Source: Amphibalanus amphitrite
Taxonomy: Eukaryota > Arthropoda > Thecostraca > Balanomorpha > Balanidae
Direction: 5' to 3'
Length of the DNA: 64,000 nucleotides
Assembly (NCBI RefSeq): GCF_019059575.1
Contig: NW_024881713.1
Span: forward strand, 372,001 to 436,000
Part shown: one piece after another, positions 1 to 64,000 of the stretch
Position numbering within the stretch: the stretch's first letter is position 1
Layout: each line of letters starts with the position of its first letter
Position numbers and translations under genes: made by a program
The notes under the pieces: generated by a model
Told to the model about the DNA's origin: nothing
Database searches by the model: none
The model's input: only the letters and a program-made list of their open reading frames with translations

Positions 1-419
1 GGAGCCGTGAAACAATAGGTATAGCCCGGAGCCGGAGCCGGAGCCAGAGACGTAGCCGTCAAAAAAGAGGCGACTACGGCTCCTTTTCTTAAGAGGAAAC
101 AATTATTTACCTAGTTCGGTTTGACAGTACAAGGCGTAAAACAATGTGGTATTCAAAATAGCCTTGTTATACAAATACAGAAGCAATGTGTACCAATCCC
201 ATCGCCTTTTTTCTTCCACCCGTATTTAATTGATCGCATAGGGGATGTACTGAGAAGAAGCCGGAGCCGGAGCCGCCGGAGCCGGATCATTTTACTCGGA
301 GCCGGAGCCGGAGCCGGAGCCGCCATGACATTTCACCCGGAGCCGGAGCCGGAGCCGGAGCCGATTTTTTTCTCCGGAGCCGGAGCCGTCTGAAATTTCC
401 ACGGCTCCGCATCCCTGGT
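1..419. repeat. GGAGCC hexanucleotide minisatellite, interrupted
   Basis: Runs of the hexamer GGAGCC occur at about 21-45, 259-290, 297-325, 337-362 and 375-390, separated by unrelated AT-rich spacers. Open frames here are low-complexity Pro/Glu/Gly/Arg strings produced by the hexamer. I see no gene. Confidence 0.8.
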
Positions 420-855
420 CAAAAGTTATTGTCGAAAACACTTCGGAAAAACAGCTATTTTTGGAGTTTTTGCCCTCTGGAGGCTAAACCGTCGACCTGA
501 GGTCAATTTTGATGATGACCTTATCAAAAGAAGAGTTCAAGAGCTATCGATTGTTTTTCCATGCGTTTTTTAGCTATCATAGTTCCTGAGATAAGTGCAT
601 GTTTTCTGAAAAATATAATGACATTTGGCAAATTATGACCTTTGATGACCTCCAGTGACCCCAATATTGCTCTTAGATGAAAAATGACCGAAATACTTTC
701 AAACGTACGCATTGAGAGCTATCGATTGCTTTTTACCGCGTCTTTCTAGCCCTCTTAGTTTTTGAGTTAGAGGTGGGTGGTAACATATGCCCCCCCCCCC
801 CACACACACACACACACTAGGGCGAAGTTGGCTGAGACCGCCACTGGGGCGCGGG
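420..855 (-). mobile_element. Truncated TTAA-flanked element (same family as 29073-30247)
   Basis: Read on the minus strand, this segment follows the left part of the intact element at 29073-30247: terminal CCCGCGCCCCAGTGG next to a TTAA at 856-859, then a C/G homopolymer, an ACATATG block and the stretch around GTACGTTTGAAAG. The match stops near 420, so the distal end is missing. The terminus directly abuts another TTAA element that starts at 860. Confidence 0.7.
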
Positions 856-859
856 TTAA

Positions 860-1190
860 CCCTCGCTCGTATGGGGGGGGGGAGTCGAACGGATCCCCCG
901 GTTTTTCCCGAATAACTCGCGTAAAAAGCGGCCTATCGCGACGAAACTCAGTACCTTCGCAACAATCAATTTTAGACCTACCCTGAAAATTTCATGACCC
1001 TGACCCAAAGGACCTCTGACCTGTGACCTACTTTTCGAGACCATGTTTGGCCGGAATCGCGATTCGGCGTGTTCGGTGTTGGTCCCATGCATTAGGGTGG
1101 GTGTCAAGGTCACCCCAAGGTCAGGCCAGGCCAGGTCATTGACCTGGTTTCAACTCAGGTCACTGCGCTATTCCGATCATTTCACTGCGC
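860..1190 (+). mobile_element. TTAA-flanked element fragment, left end only
   Basis: The segment starts with CCCTCGCTCGTATGG immediately after the TTAA at 856-859, followed by a G run and then a C run that can pair with it, and AGGTCA-rich sequence to about 1190. This is the end structure of the other TTAA elements in the window. No matching right end is visible before the candidate exon at 1250. Confidence 0.55.
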
Positions 1191-1249
1191 CCAGGAATCG
1201 AACTACCTTGCCGTGACCTGGGCCGCGGAGCCGCGGCAGCGTCTCTGAC

Positions 1250-1498
1250 CTGGTCAGGCCGCAGCTGGCCAAGCAGGGCGCGCAGCTGGACAAAGTGCGG
1301 CGGCGGGTCGGGCGTGTCGCGCAGCAGGCGCGCCGTCATGCTGAGCGGCTCGTAGAGCGCCGCCGCCAGCCGGCCGCAGCCGTACGCCAGGCTGAGCACG
1401 GACGGCGCCTGGCGCGAGCTGTCCGTGTCCTCCGGGCCGCCCTCGGACGGATCGTCGCCGGGACCGGACGGCTCGGACCAGTCCACAGTCGGTAGCAC
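1250..1498 (-). CDS. Candidate internal exon of an unrecognised gene
   Basis: On the minus strand an AG at 1500-1499 precedes an open 249-nt block of 83 codons, which ends in CAG followed by a gtcaga donor. It starts VLPTVDWSEPSG, has an acidic stretch (DDPSEGGPEDTDSS), then a probable helical part (LSLAYGCGRLAAALYEPL) ending LGQLRPDQ. The block is GC-rich and codon-like, unlike the AT-rich DNA to its right, and the length is a multiple of three. I do not recognise the family. No neighbouring minus-strand exon was found in the window, so the gene probably continues to the left of base 1 or has a distant upstream exon. It could be a chance open frame in GC-rich DNA. Confidence 0.45.
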
Positions 1499-2451
1499 CT
1501 AGAAGCCAAAATTTAATTTCGGTCGATGGGGTAACTGCCAAGGATGAAACGCGTTGTCATTGCGCGGTGACGCCCATCTCAATCTGTCAATTCTGCGACT
1601 GCAATTTGAATTGTCTACACTCATCGCCAATGCACCCAACAGCCGTCGCAAAACAAGCAACATAATTTATAACAGTAAAATAACATACATTCATTGAAAA
1701 GGAGGCGAAAACAGGGCTAATAAGCCGAGAGACATAAATTGAAATGATAGGACAATGTGGTTGACTTTGTTCGTCAATCTAAATCTCTAAACCAGGTGTA
1801 CACAATAAAAAGTTGTTTTTCAATACTTTTAGGATGAATTAGGATGAATTATACAAAATGTATGACTCTTACCATTCGTATAATGAAGTATAGCACCGGA
1901 AAATGCAATAAAAACACATCAACATAAGAGCCATATAAACACCTTACAATGTGTTTATTTACATTTTTAAACATTTGACCTTGAAACTGCTCATCAAGAA
2001 CTTAAAAATACGTAGGTACTTTTGACTCTTAAATCACTGCCATAAGAATATACCTAACACACGATAAAATGCAGCGGTCTACATATGCGCGGTCCATCAG
2101 TGGAGAAGGAGAAGCACAGCACCAAGCACCTATCCTAGTTTTCGTGTGCTAACTGTCACATAACGTGCTCTGGGCGCAGGCCTGCTAAAGATTAGAATAG
2201 CGACTAGCGAGAATATAGCACTTTTTGCTAAAACACACGGTCTGCTTAGTTGTAGCTTGATAGGTGTCCTGTATCGTTTGGTGTAGGTAGTAGCCACTTC
2301 TGTGTATAGGCACCAGCCCTGCACTGGTGGGTCCAGGGGCCCATGGGGCAAATTCCCCCCCCCCCCTCCCCCAATGCAGCGCCCGAAGTGTACGAAAATT
2401 TGCAGTTTTCGAGAATATAATAAAAAATAAGCATTTTAGTAAAAGCTTGCT
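1499..2451. other. No gene seen; AT-rich non-coding DNA
   Basis: The stretch is AT-rich up to about 2100, followed by DNA with a C homopolymer near 2356. There is no convincing coding block, splice pair or structured RNA. Confidence 0.5.
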
Positions 2452-2455
2452 TTAA

Positions 2456-3593
2456 CCCGCGCCCTGGTGGGGTCTGTTTAAAACGCGACCTGGTGGGGGG
2501 GGGGCTATTTTTTGCCCCCCCCCCTCGTATCTCCGAAACTACTGGACGGATTCGCAAAATTCAAACGGCGTTCGAAAGGCCTGTCAAATTTGTCGAAGGA
2601 AACCAAATTTCATTGACCTCGGGGTCACCGATGACGTCACAGGTCAGGTCAAAGATGAAATGTTTCACCGTTCACGGGTCTTCTAGGGAATGCGCTATAA
2701 CACCGAGGAAAACGCATTTTGTCGAGAATCAGCGATAGGGCGTCAGTTGCCTAGTAGATATGTTGCTATTAGAGGTCACTGACAATACCAGGTCACGTCA
2801 CAGGTCAGGTCACTAAGGGTGACAGGTCAGGTTACATGAATGGTGCTGGTTATAAGACTATCATGTACGGCTTAGGTCACTTTCTGGTGAAGTTTAGGTC
2901 AAGGTCAGGTCAAGGTCAGGCCAAAAAAGGTCAAATTTTAAAGTTGATAGTTTTGCATAAAATGGGTATTGATTCGATGCAGCTCGTCACGGGGAGTCTA
3001 ATGGTGGTCTTTGTTTTGCGCTTCGGGGTCTAGAATTGCTAAAAATTGAGTTTGAAAATTTGACGTCATCAATTTTGAACAGTTTTTTCGCTATAACTTC
3101 GCCAAAAAAAGAGGTATCAATCTCAAATTTGGTATGTGGATGGAAGGCGGTATGGACTATCACATATATTCCGGTTTTTGCGAAATTCAAAAAACTTTTT
3201 GGATTCTTCGATCATTATCAAAAAAAAATTATTTTGATTTTTGGGGGTCAAAATCCAAAAATTTCAAAAATCCGAGATAGCAGTTTTGTAGCCCTGTCAA
3301 TTTTACAGTTTTTATGTGCTGATTATTTTTCTGTATTTGCAAAGCTATAGGCCTGACAGCTCTTCCCGCGAAACCCTTTTTTGGGTCGAAAACGCAGAAC
3401 ATGACGTCACTCTGACGTCATTTCCGGCCAACCTATCATAGCCTTTGGAAAATTTTTGGTCACCATATGTAAAATTGATGTCCGGGTGGGTACTGAAAGT
3501 TTGGTGACGATCGGCCCAGCGGTTCTGGAGATATATCGAAAAGTCTGGAGTGGGGGCAAAAAATAGCCCCCCCCCCCCCCACCAGGTCGCGGG
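2456..3593 (+). mobile_element. Complete TTAA-flanked non-autonomous element (piggyBac-like MITE)
   Basis: TTAA at 2452-2455 and 3594-3597 brackets 1138 bp. The left end is CCCGCGCCCTGGTGGGG; the right end, reverse-complemented, is CCCGCGACCTGGTGGGG. Each end is followed inward by a G run and a C run that can form a hairpin. The left end also contains a second internal copy of the terminus (about 2478-2505). The interior is rich in AGGTCA motifs, notably tandem copies near 2895-2925, and has TGACGTCA-like sites. No transposase frame is present. TTAA duplication with a CCC-type terminus is typical of piggyBac; family assignment is an inference. Confidence 0.75.
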
Positions 3594-3775
3594 TTAAACT
3601 GCATAGCAAGGCGTAAGGAGTCGTCGAAATTCGATTTGTTTTTGGAATTTGGATACAACTTTTGGGGATATGCCCCCGCAGCCGCCAGCCTCCAAGACCG
3701 CCTTTCTCGATCCACCAGTGCGCTAGCCTGTAAATAAATTTGACTTCAAAAGGATGACATATGGCCTAACACCAA

Positions 3776-3921
3776 CGGCCACGGCCACGCCCACGCCCAC
3801 GCCCACGCCCACGCCCACGCCCACGCACACGCACACGCACACGCACACGCACGCACGCACGCACGCACACACACACGCACACACGCACACACGCGCACAC
3901 GCACACGCACACACACATAAT
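3776..3921. repeat. CACGCC / CACGCA / CA microsatellite
   Basis: CACGCC hexamers (about 3784-3824) grade into CACGCA, GCAC and CA repeats ending near 3917. The array lies immediately upstream of the acceptor of the exon at 3959. The long Thr/Pro/His frames here are repeat artefacts. Confidence 0.9.
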
Positions 3922-3958
3922 GTGGCTTTGTATTCACTGCCCCCTTTTTCTCCCCCAG

Positions 3959-4047
3959 GAAACGTCAGCAGTCCGTGCATGCGAGAGACCGGACCGGGCA
4001 GCGGCAGAGTGGTCTGCACCTTCTGCCTGGCCGAAAAACGTTTGCAG
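3959..4047 (+). CDS. Penultimate exon of an unrecognised gene; Cys pair
   Basis: A polypyrimidine tract and CAG end at 3958, and the exon is followed by a gtaagg donor at 4048. The 89-nt exon starts in phase 1 and ends on a codon boundary. It reads NVSSPCMRETGPGSGR, then VVCTFCLAEKRLQ, with a C-x-x-C pair that could bind metal or a disulfide partner. It joins in phase to the terminal exon at 4360. Upstream exons lie left of the window or were not recognised. Family unknown. Confidence 0.6.
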
Positions 4048-4359
4048 GTAAGGAGGACGGGACAGATAATACCTGACGATCTATTTCACCCCCGAAGTCA
4101 AAATCCGTCGTACCTATATTATAGGTATTATTTTTGATTGAGCGCTGTATAGATGTGTTCATTTTCATTGAGCATTAGGGGTGACAGAATAGGCCATAGC
4201 TATAATTGTGTACCGTACATACATTCGTCCAAAATTTTAGAGAGACAGAAATAGGTACCTACACAGAATGTAATGAAAATCACATCCGTATTCCGTACTT
4301 ACTTACAACACGCTCAACATGTCTCAGCCATGTGATGACGCGGCTCTCTCCGTCGGCAG

Positions 4360-4614
4360 AGGCAGCGCCATGGTTCGGGGCCGGCGCGGACTGCCGAACT
4401 GGCGGTCAGGGGGGCTGCGGCAGCTCCGCCGGCGCCGTACCGCCCTGCGCTGGAGCCCGCTGCCGTCTCGGCCAGTGCCGTCCAGCCCGCGGTCGGTGCA
4501 GGGACGTCCGTCCCCACCCCGCTGGAAGCCGCCTACAGCCTCTGTCCCGTGACGTCAGCAGCCGTCTTCTTCCCGGGGATGGCTCCGTTCGTGCAGTATG
4601 AGCTTGGCCGGTAA
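4360..4614 (+). CDS. Terminal exon of the same gene; Ala/Pro-rich C terminus
   Basis: A CTCTCTCC tract and GGCAG end at 4359. The reading frame set by the previous exon (phase 0) stays open for 84 codons and stops at TAA 4612-4614. The product is Ala/Pro/Val-rich, with segments such as APPAPYRPALEPAAVSASAV, and ends FFPGMAPFVQYELGR. The agreement of phase with the exon at 3959-4047, a 312-bp intron with good splice signals and the long open frame support the model. Alternative frames in this GC-rich block are also open, so the call is not certain. Function unknown. Confidence 0.5.
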   Translation, partial: RQRHGSGPARTAELAVRGAAAAPPAPYRPALEPAAVSASAVQPAVGAGTSVPTPLEAAYSLCPVTSAAVFFPGMAPFVQYELGR

Positions 4615-5281
4615 ACTAATGTCACTGAGCTGCGTCCGACTGCCCTGTTCTGTCGTGGAACATTTTATGCAGAACGCCATGGAGACTCGCTGATCGGTGT
4701 CCATGTGTACGAGCTCTGGGTCCGTTATTAACGAGCTAGAATCAGCTCACATGATGTCAACGGTCTAACGAACGTGACGTGTGCTTGTGGATGTCTCGTA
4801 CTTATTGCTATGTATAATGAGATGACCTGTCTTTATGAGCCATCAATAGGACAATTTTTTTACCTACTATTAGGTTATGTTAAACGGTCGTAATTGCATT
4901 GTTCGAGGCCGATCTGCGAACGATGTTTGAATGGGCGAATGAGTGGATAGTGGTCCGAGTCCCGAGAGATGATTTACGCTAGCTGTCTGAGCTGGCGGAG
5001 ATATATCTGCGACCAGGGACTGTGTGTTTCAAATGTTTGATATTGGCCTGAGTGTGTCAGCGGCCTGCTCAGGTGGGTCACTGAGGATCAACAGGAACTT
5101 AGGTGGACTCTGGAAGATAATCCACTTCCAGTGTCTCTCTGCAGTGTTCAGAATCTCACCTACCCGGACGATATATGTAGTACCGGACATTTTTGGTAAT
5201 CATTGTTCTTCATCGGTGTGCTAATGTGATGTTTGATTGTAAAGCGTGGTCGAGTTCACCAAACCTCAGGCGCTATATAGT
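4615..5281. other. No gene seen; probable 3' UTR and flank
   Basis: Sequence downstream of the stop at 4614. No coding exon, RNA gene or clear polyadenylation signal was identified. Confidence 0.4.
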
Positions 5282-6629
5282 TGTTACGGGCCAAGTGCGA
5301 AGGCTAGTCCGTTTGCGAACGGACTAGTCCATTCGCGAATGGACTAGGCCGTTTGCGAATGGCGGTCCGTTTGCAAACGGACTAGTCCGTTTGCGAATGG
5401 CCGGCCATTCGCGAATGGCCTAGGCCGTTTGCGAACGGACGGGTTTGTGGCGTTGCTCTTAGCCGCCGGAAGCATGGATCCTCGGATTGGGGTACGATTC
5501 CGAATGAATGGGGGACCGCTGGTCGATGCAGGGGCGTCGCCGACGGGGGGGGGGGTCGGAGGGGTCCGGACCCCCCCCCCCCCCACACACACACACATTC
5601 TTGAAAATATGCCGGTCCGACGCCCCCCCCCCCCCCCTCCCCCCCACACACACTTTTGGCCACGAAAATCGATCAAGAATAAAATAAAATATTTTAAAAA
5701 CGATTTTGGTGCATTCTCAAAATAAAATTGTCTAAATCCGAGGAGTTTTCAGTATTTGGTGGGGATTACTTTGACTGACCGTCCGACCAGATCCCCTAGT
5801 CGAAAATCCGTGGCGACGCCACTGCGTCTATATGTTTAGTTTGTTCTCCGGAACAGATCTGCGAGCTGGCGCAACTCTGGGTTAAGGTCTCCACACACCT
5901 GGTCCATTCGGGATGCGACTTTCCGCTGAACCCTGCACAACGCGGAATTTATAGCAACGTGTTGCCGCTGGCCAGGCTTCGGCCACCGATCTGGATCTGG
6001 GGAGGTCAAATTTCCCCGTGACCTTCGAACAGCGGAGAGTCGCGTGGTGTGCGGAGACCATAAGTACCGTGCTCCGGGCTCCCCGCTGATGACCCGACCT
6101 GACCTTGGTCGTATGGTAAATGTATCAAGGCTGGAGTGACATGCATCAGTAGATGTAATAAAGGGGTGGCCTGCAATAATAAATAAGTGTCGCACTGGAT
6201 CAGTGTGTTCTTGAGTTGAGTTTGTTTCACTTCACCATTACATTGCAAGGCTCATGAAATTCATCGTCAGACAATGTTTCCAAGGGGTGAACGCAAGGGT
6301 GGGGTGAGGTAAAGAAGAGGCGACCTCAGCATGACTGTGTAAGCATTTTCCGGTTGAGTTACCAATACTTTGCAAGCATCATTTCACACGGGACTTTGCA
6401 CATGCCAAGTTGACTTGCCAAGTTGACGTCACTTTGCTGGATATTTCGCACTTGGCCTGACTTCGCACTTGGACTGGGAGCATAAACGCCCGTCCATTCG
6501 CAAACGGCCTAGGCCAACTGCAATAACGCACATGGACTAGTCCATTCGCAAACGGCCTAGTCCAAGTGCGTTATCGCACTTGGACTAGGCCATTCGCGAA
6601 TGGACTAGCCTTCGCACTTGGCCCGCAAC
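5282..6629. mobile_element. TIR element with terminal lattices of palindromes
   Basis: The two ends match as inverted repeats: 26 bp inward from 5285 pair with the right end near 6625 with one mismatch (core GGGCCAAGTGCGAAGGCTAG). Inside each end is an array in which 14-bp palindromes (CCATTCGCGAATGG, CCGTTTGCGAACGG) alternate with 10-bp CTAG-centred palindromes (GGACTAGTCC, GGCCTAGGCC), about 24 bp per pair, at about 5306-5442 and 6486-6606. The middle holds a 296-bp hAT-like insertion and no coding capacity. The target-site duplication is unclear, possibly ATAG. Confidence 0.7.
5529..5824. mobile_element. hAT-like MITE, short
   Basis: It begins CAGGGGCGTCGCC and ends GGCGACGCCACTG, the same terminal sequence as the 3.4-kb hAT-like element at 22838-26280. 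Long G and C homopolymers lie inside. No 8-bp target duplication is obvious, so one end may be decayed. Confidence 0.55.
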
Positions 6630-8372
6630 ATAGTGATCATTTTGACGGTGATTTGTTCGTAGGTGCACACATGAGATCGTTAAAATCTGCAACTATGAAT
6701 AGAATAAATCGACTAGCAAGTAAGTTCCAATAACCCGTTCAGAAATAAACGTTCTAGTGGATAGCGTAATACGGCGAGTGGAATAAATGTCGATATATTA
6801 TATAATATTTGTTCAAAGCTACAAGCATTCATCCATGACTCCACCGGCGCGGCGTTCGGCACCGCCCGACCTTCCCGGCTCCCTTTCACAGCGCGATTGA
6901 CCGCACGCGCCGGCCCGAAACCGCCGCAGGCCAAGACTTGGCCAAGACCATAGAGGCCATTAGCTGTGACGTCATGAGTGACGTACCTATCACAGACTGA
7001 CAAGTGGCAATTGATAGCCTTGACACACCGGGTGAAAATCTTGCTCGGAATTTAATATAACGAGTCAATGAGAAGAGCCGGAAATATTGAAATGACGACA
7101 AAATATCTAGATGGTAAAAGTTTCGGCAGGTCTTGAAGTGGCCATTCACTTAATTTGGTTGAAATTCTTCCACGCACTCAAAAACAATCTCGAAAATTAG
7201 AGTCTCAAGGGGTCGGCGCGAACTGTAGCTCTGGTCTGGCGGTCAGGTTTTGCCCCAGTCAGCTGCAGTTCCCACAACTCGGCACCGTCGGCGGCCTCCT
7301 CCAGGTCAGTCCGCTCTGCGAGCGACGGACCCTTGGTAAACAAACAAAGATGCATGACGCGAGAAAACTAATCGTACCGACCACGTACTGGCACTGCTAA
7401 TGGAGGGTGATATCACCCATGTACTTACAACTGGATGACTCAGAAACACTTCAAAGGTTTTAATTGACCGTCCTTTGTAATGTTTTCATAAAGACATCGT
7501 CTCAGCTGTTGGGCTCGGGCCTCGGAGAGAAAAATCACTCTCTGAAAACACATCAGCTACTATATTTTTTTTTTACCTAAATACCAACACTTTGTTATGT
7601 ATAACTTTCCAAGGTTCCAACCCCTTTAGGTAGGCATGCATAAATTATTATTATCGATTTCAATACATAAAAAATAGCACGAAATAGCGTATTTCGGGCT
7701 AGGCAGAACATGGTCTGACAAGTGGCCCCACCCAATAAATCTTGGACCTAACCTGCTAGAAAGTAGAAAAGAAGTTTGTTCAAAGGAATAAGGTCAAGCA
7801 AGGCTCTGTCAGGTTTTTGTCTAAGCTGATAAGCCTGTCTGAAGAGCTGCCCCGCCGGGTATCCACGGGTAACATATACCCTGCACATGGGGCACACTGC
7901 ACAGTGCAGTGTGCACATCCCAACACAAACGAATAAAGGAATAAGAGGGGACGATCCTTCCCACCACTTATTTCATGAACTTTGTACCTCGATAGGGAAT
8001 GAGAATGATGTGTTTGAGACACATATGTATCAGCTATTGATACATATAACTAAAACACTTTATCTTCGCAACAGTGAGAAAATGAATATCGAGAGATGTG
8101 TGTGAGAGGCCACAATATACCACAATATACCACAATATCATGCCACAATATCGAGAGACGATGCTTAGAAATGACCTAAATTGTCAAGGGATGATCGACG
8201 ACACTGCATTGTTTATTCAGTCAGCTTTCAACGTTCAAATTGTCGTACAGTTTGATTGAATTATATGTCATGCAACAGCCTTTTCAGTATCGCATCTAAA
8301 AGCCAGCGTTTGTTCAGTCAGCACGTCAACACGTAACACTGCTCTCTTTCAGCACGTTGCTGTCTGTTTATC
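6630..8372. other. No gene supported; small 12-bp tandem repeat near 8108-8150
   Basis: Mostly unremarkable DNA with a GC-rich patch at about 6840-6930. ACCACAATAT-type 12-bp units recur at 8108-8150. A 36-bp block at 7283-7318 has splice-like ends but was not accepted as an exon. Confidence 0.4.
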
Positions 8373-9044
8373 TCAGATCAGATTGATCTGGCACATGGCG
8401 AGATACATGCGGGTACAGCTGTTGTCATGCCACCGTTTCTCCGCAGACCTCGCACCTCCGCCGAAATGTGCGCAGTCCTCCACGCCCTTGGCGTTATTGG
8501 GCTGGCCCCCGTCCCAGTCGGCGAAGTCCACGGGCGACCCGTCGCTCCACGACCAGCTGCCCCCGGCGCTCAGACGCGCCAGGCCGATCCAGATCAGCTG
8601 GTCGGCCCGGTACGACTTGGCCAGGCTTTTCAGGAACGCCGCCGAGCCGGGGTGCACGGAGGCCAGCCGCGCGCGCCGGTCGAGCGCGGCACAGACGTGG
8701 TGCGCGGCCATCCAGGTGGTCTGGTGGGGCGTCACCAGGTAGCAGCTGTCCTGGTGGCGTCTCCAGCCGTCCGGGCACTGCGCGGCGGCCGGCTGCAGGG
8801 ACGCCAGCTGATCCTGCAGCCGGTGCAGGGTGGCGTTCAGCTCCCGCTGACCGCTCCTGAGCTGACTCACCGCCTGGTTGGCCGTTTCTCTGACCTCGTG
8901 CTGAACAGCATCCCGTACTCCCGCGGTGCAGACCTCGGCGAGACCGGACACGACGTGGTCGACCGTAGTTGGGGCGGAGCCGTGCGAGGTCGTCACGCGA
9001 CTCAGGAGAGCCAGAGACAGCAGCAGGGCGGACCCGGGCGGCAT
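8373..9044 (-). CDS. Secreted C-type lectin-domain protein, single exon
   Basis: The 223-aa product starts at the ATG at 9044, chosen because it directly opens a signal peptide (MPPGSALLLSLALLS); the frame upstream has only non-ATG codons. Residues about 41-85 look helical or coiled-coil. A C-type lectin domain fills residues 90-218 with six cysteines in the long-form pattern (C90-C101, C118-C218, C191-C210), WIGL at 152-155 and WHDNSC at 205-210. The sugar-specificity position reads QPN (181-183), an intermediate between EPN (mannose) and QPD (galactose), and the usual WND is WHD, so calcium and sugar binding may be altered. Such proteins usually act outside the cell in recognition or immunity; the role here is inferred. 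The stop is TGA at 8373-8375. Confidence 0.9.
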   Translation of the reverse strand: MPPGSALLLSLALLSRVTTSHGSAPTTVDHVVSGLAEVCTAGVRDAVQHEVRETANQAVSQLRSGQRELNATLHRLQDQLASLQPAAAQCPDGWRRHQDSCYLVTPHQTTWMAAHHVCAALDRRARLASVHPGSAAFLKSLAKSYRADQLIWIGLARLSAGGSWSWSDGSPVDFADWDGGQPNNAKGVEDCAHFGGGARSAEKRWHDNSCTRMYLAMCQINLI

Positions 9045-9126
9045 CTGAGCAGGCTGCGTGCTGTCCGCTGGACCGACGACGTGCAAACTGCGCTGGCTTC
9101 GGAGCAGCCCAGGGAGCAGCCGACCG

Positions 9127-9132
9127 TTTATA
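9127..9132 (-). promoter_or_regulatory. TATA box of the C-type lectin gene
   Basis: TATAAA reads on the minus strand 83 bp upstream of the lectin ATG, placing a start site near 9100 and a short leader. The spacing is as expected for a compact TATA promoter. There is no experimental support. Confidence 0.6.
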
Positions 9133-9346
9133 ACCAGCGCCTCTAATGTTTACGGGCATAAGTAACAGGAGGCAAAGGTCGTGTGGTCGTTAGCACTCTA
9201 CAGGCGTATAATCAATGCTGCTTGGAGTGGATCCGATGTCTGTGCGCTTTCAACTTCAATCGCGGCTGGTACTAAATCAGTAACAAACTGATAGCCAGGC
9301 CAAACGGTCGGACTTGAAGCGTAATTTGGTAGCCTGGAATTAGCTT

Positions 9347-10585
9347 TAGGGGAGAGTGGGGTAATTTGGCCGCTTTTTTTACAAAACGATGTAACTAAAA
9401 ATCAACTGCACATTTCTGCATTTTCTCAACGCTGACAGGTGTGGCATACAGTTTACTTTCTTGGACAGTAAACTTGAAATGATAGAGTAGCTACTTATAT
9501 TGAAATTGTGGCGTATTACAAAGGTCTGCAAAGCGGCCAAATTGCCCCACTAGCAGGGTTATTTGGCCGGGGGTGTGGGGCAATTTGGCCGGTGTTAGTT
9601 TGAGGCCATGATTTTTGTTATAGGCGAGTCAGCTTTACATTCAGCAATGACGCGTGTCCTACGACGCATTTGAAGCATTTTGGAGGTTGACTCAGCCGTC
9701 ACAGGGGTCGAAAATAGTCAAAATAGCGGCTCTAGATGCGATGACAGTTTTTTTACGAATAGCTTTTGAAGTAATCAAGCTAGGCCAAAACTAAAAGTAC
9801 CATCGTAATTCTCTCGTCATTCCGCATCGAAACATGTATGTGTTGACCTCGAGAGGTCAAGGTCAAAGGTTGACTTCAGGTCACGTTACCTCAGGTCGCT
9901 TGACCTCAAGGTTGCGTGAGTTCAAGGTCATCATGTATATCATTCGATTCGTCTTGACGAGCTGAACACAATGACACCATTTGCGCGGCTGTATCTTTTT
10001 TCTGTAAGTATTTATTAGCAAAAAAGCGTTAGGTAACCTTTGATGACGTCACATGCCCTTACAGCTGTCCAATAGGAAATATGGCATCAAGGTAGTCAAA
10101 GTTGGTCATGAATTATGTCCTTTATGGTATAATTGACCATGACAACTCGGCCGTCCCAGCATAGTGACTCTGAGCGCACCGGCCAAGTTGCCCCGCTAGT
10201 CCCGGCCAAATAACCCCACATTGCCATTCTGAAAATTTTTGTCTATAAAGTCGTCATGGCTGTACAGAACTAGATGAAATTGTTCTTGGTACCGCTGAAC
10301 ACCCTCAAAAATGGCGCTATAATGTTGGAATTCGTTTACAGCCCAAATACTACATGTTATACAAATTTTTAAACGGAAGTAAAAGTTACCACTTTCTAAC
10401 GAAATTCACCTTTCATTAATTTTGAATAAAACTAAGAGGGGGAAAGTTTTGACATTTGTTCTCGAGTTAGTTCTGCCGATGACAAATGAATAGAGACTAA
10501 AAATATTTCATTCACTTTTATCAGCTTTCGTACAGGTGGGGGCGGCCAATTTACACCACCGGCCAAATTACCCCACTCTCCCCTA
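9347..10585. mobile_element. TIR element with GGGGAGAGTGGGG ends, TA flanks
   Basis: The ends are inverted repeats of about 26 bp: TAGGGGAGAGTGGGG then TAATTTGGCC at 9347, mirrored at 10560-10585. TA lies at both boundaries, suggesting a TA duplication as in Tc1/mariner-like elements. Subterminal GGCCAAATTGCCCC-type motifs recur inside in both orientations (about 9535-9590 and 10185-10225). There is no transposase frame. A relative lies at 20554-21501. Confidence 0.7.
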
Positions 10586-10729
10586 CCTCTACCTTGCTCC
10601 GGCGATCGGCGCATTTTTAGCGTCACGTACTTATATACGTACGCACTATGGACGTTTCCGACGGCCCGTAGTCGGGATTTAGTCTTTTGAAATCACTTTT
10701 CTACTGATGTTCAAAACGTGAATAATTCA

Positions 10730-12664
10730 CCCTCGCCGGACGTATTGGTTTTCTACAGGTTCTGCGATACCTGAGCGAGCGTCATTTCAGCGAACGACAA
10801 CTGAGCGAAACATTTTCAGCGATTATCAATTTAAGCGATTGACTTTTACAGCGATTGTCAAGTCGGCGAATTTAATCACAGCGATTATCAACTTTAGCGA
10901 GGACCAGAATCAGCGAAACCAGATTGAGCGAATATATGTTGTTCAATGAGAGACCAATTGAGCGAGTACAGTTACAGCGAAACCGAACTCGACGAAAGTC
11001 AATCATTTGCTACTTTTCGGAAATGCTTGCCATTGGAATGCCCGTTCGGTATGTGTCATGGTTCAAGCTGCGCACGGGGGAATCCAGTCTATGTTTCAGG
11101 GACCTCACCCTAATATCTGGAATTTCGTAAAGGTGCTTGGGGCAAGAACAAATTTTACAACACGGGGAACTGGTCCAAATTCAAGCGGGGGAAATTCGCG
11201 AAAAAACAGCATAAGCAATATGAATATCTGAACAAACGTTTGGTCACCATTATAAGCAAAGAGCAGGGGGTGAAATTAATTAAACCATTGGAATTTTTGA
11301 GAAATGTAGCATTAAATCTGGAGCTCAATGTCTGACCTTTGAACATGACATCCGCCATCCAGTTCCGGATAACCATGAGAAATTCCGGAAACATTCGTAC
11401 GTATACGCTCGCAAAAGTAAAACAAAAAATACACCGTTACAGAATGATGAAGTGTTTCGCTGAACTGACAGTCGCTCAAATTGTAGTCGACGAAATAGAT
11501 GTCGCTGAAACATAGTTTTCGCTAAAATTGATAATCGCTTTGTTTGATAATCGCTGAACTTGATAATCGCTGAATTGCCATTCGCTGAAAATGGTTCGCT
11601 CAAATGACGTTCGCTCAAATGACACTCGCTAAAGTCGCTCGCACCGTTTTCTACATACGTGCCGGCCGAGGGGGGGGGCGGGTACGACCGGTACGACCCC
11701 CTCGCCGTTTCGCCACTTGCACTGGTGGAGCTAGCGCGTCGCGGAAAAACGAGCGTGTGCGCCGTTACGAGACGCAGATATTGATATCCAATTTTAAGGT
11801 CCTAGGTCAACCGGTGACCTCTGAGGTCAGGTCAAGTGCCCCAAAGAACGGTTCCATTTTTGGTTAATAACGTCGCAAAAAAACGGCTGCAGAGCCGCGA
11901 TTTTGGCAGCATCGTGCTCGCCTCGCTCAGGCGCGTCGAATGATGCACCTTTTGTTTGGATGAGGTCAACTTACGGTGTTGACCTCAGGTCACGGTCAGG
12001 TCAGCGCCCTTGGGTCACGAAATTGGTCGAAGTAGGTCATGTCGCATATCATTCGATTTGACAGGTCTTCCTGAGTCCATTGGTGGCTTTCTCGACTGGC
12101 TAGCTCAATTAGATCGGGAGTTATTGACGAAAAATTAATATGAACCTAGTGACGTCATAAATGACGTCACACAAGGTCAACATTGCAAAAGTGACGCATG
12201 TAGCCTTGCAAGGAGTTCATCAAATCTCGATTCTGTGTGCTTGAGATAGTTGGAGATCGTTCCCGACGGCAAATAGCAGTTTTCATTTTTCCCCATTGAC
12301 TTATAATGGTGAGGTCACGAAAATGACATGAACTCATATGACCTTAACGAAAAGTCCGAGATAAACAAGTTGTGAGACTCGTAATGGATATTAGATCCTG
12401 CAAGCTTCATTTCCATGTGAAAGCTCCTCTGGCAGTGAGGGCGTTGCGAAGCTGCGACATCTGAAGACCGTGCAGAGGTTCACTTATGACGTCATAGGTC
12501 AGTGACCTGACCTGACCCGAAAATGCAGCTGTTGTCAAAAGATCCGGCTTGAATCAAAGATCAGGTATGCTAAGTTTCAGCTCTCTATCGCCAGCTGTTC
12601 GGATCTATCGCGAAAAAAAAAAAACTATCGGGGGCGGCACCCCCCCTCCTCGGCCGATGAGGTT
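10730..12664 (+). mobile_element. TTAA-type element split by a younger insertion
   Basis: The left end CCCTCGCCGG plus GTATTGGTTTTCTACA (10730-10757) and the body from 11647 onward together match, in reverse, the intact element at 52442-53467. The flank has TTCA instead of TTAA, and the right end near 12664 is decayed. The body includes AGGTCA arrays, a TGACGTCA-like site and a G/C hairpin at about 12630-12650. An 889-bp element interrupts it at 10758-11646. Confidence 0.7.
10758..11646. mobile_element. Fold-back element with AGCGA motif arrays, 9-bp duplication
   Basis: A 9-bp direct repeat TTTTCTACA (10749-10757 and 11647-11655) brackets this 889-bp insertion, and removing it plus one copy restores the host element's sequence as seen at 52442-53467. 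The left arm (about 10758-10990) carries AGCGA roughly every 16 bp; the right arm (about 11455-11646) carries the complement TCGCT with the same spacing. The outermost 38 bp are imperfect inverted repeats sharing GTCATTT-AGCGAACG. The middle has no convincing frame. A 9-bp duplication suggests a Mutator-like mechanism, which is an inference. Confidence 0.75.
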
Positions 12665-14280
12665 TATAGGACCGAATCGGGCCAAATGTGACCAAATGTG
12701 CCGCCATGAAAGCGTCAAATTCTCATAGGACCAGTTCTGACAAGGTCTTTATATCACATCTTTATCTTGATTATCTTTTGAAGGCCATGGTCTAGGAAAT
12801 TGCTTTCGATAATGCTTCACAAGTCCATTTCTAGGGCAGGCCTCATAAAGGTAGGTACCTACGTAGATATGTTTAAAATGGTCTTAACTACGTTTAAGAG
12901 CTACCAAGTCAAATCGACTTAACAGATACCAAAGCCAGAAATGATAGGTAAAACACCATGATCCTGAAATTTCTGTTGCGTGCCACTTATTGAAACGCTA
13001 CTAAAGGTAACTAATTATATTAAAATGACTTAATTATATGCACCTACACAGTAACGCGGGAACTTCTTCCAGACTGTTGGGGGGGGGGGGGGCTGAACCA
13101 TAATAGAGAATAATAGAGATCAACCTAGGGTACCCCCAAATCTAGTTTTCTCACCGGTTTTAGGCCACTTCAGGGGTGGAGATCTGTCGAAATGTCAGGG
13201 GGGGGGGGGGTCCAGGCCGGGCAGCTGCAGAGGCGGGCTGGATGCAGTACCATTGACTTGCATAGCAGTAATTCGCTTTCAGGGGGGTCCTGACCCCCCC
13301 CCCCCCCCGACCCCCGAGATCTCTACCTCTGGCCTCTGGGCCACTTATCTTTCAGACCTTTGCCTTTTCATCGAAAAAAAACGAAAATATTTGCAAAAAA
13401 AGTGAGGTATTCCGTCTCAGCTGAGTGTAAAAACTACCGTTTTGGCAACCTGGAGTAAAGGTTTTAATCTGCCAAATGAGTTGCCGAGATAGTGAAAGAG
13501 GATTTTTCACTTACATGCTTTCTTCCGTTAACGGAAGAAAGCATGTAAGTGAAAAATAATAGGTAATTATATTGTGAATTATATTGTGACCCACGACCCC
13601 TAATTTGGGGTAGACAAGCTGCACCCAAAGGTTCCTGGCCTCATGAAAAGTTGTGGCCTGTGGGGCACCGCCCCCACGGCCGCAGAGTTGTGGGGGCAAG
13701 CTTCCCCCACTGCCCCCTCCCCCGGTTCCCGCGCCTATGCATGAATCTATGAAATTATGTTGGTAGATTTCCGATTTCGATTCCTCCAGCTGGGGGGGGG
13801 GGTCAAATACATTGCGAGTCCCCCCCCCAGCCGAAAAGCTGGAGGGGCTCAGCCCCCGTTAGCCCCCGGTTCACGCGCCACTGCTACATAATTTATCTCA
13901 ATATGGTAGGATCGAATCCACCCGCAGCACAAGCCTCAACATCTGCTCATTTCTCAGTCTTATGCCACCGGGTGCCCATGTCTTTCGCAGATTAGCGATG
14001 AATCACCCCTTATCGATGTCAGCTCTCAATGTGCATTGCTAGCAATTTATATGCGAATCCCAAGCGCTCGATGCCGTCGGCTTCTTGGAATACCATAATC
14101 GATTGAGCCGTGCCGCCAGCGGCGACCCGAGAATAACCCCGAGGGTCAGGAGCAATGTAACTTTTCGTGTCACAGGGCCAGACTAAGCTCTGATTCTGAA
14201 ACGATGATGGGCGGGCCGGCTGAACCGTGTTTACGTTTCACTGAATTCGCAGAAATTTTGAAGATTTCGACGTCTAAGCA
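12665..14280. other. No gene seen; hAT-like ends and homopolymer debris
   Basis: Long G or C runs occur at 13080, 13200, 13300, 13790 and 13825. Terminal sequences of hAT style (reverse complement CAGTGGCGCGTGAACC ending at 13883; a GGCGCGGGAACCGG end near 13733) suggest decayed MITEs. A perfect palindrome lies at 13502-13557. Confidence 0.5.
13502..13557. repeat. Perfect 56-bp palindrome
   Basis: The sequence is its own reverse complement over 56 bp with no spacer, centred on GTTAAC at 13527-13532. The arms read inward from ATTTTTCACTTACATG. It could extrude a cruciform or encode a hairpin. Confidence 0.9.
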
Positions 14281-14712
14281 CAGGCACTTCTAGGTAATGT
14301 GCCGCTCACGCCGGGCGAGTGTAATTGGCCGCTCGCCAGCGGCGCATGCCGCGTCACCTGCCCGCCAGGCGCCAGCCAGCCAGGCGGCTGGGCCGGGCGA
14401 TTGTGACGTCACGCCTAGCAACCAGGTGAGCTGATCGTAAACAAAAGAACTCTCCGTTGCTATGAGCAGCTGGCCCTGTAAACGTGGCTGGTGCGTGGTT
14501 GAGTGAGGTGCGCTAGATAGTGTACTGCGCTTTGAAATGCTTTTGTGATACCGAAGTGGGGCCGTATAATGTGACAGTGAGATTCTAGTAGGGCTGAGCC
14601 GACCCGGATGTGTGGAATCGATTTATCGTGCTTCTTCGTCTCGAACCATGACGGTTTCGTCCGGTTCTTGACGTTTGGTGCCGGCTTTTTTGTCGTGCAC
14701 CTTTGGTGAATT
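14281..14712 (+). promoter_or_regulatory. GC-rich upstream region with CRE site, likely promoter/5' UTR of the 14713 gene
   Basis: A GC- and CpG-rich block (about 14300-14420) contains GCCAGCCAGCCAGG and a perfect CRE/ATF palindrome TGACGTCA at 14404-14411. The first ATG of the downstream gene follows at 14713, with an in-frame TGA at 14707-14709 fixing the start. Promoter function is inferred. Confidence 0.5.
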
Positions 14713-15067
14713 ATGAGTGGTAAGCGCAAGCCATCCACAGCATCGAATAACGCTTCGAGTGATGAGGAGGACGTGGGACGGACGGCAGACAGCAAACATG
14801 ACACTTCAGACACTGGCTATGAATCAGTGGGCTCACCTGGGAGCGTCAGCACCATCAGCGTCTGCAGCGAGCAAGCGCTGGAGGAGTTGCGCGCTTCCCA
14901 GCCTCCTCCAGGGTCAGGCCTATGGCCAGGTGCTCGGGAAACCTCTGGTGCTCGACCGAAGACGCAGCCGAAGAAGAAGAAGAACCAGGTGGCACTGTGT
15001 GAGCAGGCGGAAGTCAGCGACGACCACGAGTCTGTTCTCTTGACCCCTAAAAGTCGGTACAAACGAG
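14713..15067 (+). CDS. Exon 1 of the five-exon gene
   Basis: It starts at the first ATG after an in-frame TGA (14707-14709) and ends AAACGAG with a gtgagt donor at 15068, leaving one base of the next codon (phase 1). It encodes 118 residues, including the acidic Ser-rich stretch and the PKKKK cluster. Confidence 0.8.
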
Positions 15068-15165
15068 GTGAGTCGAAGTGCGTTGGGTTCTCCCTTCTCC
15101 GTCTCGTCTCCGTCTCCGTTTCTGTCTCCGTTTCCGTCTCCTTTTCCGTTTCCGTCTCCGCCTCC

Positions 15166-15262
<97 letters not shown>

Positions 15263-18200
15263 TCTCGCTCTCGCTCTCTCTCCTCTCTCTTTCTCTCTTC
15301 TCTGTCCTTTTTACATTGTCTCTTATTTCTCTTCTCCATCCCCATTTCATGCTCTTGCTATCTTTCTCTCCTTCTTCCGCTTCCACTACCCTACTTCCCG
15401 TATAATTCTCCTCGCCTAACCCTTCCCTTTCATCACTGTAATCCTCCCAACGAATCTCCCTCTCTTTCTCACCTTTCCTCCTTCCTTCTTTCTCTCCCTT
15501 TCGTCCTTCCACCTCTTTCAGCATCCTCTTCTCAATTCTCGTTTGTAAGTCTTGCTGTATATTTTTTCATCGTTAGCGTTGTGAGCGGCGAGCGCTCCTT
15601 CAGGTTACGTGGCCTGAAGTCATATTCTGGCTATCAGATACAGCACACTTACCTTGGATTGGACATCAACAGGACACAGAATAAGCAGAATGTAATATAA
15701 TAACGATCCATCCGTTAGTAAATGTTCCTTTGGAGGGCTGCCTGATGGTGATTAGAAATCGAGAAGGCCTATCAGCTGCCAGCCACAATAGACAGGCCGG
15801 ACAATCGTGTGTTTTGTGGGCGTGTCTGTTTATCGGTCTGTCTGTTTGTCAGCATACCTGGCTGTCGGTCTGTCTATCAGTTTGTCAGTTAGTCAGTCAG
15901 TCTGTCTTTCTCAGCTCTGTCGCTGCTCATTGTTCAGAGCATTTTCTCAGTTGACTTGCCATAGCGACTGAACGGGTCCACATTAGTTTGTGCGATTACA
16001 ATGCTTAAACCGGTGCTATATTGAGCAATTTTGAATAATCTTAGCATTTTTTTGAACTATTGTGCATATAACACGTTCTATATAATTTATATAATCTGGT
16101 AAGGTGACATTTTGGAAATGTGATATCGAATGAAGAGACGTCCGCGGAGTTCACTGAATTCAACGGCCGTGGAAAAGTATAATTCATCTGAAGATGGGAA
16201 TGTCTGTCTCAGTCTCGTCTCACTGCTTTTGATACCGGTGAGAAGCTTAGGGCGCCCGTCATACGTGTACCTAGCTAGATTTTGGAAACGGCAAGACAAT
16301 GACAGCCTCTGATGGCGCTCCATCACAAACTTTGACCGAGTTGGGATGATGGATGAACTTGTCAAAATGGGCCCTTCAGACAACGTCGTGTCCCGAGTCT
16401 GGAACCCAAGTATAGCGGTATTGGCACACACATGGACTGGACTGCTAGGTATCCAATTTAGGGCTGGTACGGCTAGTTAATCGTTCCAGTCTATTTGTAC
16501 GAGCAACGTGACCCAGCTACAATTTGCATGACAGACTCGGTCCCTTTACATAACAAAATGTCACCGTGCACGCGACCTCCGATCCCCAGGGAGCGCTTGT
16601 TGTTGGTTCTGAGTCAGCAATGGGACTTTGCTAACAGCCATGCACTACGCAGCAGAAAGGAGCCGCTGCAGTGTCCCGCCGCGCAGTAGCCCTGAATGGC
16701 AAATTACCGTTATATAAGGTCACCCAGGCATTCTCGATTTCTCGACTTTCCATGAATCATTTCTCTCGCTACCAGCAATCCCCGAATTCACGCCAATGCG
16801 TGGGGTTGTCAGCGGTGCGCTGTAAAATTACACCCATCAGCACTGTCCGGCGCAGAGACGCCCGGAGTCCCGCTGGCGTCGGGTCCTGCCCCAGCTGCAG
16901 CGTCCCGTGCTTCCGGCCCTCTCGGCGCCCGTCCGCCCGCGGACCGGCCGGACCGCCTCACCTGGCCGGACAGTTTGTCGCCGCGTGCCGTGCCGCCGCG
17001 CAGGGGTCGATAGTCGCCGCCGAGCTCGCATGTGATGCCGGTTATTGTCCGGCCGCCGATACAGTGCCCCGCTGCACCCCCCCCCCCCCACATCGCGCCG
17101 TGCACTCGGGGAGGGGGACGCCGCTGAAATATGACAAACACGCGCGAGCGTGTCCAATGTCAGGATCAATCGGCACGGTACGCCGTCAGCTCTCGGCTCC
17201 ATCACTGCAAACCATCGGTGAAAATGGCAATAAATCGGGGCTCGGGCTGATGAGTGAAACTTTCATCGCCCCAGAATGCGGATGTTGATCGACCGGGGTG
17301 CATTAATAACATTCCATGTTTACGTGTGTCGTTTTCTGACCGTAGGTGGGCCGCCGGTGTTTCTAACCGCGCGTAGGCCGCTCGCTGGTGTCTTTGTATT
17401 GAGTGACTAGCTGGACGTGTCTTTGACTGTGCGGTGGCCTCAGGTGTTTCTGTGTCGACCTCCGGTGTTTCTAGCTGTGTGATGGTTGAGTTGACCCACC
17501 AGTGCCTCTGACCGTGCGTAGGCCGCTGGTGTCTCTGCCTGTGTTGGTCGCCGGCGCTCCTCCCCGCTGATTTCCCTGTCGGTGTTTCTGCGCAGAGCCG
17601 CTGCCGATGAAGCTGAGGGCGCTGCCGCAGTCGTTCTGGCAGCAACCCAACACCAACAGCACGGCTCCGAGCAGCGCCGCCCTGCCGCCGCTGGTCACCA
17701 CGGCCAGGGACTCGCAGGACCTCAGCGGTGAGTGTGGGGGCGGCCAGGTGGACTGCGGTGGGTCGCAGTCGGCGGGGCTCAGCTCGGTAAAACCAAGAGC
17801 TGTTTTCGTTTGCCATAGCTATATGCACTGCTGCTCGATGCCCCGCTAGCTTTCTGCATTGACGCCCCCGTTTCCAGATCTCCCAGGTCGGGTCTGTACT
17901 CTGTACGGTAACGTCCGCTCTCCTCGGTCGCCGACGCCCCGCTCTACCCAATGCATTGACGCCCCACTGTCCTCGGTCGCTGACGCCTCGCTCTGTCCCG
18001 TGTGCTGACGCCCGCTCCCCCCGGTCGCTGACGCCCGCTCTGACCGGAGTGCCCTGGTGTGTTTGTGCTCTGTACGGTAACGCCCGCTCTGCCCGGTCGC
18101 CGGCAGACGTGCGGCCCATCACTCCGCCGGACCGCTCGGACCGCGAGCGTACCCGCAGCCTCACCGTCGGCAACACGGACCTGCTGTTCTCGCTGTTCGA

Positions 18201-21200
18201 CGGCGTGGACCCGAGCGTTCAGCGGCGCCGCGTGGCCATCGTCAAACGCGGCAGGTCAGCAGAAGTCGAGGCGACAGACATGAGGGCAGACGGTGGAGTA
18301 GACACATGTTATAACGAGCTTATTCTCAACTAAAAAAGAAAAACTGCAAAACCAGCTGCTAATTCTCAGGTGATTTGTTTTTGTGTACACGGGTGTAGGT
18401 ACCTAATTTCGTCCCACGCATACATCTGCCCCACGCTGACACCGTCCGTCCCGTGTTTTCGGCAGGCCGAAGAAGGTGACGTCCACGCTGCCGCGCGTCT
18501 CTCTGGATGACGACCCGTACATGTCGAGCGCTGCGTCCGACCCCATCCTTCCGCTGTTGCCGGAGCGAACCAGCCAGCCGGGCACGCCGGCCGCCGGCCG
18601 CGGCACGCAGGTCAGTACAGATTACAACAAACAGAGGTACCGGGCCAGTACAGACAGAGGTACCGGGCCAGTACAGACTACAGAGTACAACAGACAGAGG
18701 TACCGGAACAGTACAGACTGAGGTACTGGACCAGGCAGCCGGGCACGCCGGCCGCCGGCCGCGGCACGCAGGTCAGTACAGACAGACCACAGACAGTACC
18801 ACAGACAGTACCACAGACAGACAGAGGTACCGGAACAGTACAGACTGAGGTACTGGACCAGGCAGCCGGGCACGCCGGCCGCCGGCCGCGGCACGCAGGT
18901 CAGTACAGACAGAGGTACTGTATCAGGTCAGTACGGACAGACAGAGGTACCGGAACAGTACAGACTGAGGTACCGGACCAGCCAGCCGGGCACGCTAGCC
19001 GCCGGCCGCGGCACGCAGGTCAGTACAGACAGAGGTACTGTATCAGGTCAGTACGGACAGACTGAGGTACCGGACCAGCCAGCCGGGCACGCCGGCCGCC
19101 GGCCGGGGCACGCAGGTCAGTACAGACAGACCACAGACAGACCACAAACAGTACCACAGACAGACAGAGATACCGGGCCAGCCACCGCCGACCGCCGGCC
19201 GCGGCACGCAGGTCAGTACAGAGTACAGACGGAGGTACCGGGCCAGCCACCGCCGGCCGGGGCACGCAGGTCAGTACAGAGTACAGAGTACAGACAGAGG
19301 TACCGGGCCAGTACAGATAGAGGTACCGGACCAGCCAGCCGGGCACGCCGGCCGCCGGCCGCGGCACGCAGGTCAGTACAGATTACAACAAACAGAGGTA
19401 CGGGAACAGTACAGTACAGCAGAGGTACCGGATCAACAGTACAGACTGAGGTACTGGACCAGGCAGCCGGGCACGCCGGCCGCCGGCCGCGGCACGCAGG
19501 TCAGTACAGAGTGGTACCGGGCCAGCCACCGCCGGCCGCGGCACATAGGCCAGTAAACAGAGTAAGCCGAATCGTGTGAGTCCCCATCTGTCCCCTCATC
19601 ACTGCCCGACAGCGCGATCTGGTCACGTGACAGGCCGTCGCGCGGTGCGACCTCTCTGTTGGCGGGCTCCGGACTGGTCATTAGTGGTGTCTGTTCTGCC
19701 GCCGCCTGCAACGCCCACCGTCACGCCACGGAGACCGCTGGTGGGACGGGCCCGAACGTCTGGAATTCTGGACCGATCGGAGACCCAGCGCCCATCACAC
19801 ACGCTGTGGTCCTGGAGCCCACAGCGTGTGCATTACCGTGTGTCTGCATTACCGGTAGCGGTACCGACGGGGTGTACCCCGCACTGTCAGTCTGTCTGCA
19901 ACATTGGTAGTTGGTACATACGTACCGACACGGTGTACCCTGCGCTGTCTGTCTGTCTGCGACATTGGTACCGACACGGTGTACTCCACACCACACTGTC
20001 TGTCTGTCTGCGACATTGGTACCGACACGGTGTGCTCCCACCCCGCGGTACTACTCCGCTCTGTCGGTGTGTCATCGGTACCGGTACCGGCACGGTGTGT
20101 TCCCGCGGTACCCCGCACTGGCGATATGTCGGTAGCACCAGGTGCTGATCCAGGGTGACTGACCCCCGTGTGGCGTGCGGTGCCGATCGTACCGGCCGGA
20201 AGCAGCGCCCACCCCCACCCGTGCCCCCGTCAGTACGTCTGTCAGTGCGCCTACCAGCCGACCGGCTGGCCCGTGCTCTGAGCGCAGGTGGTGTCACCGC
20301 CACTGCCAAGGCCGATCAGCTGCCGGTGAACGGGCGGGCGCCGGCTCGGCAAGCTGGGCTGGTTCTGTGGTTCATTGTGCGGGTGCTGGTACGAACAGCT
20401 GGGTTCTTATTAGTGATGTCATTTTCCAAAAAATGTCTGACCGATACCGACCGAAACCAAAATTTGGGAAAAATTTCCGACCAAATACCGACCGATAACA
20501 TCCCAAGCCAAAATTTGACCGAAATTTGACCGAAATTCTATTTGCTATTACTCTAGGGGAGAACGGGGTTAATTGTAACATTTTTTGCATTTTATCATCT
20601 GGTGCAAACACGTTTGCAGATATAAAACTCTTTCTTTTATTTTCAGAAACTATGATGTTTTGTCTTTAAAATGTTGTTAAAACATTTCCGAAATAACTTA
20701 TTTTTGGGGTCAAAATTGTTGTCCGAAAAAGTCAATTCATCTGTTACAATTCCCCCCAGATACGGGGTCAAAAGTAACACCACCCGGGGACAATTGTAAC
20801 ATGCTAATTTACAGGCTACAGCGACACAATTTTTCCCAAAACTTTGATTTAACAAAAGTATTGAACACTTGTTCATCTTCCCAGACTTGGTAGAGACGGT
20901 TCTTCTCAGGAAAAAGGCTTAAAACCTCGCATTTATACAGGGGTTGGATGGACCTCCTCTCCCTCGGTTTTTCGCAAATAAATCACGTAAAAAGCTGCCG
21001 ATTGCGACAAAACTTACAGTTCTCTTAATTCTAGCAATGTTTCATCTCCCTTGAAACTTTGACGACTTTGACATAGTGGCCACTGACCTATAACCTGTTA
21101 CATTTGACCCCTGCAAAAATGTTACAATTGTCCCCGTCGCGCCTTGACATATTTTAGACGAAACTGGCGCATAAAGATTTTGCATGTACAGCATTTAATG

Positions 21201-24200
21201 CTTTCAATTTATGGGCAACAAGCCTGCCAACGCTTACACAAAGTCTGAAGTCGATATCTTTTCAATGGCGGGAATGAGCTAATCAAATATAACGGTATAA
21301 AAATTTACAAAATGCACTCAAAAACACATTACTGTGCACAGCCATCGACATACCCGGCACTTTCGCTTCATACTCCGTTGGGAAAGGCAGTATAGAATTA
21401 CGCATTTTCAGTCTTAACATCAGCTCATTCTATTGGTAACTTTATGAATTATTAACACTGTTACAATTGCCCCGTGTTACATTTGACCCCGCTCTCCCCT
21501 ACCCCAAAATTAAAATATTTGGTAAATTCTGATGGAAAATAATGGGAAATGACATTTCAGTCCAAGTTCAGTCAATTCTTAGCCCCTGCAAGATACGTTT
21601 TGTGGTAGAAGTTACATTGCTGAGGGTAGCAACACATGGACCTCAGCATTTCACAGATTTGGTTAATTAGAATTGTCAAGAATCTACTGTGGTCTATGTA
21701 AGGAAGAATGCTCATTCATGTTGAAAAGGCACGATCAATTAGTAAGTCAAATGGTTGGTAATAGGTATGTTCATGACAACATTCCCTAGGAGAAAAGGCG
21801 GAATCAAAACACCACAAAACACATCAAAACTGCTTTGAAACTTGCCTTGAGTCTTGAGATGTGGTCTGAGATACTCTAAAAAGAATTTGACACTGAAAAT
21901 CCAGCTGAAAAGGCAGGTATTAGGTAGCTCTGAGCATGAATTTTGTCCCAAAAATGAAATGAAAATTCATTAAACAGGCACTTTGTCTTATCTCTTGTTT
22001 GTCTTATCTTTACAAGAAAACAAAATATGCAGACAAAATTAATACGAAGTGGCGCCAAAGTGGCGCAAAAAGTAATAGAAGAACCAAGGATTGACTTTTA
22101 AGATCCTCTCTTCCCTAACGAAAAGATGTATGATGATGACGTAATATTTATTGATATGCCCTTTTGGTCGAATTATTGAAGGGAAATTAATTTTCTTTTA
22201 GTGAGTTACACTCACAATGTTGATTTCATTAGAATTCAATATCGTGCTGGATCATTTACATCAATAAAATAATTCACGAGGCAGCATGTAACAATCCAAA
22301 ACTTTTTTTGCAGCAACTTAATCAGCTGGTTTAAAGTCTCTGTTATGGCGCATCTGTTTCGAAATCCTTCCTTGTGTTTGGAATGTGGAAGATTCCAGGG
22401 CGGTGTTTCACGGGACGCTGCTACCACGCTGCTATCAAATTGCGCGAGCTGACGTCACACTTGTGGTAGTGTTGGAGCAATGGGCCTGTTGATGTTTCCA
22501 TGGAAACCCAATTTGACACGTGTAAAAGCAGCGTGCTGCTATCACCGGTGAAACAGGGCCCAGAAATCGGACATGGGCCGAATCTGTAGTTTTTTGTCAA
22601 GATTCCTATGTTTTTGTGTTGTTGTCATCTATATTTCAAACATTTGGTTGGTACCTGCAATATTTAAGGAGAATGTGGAATAGTATACACATGTGAAATG
22701 TAAATGTGATCACTGCTAAGTGCTAAGTGCTAACTGTCCAGTCTTCAGAAACACATTTCAGTAATTCAAGTTATTTTTGTCCTTGCATTTTTGATGACTG
22801 TATAATGATTTGTAGGCAATACTTCTTTGATTACAGGCAGGGGCGTCGCCACGGATTTTTGAGTGGGGGGGGGGGGGGGGTCGGGTTTCTAGTCTTCACC
22901 CGATGGGTAGGGGTGTTTTTTTTGCCACACTTCCCAGTTTTGTGCGTGCGTATGTGTGTGTGTGTGCGTGTGTAACAAATGCGCGCCGACCAAATTTGGT
23001 ATAACCTATTAGGTAGGTATACCTACCTACATCACTTGCGTAAAAATTATCACTGGTCACTTAAGGTCGCCATGTCAAGTTCACTGTTCAGTTATACGGT
23101 ATACCTCTATAAAAACTTTCCCCTCTCGCCATTCTTGTAGCTTTTCTCCCATAACTTCGAAATTTGGTAGACTGTAGTGTAAAGGTACCTAATGTATGGG
23201 GTTATACGTGTCAACAATTCATGATTCTAACTGAGGATTTACATCTATGATGTGAAGGCAGGTCAAATACGTGACCTCATCATTAGAAAATAATGAGAAA
23301 TTAGAAAAAGCACGAGTGCCTCCTGCTTTGAAAAAGTTCGTCAGAAACGCAAAATATCTTTGGAGCCATGACAAATCAGCTCATCATTGCCAGGGACAGG
23401 GTACAACTTATGGCGAGTGATGACTCGAAAGGTCATTAGTGGAAATGTCCATCGATGGCCACCAGCTTTTTTTTCCTACAACTTTTGACGAAGACGCGGT
23501 AGAGCGATGACAGCACCTGGAAGGTGTTCACTGTTCAGCTCAACAACACGGATCCATTCATATGCAGCAGGAGGTCCTTTTTCGATCAGGACATAACGTT
23601 GACCTGAGGTCGTTTTAACGTTAATTCTGAATGGTCAAATTTTAACTCATGTGACGCGTCTCAAAGAGATCAAGACGGTGGTGACAAGACAACATATGTA
23701 CATACCATACAAATTCACGGAATCGAAAGTTATTGCAAAGCAGATGTTTCGGCAGAATCTGTCCAGTTAGCTGTTTGCCTTCTTATGGGGGAATATTTGT
23801 TTCTGGTCCCTAAAAAGCTGTTTCTAGCACCTAATTGCTGATCAGCCCCAAAATGCTTATTCGACCCTAAAATCTGAATCTGGCACCTAATTGCTTCCAC
23901 ACAGCCTAAAGTTGCCAGATCGTCTAGTTGAACTCCGTATTTGCTGTTTGCTGATTCAGCACCAAAACCAAAACATCCAGCACCTATTTTATTCCACGTT
24001 TGCCTACCTAATACGCGTAATCTTCCTGATTTTATGTATCCTAACAACATGAACGTTGCATTCGGTGATGTCAAGTGCCATTTTTGCCAGTGGAGATAAT
24101 GGTTAATGCCATTTCTAGCCAAAAGAGAACCACTAGCCAGCTATGGTGCAGCATAGCAAGACGCTCCTATACCAGCCCGCTATGTAGAGACTAGAGATTA

Positions 24201-27200
24201 TTGCACCCTCAGCCATTTTAACGTGAAAAGTTTGGATCCGTCACTTCCAGCCAGGCTCTCAGGTCATAAACTGGAGTAAAGCAAAATCTCAACTCTGAAC
24301 AGACATGCCACTCAACTGGCCCTCTTTTCAATATTATTAGCTTTCTGCAATCATCGTCTGACTCCATCTCGATCAAACGCAGCATCCGGTTTCTACAGGG
24401 GCGTTTGACTGACCGGCCACACAATAACCAAAAACAAAATCAAAGCTTCATGCACACATATGACATAAGTAAGAAACGGATGAAAAAGGCACAACCACGG
24501 CACAACTCTGCGCGGCAAACAACGGATAATGTCCCACGCAAGATCCCGCGTTTCTTCAGCGGCCTTGAACGGAATGAAAACATTACATTTCTTTTTTGGA
24601 GCTATTTGATGACGTCAAAAAAATACAATACCCGTTTTAATGGTCAAAATGGAGACAATTACTCACAAAAATGTTTCCCTTTAAGCATTACAAATAAATA
24701 CTTTCAAATATTTAAATGACATTGTTTTTTCAAACAAATCAATATTATTTGCTTACTTAAACGTCATATACAATGCTGAGATCACTACGGGGCTGTCTTA
24801 GAGTGTAGCTGCACTGGCAACCTTTAGGCTAGACTCCAGGGGTCATTATACCAGAACAACATGATTCTACCAGCCAGTAGTTCATTTTTCTACTAGATTG
24901 GTGCTACGCTCAGCATTTAGGTGCCAGATTCAGAAAAAAGAGTAAGGCGTACCGATGAATAGGTGCCAGAAACAGCTAATTAAGGTCATTTTCCATTATT
25001 GGTGTTGGTATCCACCAAATAGGTGCTGAGGACCAATTTTGGGGCGAGTCAGCTTTTAGGTGCCAGAAATAGCTTTTCTGGGACGCAATTAAATGGCGTC
25101 CCTTCTTATGGGCCAAACATAGACCTGAGATGAAATCTAACGCGAAGCTAGCGAAAGAGCGTTAAAAGAGCTATCGAATAGTTTTCTGCTTCACTGTAGC
25201 CCTTCTATTGGTGGTTTCCCAGTCGCTAACGTATAACGTATACTAAACTAACGCTGAGGCATGCTTTCGACCCCTGATCGATCTACAGGTTTGCGGAAAA
25301 AAAGAGCATGCTGCCCGTGACGAGAGAAAGCCGATGATACCCATTTACAAGTTTTCGGGTCATCTCAGGACTCAGGTCATCGCCAATAAGTAGAGAAACT
25401 CGGGACCTGCTAGAACTTAACGAATGTAAGTTGTGATGGTTTTTCGAGGTTCTGATTACGAATGTTATCTTAGTTTGAACGAAGATGATGACTCCATGCA
25501 TTTGGGGTAGATCAGGTCAGGTCAGATCGACCAGTACCTAATAGTGGATGACCACCACCGATTGCTTCCTAGCATGCTATATGAATAAGCAACACAACTA
25601 CTTCTTAAATGTTTAGATGGGCGCTTAAGTTCAAAATCAGCTCCAAAAACTACCCTTATATCAATTAAAAGCACGTTATGAAAAAGTGAACTAAGGTCAT
25701 CTTTATTTGAATCAGGGATATCGATTTATTTTAAGTAGGTGATTAACTCGAGCGCACCGGAAGTTTTGTTGCAATCGGCTCCTTTTTGCGCGACTTCTTT
25801 GCGAAAGCCCGAGACGGTTCCATCTGACTCCCTTTCCCCTACATGTGCACTGTACAGCTAGTTGTGACGGTAGCCATGGGGCTGAGGCTAGTTTGTAGTT
25901 TTGTAATTAGGTACTGATCCGACGAATCGACTGCGACCATTTTTTTTTAAACGATCAGACGAACGCTCGGGGCAGTTTTGGCGCGTTCAATCCTTTGAGG
26001 GATAAAAAGGTACTAGGATGGATGCTACTTAAAAACATTGTTGTGCTGGTGTTCCCCGCCCACAGCTAATTGACCTTTAGGTAATTGGCTAATTGGCTTT
26101 AGGGAGCTCTTGAAGCGATTTTGAATCTGATGTATTTGTTGGTGTTGCTGACGCCTGCTTCACTGACATAAAAGCTAAAAAAGCATACTCAGCATCGCAA
26201 AAAGTGGGGGGGTCGACACCCCCAGTTTTCAAGAGTGGGGGGGTCACGACCCCCCGACCCCCCCGTCGGCGACGCCCCTGATTACAGGTGAAATTTTAAC
26301 AGTTAGACTGGAATAGAGTTTCAAAATTGTGTGTACTTGTGTTGCCAACTGAGTCAAAATCAGCCTGCTTGTAGTTGTGGTTGGACAATGGTGATGGGTG
26401 GCTGCTCACTGCTGCCTGCTGGGTGGGATGGCTAATGAAGCTGCCAAAATGTGGCATTTGGCATTTGGGGAAAATTTTGCAACTCTATCATTAACATCCC
26501 AATAAATTTCATTTTAACTAGGCAAAAATGGAATACTTTCTCTTTTTGAAAATGGTTTCACTGGCAGGGTGACCGAAAGTGTCCGATTTTTGGGGGGCCT
26601 GACCGACCGATTACCAAATCGGTCAGCATATCTTTTCGGTAACCGAAATTTTCGGTAACCGATTGACACCACTAGTTCTTATCATGTTCTGTACATACAG
26701 GCACAGGTTCTACGACTGACTGCTGAGCCGTCAGCACCGGCCGTGATGCCGCTGAGTTGATGTGGTGCCTCCACAGCTCTGAAAAAGACATATCTCTGGA
26801 GAAGTAAAGCTCGAGATAATGAAAGACATTGTCTGTACTCTAATGAGAACTGTGTAAGGTGAACACTGATCTCTAATCATCACGACTTATGCCCTTTGAC
26901 GTCACTCAATGGGATCCCCGTCGCCAACGGTACTCTGTCAGTGTCGACAGTACGTCGATCGACCGATAGGGCTGCCCTGCCCCTGTCCTGCTCAGGCGGA
27001 CGGGCGCAACCGACGCTGGTTAGCAATTAATGCACGACTGTGGTCATTAACCGGTAGGTATGCGGAATGATTGGCCGGTAGGTGTGCGGAATGATCGGTC
27101 AGTTGGCATGCGCGGTCGGTATATCGGTCGGTCGGTCGGTGCGTCGGTCGATTGGTCCGTCCGTTGGTATGTTGGTCGCCTCGGTCGATTAGTGAGTCGA

Positions 27201-30200
27201 TCCGTCCGTCAGTCCGTCAGTCGGTCGGTCCGTCGGTCTGTCTGTTTGTTTGCTGGCTGGTCAGGACGGTCAGTCAGTCGGATTGCTGACCAGAATGATT
27301 GACTGAAAGCATGTTGAATTCGATAGCATGGCTAGTTGTCTGGCTGCCTGGCTATCTGGTTGGATAGGCATTGTGACTGGTCGGTTAGCTGCAGGTGCCT
27401 GTCTGATTGCTGTTAGTCAGTGTGTTGGCTGGTCGGCCGGCCGGCTGGGCTGCCGTCTCGTTGCTCTCTGATCTGCGGGCCGGCTGGGTCTGGTGGCTCG
27501 CTAGCGCTACTGCCTGGTCTGTCGGTCTGTCGTTAGGTCCGTGTGATCACGGTGTTCCTCTCCGGTCCGTGTCCAGCGGTACCATTACCGGGCTGATGAT
27601 TGGGCAGTTTCGGTACCTACACGCCCGTCGATGGCCGCAGCTCGAGGGACCGCGCCCCGTGCTACCATTGACCGTGCTCCTGTATAAATAGTGCAGCAGC
27701 AGCGGCGGCAGTCGGCGCCCCTCCCCGGTCCGTGAGGAGGCCGCGGGTCGCTACATCGAGCTGTCTCTGCCCGGCCGGGGTCGCCGGCCGCCTCTAGTAT
27801 CGAGCACGCTGCCTGAGCTCCTCGGTAGAGCCGCGAGACTCGTGCTCCTTCGGGCTTTTGAGTGTTGAGCTGCTCGGATGAGTCATGCGTCCCGCGCTGG
27901 TGAATCATACGCCGCACTGTGGGGACTTGGCCCCTCCTAGCACGACTTTACTCCTGCGGCGGTACGCCGCAGTCAGCTGACCGCCGCGGCGCCGGGCAGC
28001 GCGGCGGAGCACTGGGAGCCACGCGACATCTTCTGCTTTGATGTCTCGTAGTAGCTGTTTGGGCAAAATTGGGCAAAAGATAAGAGCTGATTCCAATGCA
28101 GAATTTATGGGAGAATATTTTGATATGTGTTTCCACACGTAACTCCTGCGGCGGTACGCCGCAGTCAGCTGACCGCCACGGCGCCGGGCAGCGCGGCGGA
28201 GCGCTGGGAGCCACGCGACATCTTCTGCTTTGATGCCTCGTAGTAGCTGTTGGGGCAAAATTGGGCAAAAGATAAGAGTTGATTCCAATGCAGAATTTAT
28301 GGGAGAATATTTTGATATGTGTTTCCACACGTAACACCGCGTAACTCACTTTGTAAGGCTATGATTTGCCGAGTCAAATCTCCGAGACGAGTGGCATATT
28401 AACAGTTTTTGTATTTCATTCAAAAATCATACCTTTGGATTATTTTTCGAAATTTTTATGCATATGCTCGTATTCCTCATTAAATACAGATTATAAAAAC
28501 ATGTCGCAACATCGAATTGGTGCTTGATTAAACGAGTGAGCAGGCGTTCCCTTGTCACGTAATTTTTCGCCTTATCTTAGGTGCACGGTGCTAGTGAGCT
28601 CAACCCTTCACTTTGTGACGTATTTTGATGTATAAGTCATCATTTATAAAGCGATTTAAGGTCGGATTCGGATACACTGGACAATTCTGCGTAGAAAGAA
28701 TATAAATAAAGTGGAAATCAAAATACTCGTATTTGCCACTTTGTCGTGCTAGGATCGCAAAAGTCCCCACGGCGCGCCGGCTCAGACGGCGAGGGTGGAG
28801 ACTGGAGGTGTACGAGATGGCCCTCAGCGAGAGAGGTCTGCTGGACGATGAACAGGGAGATAGGATGGATCGAAACTTTATTAATCCGGTTCGACTATGC
28901 TACAATGATAAGATCGGGTGTTTCCGCTACCTTAGTGTTGGGACCTGCGACTGGCTCGCGATCAGCGCGACGAGTTTTGAGAACGATCGATGATCATTTT
29001 CGTGACCAGCAGTCTGCTGAACGATATCGTGCGACATTTTTGGGTGACACTGAGCATGAAGGATCAGTTTAACCCGCGCCCCAGTGGCGGTCTCAGCCAA
29101 CTTCGCCCTAGTGAGGGGGGGCATATGTTACCACCCCCCTCTAACTCAAAAACTAAGAGGGCTAGAAAGACGCGGTAAAAAGCAGTCAATAGCTCTCAAT
29201 GCGTACGTTTGAAAGTATTTCGGTCATTTTTCACCTTAAAGCAATATTGGGGTCACCAGAGGTCATCAAAGGTCAAAATTTGCCAATTGTCATTATATTT
29301 TTCAGAAAACATGCCGCTATCTCAGGAACTATGGTAGCTAGAAAAACGCATGGAACAGCAAACGATAGCTTTTGAACTCTTCTTTTGAAAAGGTCATTAT
29401 CAATATTGACCCCAGGTCAACAGTTTAGCCTCCAGAGGGCAAAAACTCCAAAAATAGCTGTTTTTACGAAAAGTGTTTTTCGACAATTACTTTCGACTAC
29501 AAAAAGCCACGACATTTCTATTGCCATAATCGTGTTCCTCTCGCCGAGACGCGTCGAATGAACTATAATTTGACCTTGAAAGGTCAACTTGAAACTTTGA
29601 CCTCAGGTCAAGGTCATGACCTGACCGGAAAAGGTCATGTTGCATATCAGTCGATGCGTCTCAACAAGAAAAACACAATGAGACCATCCCCAGCGTTCTA
29701 TCTCTTTCCAATCGCGAGTTATTGGCAAAAAACTGTTTGTAGCCTCAAGTGACCTCGGATGACCTGTCTAGAGGCTATCAGCAAAAATGACACCTTGGTC
29801 ATCACGAGTGGACTACATCATTGTGATTCTGAAATATTTAGACTGTTCCGATGCGTACACACGGATCTAGAGGCATTTTCATTTTTCTCCATTGACTTGT
29901 AATGGAAAGGTCACGCCACTGACCTGACCTTAGGTCACGGATATAAAAAATCCGAGATATACAAATTGTAGGCGCCCATAACAGCATGCAATCCACCAAG
30001 TTTCAAACCTTTCTGACAAACACTGCAGGCTGGACATGATTGCAAACTTTTTTTTAGGCTTGGTCAGTTAACTTGACCTGGTGACCTGACCTGACATGAC
30101 CTGGGGTCAAAAATTTCACACATTGTCCAAAATTGATGTACAAAAAGCTATGCCAAGCGGCGCGGCGCTACGCGCCGCGGTTTTTTATTTATACGCAAAA

Positions 30201-33200
30201 AACGCGACAGGGTGGTAACATATGCCCCCCCCCCACTGGGGCGAAGGTTAAAAGGCGACCTCCGGGAGCTTAACATTGAGTTGGATAGTTCCTAAATAGC
30301 TGCTACCCCCCGGGTGGTCCACACTGAGACAGTCTACAGTGTCGAGACGATCTCCGACACAATCAGCTCTCGTTGAGCAGCTCAGTTTCTGATGTTGTCA
30401 AGCCGGCCGGTGACCGATCGGCTCTCTGTCCGTTGAGCAGCCCAGTCTCTAGTGTTGCCGCCCCGGCCGGTGACTGATCTGAGCAGTCTATAGTGTTGTC
30501 GTCCCGGCCGCCGACCGATCAGGTGTTTCAGTCCAATGTCGCCCCGGCCTCCGACAACGATCGGTAGCGTCGGTAACGAGTCGGTGGCATGGCCGCCGAC
30601 GACCGTCGATCACGACAACACCGGATTAGCGGGGGTGCTGTCGGAGCCCGCGCAGCGGCAGAGGGGGAGGGGAGAGCCGCCGGGGTGTAGTGGGGAGCGA
30701 ACCGGGCGACTCGCCGCTGGCAGGTGGTTCGATAGATAGTCTGGGGCCCGACCTGTGGGACACTGCAACACGTATATTTATAGTAAATCCATGAATGGCA
30801 AATGCGTAGTGTGACACTGTGCAGCCTGATATTTTGATGCAGGGACAATGCGGTTACGTACCACTGAAGTTCTAGGATACACGTGATCGTCTGGAGCGCA
30901 GGCGAATTATGTACCAGAGTTCTGAGTACCTGAGCATATGAGTTCGTCAGTTCACTGACCCATCATTTTCACTCGTGCTGCATGAAAGTGTACCTATGTA
31001 TGGCTAGCCCATCGACTGTATGTACATACCTAGACCAGGGCCAAGAACACCTACTCTGTTTGCAAGTACTACAAGCCATTCCTGAACCAGCGTAGTATTG
31101 ATTTTCGTGCTCAGTAGCAGTATACCTGTTTGACTTCGCGCAAACCTGACCTGGATACGGAACAGGGCTCTGCTCCTCAGCCGTTAGCATGTCGTTACGA
31201 AAGCGAAGCGGCATACCACTATCGTCAGATGGGGGCTTACGGCTGCAGTGTCATGCATGTCACAGTTTATTGTATCTTTACGATTGTCGGGCTCACTTCA
31301 ATTCACTGAAAACTAAAATGATTCCGGGGGGGGGGGTGATATTAGGAGAATGGTCTAAAACGAAACCCCAATTATTCCCGTAATATACTTTAAGTAGCAC
31401 CTTTTTGGCCTTAGATACCCCCAATATCCCAACATTATTACCCTAATATGCCTGTTGGATGGCTAAGTGGAATCAAAATGATTATCTGGTTATGCCTCCA
31501 TTATTCTTACGAAATGCCTAGTGTATTCCCCCTGATTCTCCTCTATGCCCCTTTGATGCCCCCTAGCATAGTTCGGATGCTCCGTTTAAACCCGATCTAT
31601 GCTCCTTTGATGCTATCTATATACCCCATTGATGCTCCTTTGATGCTTGCTCTAAACCCCATTGATGCTCCTTTGATGCTCTCTATATACCCCATTGATG
31701 CTCCTTTGATGCTCTCTACATACCCCATTGATGCTCTCTATATACCCCATTGATGCTGATTTGATGCTCTCTATACACCACATTGATGATCCTTTGATGC
31801 TCTCTATGTATATACCCCATTGATGCTTCGTTCCGCAGTGGCGGATCAAGGGATGGGCTCGCGGGGTCATGCTATTCCTCGTGAGATGCCCATGAGATAC
31901 CTAGCGCACTGATTTCTTTACCCACACAAGGGTAAGAGACGCCATTTATGTAACCACCTTCGCCCTTCCTCTGAATTTCCTGGATCCGCCCATGTCATCG
32001 ACGCTCAGCCACACCAACAGCAACCACGATACGCTTGTATGTATGAGAAAAACGTACTGTATTGATTGGAAAGACAACTGCCTCTGCATTCATTTAAAAA
32101 TCTCAGCTTCCTAGTTGCCAAGAGACATTCAATTTGCACTATCCATATTAAACATACGTCACGCACACGCCTCATATAACAAATGCCATATCACATGTTG
32201 AGATCCAGGCTGTAAAAAAACACATGACACACGAGAAGCGCCGCTGGCTCTTCTACGATGACCGTTCCCTCTTACGAAGGAGTCGCAAAACAACCGGTGC
32301 CCCTTCAAATGGCGTGGTTTTTCCCACCTTTGCTACACAACGAAAGTTGAGCGTGTGGCTCCTACAAGTTCCCCCTCCCTGACCTCAAGAAAGTCCGACA
32401 ACGTAGCCCAGGGGCTGACACAGGATGTCAACAGGCCCGCCCATGCCGCTTGTGACCGTGACCCCTTTCCCTGTGGGGCGGGCCATCACGTCCGTCTCCA
32501 TCATCTCCGTCCATCACTCCGTCTCCACTCCGCCCCTGGGCTTACCTCACTGCGCGGGCACACTTTGCTGTCAGCACCGACAGATTTTTCAGCGCGTCCG
32601 CCGTCGCTGTTGACTCTGCAGGCAGCCCCATGATGTCGTGGACGATAAACCACATCGTGGAGCGCGATGCACGGGACACTTTCTGGTTGAAGACGTAGTG
32701 GGCAGCCCCGAAGAGAAGGAGTGCCTCTTCAAGGCACTGGGCGCTGGTCACCACTGTTTCTTCGACCACGATATCGAAACATTTCATCGTCATATGAGTT
32801 CCTGCTAAGGATGGTACTCACCCTCAATAAGGCTCAATTCCAGCCTAAAAATGGCACCACTCGCAGTCGCAACCACACAGCACCCAACACCGCTATTCAC
32901 TGATCACCGGAAATGGCGGAGAAAAATGGCGGACCTTTGGCGCGTTCCTGATGCTTCCAACGAAGAATCATTGAGGAATAATATGGTTCTACTCGGGTGA
33001 TATCAAGAGTATTTTGAAAGAATCAGGCAAAGGAAGCATAACAGAAGAATATGAAAGCATCTCAAGGGAATATGAGCCTCCCTGTGATTCCGGCAAGATA
33101 CCCTCTGGGCAATGAAAGGGTATATTGCAAGAATAGATAGAGAATCATAAAGGCATAACTATCAGCGACTGGGGTATCAACAGCATCTTATGCGCACGGA

Positions 33201-34106
33201 ATCATGCAGAATCATTTGGGGTATCAATGGCATAATATGGTTCTCACAGGGTGATATCAAGAGCTTATTAAGAGAATCAATAATTCATGGAGGACGGGGG
33301 AATATCATGGGAATATGAAGCCAATTGCGATTCCATGAATATACCCCATAGGTATAATGAAGAGATCAAAAGGGAATAATTGGGGTATAGACTTCAATGA
33401 TCAGGGCATCAGGAGATTCATTTTGGTTTTCAGTGTTAATAGTTCTCATTCCCAATGCGTTAGCTAGCCTTTTCCGTGTCTTCTCGCTCGCCTTGCCGTG
33501 TGTATAAAGTAATTTTGAGCAATGAGGTTTTTAATTGCCACAACGTCGCGCCGTCTGCCGTGACCGGAGAGCCGAAGCGACGTAAGAGCTGTTCTTGTAC
33601 TTAACTCTCTGTATCATGGTGTAACAATGGACTCTGTGGTGACGGATCCAGAGTGCCGTGTCCTGCGGTAGATTTGAGATTCTCTCCATGGTGACTAACC
33701 CATACTGCCGTGTCCTGCGGGCAGCTTCTCGCCGTGGTGACTGACCCAGTCCTGTGTCTCCCTGTCCTCAGATTCTCTCGGTGGTGTGGTGTTTAGTGAC
33801 TGACATAGTCCCGTATCCCCTTGTCCTCAGATTATCTCGGTTGTGTGGTGTTTAGTGACTGACATAGTCCCGTGTCCCCTGTCCTCAGATTATCTCGGTG
33901 ATGTTGTGTCAGTCCCGTGTCCCCCTGTCCTCAGAATCTCTCGGTGGTGTGGTATTTAGTGACTGACCCAGTGTTCTGTCCCCTGTCCTCAGATTCTCTC
34001 GGTGGTGCAGATCCCCGGCGGCGGCCGAGAGACCATCTGCCTGCCCTCACTGAGCGTCGAACACAACTACTCCAGTGTCCTGTCGCAGCTGGTGATGAAG
34101 CTCTGA
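14713..34106 (+). CDS. Five-exon gene of unknown family; nuclear-type protein with AT-hook-like motif
   Basis: Five exons (14713-15067, 17596-17727, 18107-18254, 18466-18610, 33993-34106) join with matching phases 1, 1, 2 and 0 to give 894 nt, 297 aa. The N terminus is Ser-rich and acidic ([17 protein letters not shown]) and includes a Lys cluster (KTQPKKKK). Residues about 119-137 carry a distinctive [17 protein letters not shown], followed by [18 protein letters not shown] and then RGRPKK at 210-215, an AT-hook-like core formed across the exon 3/4 junction. Exon 5 ends [11 protein letters not shown] nuclear, DNA-associated role is inferred from the basic motifs only; I cannot name the family. 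Intron 4 is 15.4 kb and full of transposons. Further small exons inside it cannot be excluded. Confidence 0.75.
15105..15300. repeat. TCCGTC repeats followed by a long CT microsatellite
   Basis: TCCGTC/TCCGTT hexamers at about 15105-15165 run into (CT)n to about 15270, with interruptions. It lies in intron 1, just after the exon 1 donor, and generates spurious Ser/Leu and Arg/Glu frames on both strands. Confidence 0.95.
15301..17329. other. Intron 1, no further gene supported
   Basis: C/T-rich DNA to 15540, a GTCT/GTCA-type simple repeat at 15830-15910, AT-rich DNA to 16700, then a GC-rich CpG block at 16830-17150. The CpG block has a good minus-strand donor (near 16967) but no good acceptor, so no exon is called. 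Confidence 0.4.
17330..17595 (+). repeat. Degenerate tandem repeat of the exon 2 acceptor region
   Basis: Units resembling CGGTGTTTCTG plus CCGTGCGTAGGCCGC recur through the last ~265 bp of intron 1. The final unit supplies the polypyrimidine tract of the exon 2 acceptor. Confidence 0.55.
17596..17727 (+). CDS. Exon 2 of the five-exon gene
   Basis: The acceptor tttctgcgcag ends at 17595 and the donor gtgagt starts at 17728. Joining to exon 1 gives GAG at the junction and continues [18 protein letters not shown]. The exon ends in phase 1. Confidence 0.8.
17880..18106 (+). repeat. Degenerate tandem repeat of the exon 3 acceptor region
   Basis: About 25-35 bp units with the core CCCGGTCGCTGACGCC and CTGTACGGTAACG recur up to the acceptor at 18106. 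The last unit forms the pyrimidine tract before exon 3. Confidence 0.6.
18107..18254 (+). CDS. Exon 3 of the five-exon gene
   Basis: The acceptor gccggcag ends at 18106 and the donor gtcagc starts at 18255. The junction codon is GAC, followed by [15 protein letters not shown] and [14 protein letters not shown]. It ends in phase 2 within the Arg codon of RGRPKK. Confidence 0.8.
18466..18610 (+). CDS. Exon 4 of the five-exon gene
   Basis: The acceptor tttcggcag ends at 18465 and the donor gtcagt starts at 18611. The junction completes AGG (Arg), then [20 protein letters not shown]. The last 16 codons ([13 protein letters not shown] region) plus the donor are reused as the unit of the downstream minisatellite. 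It ends in phase 0. Confidence 0.8.
18590..19560 (+). repeat. Minisatellite built from the exon 4 end and its splice donor
   Basis: The 3' end of exon 4 with its donor (GGCACGCAG then GTCAGTAC) recurs at about 18603 (the real one), 18763, 18890, 19010, 19107, 19203, 19261, 19363 and 19491. Copies are separated by 58-160 bp of AGAGGTACCGGACC-like spacer. Each copy keeps an intact CAG/gtcagt donor. A last degenerate copy is near 19533. Confidence 0.85.
19840..20110 (+). repeat. Tandem repeat, about 55-65 bp
   Basis: Units with TGTCTGTCTGCGACATTG and GGTACCGACACGGTGT recur four to five times within intron 4. Confidence 0.7.
20554..21501. mobile_element. TIR element with GGGGAGAACGGGG ends, TA flanks
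   Basis: The left TAGGGGAGAACGGGG and right CCCCGCTCTCCCCTA are inverted repeats with TA at both edges. Subterminal TTGTAACA / TGTTACAATT motifs recur along the element in both orientations. It is the same design as 9347-10585 with different subterminal motifs. Non-coding. Confidence 0.7.
22397..22562. mobile_element. Small fold-back MITE, about 166 bp
   Basis: Arms of about 50 bp pair: GGGCGGTGTTTCACGGG and GCTGCTATCAAATTG on the left mirror the right end CAATTTGACACG to GGTGAAACAGGGCCC. The GGGCCCTGTTTCACC-type end is typical of short MITEs. Non-coding. Confidence 0.75.
22838..26280. mobile_element. hAT-like element, 3.4 kb, perfect 8-bp duplication
   Basis: It begins CAGGGGCGTCGCC and ends GGCGACGCCCCTG. 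It is flanked by ATTACAGG at 22830-22837 and 26281-26288. Long G and C runs lie just inside both ends. The interior has no recognisable transposase and is interrupted by the spaced-motif element at 23789-25102. The CAGGGGCGTCGCC terminus and 8-bp target duplication support the hAT superfamily. Confidence 0.85.
23789..25102. mobile_element. Fold-back element with spaced GGCACCTA motifs, 9-bp duplication
   Basis: A 9-bp duplication TTCTTATGG (23780-23788, 25103-25111) brackets 1314 bp. Ends start GGGA and share AAAGCT about 25 bp in. The left arm repeats GGCACCTAATTGCT-type units, and the right arm repeats the complement TAGGTGCCAGA (about 24900-25080). The middle has no gene; a 104-codon frame near 24405-24719 looks fortuitous. 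The architecture parallels 10758-11646. Confidence 0.75.
26690..27059. other. Intron 4, nothing recognised
   Basis: No repeat structure or coding block was identified. Confidence 0.4.
27060..27560. repeat. Imperfect GGTC/GGTT tetranucleotide-rich repeat
   Basis: CGGT/GGTC words dominate 27110-27290. Related GGCT/CTGG words continue to about 27545. The open frames (Arg/Ser/Val/Gly) are repeat artefacts. Confidence 0.75.
27917..28772. mobile_element. Inverted-repeat-bounded unit with a 192-bp tandem duplication
   Basis: GTGGGGACTT and CCTAGCACGAC at 27917-27948 recur as the reverse complement at 28742-28772. Between them a 192-bp unit, starting CTCCTGCGGCGGTACGCC, occurs twice in tandem (about 27949-28140 and 28141-28333) with few differences. 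A 141-codon minus frame crosses both copies but is most likely a repeat artefact. No target duplication was found. Confidence 0.6.
29073..30247 (+). mobile_element. Complete TTAA-flanked non-autonomous element
   Basis: TTAA at 29069-29072 and 30248-30251 brackets 1175 bp. Ends are CCCGCGCCCCAGTGG and, reverse-complemented, CCTTCGCCCCAGTGG, each followed by a homopolymer and an ACATATG block. The left part matches 420-855 in reverse. AGGTCA motifs are scattered within. No transposase frame. Confidence 0.75.
30365..30570. repeat. Degenerate tandem repeat, about 65 bp, CCGGCCGGTGACCGATC core
   Basis: Three to four copies with GAGCAGCCCAGTCTCTAGTG and CCGGCCGGTGAC-type cores lie in intron 4. Confidence 0.65.
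30571..31303. other. Intron 4, nothing recognised
   Basis: No exon with good splice signals, no RNA gene and no clear repeat. Confidence 0.35.
31600..31830. repeat. Tandem repeat, 33-37 bp
   Basis: Units of the form CCCCATTGATGCTCCTTTGA followed by TGCTCTCTATATA recur about seven times. Confidence 0.85.
32542..32793 (-). pseudogene. Possible transposon-associated protein fragment
   Basis: An 83-aa frame starts at an ATG (32793) and reads [39 protein letters not shown] and [18 protein letters not shown]. Its mixed hydrophobic, helix-like composition looks more protein-like than other frames nearby. It resembles, from memory, C-terminal tails of uncharacterised proteins spread by invertebrate repeats (an xLFxxxHYVFN...GLP pattern), but I cannot verify this. 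It lies inside the TIR element 31304-33435. Confidence 0.35.
33620..33992 (+). repeat. Tandem repeat of the exon 5 acceptor and exon start
   Basis: The unit TGTCCTCAG then ATTCTCTCGGTGGTG is repeated, with AG at 33771, 33830, 33888, 33934 and finally 33992 (the exon 5 acceptor). Spacings are 59, 58, 46 and 58 bp. Two more diverged copies lie at 33640-33750. Confidence 0.85.
33993..34106 (+). CDS. Exon 5 (last coding exon) of the five-exon gene
   Basis: The acceptor gtcctcag ends at 33992. The exon encodes [20 protein letters not shown] to [10 protein letters not shown] and stops at TGA 34104-34106. Phase 0 agrees with exon 4. Four near-copies of the acceptor plus the first 15 or so exon bases lie just upstream, so a different acceptor could be used. 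Confidence 0.65.
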   Translation: MLSVVQIPGGGRETICLPSLSVEHNYSSVLSQLVMKL

Positions 34107-34204
34107 GCACCGCGTCAGTCGGCTGATAATCACCGGAGTGTGACGTCACGTCACTCAGAGGTGACGTCACACCGACCGGAGCTGGGGTGGCGAGCGAGTC
34201 GCGA

Positions 34205-34310
34205 GTGTGTGTGAGCTGAGCCGGTGAGGTACTTAGTGAGTTTGTGTGAGCTGAGCTGGCGAGGGACTCAGTGAGTTTGTGTGAGCTGAGCTGGCGAGTG
34301 GCTCAGCTGT
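34205..34310. repeat. Tandem repeat, about 49 bp, in the 3' UTR
   Basis: TGTGTGAGCTGAGCTGGCGAG units occur in two to three copies just after the stop of the five-exon gene. Confidence 0.8.
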
Positions 34311-35232
34311 GCACTGGGTCCTGTGCGGTGTGAACTGTGCTTTACGAATCCAGATCAGTCAGTTGTGATCTGTGCGATGTGCCCTTTGCGTGAGTTTCGT
34401 GTGTGCTGTTGCGTGTGTGTATTTATCAGATCCGTCCAGCCCGGAGGACTAAGGCCCTATCGAATCCGTCCATATCGAATATCAAGTGTTATGTGCAAGT
34501 ACAAACGTGATCGCTGTAAATAGGATGAGATGCGAGCCATATTTTCAGAGCGCACTGTCGGTAATCGAGCCGTCCGCCGGAGATTTGTGGCTCAAAAAAC
34601 TCTATTTTGTAAGACATCTCGACGTGACGGTGCGTGTGCTTTGTGGAGAGCGTTGAATATGCTATTTAAGCTCCCGTCGCGGTAGTGGGTAGTCATTAGA
34701 GTAGATCTGTTTCACCGGCCTGCACTTAGATGTGAGACAGTTTTTCACCCGCACCAATGGCATGGATCTCTCACATGTAGCGGTTTGCATGTTGTCACAA
34801 ATATTTTTTTTTCCGGTCAAACTTTATGCTGTAAGATGAGTGCTCTTTCAGTTTGTCTTTTTCCACAAAACAGCCAAAATTCGTGGTAGTTCTGAAAGAT
34901 CTAGTCATGATAAAGATATGTCCTCTTTTACAATATGTGATCTAGTCATCACCCATGATGTGAGCTGTACTTATTAAATATATGTTTTTAATATAAATCT
35001 GATTCAGATTAAGGTTTATCTGAGCTAAATCATTTTAATTTATTGTCCGTATTCTCTACACATCTGAGAAGTATGACATGGACAGCAAGGTGTAATCGTT
35101 GCTCACTTTAGTCCAGGTGTCGTATTTACAGATTATCCTCGGCTCCTGGCTCAGTAACGGATCTCTTTCGCATGTCGCCCGTCCGTCCATGCTCGTCTTA
35201 CAGTGAGATACCGCCTTACGTGTTGATCAGTA

Positions 35233-35420
35233 GCCGCCAATGTTCCGTCAATGTTCAGTGCAACCACACGATCACGCCCAGCCTAGAATCCGTCAATGTC
35301 CAGCGCTACCAAACGATCCCGTCCAGCCACTAGCCCGTCAATGTCCAGTGCTGTCAAACGATCCCGTCCAGCCACTAGCCCGTCAAATGTCCTCTATCAA
35401 ACGATCCCGTCCAACGAATG
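35233..35420. repeat. Tandem repeat, about 54 bp
   Basis: AAACGATCCCGTCCAGCCAC and TAGCCCGTCAATGTCCAG units occur three to four times. Confidence 0.8.
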
Positions 35421-35854
35421 CCTGCGTAATGTTTGTACCGCACCCCTCGTTGTATCTGGTGACGTGAGGCTGGCGACGGGAGCTCGCTGAGCCATGGGAC
35501 ACCCGCCTCCGTCCCTTCACCCACACAGACACGTCCCCTCTTCCGTCTCCTCACACACATACACTACCATCGTGCCGCAGGCATCTGCACTCTGCAGTCC
35601 ATACCAGCACGGCTTCTTTTCGAGTTTGTTTACGCTAGTCTCCGCTCCGCACAGAAGCCTCGCACGTTTGTTACGTCGAGCGTTTTGTTGCGCGCTATTT
35701 TCTGCGCTCGTCGCCGGTCTGATTTACCGTCTGCTGTTTTGTCGGGGCGTGTGAGCCTGGTGGAGGTGTCTGACTGGTACAGACGCCGATCATCGCGGCT
35801 GTGTCAGAGACAGAGGGCGTCGGCCGGCTCCTACGCCGTCTGCCGGCGCTGCGC

Positions 35855-35998
35855 CGCCCGCCGGGTACGGCCCGTCACCCCGGTACAGTACCGCCCGCCG
35901 GGTACGGCCCGTCACCCCGGTACGGTACCGCCCGCCGGGTACGGCCCGCCGGGTACGGTACCGCCCGCCGGGTACGGCCCGTCACCCCGGTATACGGC
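35855..35998. repeat. GC-rich tandem repeat, about 36 bp
   Basis: CGCCCGCCGGGTACGGCC and CGTCACCCCGGTAC recur about four times. Frames across it are Arg/Pro/Gly-rich and are treated as artefacts. Confidence 0.8.
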
Positions 35999-36282
35999 GG
36001 CGCCGTGTCGGACGGACGGCGCAGGGAGCCGGGACAGGGCGACTCCGGCCGGCTACGGCCCGTAGCGGCCCGGAGACGCTGCGATCGGACGCAGACGGAT
36101 TATGGCCGCACTATCAGTGAGCGTTCGGTGATTCGTTCGTGATCACCAGCCAATGTTATGTTGCTTTTGCGCCGTTTTGTATCTCCGGTTGGTGTTTGTC
36201 GTGGAGGAAATATAAGCATTTCACTATGTTGTGCTTTTTTCAACACATTTTCAAGGAATCTAACATTTAGTGCATCTGTAGG

Positions 36283-39200
36283 TGGGGCGTTCCATGACAG
36301 ATCGACCAAGCCATAACACCCTACCTCTCAGATTTTGATGAAATTGCGTCTAGGGGGTTATCTGTACCGTAGATTCTTAATCTCCTATTTTCAGCGTTAT
36401 ACTACAAACAGTTTACGAGTTATAGCCAGTGGCATTTTTCAAAATGCACAGAGTAACCCTCTTCTTGACTCACATTATATAAAGATATGGTCTGTAACTT
36501 ACATTAATATGTATATCATTGAAATTCTCATTGACTGAAGAAAAATAATCAATCAAAATATTTTGAAAATTTTCAAAATCTCAACAATTTTTTAATTAAT
36601 ACATTTTTTATTTTTTATTTTCAAAATGTGGCCATTAAATTTTTGCCAAAAAGATTATGCCAAAAGATGCCTCTGGATATGAAAATTAGATGTACAAAAA
36701 TTTGGAGAGGTGTTTTGCCTTGAACTTTTTATATAATTTTTTATTTACGGCAATATTAACACGAGCAGTGGAAGGGGGATTTCGCCCACCCCTCCTGTTT
36801 TTCGCCAATAACTCGCGCCGCAAACATAATATTAATGTGAAGTTTTGACTACCTGTCCAAAATTGAACTGCGGATCTCCTCGTGCAAGAAATAAGAAAAT
36901 TGGATCACAACTTTTCTAGTAATAGCGGTGTAAAGTCAAATATCCTGCCGCCGCGGCGGCGCGGCGGCCGGCGCTAGCCGTTACGCGCCGCCTGAATCGT
37001 AGACTGTGCCGGGGCGGGACGGTTCCGTCTTTACATCGCGCTCCGGCGCTGATTATATTCGATTGGCGTCAAATTTTGTGAGAAGACTGAGAAATGTACA
37101 GGCAATCCTATGGTTCAATAATTTTGAAAATAGGTCGGTAACAACTTGAGTTATGAGTGTGTAAACACAAAATTGTGATTGCCGCGTTTCTCGCGTCGGC
37201 CGATCCCGCCTCAGCCGGCGACATCTTACCCTTCGCAGGCTTCCAACTGCCATATTTATTGTTGGATTAACTAGAAATTCACCATACATACTCACAAATG
37301 TATATTCTCTCGTATAGTGAAAGAAAAAAGAAAATCGACCGGTAACTTTTTGAGTTATCGGCGTGTAAACGCTCATAACAGCCGAGGCTGTGTTAGGGTC
37401 AAATGAGGAGAAGGCTCACCCTAGTAATCGCATGAAGTTCGCTCTGTCCATGTAATAATGGGCTTTCAGTGAGTTTGCTTATTGAATATGCCACACACAA
37501 AATATATGCAGACAAAAGTGCGGCATTTGGAAGCAATTCATTGCAATTGCCTGGGGCGTGACCAGGTCAGAGAGGGTGCAGATAACAAAATTACAAGTAC
37601 CGACGTGAAAACTGGCCGGGATTGTGCGCTCCCTCGGGAGCAGCGGTGCCGCTCCAAGGGAGCAGCCCGCATGAGATAAAGTTGCCTGTCCAGCCCGGAG
37701 GGGGGTTGCGGCGTGGAGGAGAAGGATTTCTGTATCCTGAGCATAGAAGCACGGAACTGGAAGAAGAATGCCTGGAACTGGAAGCATCTCAAACGTTTTG
37801 GATTAATGTATTTCAAGGTATTAAGTGGCTTGGGATGCTCCATGTTTCACTAACATTCACTTCCATAGCATTTTTATTTCCACCTGGCCGAAGGTTTGAT
37901 GTGCAGCCCCAACGGTTTTCTCGAGATCGTTTGCAACGCTGTAAGGCTGGAGAGCTGAAATTGACATACCTTCCTACCTACCTGAGCATTGACTTAAGCC
38001 GGATTTTTTTACGCCAACAGAATTTTGAGGCTGAGGTCAGCTTACTGACCTATGACAGCACAAATAAATATCGGAACGATGCAAAAAGTTGCAGCTTTAC
38101 AGCGCCCTCAGTGAGCCTTTTGCAGGGGATGAAACTTAAGTAACGGCATATAGTAACGGCTCTTGAGATTTCACATCAATTCCTCCAACTTTAACTTTCA
38201 CCCGAGGTCAAGCTGGCCACGTGACTTCACTATTACAAGTCAATGGGAAATATTGAAACATTGAAACTATTATTTTGATGCCGGAAACGAACGAAGCCTG
38301 TCATCAATTATCAAACACCTGTAATCGTGATTCCATACACTTTGCAGAGGGTGATTCTTCGGGACCTTCCATGACGTCGTATACCTATGCTAATTGCTAG
38401 TAGGTACTTTGTATGGTCGTTTTAGGTCATCGTTTTTCTTTTTGTCAATAACCTTGATTGGAATTAATCTCGCGAGTCGAATAAGCCACCAGTGCGTGAA
38501 CTCACGGAACCCTGCTGAACCTAATCATATCCCTAAAATAGCTGCTTTCACGACAAGTATCTAACACACATTTACTGATAGTTGATGCGATTTGGTCAAA
38601 TTTGGTTCATAGTTGATTCTCAATTGCTTTAGCTTGGGTTGCACTAGTTGCTTATTGACCTTATTTATCATATTATCAGACGTTCCTTTTAAATCAAACA
38701 TTTGAACAAAATTACGTTATGAAAATAGCTATACAGTAAAACAGATTTGGCTAGATTCGTCTGACATCCGCCATGAAAACGGCTGATACATGGCCTCATT
38801 TGACCAGCTCATCTTGACCTCAGCGGTTTTGATGTGACTTCGACCTGAGGAAAACACCTTAAGCTGACCTCTTCCAAATACAGTTATATCATTACAGTCA
38901 ACTGGTGACCTCTGTGGTCAGGTCAAATGCCCTGAACCAGGGATTAATTTTCTGTCAATAAATCCCCAAATGGTCGCAGCACCGTCATTTCAGTACCTGA
39001 CACTTATCTGGCACCATCGTGTTTATGATGCTCCGCCGGGTAGAATGGTGTGCTGATATTTTGGAAAGCTCAGCTTAACGTGCTTACTTCAGGTCAAGGT
39101 CAGAACGAAGTCGTTCAGGTTACGAATCTGGTCGATTGAGATGATTTTGAGTACCTACATTGATGACCCTTCCCTCAATGCCCTCATTTTGTTTGGAATC

Positions 39201-40243
39201 AATTGACGAAAAATTATCCCATCAAACAGCCTTAGTGACGTCACGAATGACGTTCCGTTTTTATGTCGTCACGCAAGGTCCAGGAGCAAAACTGAAACAT
39301 CGGACCTAGCAAAGAATGCGTGAAGTACATTCTCCTCGTAAATAATTGTTGGCAATGAGGGCATTTCGCTCTTGCGACATTTTTAACATTACATAGACTT
39401 ACTTATTTGACGTAATAGTTCAGTGAAGTGACCCTATATAAAGTTCGTTTGGTGTCACAAGCTAAATCGAAGATAAGTTATAATAACTTTCAGCGCTCTA
39501 TCGCCATTGCGTCCCTAGCAGTGATGAGAAAACCGTCAGAGGCGGATAGTACTCGCTCCCACGGCCACATGCGGTTTAACCTCGCTCTCTTGAGAACAAT
39601 ACGTCATTATGACGTCTTTGACTATTTGGGACCTAGCTTAGCTTGCGTAGGTGTCCTAAGTCTCTTTAGAAAAAATTAACAGAGTTGCAATGAGCTCTCA
39701 ATCACATTTGACCGTTCTCAGTTCGGACCAGTTGACAGTAATTGTTATTTTTTCCACTGTACGACGAAATTTAATGTTGTATAGCGACCTTAAGAGGAAA
39801 AACACCTTTTTAATATTTTCATCATTCAATGGCAATGCGTTGAGAAGACTTTTACTGCAAAAATAAATTGCAAAAAAAGATGGCCACATTCTCAAAATTT
39901 GATTTTTACAAATAAATCATATGTAAAAAAAATAAAAATCGAAAATTTTCCAAAATAATTGATATCACACAAATCTTTGTTTAATTCCAATTGTGGGGAT
40001 ATGCAGTTTTATATGAATCTTATGAGTATTTAGCGAAATATCCGCGGATGAAATTTATAGTTTTTATGCTAGTCATTAAGTTGCCTGGGGCAATATCTCC
40101 CAAAGTATTCGACGGATGTGATTGAAAATGTCACAAAACGAATCGCCGGGCTAGATAACCACATAGCCGAAATTTCATTAAAATTGGAGAGGTAGGGTGT
40201 TATTTCGCGATTTTTTTGGTCGATTTGTCGTGGAATGCCCCAG
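36283..40243. mobile_element. Long-TIR element, about 4 kb, non-autonomous
   Basis: The left end from 36283 (TGGGGCGTTCCATGACAG, AACACCCTACCTCTC, GGTTATCT) matches the reverse complement of the right end at about 40155-40243 over roughly 85-90 bp with scattered differences. No target duplication is clear. The interior holds a GC-rich CCGCCGCGGCGG block (36945-37030), reverse and forward degenerate pieces of the AGGTCA-rich TTAA family (about 38160-38400 and 38880-39500), and a 173-codon frame (37622-38143) without ATG that I do not accept as a gene. Confidence 0.65.
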
Positions 40244-40382
40244 GTGCCCATCAAGTGTTTGAAATCCTTCTGGCTGGGCATTCGAAATAAAAAACAATGA
40301 AAATGGAAAGCCATCGAACTGAGTTGAGCAGGATGTGGCTGCACCCACTAACCACGAGCATCAGTCGAGTCTCATTCATCGA

Positions 40383-40460
40383 GCGCCGCAGGGACTCCAC
40401 CCCGAGCTCCCACCACCGCCTATCGGGAGCTCTACCAACTGAGCTATGTGGACTTGCTCA
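40383..40460 (-). pseudogene. tRNA-like fragment (tRNA-derived SINE head or pseudo-tRNA)
   Basis: On the minus strand TAGCTCAGTTGGTAGAGC is a perfect D-arm/A-box sequence, preceded by seven possible acceptor bases and followed by a CTCCC/GGGAG stem. The loop is 13 nt instead of 7, and the T-arm reads GGGGTGGAGTCCC rather than GGTTCGAATCC. A functional tRNA is unlikely. Confidence 0.5.
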
Positions 40461-40752
40461 ATTGAATAGAGCTGTTTCAATAGCAAAAAGTAACCGATGA
40501 GAAGTGTTGTGTTTGTTGCAAACTATCCGTATAGTTGCACTTGTACATACACTACACTCTCAGCTGCAATGGAACAGCGAACATCCATTTTCAAGCACGC
40601 TGCAGTTTAGTTGCGCCAGTCGGCAGTCACTGCGGTGCAGTATAGCTTCAGGCGCATCTTGGTAGTGACATCTATTGGCGCTGTTCAAACTAAAAGTACC
40701 TCATGCTTCTTCCAGGGAGGTGGCTCTCGAGCTCCGGTGCGGGATGGGAGGA

Positions 40753-40917
40753 GGGAGGCGGATCCAGCTCAGTTTTTTTTTTTTTGGGGGGGGGAGGCAA
40801 ACCATAACAATTTATCGATTCTTTCCATGCATCGTCCATAGGCGTAATGTTAAAATTATGCCGTTTGGGGGGGGGCAAATGCCCATTTTGCCCCCCCCCC
40901 CCCCCTGGATCCGCCAC
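40753..40917. mobile_element. Short hAT-like MITE with homopolymer interior
   Basis: GGCGGATCCAG near the left edge mirrors CTGGATCCGCCACTG ending at 40917. T, G and C homopolymers fill much of the 165 bp. No 8-bp duplication is visible. Confidence 0.5.
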
Positions 40918-42050
40918 TGTAAGTGGATGAGCGATAATTTTGAAAATTTAGCGATGAACGATAATGATAACCGCTTTACTTAACAGCGATTATTATCGTT
41001 TATCCTTTATTGCTCATCCTATCGCATGCGAAAACCACTGGACAGCTGCACTGGGTGGCAGCAGTCTGAATTCACTGTCTGACCGATTACAGCGACACCT
41101 ATTCAAACTAGTGGTTGCCAGCTTTTGCCACCAGGTAGCAAGAAGGTCGGCTCGGGTAGATGGTAGGAGGAACGGTAAACGCTACAAAAAGGAGCTGCAT
41201 CCTTCATCGTCCGATTCAGCCTCGTCGAATGTCGTTTGTCTATAAAATATCGCTCAAATTACTTCTATCGCTTTCTATCTGCCGTAGCTCGAAGTGATGA
41301 CTTGTTGATTTAGTTGAAACTGGAAACATCTTAGGATTAGGTTCTACCCACCCACCTGCCAGAAGCCTACAGGCCTAGGGTATTGCATCAGAGGTTACCA
41401 TCTGATTTATTTGTCACATCAGTGACAAGAGAGTTCGAAAAATAGCACCACGTAGCTAAAATAAGGTAGCATATTTACTCCCTTTTGCAGCACGAATTTA
41501 CAAAGAGAATTCACCCGAACTTTCTTTCAGGCTTGATTTCGGTGTTGGAGTCGGAGCTGCACAACGAGCAAGAAATCGGAGTCGAATTCATAGTCGTCTA
41601 TAAACTGCCTTGACTCCGATTTCGGGCACGTGCATTAGAATATGAGTCATGGTTTGTCAGGATGGCGGTAATAACTCAAGCGCGCGCATGATGCAAATAA
41701 ACTTAGGTACCGGAGAGTAGCATGCGGCCTAGCTGATTCATTTTTTTTTTGTAATAATTTACTTTTGTTCCACACCACCTGAAAGGTCACATTTGTGCTC
41801 AGTAGGTTCTTTGGACATTTTACTTTGAATTCCACCTCTCGAATTCATTCAATGGCGATCGGGCTACCAGCTAGGAAGTAATTTATGAAACAACTGCAAA
41901 TAGGGTAATTTGCCCCTCACCCAGGTCAAAAGGCCCCCGGCCGGGGGCAGAAAGCCCTGTACTCTAGATTACAAATTAAACATGGTAGTTGGCGAATATA
42001 TGAGAGGTCCGTTAGACCCCTGCGCGCACGTCGCTGAAGTTAACGATTAC
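40918..42050. other. No gene seen
   Basis: AT-rich DNA without coding blocks or clear repeats. Confidence 0.4.
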
Positions 42051-42058
42051 CTACGTGA

Positions 42059-42430
42059 CAAAAGATCGTAAGAGAAACGATCGTATGGAAAATGATAGTA
42101 GGAGAATGATCGTTAGATAAATATCGTATATTGTTAAAGATCGCACGACAAAAGATCGCAAACAAAAGATCGTAAAGCAATGGATCGTATGAAAAAGCTC
42201 GTAGGAAAATGATCGTAAGATGAAGATCGTATGTCGCAAAAGATCGTACGACCAAAGATCGTAAGCAAAAGATCGTAAAGCAATGGATCGTATGAAAAAG
42301 ATCGTAGGAAAATGATGGTAAGATAAAGATCGCATGTTGTAAAAGAACGTACGACAAAGGATCGTAACGTTAAGTTCGTAAAGTAAATAATCGTATAGAA
42401 TAGTGTTGTACAGGTAAATGATTGTAGCAT
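42059..42430 (+). repeat. GATCGTA spaced-motif array with a 100-bp higher-order period
   Basis: GATCGTA or close variants recur every 14-18 bp for about 370 bp, all in one orientation. Blocks containing AAGCAATGGATCGTATG then AGGAAAATGATCGTAAG repeat at about 100-bp spacing three to four times. Long minus-strand Leu/Ile/Phe/Ser frames here are artefacts. Confidence 0.8.
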
Positions 42431-43079
42431 AAAGCCAGTTAATCGCAAAATATTCTACGAAAAACCGTCCCGTGCATGTGCTGCTGTGACCTGTGGGGTG
42501 CCCCTGTTGGGTTGCTCAAGTCTTATTGGGGTGCTGAATCTAGCGTTTGGGGTGCTGAAGTACCCCCAATGATATACAAATTCACCCATGCTTAGGTCAC
42601 TTTATACAAAAAGTCCGAGATATAAAAACTAGGAATATTTATGACGTAATGTTATCCACCAACTACGAAAATTTTCATGCCCACAATTATATCAAGAAAT
42701 GCACAATTATGAGTGCGACTACCATGGGCAAAAAAAAAAACATTGGGGCGTCACAGGCATAGGTGTGCCTCTCACGGCTGGGTGTGCCCCCTGGCCCTTA
42801 TGCCAAACTCCTCTTTGGAGTTTGGGGCCTTCACATTCCATACGTTACCAATAATATCGTACTATTTTTAGTGGGTTATTCATAATACATCGAACGCATC
42901 GATAAATCAATAGCATTTAGCAATCCTGTGGAGCTTGTTTCAAGATTCCCATTTTGCAATCGTGGTTACGGAATATCGACAACATTTTAGGAGCAAAAGG
43001 TGGTGCCGCAACATTTTGCTCTCCAGCCCACACCCCCTCCCCTACCGGGCGCCGCGAGTCATGGAATTGCGAGGGACAC

Positions 43080-43500
43080 CATGCAGGTCTAACAGAGGCA
43101 CCACAGGCCTGGCAAGGGCACCAGCAGCCTTGCAGGGACACATTGGGCCTGTCAGGTGCACCAAGTGCCAGTCGGGGGTACTTCAGGCTTGTCACGGGCA
43201 CCACAGTCCTGTCAGAGCCCAAGGACACCAGCAACCTAGAAGGGGCACCACAGGCCTGCCAAGGGCATCACCACAGGCCTTCGCTTCGTGCGGTCACTTG
43301 GCGACAGACGATACCTCAGCGCCGTCCGTCTCCCAGCTGAAAGAGGCCACATCCTCCTCCGCAGGACAGCCTCAGGCCGAGCCTGAGGCTGTCTCACAAG
43401 GGCACCAGCCTCACACCGGCCTCGCACGGGCACCGGCCTCCGCACCACCGGCCTCGCAAGGGCACCAAATGGGCCTGTAGGGACACCACCAGCCTCTCGT
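43080..43500 (+). repeat. Degenerate 25-30 bp minisatellite (GGCACCACAGGCCTG) with embedded GPCR fragment
   Basis: Units with CACCACAGGCCTG and CAAGGGCACCAG recur before and after a 109-bp insert (43278-43386) that derives from the neighbouring receptor gene. Confidence 0.75.
43278..43386 (+). pseudogene. Inverted partial copy of the GPCR third intracellular loop
   Basis: This plus-strand segment translates to FASCGHLATDDTSAPSVSQL and SSSAGQPQ, as does the minus-strand receptor at about 44047-44155, with roughly 90% nucleotide identity by eye. It is only a loop fragment and cannot make a receptor. Confidence 0.85.
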
Positions 43501-43661
43501 TGGCAGTTGTCAGGAACACTACAGGCCTACCAGGACCCATGTGCAAAATAAGTTTTTTAGAGGCATTGAGTTAAATATCTCATCACAACGATACTGCGGC
43601 CTCAAGAAATTTGGGCTACTTTTGACTCCCACAGAGATATTTAACTCAGCTCCGGCCGCCT

Positions 43662-45278
43662 TTAGTGTTGCCTCGAACGACCCCGAGACACTCCCCGTCC
43701 GCACGTGCTCCAGAAAGCCTGGCGGAAGTCAACGCTAAACAAAACGAGCACGACGGGGCCCACGACGGCGCCGAAGCCCATGCTGCACACGTTGATGATG
43801 AAGACCAGGAGGCGGCCCTCGGCAGTCATCACACACGCCGCCCTCCGGTTGATGAATCCGATGCTCAGGACGTACGGGAAGATGACGACGAACAGGGTGG
43901 CGATCAGCACTGTCATCGAGAACATGGTGACCACGTCCACGCGGCCGACGGGCACGCGCGGCCGCCGGGCGCCGGCTCTCCGCACAGAGCACCTGCTGAG
44001 GAGTCTGGACGGCTGGAGCACCACCTCCGCGGCGCCAGGGCTCGGCTCGACCTGTGGCTGTCCTGCGGAGGAGGATGTGGACTCTCTGAGCTGGGAGACG
44101 GACGGGGCTGAGGTATCGTCTGTCGCCAAGTGACCGCACGAAGCGAAGGTAACGCTCTTCATCGTCTGGGGCTTCGAGGCATTGTGTTGGGGTAAAGGCT
44201 GAGTAGCTGTCACTTTGTCTTCGTTTGGTGCATTTCTGCTGCCTGATGCCCTGCATTGTTCGGCGCTTAGAGTTGCTAAGGAGGTGCACGCTTTGTTCCT
44301 ATTCACGTATCCTGTCCCCTGAACAGAAGATATCCCCTCGTTTGCAGTTGATTTCATGGGAGCTCTGAGCCTGGACGATCCTAAACCGCCGCTGTCAGAT
44401 TCCAATGAGTCAGATCGCAGCCATCGTCTGGTAGGCCTTCGCATGGTTAATCGGTGATTTTGATCACTTTCAGAAGCTCTCGAGTTCTTCAGGTGCAGGT
44501 TTTTGGCAGCTCGATCTGCCCATCTGCCGCGGGGCGCGCTGTCCTCCTGAACTCGCCGTCTGGATCTGACGGAGATCGTCAGAATTCCAATGTAGCTAAA
44601 CATCAGAACGCCGAGCCCTCCCCCGTACTCCACGGTGGCGATGACGCTCGTGAGCACGTCAAACGCCTTCTCGAAGCGGGCGATGATGATGAACCCGTCG
44701 GGGTTTCGGGCAACGATCGGGCGGCAGGCCGAGACCTGGTGGCCCCTGCGGATCAGCCACTTGACGACGGCCGGCAGGACGCAGATGCAGACGAAGGCGA
44801 GCACGTTGCGCCGGCTGGCCGGATAGCTGCGGTTCCGCACCACCATCATGTAGCGCAGCACGGTGATGGTGATGATGACCGTGAAGCTGACGCCCCTGGT
44901 GACGATGAAGATGACGGCTCGCAGGGAGCACAGGGCGGGGTGGACGACTTTGGCCTGCACCGTCAGAAGGATGGGGAGCCCCGTCCAGGCCACGTTGTTG
45001 ATGCCGAGCACCACGACCAGCACGTTGATGATGGTGTGCAGTTTGCGGTTCAGCAGCACGACCACGACCACGGTCAGGTTGAGGGCGACGGCCAGGGGTA
45101 CGATGACCGAGGTCAGGGTGATCAGACTGGAGAACAGGAGGGCGGCGCCGTGGTCGCCGTGTATGGAGGAGCACACCAGCAGCGAGGGGTCCCCCCGGTA
45201 GCAGCGCAGCCCGTCCGCCTCCGGCGGGCAGGTCAGGTTGTGGACCGTGTCCGGACGGCCGGCAGCGCTCGGCGACAT
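43662..45278 (-). CDS. Orphan seven-transmembrane receptor, divergent class A, intronless
   Basis: The frame runs from the ATG at 45278 (seven codons inside a longer non-ATG frame) to TAA at 43662-43664, 538 aa. Numbering from the first open codon, the N terminus has an NLT glycosylation site. Probable membrane spans lie at about 57-84, 88-113, 123-154, 164-183 and 215-244. A very long, Ser/Arg-rich third intracellular loop (about 245-453) follows, then spans at 456-483 and 488-522. A Cys at the top of span 3 and one in loop 2 could form the usual disulfide. LRY replaces DRY, and span 7 has GPVVLVLFS in place of NPxxY. Span 6 keeps a Pro (VIFPYVLS). Ligand and subfamily are unknown; peptide or amine-type receptors are possible. 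Confidence 0.85.
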   Translation of the reverse strand: MSPSAAGRPDTVHNLTCPPEADGLRCYRGDPSLLVCSSIHGDHGAALLFSSLITLTSVIVPLAVALNLTVVVVVLLNRKLHTIINVLVVVLGINNVAWTGLPILLTVQAKVVHPALCSLRAVIFIVTRGVSFTVIITITVLRYMMVVRNRSYPASRRNVLAFVCICVLPAVVKWLIRRGHQVSACRPIVARNPDGFIIIARFEKAFDVLTSVIATVEYGGGLGVLMFSYIGILTISVRSRRRVQEDSAPRGRWADRAAKNLHLKNSRASESDQNHRLTMRRPTRRWLRSDSLESDSGGLGSSRLRAPMKSTANEGISSVQGTGYVNRNKACTSLATLSAEQCRASGSRNAPNEDKVTATQPLPQHNASKPQTMKSVTFASCGHLATDDTSAPSVSQLRESTSSSAGQPQVEPSPGAAEVVLQPSRLLSRCSVRRAGARRPRVPVGRVDVVTMFSMTVLIATLFVVIFPYVLSIGFINRRAACVMTAEGRLLVFIINVCSMGFGAVVGPVVLVLFSVDFRQAFWSTCGRGVSRGRSRQH

Positions 45279-46030
45279 GGTGACGGTGCGTCTGGCCACC
45301 GCCCAGTCGGTAGTCCGACCGGGCAGATGAACTGATGACAGACACCCGACCTGCGCACTGAGATATACCGCCGCACATCGGTCAATACATGCTCATATGA
45401 GCCGTGTCCCAGAATTTTACGTAATGATTTACATAGGAACATACCTAGCGTTCTGTAGTTAAGCGTTCGGCGAAGAGTCCCAATTATCTTCTCAATAAGT
45501 ACATGTCCCTGGCAAAAACTGGTGAGCTCAAAATCGCAGGGCATAGTACCGGCCTGAATAATCAGGTTAAGCATGTACGGCTTGTAGTCGATACGGGCCA
45601 GCGTTAGGTATGTGCATACTCTGTAGGTATGTGTGTATGCTATTTCTCGGAGATCCGTTGAGTCAATCCTTATCATGTCCTTTTTAGTGTGGCAACTGGC
45701 AATGGTCTGCGCAGTACATTTAAAGACATTAGAACAGTCAGGTTCTGTTTTATCACTTATTTGATTTTTAATAAATTTTTTTTTTTAAATGATTTTTTGT
45801 TAAAAGAAATATGATCATAATGTTGCATTATTTAAAACGATTACACCAGTAAGACGTCTTTTGGCCGACAAACGACCGAGCATGTTAGTTGAGCCCCGCA
45901 CGCGAGGAAGTGCAAAGTAGTAGGTACTCAATACCTACTCCAACTGAATAAACGATGACAATGCGGAATTCCCGACGGTCGTCAAGTTAGATGTAATTGA
46001 ATCCTAATCTATAATCTAAGATTCGGAATC
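45279..46030. other. Upstream of the GPCR; no gene seen
   Basis: No TATA box or exon was recognised. AT-rich patches at 45770-45840. Confidence 0.4.
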
Positions 46031-46560
46031 AGGTGAGCCCCTACGATTTGGACCAAACTTGGTCAGTGGATAGTACGTAACGTCCTGATTACGATGCACC
46101 CAAAATCTAAGCTCGGCCCGCCATATTTACGAAGTTACGGATGTTTGAATTTCAAGGTCATTCGGGAGAGCCCCTGCGATTTCCGTCAAAATTTGTGTAC
46201 GGACACTCTAGATGTTCCTCATTACGAATATCACAAAATTTAAGCTCGGCCCGCCATATTTACGAAGTTACGGAGGTTTGAATTTCAAGGTCATTTGGGT
46301 GAGCCCCTGCGATTTCCGTCAAAATTGGTATACGGACATATTACATCCTCCTCATTACAAATATCATAAAAGTTAAGCTCGGCCCGCCATATTTTTCAAG
46401 TTACAGAGTCACAGAGTTACGGAATTTCAAGGTCATTCGGAGAGCCCCTCCGATTTTCGTCAAAATTTGTATGCGGACACATTACATGTTCCTCATTACG
46501 AATATCGTAAAAGCTAAGCTCGGCCCGCACTATTTCAAAAGTTAGAGATGTTTGAATTTC
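46031..46560 (+). repeat. Satellite-like tandem repeat, about 133 bp, four copies
   Basis: GAGCCCCTGCGATTTCCGTC, TCCTCATTACGAATATC and AAGCTCGGCCCGCCATATTT recur with AGCCCC at 46036, 46169, 46302 and 46443, so periods are 133, 133 and 141 bp. The last copy is the most diverged. Confidence 0.85.
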
Positions 46561-46854
46561 AGTACCGTGAATTCCCGCCGCATTAAAAAAAAAATACATT
46601 GCTTACGAAGTTGCTTCTCCGTGCATGAGAGTAGGTATCTACAAAGTAAAACGGCTGTAACTGCCAACTGGAACAATCAGGTACTAATAGACCTTTTATG
46701 CATATCATTAGCATCAATAGAGTCTGAGCAGTCCAGAAATAGCCAATACAAGCCGATTCCTATCAATTTTCAAAGCTATGAGAAGCCCTCCCTTCCCCCA
46801 CAAAAAAAAAACTTAAGTGAAGCTGGCTACGCCATCCAGTCCGATACGGCCTGA

Positions 46855-46938
46855 TCAGGCCTCGACCAAATTCATCCTGAACGCCCGATTGGGCCTGATC
46901 TGGCCTGATTGGGCCTGATCTGGCCTGATTGGGCCTGA
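46855..46938. repeat. Tandem 22-bp repeat (GGCCTGATCTGGCCTGATT)
   Basis: About three to four copies of GGCCTGATTGGGCCTGATCT. Confidence 0.8.
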
Positions 46939-46959
46939 AGCAGCTTATATCTGCAGGAC

Positions 46960-47420
46960 GATTCCAGCGACAGAATATGCCCCCTGTTATCTCGAGAACC
47001 AATGGTCGTATCGAGCCCCGCGAGGCGGCGTTCGAAAGGTCTCTACGAGACCTTCCCAAAGCACTCTTGAGATTTTAAGATTGAGGTCAACTTTCGGGTC
47101 AAGGTCAGGTCAAAGGTCAAATTCAGGGGTTTTGCATGATTAGGCTTACGGACAGCGGAATCGATAGCTGCTGCTCGAAACTCACCAAAAATGATCGCAA
47201 AGGCCTAGTGAAGGTACCATGTGCGTATAGGGGTCATACTAAGTACGGGTCAAGGTCAGGTCAGGTCACGAAAGGTCACGGTTTTCACTTTCTGCTACAT
47301 GGGCGTGCGACACATGTTTTATGGCTTATTTTTCACGCCGAATCCGATGGTAATGGTTATATGTGACCCCAAGTCAATGTGCTTGTGATTAGTGTGCATT
47401 GAAAGCTGTTTGATGGTGCC
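46960..47420 (+). mobile_element. Partial TTAA-family repeat, left of the retroelement
   Basis: GGCGGCGTTCGAAAGG, then GGTCAAGGTCAGGTCAAAGG and TTTTGCATGA match in order the interior of the element at 2456-3593 (around 2560-2960). No terminus is visible. It has the same orientation as the related DNA right of the retroelement. Confidence 0.55.
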
Positions 47421-47626
47421 TCACTCTATTTGTATTTTATGTAATTGACGGAACGCATAGTAATTTTATCTCGCGCAAAAACACGCTGATGGAAAATTTG
47501 ATGTGCAGATTTGGAGAGAATAAAGACAGTCGGTTTTTGAAGAAAGTTAACCGTCTTTTATATTCTATTTATATTTTATATTACAAGCTATTTCGGCATT
47601 TTTTCCTTGTATATACGGGTGGTAAA

Positions 47627-48343
47627 ATGGCTCCAAAGAAACGTAAAGCTAACGATGACGAGTATATCGATGCGATCGATGATTATTCCGGCAAGGAAGA
47701 CGTCGTACGGTGGCTGAACCGAACTGAAATACTGTGCGAGCTGCAGGGCAGTGATATTATGAGGATCCTGCCTCTGAAGTTGAAAGGTGATGCATTCACT
47801 GTTTATGCACAGTTGCCAGCGAGAGATCGAACGTCGTACGAGTCGGTGAAGGACGCACTGCAGTCTGCGTTTGCGCCAGATCCCCTTGGGGCGTATGAAG
47901 AGTTTGTGGCTAGGAAGCTCAGACCAGGTGAAGCAGTGGATGTTTTCCTGGCAGACCTCCGGCGACTGTCCACACTTTTTGGAGGTGTTTCAGATCGGAC
48001 CCTTCTGTGCTCTTTTATCTCTGGTCTTCCACTATACGTGCGTGAAGCAATCGGCGCCAGCTATCGAGTGCAGGACCTGAGCATCGAGAGCGCCTTGAGC
48101 AGTGCCCGACGGGCCGTGAAGAATGACCCGGCGATGGCAGCCGCGGCGGCAGGAGAGCGCATCACGCGGGCACAGAGAAACAATCACGAAACGACGGCTG
48201 AGCCATCTAGAGCTGCGAGACGTGTGACAAGACGGTGCTGGGTGTGCGGCGAACCCAACCATTTGGCGTCTCGGTGCCCCGTCCGTTCGGGAAACGGCGT
48301 GGGAGATGGTGTCTCAGCGCCGGCGTCATCTCCCGCGCAGTGA
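47627..48343 (+). CDS. gag: Gag-like protein with CCHC zinc knuckle
   Basis: The preferred start is the ATG at 47627 (MAPKKRKANDDEY, good AAAATGG context), although the frame is open from an ATG at 47489. The protein has the retrotransposon Gag core (KLKGDAFTVYAQLP, YEEFVARKLRPGEAVDVFLADLRRL as two pieces) and a single knuckle CWVCGEPNHLASRC near the C terminus that would bind the RNA genome. A PKKRK cluster sits at the very N terminus. The end overlaps pol by about 108 bp in a different frame, so pol would be made by a -1 shift in 48235-48343. Confidence 0.85.
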   Translation: MAPKKRKANDDEYIDAIDDYSGKEDVVRWLNRTEILCELQGSDIMRILPLKLKGDAFTVYAQLPARDRTSYESVKDALQSAFAPDPLGAYEEFVARKLRPGEAVDVFLADLRRLSTLFGGVSDRTLLCSFISGLPLYVREAIGASYRVQDLSIESALSSARRAVKNDPAMAAAAAGERITRAQRNNHETTAEPSRAARRVTRRCWVCGEPNHLASRCPVRSGNGVGDGVSAPASSPAQ

Positions 48344-49356
48344 CGGGTGGCGCTCTGCCGGTCGTAGACCTGACTGTTGACGGGCACAGGTGCCGAGCTC
48401 TGGTGGATTCTGGCTGCACAGAGAACCTGGTTTACAAGTCTGTGTGTGAGGCGTGGCGGCCTCAGAGAACAGCGGTAACGTCGATGAGTGGAGACCCGTT
48501 TTTCTCCAGTGGGGTTGGAACTGTGCAGCTGAGAACGTGTTCCGGGCAGTCGGCGAATGTTTCTGTGCTGGTTCTTGATGACAAACCGATGGGTGTCGAG
48601 ATGGTACTCGGAGTGCCCGCCATCTCGGCTCTGGGTGGCGTGATGATTGCATCCCCCTCTGATGTCAAGTTCTGTGGGAAGCCGACTACGCCGCCCACTC
48701 CACCAGGCCTTGAAGATGAATTGGTGGTGGACACGCCCGATTTCTCAGTACGGTTTGATGCCGACCAACGAGCGTGGACGATGTCGTGGAAGTGGGAAGA
48801 TGGAGCTGAGCCAGCCAGTCTATCCAGCAGTGTGCCTGAGTATGCCATGTCAGCAGAAGCCAGGCAGGAATTTGAAGCCGAACTTCAGACTTGGATAGAC
48901 AATGGATGGCTAATTCCATACGATCAGTCCGTCTATGGCCCTCCCCGTGGACTGTTGCCGCTGATGGCTGTGGAGCAGGGCAGTAAGTGCAAGGTGCGAC
49001 CCTGTCTGGACTACCGTCAGTTGAACAGCCACGTACCTGCGCACACAGCAGAGGCCGACGTCTGCACAGACACGCTGCGGAGGTGGCGCCGCCACGGTAA
49101 GAATCTCGCCGTGGTGGATTTGAAGCGAGCTTACCTGCAGATTCGCACAGACCAGCGCCTTTGGCCATTTCAGACCGTGATTGTCGGCGGACGGCGTTAT
49201 GCGTTGACGAGGGTCGAGTTCGGATTGAACGTGGCCCCGCTGATGATGAAGAAGGTGGTGCAAGCGGTTCTCAGCCAAGACGCCGATGCGGAGCGCGCCA
49301 CAATACCGTATGTGGACGACCTGTGTGTCGATGAGGACATTGTTACGGCCGATCGT
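48235..49356 (+). pseudogene. pol: Pol part 1: protease and reverse transcriptase, broken
   Basis: The frame is -1 relative to gag. It contains the aspartic protease motif ALVDSGCTENLVYK (near 48400), then reverse transcriptase with RPCLDYRQLNSH (near 48995), AVVDLKRAYLQIRTD (near 49110) and the catalytic IPYVDDLCVD (near 49305). It then reads into an inverted copy of its own upstream sequence and meets a stop at about 49590. The rest of pol continues in another frame from 49635. Confidence 0.85.
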
Positions 49357-49634
49357 ATGGAATTAGCCATCCATTGTCTATCCAAGTCTGAAGTTCGGCT
49401 TCAAATTCCTGCCTGGCTTCTGCTGACATGGCATACTCAGGCACACTGCTGGATAGACTGGCTGGCTCAGCTCCATCTTCCCACTTCCACGACATCGTCC
49501 ACGCTCGTTGGTCGGCATCAAACCGTACTGAGAAATCGGGCGTGTCCACCACCAATTCATCTTCAAGGCCTGGTGGAGTGGGCGGCGTAGTCGGCTTCCC
49601 ACAGAACTTGACATCAGAGGGGGATGCAATCATC
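49241..49634. repeat. 394-bp duplication with inverted insert inside pol
   Basis: Bases 49240-49356 recur directly at 49634-49750 (117 bp). Bases 49351-49634 are the exact reverse complement of 48642-48925 (coordinates always sum to 98276, no indels seen). At the left junction six bases, GATCGT, are shared by both segments; at the right only C is shared. The net insertion of 394 bp shifts the pol frame by one. Confidence 0.9.
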
Positions 49635-51439
49635 TGATGATGAAGAAGGTGGTGCAAGCGGTTCTCAGCCAAGACGCCGATGCGGAGCGCGCCACAATAC
49701 CGTATGTGGACGACCTGTGTGTCGATGAGGACATTGTTACGGCCGATCGTGTAGTGGAGCACTTCTCTAAGTACGGCCTGGAGTGCAAGCCTCCAGAGAG
49801 AGTCCAGGACGGAGCACGGCTGCTGGGCCTGTGGGTTGGTGTCGCAGGAGACGGTGATCTCCACTGGACTCGGGATAACGCAGTCGGTGCCCCTCCTGAC
49901 GTCATGACACGCCGCGCTGTGTTCTCCTGGTGCGGACGTCTGGTGGCGCACATGCCAGTGTGCGGCTGGCTGAGGCCGGCAGCGGCCTGGCTGAAACGTC
50001 GAGTCAATGCTGTGACTCACCACTGGGACGATGTTACCGACGATCCAGAGCTGCGCGAGCAGATGATGTACGTGGCTGAGCGGATGGTGAATGATGATCC
50101 AGCGCGAGGTCACTGGCACGTCAGTGGAGACAGTGCTGTCGTGTGGACGGACGCCTCCTCTGTGGCGGCGGGAATCGCTCTGGAGACGCAAGATGGAAAC
50201 ATCATCGAAGACGGATGCTGGCTTCGAAAGGATGAGACGACTCACATAAATATGGCAGAGCTCGATGCCGCCCTGCGAGGCATCAATCTAGCTATCGCCT
50301 GGGGCATGCGAGTCATCGAGCTGAAAACGGACTCTGCCACTGTTCATCGCTGGCTCGACGATGCATTAAGTAGCCGAGCACGTCTCCGCACTAAGGCCCA
50401 CGGGAAAATGCTGATACGGCGCCGAGTCGACATAGTCAAGCAGTTGGTGGCCGAATTCAACCTGCATCTGACAGTGACTCTGGTGAAGTCGGCGGACAAC
50501 AAAGCGGACTGCCTCAGCCGGGTTCCCGCTCAGTGGCTGCGCGGTCCACTGAACGGAGAGTCCGCTGGGGCGTGTGGTGCTGCGGTGAATGCTGAGTGCA
50601 CCAGCGGTGATGAAGATAGCTCCAGCACGAGCGGTGATGGCGGCGATGGCGTCGAGGCAGATGGGACCGAGGACGAAGAAAGAGGACGGCGAGCAGCGGT
50701 TCGCGAGGTGCACACCCGCGCAGGCCATCCTGGAGTACGGAGAACGCTGTTCTTCGCTCGGCGCGAGATTTCTCCGAACATTACGAGGAGAGAGGCGCGT
50801 GCTGTCGTGTCCCACTGTGACGCATGCAGGTCTATCGACCCAGCACCAGTTAAGTGGAAGCCTGGGAAGCTGGAGGTGAACGAGTCCTGGACTAGGCTGG
50901 CGATTGACGTCACGCACCACCAGCGCAGTCTGTACCTGTCAGTGGTCGACTGCGGTCCTTCGAGGTTCAGTTTGTGGAGATTGCTTCGAAGGGCAGATTC
51001 AGCGCACGTCATTGAAGAGCTGCATCGAATTTTCAATGAACGTGGAGCTCCAGAAGAGATCCTGGCGGATAATGATACCGCCTTTCGCAGTCGGGCGTTT
51101 GCAGTGTTCGCGGCAAAGTGGAAAATTCGGCTGAGGTTCCGCGCCGTCTACCGCCCAAGTGGAAATGGTGTGGTAGAGAGGAATCATCGGACCGTGAAGG
51201 TCATAGCCGCAAGAACAGGGTGCACCGTTGGCGATGCCGTGCATCTTTACAACGTAACACCTCAGGACGGACAGAGCTCGGCTACGACACCAGCCGGACA
51301 GATCTACCGGTACTCGGTCAGGGACAGCGTGAGGACAGTCACTGGCACTGGTGGTGATCCATCGGACGGCAGCGGTCCAGAGGGCACGGACAGCGCCTAC
51401 ACTGTCGGGGACGCCGTGTGGGTCCGACAGCCTGGATAA
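49635..51439 (+). pseudogene. pol: Pol part 2: RT end, RNase H and integrase
   Basis: After the duplicated YVDD block come the RT thumb/connection and RNase H (WTDASSVAAGIAL, MAELDAAL, KTDSATVHRWL, SADNKADCLSR give its D-E-D-D residues). The integrase follows, with an HHCC finger (HTRAGH ... CDAC, near 50710-50830) and a DDE core: D in LAIDVTHH, D in LADNDTAF, E in GNGVVERNH. An acidic Gly/Ser linker lies between RNase H and integrase. The frame stops at 51437-51439 right after VGDAVWVRQPG, so the C-terminal tail is missing. Confidence 0.85.
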
Positions 51440-52051
51440 AAAATCGTTTATACCATACATAACTAAGCGAGGGCTAAGAAAAAAATCAATTTTTTAACTT
51501 TTTATTTTTGACATAAAAATGCATTTTTCTAGACGAGCTTTCTCCCAGGAATCTAGTGGTGCCATTTGTTTTCACATACAATGTTCAGAAGTGCCTCTAA
51601 TTCGCGAAAATGCTTATGACGTCACCATGCCCTATGCATGTTGGAGCTATTTTTTACAATTTGGGGGTCAAAAATCAAGATAGAAAGTTAAAATTTGGGG
51701 CATCTAATGTTCTAATAGAGCTCTACAAGATATATTCCGGTTTTTTGGAAATTCCCAAAATTTTAGATTTGATTAGCTGTTTTCCAAAAAATATAGTTTT
51801 TTGAATTTTGAGGGGTGAAAAACGCATTTTATGGAAATTCCGAGATAGCCATTTTAAAGAACTCGTTGAGCTGCGTCTTTTCATGTCCTTAAAGGAAATA
51901 GTTCACTTTCACGAATTTTTTTTTTTGCAACGGATTTATGATTTTTATGTTCAAAATGATCAGCAAAGAAAATAAAACCTTTTTATAACAAAAAATTATT
52001 TTCTATATTTTGATATAGGAAGAACTTTTCAGTTTCTGTAAGGCACACGCG

Positions 52052-52257
52052 ATCCAGTATGAAAAGAGCATGGGTCCCGAAAATTCTTCAGAAACTAGAA
52101 ATTATCGCAGCCACCGGCATTTGGGCGATCTGCTCGATCTGATAATGTTCCCCTGAATGTCCTAATTGATCAGTACGAGAATTTCTGTAGAGTTCTCGTA
52201 GATAATTTCTCTAGTTTCTGAATAATTTTCGGGACCCATGCTCTTTTCATACTGGAT
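52052..52257. mobile_element. Small fold-back element, about 206 bp
   Basis: ATCCAGTATGAAAAGAGCAT and GGGTCCCGAAAATT on the left are mirrored by AATTTTCGGGACCC and ATGCTCTTTTCATACTGGAT on the right, giving arms of about 53 bp around a ~100-bp centre. Confidence 0.85.
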
Positions 52258-52441
52258 GGAAATATATGCAAGGCACACATCCTCAACGCAAGACACCTTT
52301 TTCGGGACGAGAAATAGAATATCTTTGCCTAGGGTGATCGTTGGGCTGTAAAAGCTCCTGATTTATGCTCGTCTCAGCCCAAGCTACGGAACTGCTATTC
52401 CAGTTCAAAACCCATGTTAAAAAGTGAACTATTTCCTTTAA

Positions 52442-53467
52442 CCCTCGCCGGCCTAGGGGGGGGGGGGGTGCCGCCCCCCCATAGGGTTTTTTCGCGATAG
52501 CTCCGAACACGCTGGCGATAGAGAGTTGAAACTTGGCATACCTGACCTTTGATCCAAGCCGCATCTTTTGACACCAACCGCATTTTTGGGTCAGGTCAGG
52601 TCACTGACCTATGACGTCATAAGTGAACCCCTGCACGGTCTTCAGATGTCGCAACTTCGCAACGCCCTCACTGCCAGAGGAGATGTCACAGGGAAATGAA
52701 ACTTGCAGGATCTAGTATCCATGAGTCTCACAACTTGTATATCTCGGATTTTTCCTAAAGGTCATATGAGGTCAGGTCATTTTCGTGACCTCACCATTAT
52801 AAGTCAATGGGGAAAAATGAAAACTGCTATTCTGGCGCCGGGAACGATCTCCAACTATCTCAAGCACACAGAATCGTGATTTGATGCACTCTTTGCAAGG
52901 TTAGATGCGTCACTTTTGCAATGTTGACCTTGCGTGACGTCATTTATGACGTCATCAAGGTCATATTAGTTTTTCGTCAATAACTCTCGATCAAATTGAG
53001 CTAGCGAGTCGAGAAAGCCACCAATGGACTCAGGAAGACCTGCCGAATCGAATGACATGCGACATGACCTCTTTCGACCAGCTTCGTGACCTGGGGGTGC
53101 TGACCTGACCTTGACCTGAGGTCAACACCCCAAGGTGACCTGACCCGAACAAAAAGTATATCATTCGACGCGCCTGAAGGAGGCAAACACGATGCTGCCA
53201 AAATCGCGGCTCTGCGGCCGTTTTTTGCGAAGTTATTCACCAAAAACTGAACCGTACCCTGGGGCACTTGACCTGACCTCAGAGGTCACCGGTTGACCTA
53301 GGACCTTAAAACCGGGTACCAATCTCTGCGTCTTGTAACGGCGCACACGCTCGTTTTTTCCGCGACGCGCTAGCTCCACCAGGGGCGAAACGGCGAGGGG
53401 GGGGGGTCGTACCCGCCCCCCTCCCTCGGCCGGCGCGTATGTAGAAAACCAATAGGTCCGGCGAGGG
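52442..53467 (-). mobile_element. Complete TTAA-flanked element (CCCTCGCCGG ends)
   Basis: TTAA at 52438-52441 and 53468-53471 brackets 1026 bp with 10-bp perfect ends CCCTCGCCGG. G/C hairpins lie inside both ends. The body matches 10730-12664 in reverse and carries TGACGTCA-like sites and AGGTCA arrays. Non-coding. Confidence 0.85.
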
Positions 53468-53742
53468 TTAATTTGCAATTTGCTTTAAACCCTGATTTTT
53501 GGCGATTTTTTAAACATTTACCACTTTTTGACTAATAACGCCATGTAGTTGCATCACTAAAATCGACATATCTCAAAAAAAAAAATTGAAAAAAAATCTT
53601 AAAAATTGCACAGGAGACGTCAAATTGGTGGGGGAGAAGGTATGCCAAGTTTCAAGTAGATAGCGAAAGTGGTTCATGAGTTATTCAAGAAAAACGGAGG
53701 GGGGGTCGGATCCGACCCCCCCCCCAGGCGGTCGCGGGTTAA

Positions 53743-54777
53743 CCCTCGCCCTGGCAGGGGGGGGGTCGATGCGACCCCCCCCTAAGGTTTTTCGAAGATA
53801 GCGTAAAAACGGCGGCGCGCAGCGCCGCCAAATTTGGCACAGCTTATGGGGCAACCTTTTTACACATGACCTGAAAATTTCAGGTCCGGGTGACCTTGGG
53901 TCAGGTCACCAGGTCAGAAAAACCGGTACAAGGTCATGGTCAAATTTCAACTTTCTTTATGCACCTGTCCAGCTCACAGTTTTGGACTGATTTCCTTCAA
54001 ACTTTCAGGGTGTGCTAAGTTCACCGAGTTGTATAACATATAGTTCGGGTTTTTTGAGGTCACTGACCTGAGGTCAGTTAGAGCCAGGTCATTACGTCGT
54101 AATGTTAAGCCTATGGGAAAATACTAAATTCGGAAAATACTGGAGATATCCGCTTCGTTCTATCACTTTTGTGCTTTGAAACCACAGTGCTTAACAGCAG
54201 GTCACTTGGTGCTTCTTTGTTTGGTGTACTTATCCATGGGTCAGGTCAAATGAGGTCAACTGAGGTCAAATGACGTTTTTGCCAATAACTTGGCACATAA
54301 TGACGCTAGAGCTTAAAAAATGGTGTCATTGTGTTCCTGGTGATCAGCCGAATCGAATGATATGCGATATGATGCAATTTGGTTAAGTTGAACTTAATTG
54401 ATTAATTAAAGTTTACTTAAAAATTAAGAAAAACTTTAAGTACACTTAAGCAAGCTAAAAAGTATATCATTCGACGCGCCTTGACGTGCTGAGTTCACTG
54501 GTGCTTTTCTTTTTGCTCTATCTTAATTAGATCAAAAGTTATAAGCGAAAAACTTTTGACCTGTTTTTAGCGAAATTTTTACATTTATACCCCCCAAAAC
54601 CCCCCTAAATATTGACCTAGAGCAACCAAATTTGCACAGGGGCGAGAACTCCGGGGGCCCACCTACCTACCAAATTTGGTGTTTCTAAGTGCCATAGGAG
54701 CCAATCGCGAGGGGGGGGTCGCATCGACCCCCCCCCTGCCAGGCCGTGTTATGAAAAATGCCCTGCCAGGGCGAGGG
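53743..54777 (+). mobile_element. Complete TTAA-flanked element (CCCTCGCCCTGGCAGGG ends)
   Basis: TTAA at 53739-53742 and 54778-54781 brackets 1035 bp. The first 17 bases, CCCTCGCCCTGGCAGGG, are perfectly mirrored at the right end, which also has a second internal copy (about 54736-54745). A G-run/TCGATGCGA/C-run hairpin follows. AGGTCA motifs fill 53880-54300. No transposase. Confidence 0.85.
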
Positions 54778-55045
54778 TTAACCCACGCTCTGCGTCTTCA
54801 AAAATCTTCAGAATATTTTCTAGGTTTAGAAAAGAGAAGTGCAATGAAAAACTGTATCGACGCTCATAGTAAATAAGAGCAATAGCTTGTACAAAATGTT
54901 CATCTCGGAATTTCGATATCGGTGACCTAAGGTCAGGTCAATTTTAGCGACCTTTCTATTAGGCCTAAGTCAATGAGAGTAAATTGAAATTTGAAAGGCG
55001 CCTTTTTTTTGGACAAACGTGATTCTTATTTCTTAGCATGCTTAA

Positions 55046-55515
55046 AGGGACCCTCCCGCCTTCAAAAAAGTTAATGAATTGGCATGAAAGTGATGTCGCT
55101 CGGTTCAGAAAGAGCAAAAACGAATATCTACCAAATTTCATCGAAAAATATTCACCGGTTTTCAAGATATTAGACTCTTACTTTTGTTTACTTTTTGGGA
55201 TCTCCGCTGTTCCTATAGCGACTTTATTTGAAAGTGCGGCATTTGTTGCGCGCAAAGCAGCATATACCACCGCGTGTTACAAAACGTTTTAGTCAAACAT
55301 TTAAAAATCGTTAGATATCTGCGCTGACGTCACACATTCAGAGGGGTATTCCTTTGCATTAGCCCCTCTGAATCAAAATGCTGCAATTTTGAAGTTCAAT
55401 ATTTTCGAGTTAAGGCATTTCTCGATGTTGTGAGTGCCTAAACCGGTAATTGTGAGCCAGGGACCCCATTTTGGCTATCTCAACTCAAATCTAATGTTCA
55501 GGTGGGAGGGTCCCT
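55046..55515. mobile_element. TTAA-flanked element with AGGGACCCTCCC ends (Kolobok-like)
   Basis: AGGGACCCTCCCGCC after TTAA (55042-55045) mirrors GGTGGGAGGGTCCCT before TTAA (55516-55519), giving 470 bp. The ends differ from the CCC-type elements and recall Kolobok MITEs, which also duplicate TTAA. Non-coding. Confidence 0.75.
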
Positions 55516-55519
55516 TTAA

Positions 55520-56026
55520 ACACTGACTAACAAGCAACCATGGCACACTGAACTGGAAAATGGCGCCCGTGACCCCTGTTTATGCCCCTGAGGTCATCTC
55601 AGGTCACGAAGGTTACGGGGACTCACAGTTGCTACTGTACACGAACCCCAAGTCTAACCGTCTGTCTTGTCCAGTAACAACCGATAACATTGATATCGAC
55701 TGCTGGTCCCTGTACTTACAAGAGCAGCTGAGGTTTTCTGTGCGTGCCCTCTGGCAGCTTATCGTTGTTCCCTGTGAGGGTGCTGGGACAATTTACTCAG
55801 AGTTACTGTACAGCAGCAACTGCGGGTTCCCGTATGTATGAACCTACCTAAAAGTTTTTTTTTTGCGAATAACATTTGATAGAGGCGCACTAGAGCGATA
55901 AAAACGCATTAGATGTAATCAGCTCGACGATACGGATCGACTGATATGCAGCATGACCCTTATCGGTTAGGTCATGACCTTGACCTGAGGTTAAACTTTC
56001 AAGTTGACCTTTCGAGGTCAAAAGTA
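55520..56026. other. No gene supported; AGGTCA-rich repeat remnant at the right
   Basis: A 93-codon frame (55560-55841) looks mildly protein-like but has no supporting features. From 55850 the DNA resembles the interior of the TTAA elements. Confidence 0.4.
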
Positions 56027-56030
56027 TTAA

Positions 56031-57214
56031 CCCGCGCCCCACTGGGGGGGGGGCTATTTATAGCCCCCCCCCCTCCCGTTTTTCTGCAATAACTTCCAAA
56101 CCGCTTGACGTATCAACGCCAAACTTTCAGTACCTTCGGCTGCATCAATTTGACACCTTGTGTCAAAATTTGAACTTCGTACCTACCATAGGTCGGCCGG
56201 AAATGACGTCAGAGTGACGTCATGTTCGGCCGATTTCGAAGCAAAACATTGAACCACGGCAATCGCTCCCAAGAGCTCAGTTTTTAAGCTAGATCCAATT
56301 TCTTTGCATGAGAGGACTCAGAATAGACTGCACTGTCAAACTGCTATTTCGGATTTTCGAAATTTTGAAAATTTCGAAAATTTTATATAATAAAACTCAA
56401 AATTTATATTTTTACATTTGTTTCAAAATGTTTTTGATTTTTCGAAAAAAACCGGAATATATGTCATAGAACGCATTATTATGACTAACTCTAGCAAGTT
56501 TTAGCTAAATATCTTCAAAAATGGCCAAGTTATACGCATTATTGCAAAAAATTAACAATTATTAATTTTTCAAATCAATTTTTCAGCATGAATTTGACAT
56601 TGTACGCCAATATAAATAGCACCATCGTGTTCCTGAGCTCAAACTGCATCCAATAGACACCTTTTTTGTTGAAAAATTTTAACTTCAAAATTTGACCTTT
56701 TTTGACCTGAAAGTGACCTGACCTGAGCTAAATTTGACTCAAAATGACCTCGAATGACACAAACGACATCAAATTCGAAATCTCTGACCTAAATGGACCA
56801 TGAAACATGTGTCACGTGACCGACGGATGATATCATATTTTCGTGACCTGTGATGACCTGACCTTGACCTGAAAATCAAAGTACAAGTTTGGTACCCTCA
56901 GAGTATCTAGAGCATCTGTTCACGAGTGTGTGAACCAAAAATGAGCCTGATCTGACTTGTAAGACGGCGGCCAGAGCCCAAAACGTGAAGAAGCCAAAAT
57001 GCTAATAATTTTTACTTTGACCTGACCTGTGACGTCATCGGTGACCTCGAGGTCAATGAAATTAGGTTTCGCTCGACAGTTTTTCCGGGGCTATCAGATG
57101 CCGTTTGAATTTTGACGATCGGCCCAGTAGTTTCGGAGTTAGGAGGGGGGGCTATGAATAGCCCCCCCCCCCCCCAGTAGGGCGTGTTATACGCAGACCC
57201 CAGTGGGGCGCGGG
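56031..57214 (+). mobile_element. Complete TTAA-flanked element (CCCGCGCCCCACTGGGG ends)
   Basis: TTAA at 56027-56030 and 57215-57218 brackets 1184 bp with mirrored CCCGCGCCCCACTGGGG termini. The right end has a second partial terminus inside (AGTAGGGCGTGTTA). GCTAT-centred G/C hairpins and AGGTCA/TGACGTCA-like sites are inside. No transposase. Confidence 0.85.
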
Positions 57215-57218
57215 TTAA

Positions 57219-57635
57219 TGTTTGCCAGTGCTCTGGTGAGGAACATGATAGATACAATTATATGAAAGAAAAACATTGACCTTTTTCCTCGAATCTATAG
57301 CAAAATTAATGAAAAATCACCTTTTTATTTACGTGATATTTCGGCCAACAGACCATTATCAAACGAAAGAAAGAACAATGTACAAGACATTGGTTACAGC
57401 AGACAGACGGCAGCCTATTTTCATATTTCGAAATTCATCTCGCGGTATTTGTTTACATAAGACTTCAATGGAAGAACATCCTTGGTTATGCTAAGATGTT
57501 TCCGATGTACCGTACACACATACATAAAACGAGCGATAAAAAAACGAGACAAAATCAGGACATATAACTCATCATAACACTTTTTGAATATTCGATACGA
57601 TCGATGACTCGAATTCACACGCTGCATACGCTATC
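57219..57635. other. 3' flank/UTR of the Penelope-like element; no gene seen
   Basis: AT-rich DNA between the TTAA element and the stop of the endonuclease frame. I looked for a hammerhead ribozyme core and did not find one. Confidence 0.4.
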
Positions 57636-58680
57636 TTACACACTTATATGATAGGCCAAGACACAAGACGTTCGTTCAGGGAGCTCGTTCAAGGTCATGA
57701 AAAACTCCGAATCTCTGATAGTGATGGACTCTGATATCTTTCTGTCTGGGTAGTCCAGAGCCTGGTGCAGTATCTCCACCGTAAGTGGTAGATCCGCCCC
57801 TCTGTCTAATGACAGCTGACCGTGAGCCACTCTAAAGTGGTCTCCGAGGGGGGTGTCGGGAGTCGCACTCAGCATGTTCCTCACATGCTCGTTAAAACGC
57901 AGTCTGACAGGACGTTTGCTCTCTCCCACATACACCGCCGGCTGTTCCTTGCAGAGAGTACACGTGATCCTGTAAACCACATTTTTGGTCGTGCATCTCC
58001 CTGCTAAGCCACACTTACAGCAGTAGCACCCGCGACTGGCACCCGGACAGAGAGGAGGTGAGAAGGCTGACCTGACTAGCGCGTTTTTCAGTTTGTTTTT
58101 GTTTCGCCAAGCAAGTCGGATGTTCATTCCCGACCTGCGCACCACACCTTTCACCCGGCTCAATAATTTCTCGTCCACATATGGTAGAGTCAAGAAGCCA
58201 TCTACATTCTCTTTTGTAGAACCCCGTTTAGTGCCCCCAGCTTTCGCTTCCCTTAGAGTTCTCCTAAGCACGTTTTCAGGGTACCCGTTGCTAGAAAGGA
58301 GATTCCACATTTTTGTCACGCTCTTTTCTTCCCTGTCCTTATTCGACGATACTGCTATGGCCCTTCTAAACTGGTTCCTAGCCATGCTAATTTTGGTCGA
58401 GGACGGATGAGCTGAAGAGAAATGAAGCACTATGCCCGAGTTGGTAGGCTTAATGTACAGTTCAGTGGCCAGAAATGTGATGTCATTGTCAGAAACGACA
58501 GAGACCAGGGTATCTAGGTATGGGAGCCCCGAGTCCTGCTTCGTGAACTCCATCGTGAATTTTACTGTAGGATGAAGTGAGTTCAAATACGCTAGGAAAT
58601 CTTTCAGGGCTTCCTCCCCGTGGGTCCAGATTCCCCCGTAATCATCAATGTATCGCAAGAGCAGGTCGGGCTTATGTAGC
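57636..58680 (-). pseudogene. Penelope-like RT catalytic end plus GIY-YIG endonuclease
   Basis: The frame is open from upstream of RYIDDYGGIW (RT motif C, near 58650) without an ATG, because it is the shifted continuation of the frame that ends at 58672. RT thumb sequence with GLPYLDTLVSV follows, then a Cys-rich stretch (CYCCKCGLAGRC) and the nuclease core: VVYRITCTLCK, VYVGESKRPVRLRFNEH. These are the metal-dependent GIY-YIG landmarks, with Tyr, Arg and Glu-region residues in place. It ends at about 57636. Known elements use this enzyme for target nicking. Confidence 0.85.
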
Positions 58681-61600
58681 CTCCCTGTTTTGTAAAGCCA
58701 GTCTTTCCAGCCTGTCTAGGAAGAGGATAGCAACGGGAGGGGCGCAAGGGTTACCCATCGCGATTCCCACTTTCTGTTTGTAGAAATCTTTGTCAAAGCA
58801 AAAGACGTTATTCCTCAGACACTGGTCCAGGAGTGTGCATACGTCATCGGGTGTCAAACCGAACATGTTGATATCAGTAACATGCTCCTGCAACTTTTCC
58901 CGAACAGCCTCCACTGCCTCATCTAAAGGAATGGAACCATACAGGTTTACTACGTCTATGCTGAAAAATATGATGTCACTTGGCATCGTGTGTTGTCGCT
59001 GGTAGTCAGCGAGATGGTCCAAAAAATGTTTGGTATCCCGTAGATGAGTAGGCACATATCTCAGCAATTGGCTCAAAACACGTTCAACGAGACAAGATGT
59101 TTTCTCTGTTGGGCCTCCACAAGCTGAAATCACGGGACGAAGAGGGACCCCCGGTTTATGATCTTTGGGAAGCCCGTAAAACAAGGGGATACGGCTATGG
59201 TTAGGTGTTAGGTCATGAATGACATTGTCATCAAGCTTGTTACTGGTAACCTGCTTTAGGGTACGTTTAGTCAAGGCCTCTACCCTGGGAACTGGATTTC
59301 TTTTCAGTTGTTCGTAGTTGGATCGATCTCCTAAAATGTTGTTAGCTTTCTCAACATAGTCAGTTTTGTCAAGTATCACAAAACCCTTACATTTATCGCT
59401 AGGTTTTAAGATAATGGCATCATCTTTTTTTAGCGTTCTCAAAGCCGACATCTCATCCTGGGTGACATTGACATGATCTGTTTTGTGGTGCTTATAGGTA
59501 CGGAGTAAATCATCTTTAAGCTGTTTCAGGTTTCTCTCTGCCTGATTATTTGTCGGGGGAGGAATCCGTTTGTCCAAGTCGGGAAAACGGAAGGTCAAGT
59601 TTGGTTCGTCATTTTGTGACCGATGCGTACCGGTTGTCGCTGACCCCTGGGCGCCTGCAGAAGCTGACGGTGCTCGCTGGGTGTCGGATGGAGCTCCTGG
59701 TGCCTGTTGTGCATCTGTAGAGACCGATTGCGTCCGCTGGATAGCACCGGTGTCGACTGAAGGTCCCGGTGCCTCTTGGGCCCCGGCTGGAGCTGACAGT
59801 GCCTGCTGGAGGGCGCCGACACCGACTGGAGCTGACGGCGTACGCTGGGACGCGACTGGGGCTGACGGTGTCTGCTGGACCCCGACTCGAACTGGCAGTG
59901 TCCTCTGGAGGGCGCTGGAACCGACTGGAGCCGGAGCTGACGGTGTCTGCTGGAGGGCGCCGGTACCGACTCGAACTGACGGTGTCCTCTGGAGGGCGCT
60001 GGAACCGACTGGAGCCGGAGCTGACGGTGTCTTCTGAAGGACGCCGGCACCGACTGGGGCTGACGGTGTCCTCTGGAGGGCGCTGGAACCGACTGGAGCC
60101 GGAGCTGACGGTGTCTTCTGAAGGACGCCGGCACCGACTGGGGCTGACGGTGTCCTCTGGAGGGCGCTGGAACCGACTGGAGCTGTAGCTGACGGTGTCT
60201 GCTGGAGGGCGCCGGCACCGACCTGAGCTGACGGTGTCCTCTGGAGGGCGCTGGAACCGACTGGAGCCGGAGCTGACGGTGTCTGCTGGAGGGCGCCGGT
60301 ACCGACTCGAACTGACGGTGTCCTCTGGAGGGCGCTGGAACCGACTGGAGCCGGAGCTGACGGTGTCTTCTGAAGGACGCCGGCACCGACTGGGGCTGAC
60401 GGTGTCCTCTGGAGGGCGCTGGAACCGACTGGAGCTGTAGCTGACGGTGTCTGCTGGAGGGCGCCGGCACCGACCTGAGCTGACGGTGTCCTCTGGAGGG
60501 CGCCGGAACCAACTGGAGCTGGAGCTGACGGTGTCTGCTGGAGGGCGCCGGTACCGACTCGAACTGACGGTGTCCTCTGGAGGGCGCTGGAACCGACTGG
60601 AGCCGGAGCTGACGGTGTCTTCTGAAGGACGCCGGCACCGACTGGGGCTGACGGTGTCCTCTGGAGGGCGCTGGAACCGACTGGAGCTGTAGCTGACGGT
60701 GTCTGCTGGAGGGCGCCGGCACCGACTAGAGCTGACGGTGTCCTCTGGAGGGCGCCGGAACCAACTGGAGCTGGAGCTGACGGTGTCTGCTGGAGGGCGC
60801 CGGTACCGACTCGAACTGACGGTGTCCTCTGGAGGGCGCTGGAACCGACTGGAGCCGGAGCTGACGGTGTCTTCTGAAGGACGCCGGCACCGACTGGGGC
60901 TGACGGTGTCCTCTGGAGGGCGCTGGAACCGACTGGAGCTGTAGCTGACGGTGTCTGCTGGAGGGCGCCGGCACCGACCTGAGCTGACGGTGTCCTCTGG
61001 AGGGCGCTGGAACCGACTGGAGCCGGAGCTGACGGTGTCTGCTGGAGGGCGCCGGTACCGACTCGAACTGACGGTGTCCTCTGGAGGGCGCTGGAACCGA
61101 CTGGAGCCGGAGCTGACGGTGTCTTCTGAAGGACGCCGGCACCGACTGGGGCTGACGGTGTCCTCTGGAGGGCGCTGGAACCGACTGGAGCCGGAGCTGA
61201 CGGTGTCTGCTGGAGGGCGCCGGCACCGACCTGAGCTGACGGTGTCCTCTGGAGGGCGCCGGAACCAACTGGAGCTGGAGCTGACGGTGTCTGCTGGAGG
61301 GCGCCGGTACCGACTCGAACTGACGGTGTCCTCTGGAGGGCGCTGGAACCGACTGGAGCCGGAGCTGACGGTGTCTTCTGAAGGACGCCGGCACCGACTG
61401 GGGCTGACGGTGTCCTCTGGAGGGCGCTGGAACCAACTGGAGCTGTAGCTGACGGTGTCTGCTGGAGGGCGCCGGCACCGACTAGAGCTGACGGTGTCCT
61501 CTGGAGGGCGCCGGAACCAACTGGAGCTGGAGCTGACGGTGTCTGCTGGAGGGCGCCGGTACCGACTCGAACAGACGGTGTCCTCTGGAGGGCGCTGGAA

Positions 61601-63045
61601 CCGACTGGAGCCGGAGCTGACGGTGTCTTCTGAAGGACGCCGGCACCGACTGGGGCTGACGGTGTCATCTGGAGGGCGATGGAACCGACTGGAGCTGTAG
61701 CTGACGGTGTCTGCTGGAGGGCGCCGGCACCGACCTGAGCTGACGGTGTCCTCTGGAGGGCGCCGGAACCAACTGGAGCTGGAGCTGACGGTGTCTGCTG
61801 GAGGGCGCCGGTACCGACTCGAACTGACGGTGTCCTCTGGAGGGCGCTGGAACCGACTGGAGCCGGAGCTGACGGTGTCTTCTGAAGGACGCCGGCACCG
61901 ACTGGGGCTGACGGTGTCCTCTGGAGGGCGCTGGAACCGACTGGAGCCGGAGCTGACGGTGTCTGCTGGAGGGCGCCGGTACCGACTCGAACTGACGGTG
62001 TCCTCTGGAGGGCGCTGGAACCGACTGGAGCCGGAGCTGACAGTGTCTTCTGAAGGACGCCGGCACCGACTGGGGCTGACGGTGTCCTCTGAAGGGCGCT
62101 GGAAACGACTGGAGCTGTAGCTGACGGTGTCTGCTGGAGGGCGCCGGCACCGACATGAGCTGACGGTGTCCTCTGGAGGGCGCCGGAACCAACTGGAGCT
62201 GTAGCTGACGGTGTCTGCTGGAGGGCGCCGGCACCAACTGGAGCTGACGGTGTCCTCTGGAGGGCGCTGGAACCAACTGGAGCTGGAGCTGACGTTGTCT
62301 GCTGGAGGGCGCCGGCACCGACTAGAGCTGACGGTGCTCCCTGAGCCACAACTGGAGCTGACGGTAGTCTGGCTCGTGCTTGTCTAACTATCTCATCCTT
62401 CCATCTCTTACCGTAAGCAAATCTTTCAATAGCCTTCTCAACATCAACCAGAATCTTCTTGGTGACATCCTGCGTTATGGCAAAGTTGGGTCCCTTGGCC
62501 AGCAGCTTCATGCCTGATTCACATATTGGGCGAGACGACAAGTTGTTCACCCGAGGAGCTGTGTCTTGGGTTTCAACGGTTGTCATCAACACGAGTTTGT
62601 CATGAGCCTCTCGCTTGAGACGGTCATATTTGTTCATGAGACGAGGTCTGTTCTCCGCGATGGTCAGGTCAAACACTCGTACGCATGTGCGGCATACCCA
62701 AATAAACTTGTCCGCGTCAAAAAATCCTCGAATACGATCGAATAGCCTATCTCTTTCACGTTTTAGAAAAGCCCTTCGTCGGAAAGCTTCGGAAATGGCT
62801 TCGTTGAGTAGAGATTTCATAAACTTTTCACATGATTGCTGTACTGTGCTGTTCTTCTCAAACACTGTATTAACTGGTCTCATGCTATCGCTGATGAATC
62901 TTGGAGTAACACCCGACTGTCTGCATGCTACAAGGAATTCAATTTGTAGCTCCGTTTTCGCTAACTTTTCTGGGTTCTTTAAAGTTTGGACGAGCACTGG
63001 CCTGCGGTCAACAATGGGCTCGATAGTATTAATGTTGAAACCCAA
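58672..63045 (-). pseudogene. Penelope-like N-terminal region, repeat domain and RT core
   Basis: The 1457-codon frame has no ATG at its upstream end, which falls at the inversion junction, so the native N terminus is missing. About 210 residues of helical sequence (RRRAFLKRERDRLFDRI, FIWVCRTCVRVFDL) precede a 28-unit Ala/Pro/Gln/Ser repeat domain. After it comes the RT: KPSDKCKGFVILDKTDY, LFYGLPKDHKPG, RPVISACGG, FFSIDVVNLYGSIP (motif A) and GIAMGNPCAPPVAILF (motif B). The frame stops at 58672-58674, just before motif C. The long repeat insert between N terminus and RT is unusual for the family. Confidence 0.85.
59920..62271 (-). repeat. Coding higher-order repeat: 28 units of 84 bp
   Basis: The unit SSALQRTPSAPVGAG plus VLQKTPSAPAPVG (28 aa, 84 bp; itself two 14-aa halves) recurs exactly 28 times with no length change (2352 bp). 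Three variants, A (SAPVGAGVLQK), B (SVRVGTGALQQ) and C (SAQVGAGALQQ), follow each other as a 252-bp ABC super-unit for most of the array. Degenerate units flank both sides. Confidence 0.95.
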
Positions 63046-64000
63046 GACACAGCTCCTCGGGTGAACAACTTGTCGTCTCGCCCAATATGTGAATCAGGCA
63101 TGAAGCTGCTGGCCAAGGGACCCAACTTTGCCATAACGCAGGATGTCACCAAGAAGATTCTGGTTGATGTTGAGAAGGCTATTGAAAGATTTGCTTACGG
63201 TAAGAGATGGAAGGATGAGATAGTTAGACAAGCACGAGCCAGACTACCGTCAGCTCCAGTTGTGGCTCAGGGAGCACCGTCAGCTCTAGTCGGTGCCGGC
63301 GCCCTCCAGCAGACAACGTCAGCTCCAGCTCCAGTTGGTTCCAGCGCCCTCCAGAGGACACCGTCAGCTCCAGTTGGTGCCGGCGCCCTCCAGCAGACAC
63401 CGTCAGTTACAGCTCCAGTTGGTTCCGGCGCCCTCCAGAGGACACCGTCAGCTCAGGTCGGTGCCGGCGCCCTCCAGCAGACACCGTCAGCTACAGCTCC
63501 AGTCGTTTCCAGCGCCCTTCAGAGGACACCGTCAGCCCCAGTCGGTGCCGGCGTCCTTCAGAAGACACCGTCAGCTCCGGCTCCAGTCGGTTCCAGCGCC
63601 CTCCAGAGGACACCGTCAGTTCGAGTCGGTACCGGCGCCCTCCAGCAGACACCGTCAGCTCCAGCTCCAGTTGGTTCCGGCGCCCTCCAGAGGACACCGT
63701 CAGCTCAGGTCGGTGCCGGCGCCCTCCAGCAGACACCGTCAACTACAGCTCCAGTCGGTTCCAGCGCCCTCCAGAGGACACCGTCAGCCCCAGTCGGTGC
63801 CGGCGTCCTTCAGAAGACACCGTCAGCTCCGGCTCCAGTCGGTTCCAGCGCCCTCCAGAGGACACTGCCAGTTCGAGTTGGGGTCCAGCAGACACCGTCA
63901 GCCCCAGTCGCGTCCCAGCGTACGCCGTCAGCTCCAGTCGGTGTCGGCGCCCTCCAGCAGGCACTGTCAGCTCCAGCCGGGGCCCAAGAGGCACCGGGAC
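63034..64000 (+). mobile_element. Second Penelope-like copy, head-to-head and 5'-truncated
   Basis: From 63034 the plus strand repeats the minus-strand element starting at 62577 (VETQDTAPRVNNLSSRPICE onward), in frame and open to the window end. Its repeat array has only 6 units (63340-63843) against 28, then continues into the same post-array sequence (LPVRVGVQQ, GALQQALSAPAGAQ). A unique 456-bp segment (62578-63033) separates the two arms. Confidence 0.9.

Follow-up and report, generated by a model that had tools for sequence, protein, structure and literature searches.

Foldback elements with tandem repeats in their arms are known from sea urchins, where the TU elements are of this kind. 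Among described systems those closest to the element considered here are Muta1 of Aedes aegypti and Tm1 of root-knot nematodes (Meloidogyne). The inverted ends of Muta1 measure 145 bp and comprise, besides a tip of 10 bp, nine repeats of 12 bp separated by 3–4-bp spacers; its duplications are of 8–9 bp and its authors called it a type 2 Foldback element. Its counterpart Muta5 has nine 15-bp repeats (PMC5225508). Tm1 has 13–15-bp repeats, 9-bp duplications and asymmetric tips, and a FLYWCH domain at the N-terminus of the transposase is a Phantom/Muta feature (PMC3169594). For Phantom the zinc finger is given as none, FLYWCH or SWIM (PMC6446971). In 2013 binding of transposase to the repeats of Foldback and Phantom was called untested (PMC3688188), and a 2026 survey of arthropod Mutator-like elements (MULEs) suggested that binding might take place at long ends (PMC13359780).

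The element is in a stretch of 64,000 nts of Amphibalanus amphitrite DNA (contig NW_024881713.1, positions 372,001 to 436,000), the whole of which is termed the window. Its features, in window coordinates and with families A and D as described below, are:

10749–10757: left target-site duplication, TTTTCTACA, occurring once in L085, the relative without the element
10758–11646: whole element, 889 bp, a non-autonomous Mutator-like foldback of family A, with ends common to other copies
10758–10997, plus strand: left arm, its tip followed by 12 exact AGCGA cores (10774–10980) and in-phase degenerate units
11061–11332, plus strand: remnant of a MULE transposase gene, C-terminal part (tblastn, tblastx)
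11450–11646, minus strand: right arm, 12 exact TCGCT cores (11457–11639) and the tip CTCGCACCG
11647–11655: right target-site duplication, TTTTCTACA
42060–42430, ends not fixed, plus strand: lone family-D arm, a GACAAAA tip and then GATCGTA at intervals of about 15 bp, matching the inverted arms of L083

The element starts with GGTTCTGCG at 10758 and finishes with CTCGCACCG at 11646, and the 9-mers directly outside it are identical. The host site is a dispersed repeat, a paralogous copy of which, L085, lacks the element and has TTTTCTACA once. With the window flanks joined and set against L085, 838/938 columns aligned through the joint, just 32 bp being from the left flank and the remainder from the right; matches at L050, L074 and L076 likewise cross the joint. 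From the window alone a 10-bp duplication, GTTTTCTACA, could be read. It was dropped because its final G is element sequence in other copies. This is an insertion of cut-and-paste type with a 9-bp duplication. The first-pass annotation had described a fold-back transposon, inserted inside a repeat and defined to the base by a 9-bp duplication, and all of this holds: the coordinates are exact, the arms are inverted, and other copies with 9-bp duplications have the same ends.

Long inverted ends of short repeats, the type 2 Foldback feature, are what the arms present. They are complementary piecewise as inverted repeats (70–95%). Start-to-start steps between the AGCGA cores of the left arm are 15, 15, 14, 16, 16, 30, 16, 16, 15, 34 and 15, and between the TCGCT cores of the right arm 15, 30, 17, 16, 16, 16, 15, 14, 15, 15 and 9. 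When the outer 245 bases on the left and 200 on the right were shuffled 20,000 times by single bases, the mean number of motifs was 0.28 (maximum 4) and 0.16 (maximum 3) respectively. The dozen or so per arm that had been claimed, with a count no higher than in shuffled sequence named as fatal to the claim, is far above the shuffles; the accompanying figure of 11 bp for the spacers needs widening, as most are 9–12 bp. The wide steps (30, 34) contain degenerate or lost units, which the copy consensus shows as in-phase GGCGA, ATCGA and GTCGA, and the right tip has an additional core 8 bp from the end.

Other repeats and frames are present in the window. A further stretch with inverted arms, GGGCCAAGTGCGAAGG...CTTCGCACTTGGCCC, occupies 5290–6625; its arms consist of ~20-bp palindromic units, and no flanking duplication above 7/9 letters was seen in the range searched. 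An array of TTGATGCTCTCTATATACCCCA-like units is at 31599–31828 (TRF periods 22, 33, 55 and 88). LTR-type retroelement pieces at 47489–51439 have three open frames, in which RNase H and integrase are found as well as a zinc knuckle, protease and reverse transcriptase (below Pfam cut-offs). A 340-codon frame at 57636–58658 has no Pfam match. A 1457-codon open frame on the minus strand (58672–63045) contains an 84-bp coding minisatellite in 29 copies, and just upstream of it, at 63275–63865, is an inverted copy of the minisatellite array.

The A. amphitrite assembly was searched in its 807,550,619 bases and 2644 contigs. Window 10700–11700 has at least 150 matches there (40 of 712 candidates were scored) and those listed mostly start or stop at the element ends. 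The 16-base right tip is found exactly at 210 places and its reversed control at 0. These copies constitute family A. Ends were surveyed in 51 loci (L001–L030, L061–L080 and L086), and 32 of the 41 with two ends have an exact 9-bp duplication, so that the copies with shared ends and 9-bp duplications, without which the reading as a transposon was to have been given up, do exist. The nine lacking an exact duplication are L006, L008, L012, L016, L017, L029, L071, L075 and L080; in L075 and L080 the 9-mers agree after a one-base shift. Three of the loci surveyed duplicate others (L061 = L010, L067 = L018, L068 = L014), and L012/L016 and L015/L019, with common flanking 9-mers, probably represent, in each pair, a single insertion present on two haplotypes. 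When the five doubles are left out, the proportion with exact duplications is 28/36. [A nested ~1.18 kb insertion is present in a family-A arm at L002, between two TTAA and with the ends CCCGCGCGGGGC / GCCCCGCGCGGG.] An alignment of 23 copies was drawn from the first 30 loci, of which four without an end, L002 with its insert and the doubles L016 and L019 were left out. Its majority sequence is 1019 bp, from which 19 of the 23 copies differ by 1.1–2.4%, and L010, L014 and L018 by ~6%. The window copy is 130 bp shorter than this consensus and differs from it by 8.3%, and so is a member of another family-A subfamily.

Family A descends from a FLYWCH-bearing MULE, since its loci L086, L010 and L081 carry coding pieces of one. 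L086 is a 1369-bp element with family-A ends, the duplication CTGAACTAC on both sides, and 12 AGCGA and 12 TCGCT (a 13th TCGCT of the locus is outside the element). It encodes the first 125 transposase residues with the FLYWCH zinc finger (Pfam E 1.7e-9); beyond an internal deletion there follows, out of frame with this part, coding sequence for the last 66 residues, the MULE transposase tail. A further middle part of the transposase is retained in L010 (L061 being the same place). The transposase in L081 is near-complete but decayed, interrupted by stops and breaks of the frame, and adjoins a family-A right arm; no recognisable left arm is present at that locus, and L082 has a single arm only. 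The parts in L010/L061 and L081 are homologous to the transposase of a sibling family, B. With the 5′ part of L081 as query, its first 600 bases were matched at C369 (= L081), C76, C151 (= L086) and C3, and part of the remainder at C117; many places match just a repeat at query 607–704. In the family-A loci that were read (of C76, the parts L062 and L085) no intact transposase was found, only broken copies. The gene-bearing members that were read are relics. L086 is a sister copy of the window element, its family-A arms surrounding FLYWCH and MULE-tail coding.

In the interior of the copy consensus, tblastx against MULE loci of the same genome gives a best E of 7e-24, and a nucleotide search gives nothing at 1e-5. 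In the window copy itself (L001) the remnant at ~11061–11332 is detected by tblastn with sibling transposases (best E 5e-7). The coding content of L086 together with this remnant leads to classification of the window element as a non-autonomous, internally deleted Mutator-like foldback. The 9-bp duplications (32/41 two-ended loci) are within the 8–10 bp of MULEs, and the N-terminal FLYWCH of the Phantom/Muta type is present in L086 and, at E 8.4e-10, in L044 of family B. That the window element is a MULE deletion derivative is close to certain.

Search of the assembly with PF10551 gave at least 111 matches (150 of 204 candidates were scored). Families B and C among them have arms of family-A design with the cores CTAGT and AGCTAGT. 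The loci of family B are L037–L041, L043, L044, L046, L047 and L050 (a single arm being seen in L037 and L041) and those of family C are L058, L059 and L084. A 476-residue open frame in L044 has, with its FLYWCH, MULE PF10551 at E 1.4e-15. An exact 9-mer duplication was found in 4 of the 8 family-B loci examined; in L038 and L039, which have the same flanks and are perhaps one insertion, 8/9 letters agree; for L043 and L046 a script detected no duplication. In the single family-C locus read the duplication is 8/9 letters. Family D (GATCGTA), an abundant one with arms of this design too, is represented by an inverted pair of arms at L083 and, in the window, by the lone arm at ~42060–42430. Its tip pattern has 338 assembly matches, overlapping ones counted, with 0 for the control, and some facing tips among the 100 places listed are 9–12 kb apart. 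Comparison by eye of MULE places with the at least 100 listed D tips linked no transposase to it. Its assignment as a MULE was considered from L083 and rejected: the D element there adjoins a MULE piece without surrounding it, and L055, with the same transposase piece, is without such an array. Other MULEs, L031, L033 and L060, have a C-terminal SWIM zinc finger (below cut-off in L060) and no spaced array of family-A kind within ~1.5 kb. L052, with FLYWCH and MULE domains, and L048, L053, L054 and L057 are likewise without a spaced array, either as the flanks are too short or as the array is not universal.

The geometry near the tips is common to the four families. The first core of family A is at 17 on both arms (on the right, apart from the extra core at 8). 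CTAG starts at 18–19 in families B and C and hence their unit begins at ~17. In family D, the exact ends of which are unsure, the first core is at 15–17. From the first core the steps are 15, 15, 14 on both arms in A (window copy and L086), B (L040), C (L084) and D (L083), as measured on one or two loci per family with the A right arm taken to start at its core at 17. For the window's lone D arm they are 15, 29 and 31, as if units were lost. When all 125 triples of steps 13 to 17 were counted for exact 5-mers in 363,219 bases of fetched sequence, 15,15,14 and its mirror image had 122 matches each, against 112 for 15,14,15; the counts for 15,15,14 and 15,14,15 are mainly of family A (85 AGCGA of the 122), and B, C and D cores are also found under 15,15,14. 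The mean pitch, 14.8–15.8 bp, is near one and a half DNA turns. The cores have changed through the array and the tip register has been kept. Of the N-terminal 125 transposase residues, 46 are identical between A and B, 52 between A and C and 63 between B and C. Among these three families B and C have both the most similar N-termini and the most similar cores, which with three families is no more than a hint. Units in A and in C seem to be homologous (AGCGAACGTCATTTG, AGCTAGTGACATTTG), and for this reason the tip register may be inherited.

With the tip geometry common to families whose cores are otherwise, docking of the transposase is favoured as the role of the arrays and is somewhat more likely than not. 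The earlier suggestion of binding sites for a transposase or host protein is strengthened by a tip spacing common to four families with different cores. The FLYWCH domain would dock on the repeated cores, and the first four sites, ~17, 32, 47 and 61 bp from each end, would hold a multimer in fixed register. Such a multimer would bring both ends together as the working complex. Inner sites may add affinity or specificity, as was argued for Galileo (PMC3688188). Core letters are family-specific (AGCGA; CTAGT, AGCTAGT, GATCGTA) with the near-tip register kept, and the window copy would move, or have moved, only with transposase supplied in trans. The whole explanation, a deletion derivative of a FLYWCH-MULE with cores that dock the transposase and with movement in trans, is the best one and is likely to be right. 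A stronger proposal is offered tentatively: the ends of FLYWCH-MULEs may follow a fixed geometric code of ~17 bp and then 15, 15, 14, in which the letters are replaced along with the zinc finger, the steps being the imprint of a rigid multimer and the core letters acting as lock-and-key. If true, the core letters would keep sister families from moving each other.

Core conservation was set aside as a main argument because it is clear in the 23 copies and weak in a set of 36 that includes older ones. In the former, mismatches are 21/3100 at the core phase and 25 to 78 in other phases. In the latter they are 117/4496 against 117 to 187 elsewhere, the distinct variants being 70 against 66 to 85, and without CpG sites cores have 72/2626 and spacers 343/8954. 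Between left and right arms, 51/55 core positions and 66/111 spacer positions are identical in family A, and 32/35 and 54/73 in family B, a comparison biased toward the cores as their positions were picked by motif. Conservation among copies is weak support for function.

That weakness in the 36 copies would be expected if the arrays were minisatellites, generated by slippage or unequal exchange and with no binding role, the common register being ancestral. The likeness of A and C units also suits this, as does higher-order expansion of inner parts, with a 95-bp period in family D and a 64-bp one in family C. However, the cores differ while tip distance and 15,15,14 are kept, even with as little as 46/125 identity between the A and B N-termini, and by slippage alone the steps should be equal, whereas all four families have 14 as the third. 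Origin as minisatellites without binding is unlikely, though it keeps an appreciable share of the probability. Arrays of short motifs are often bound by host factors. AGCGA could on this general ground be bound by a host protein, a transcriptional or silencing factor, instead of the transposase, but the same architecture with different cores would need a different host factor each time, and FLYWCH-type sequence accompanies the arms in A and B (Pfam) and C (alignment only); a host protein as the ligand is improbable. Elements of the Galileo/P superfamily have duplications of 7–8 bp. Membership of this or another superfamily with long repeat-built ends can be dismissed almost completely: the general foldback look is alike (PMC4079207, PMC3688188), but the duplications here are 9 bp, FLYWCH and MULE coding is between family-A arms (L086, L010), which refutes it for L086, and in place of a P-type transposase the L086 coding piece gave no match to a THAP domain.

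Galileo of Drosophila likewise has long, internally repeated ends, in which binding of the THAP domain to several sites has been demonstrated, but its transposase is P-type and the sites are far apart, ~70, 570 and 710 bp from the end (PMC3688188). Tetris of Drosophila virilis is a foldback with tandem repeats in its arms and 8–10-bp duplications; these repeats are of 220 bp and its transposase is unknown (PMC4079207). Muta1 and Muta5 are nearer, sharing a FLYWCH and DDE transposase, 8–9-bp duplications, subterminal repeats at 15–16-bp pitch and many non-autonomous derivatives. Muta1 differs in its 12-bp units, where in family A mainly a 5-bp core is kept, in its 10-bp imperfect palindromic tip and in an intact transposase that works in yeast (PMC5225508). 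With Tm1 there are in common 9-bp duplications, asymmetric tips, a Phantom-type FLYWCH transposase and copies that are mostly MITE-like; the differences are in the unit sequence, a pitch of mostly 14 bp, a first unit ~10 bp from the end (by motif lengths) and the number of copies, of which 39 were recognised in M. incognita, compared with 210 exact tips for family A (PMC3169594). The kind of element is already known. Muta1 (PMC5225508) and Tm1 (PMC3169594) share its plan, and the statement in the first-pass annotation that no described family had such a design was mistaken. In a search confined to the available literature, no description was found of family A or of tips that keep one geometry while the cores change, and it is this geometry, common to families with other cores, that may be new. 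A single genome that harbours four families with a common tip geometry and three or more kinds of core amounts to a natural experiment and, since FLYWCH-type sequences accompany A, B and C, both core specificity and register are directly testable.
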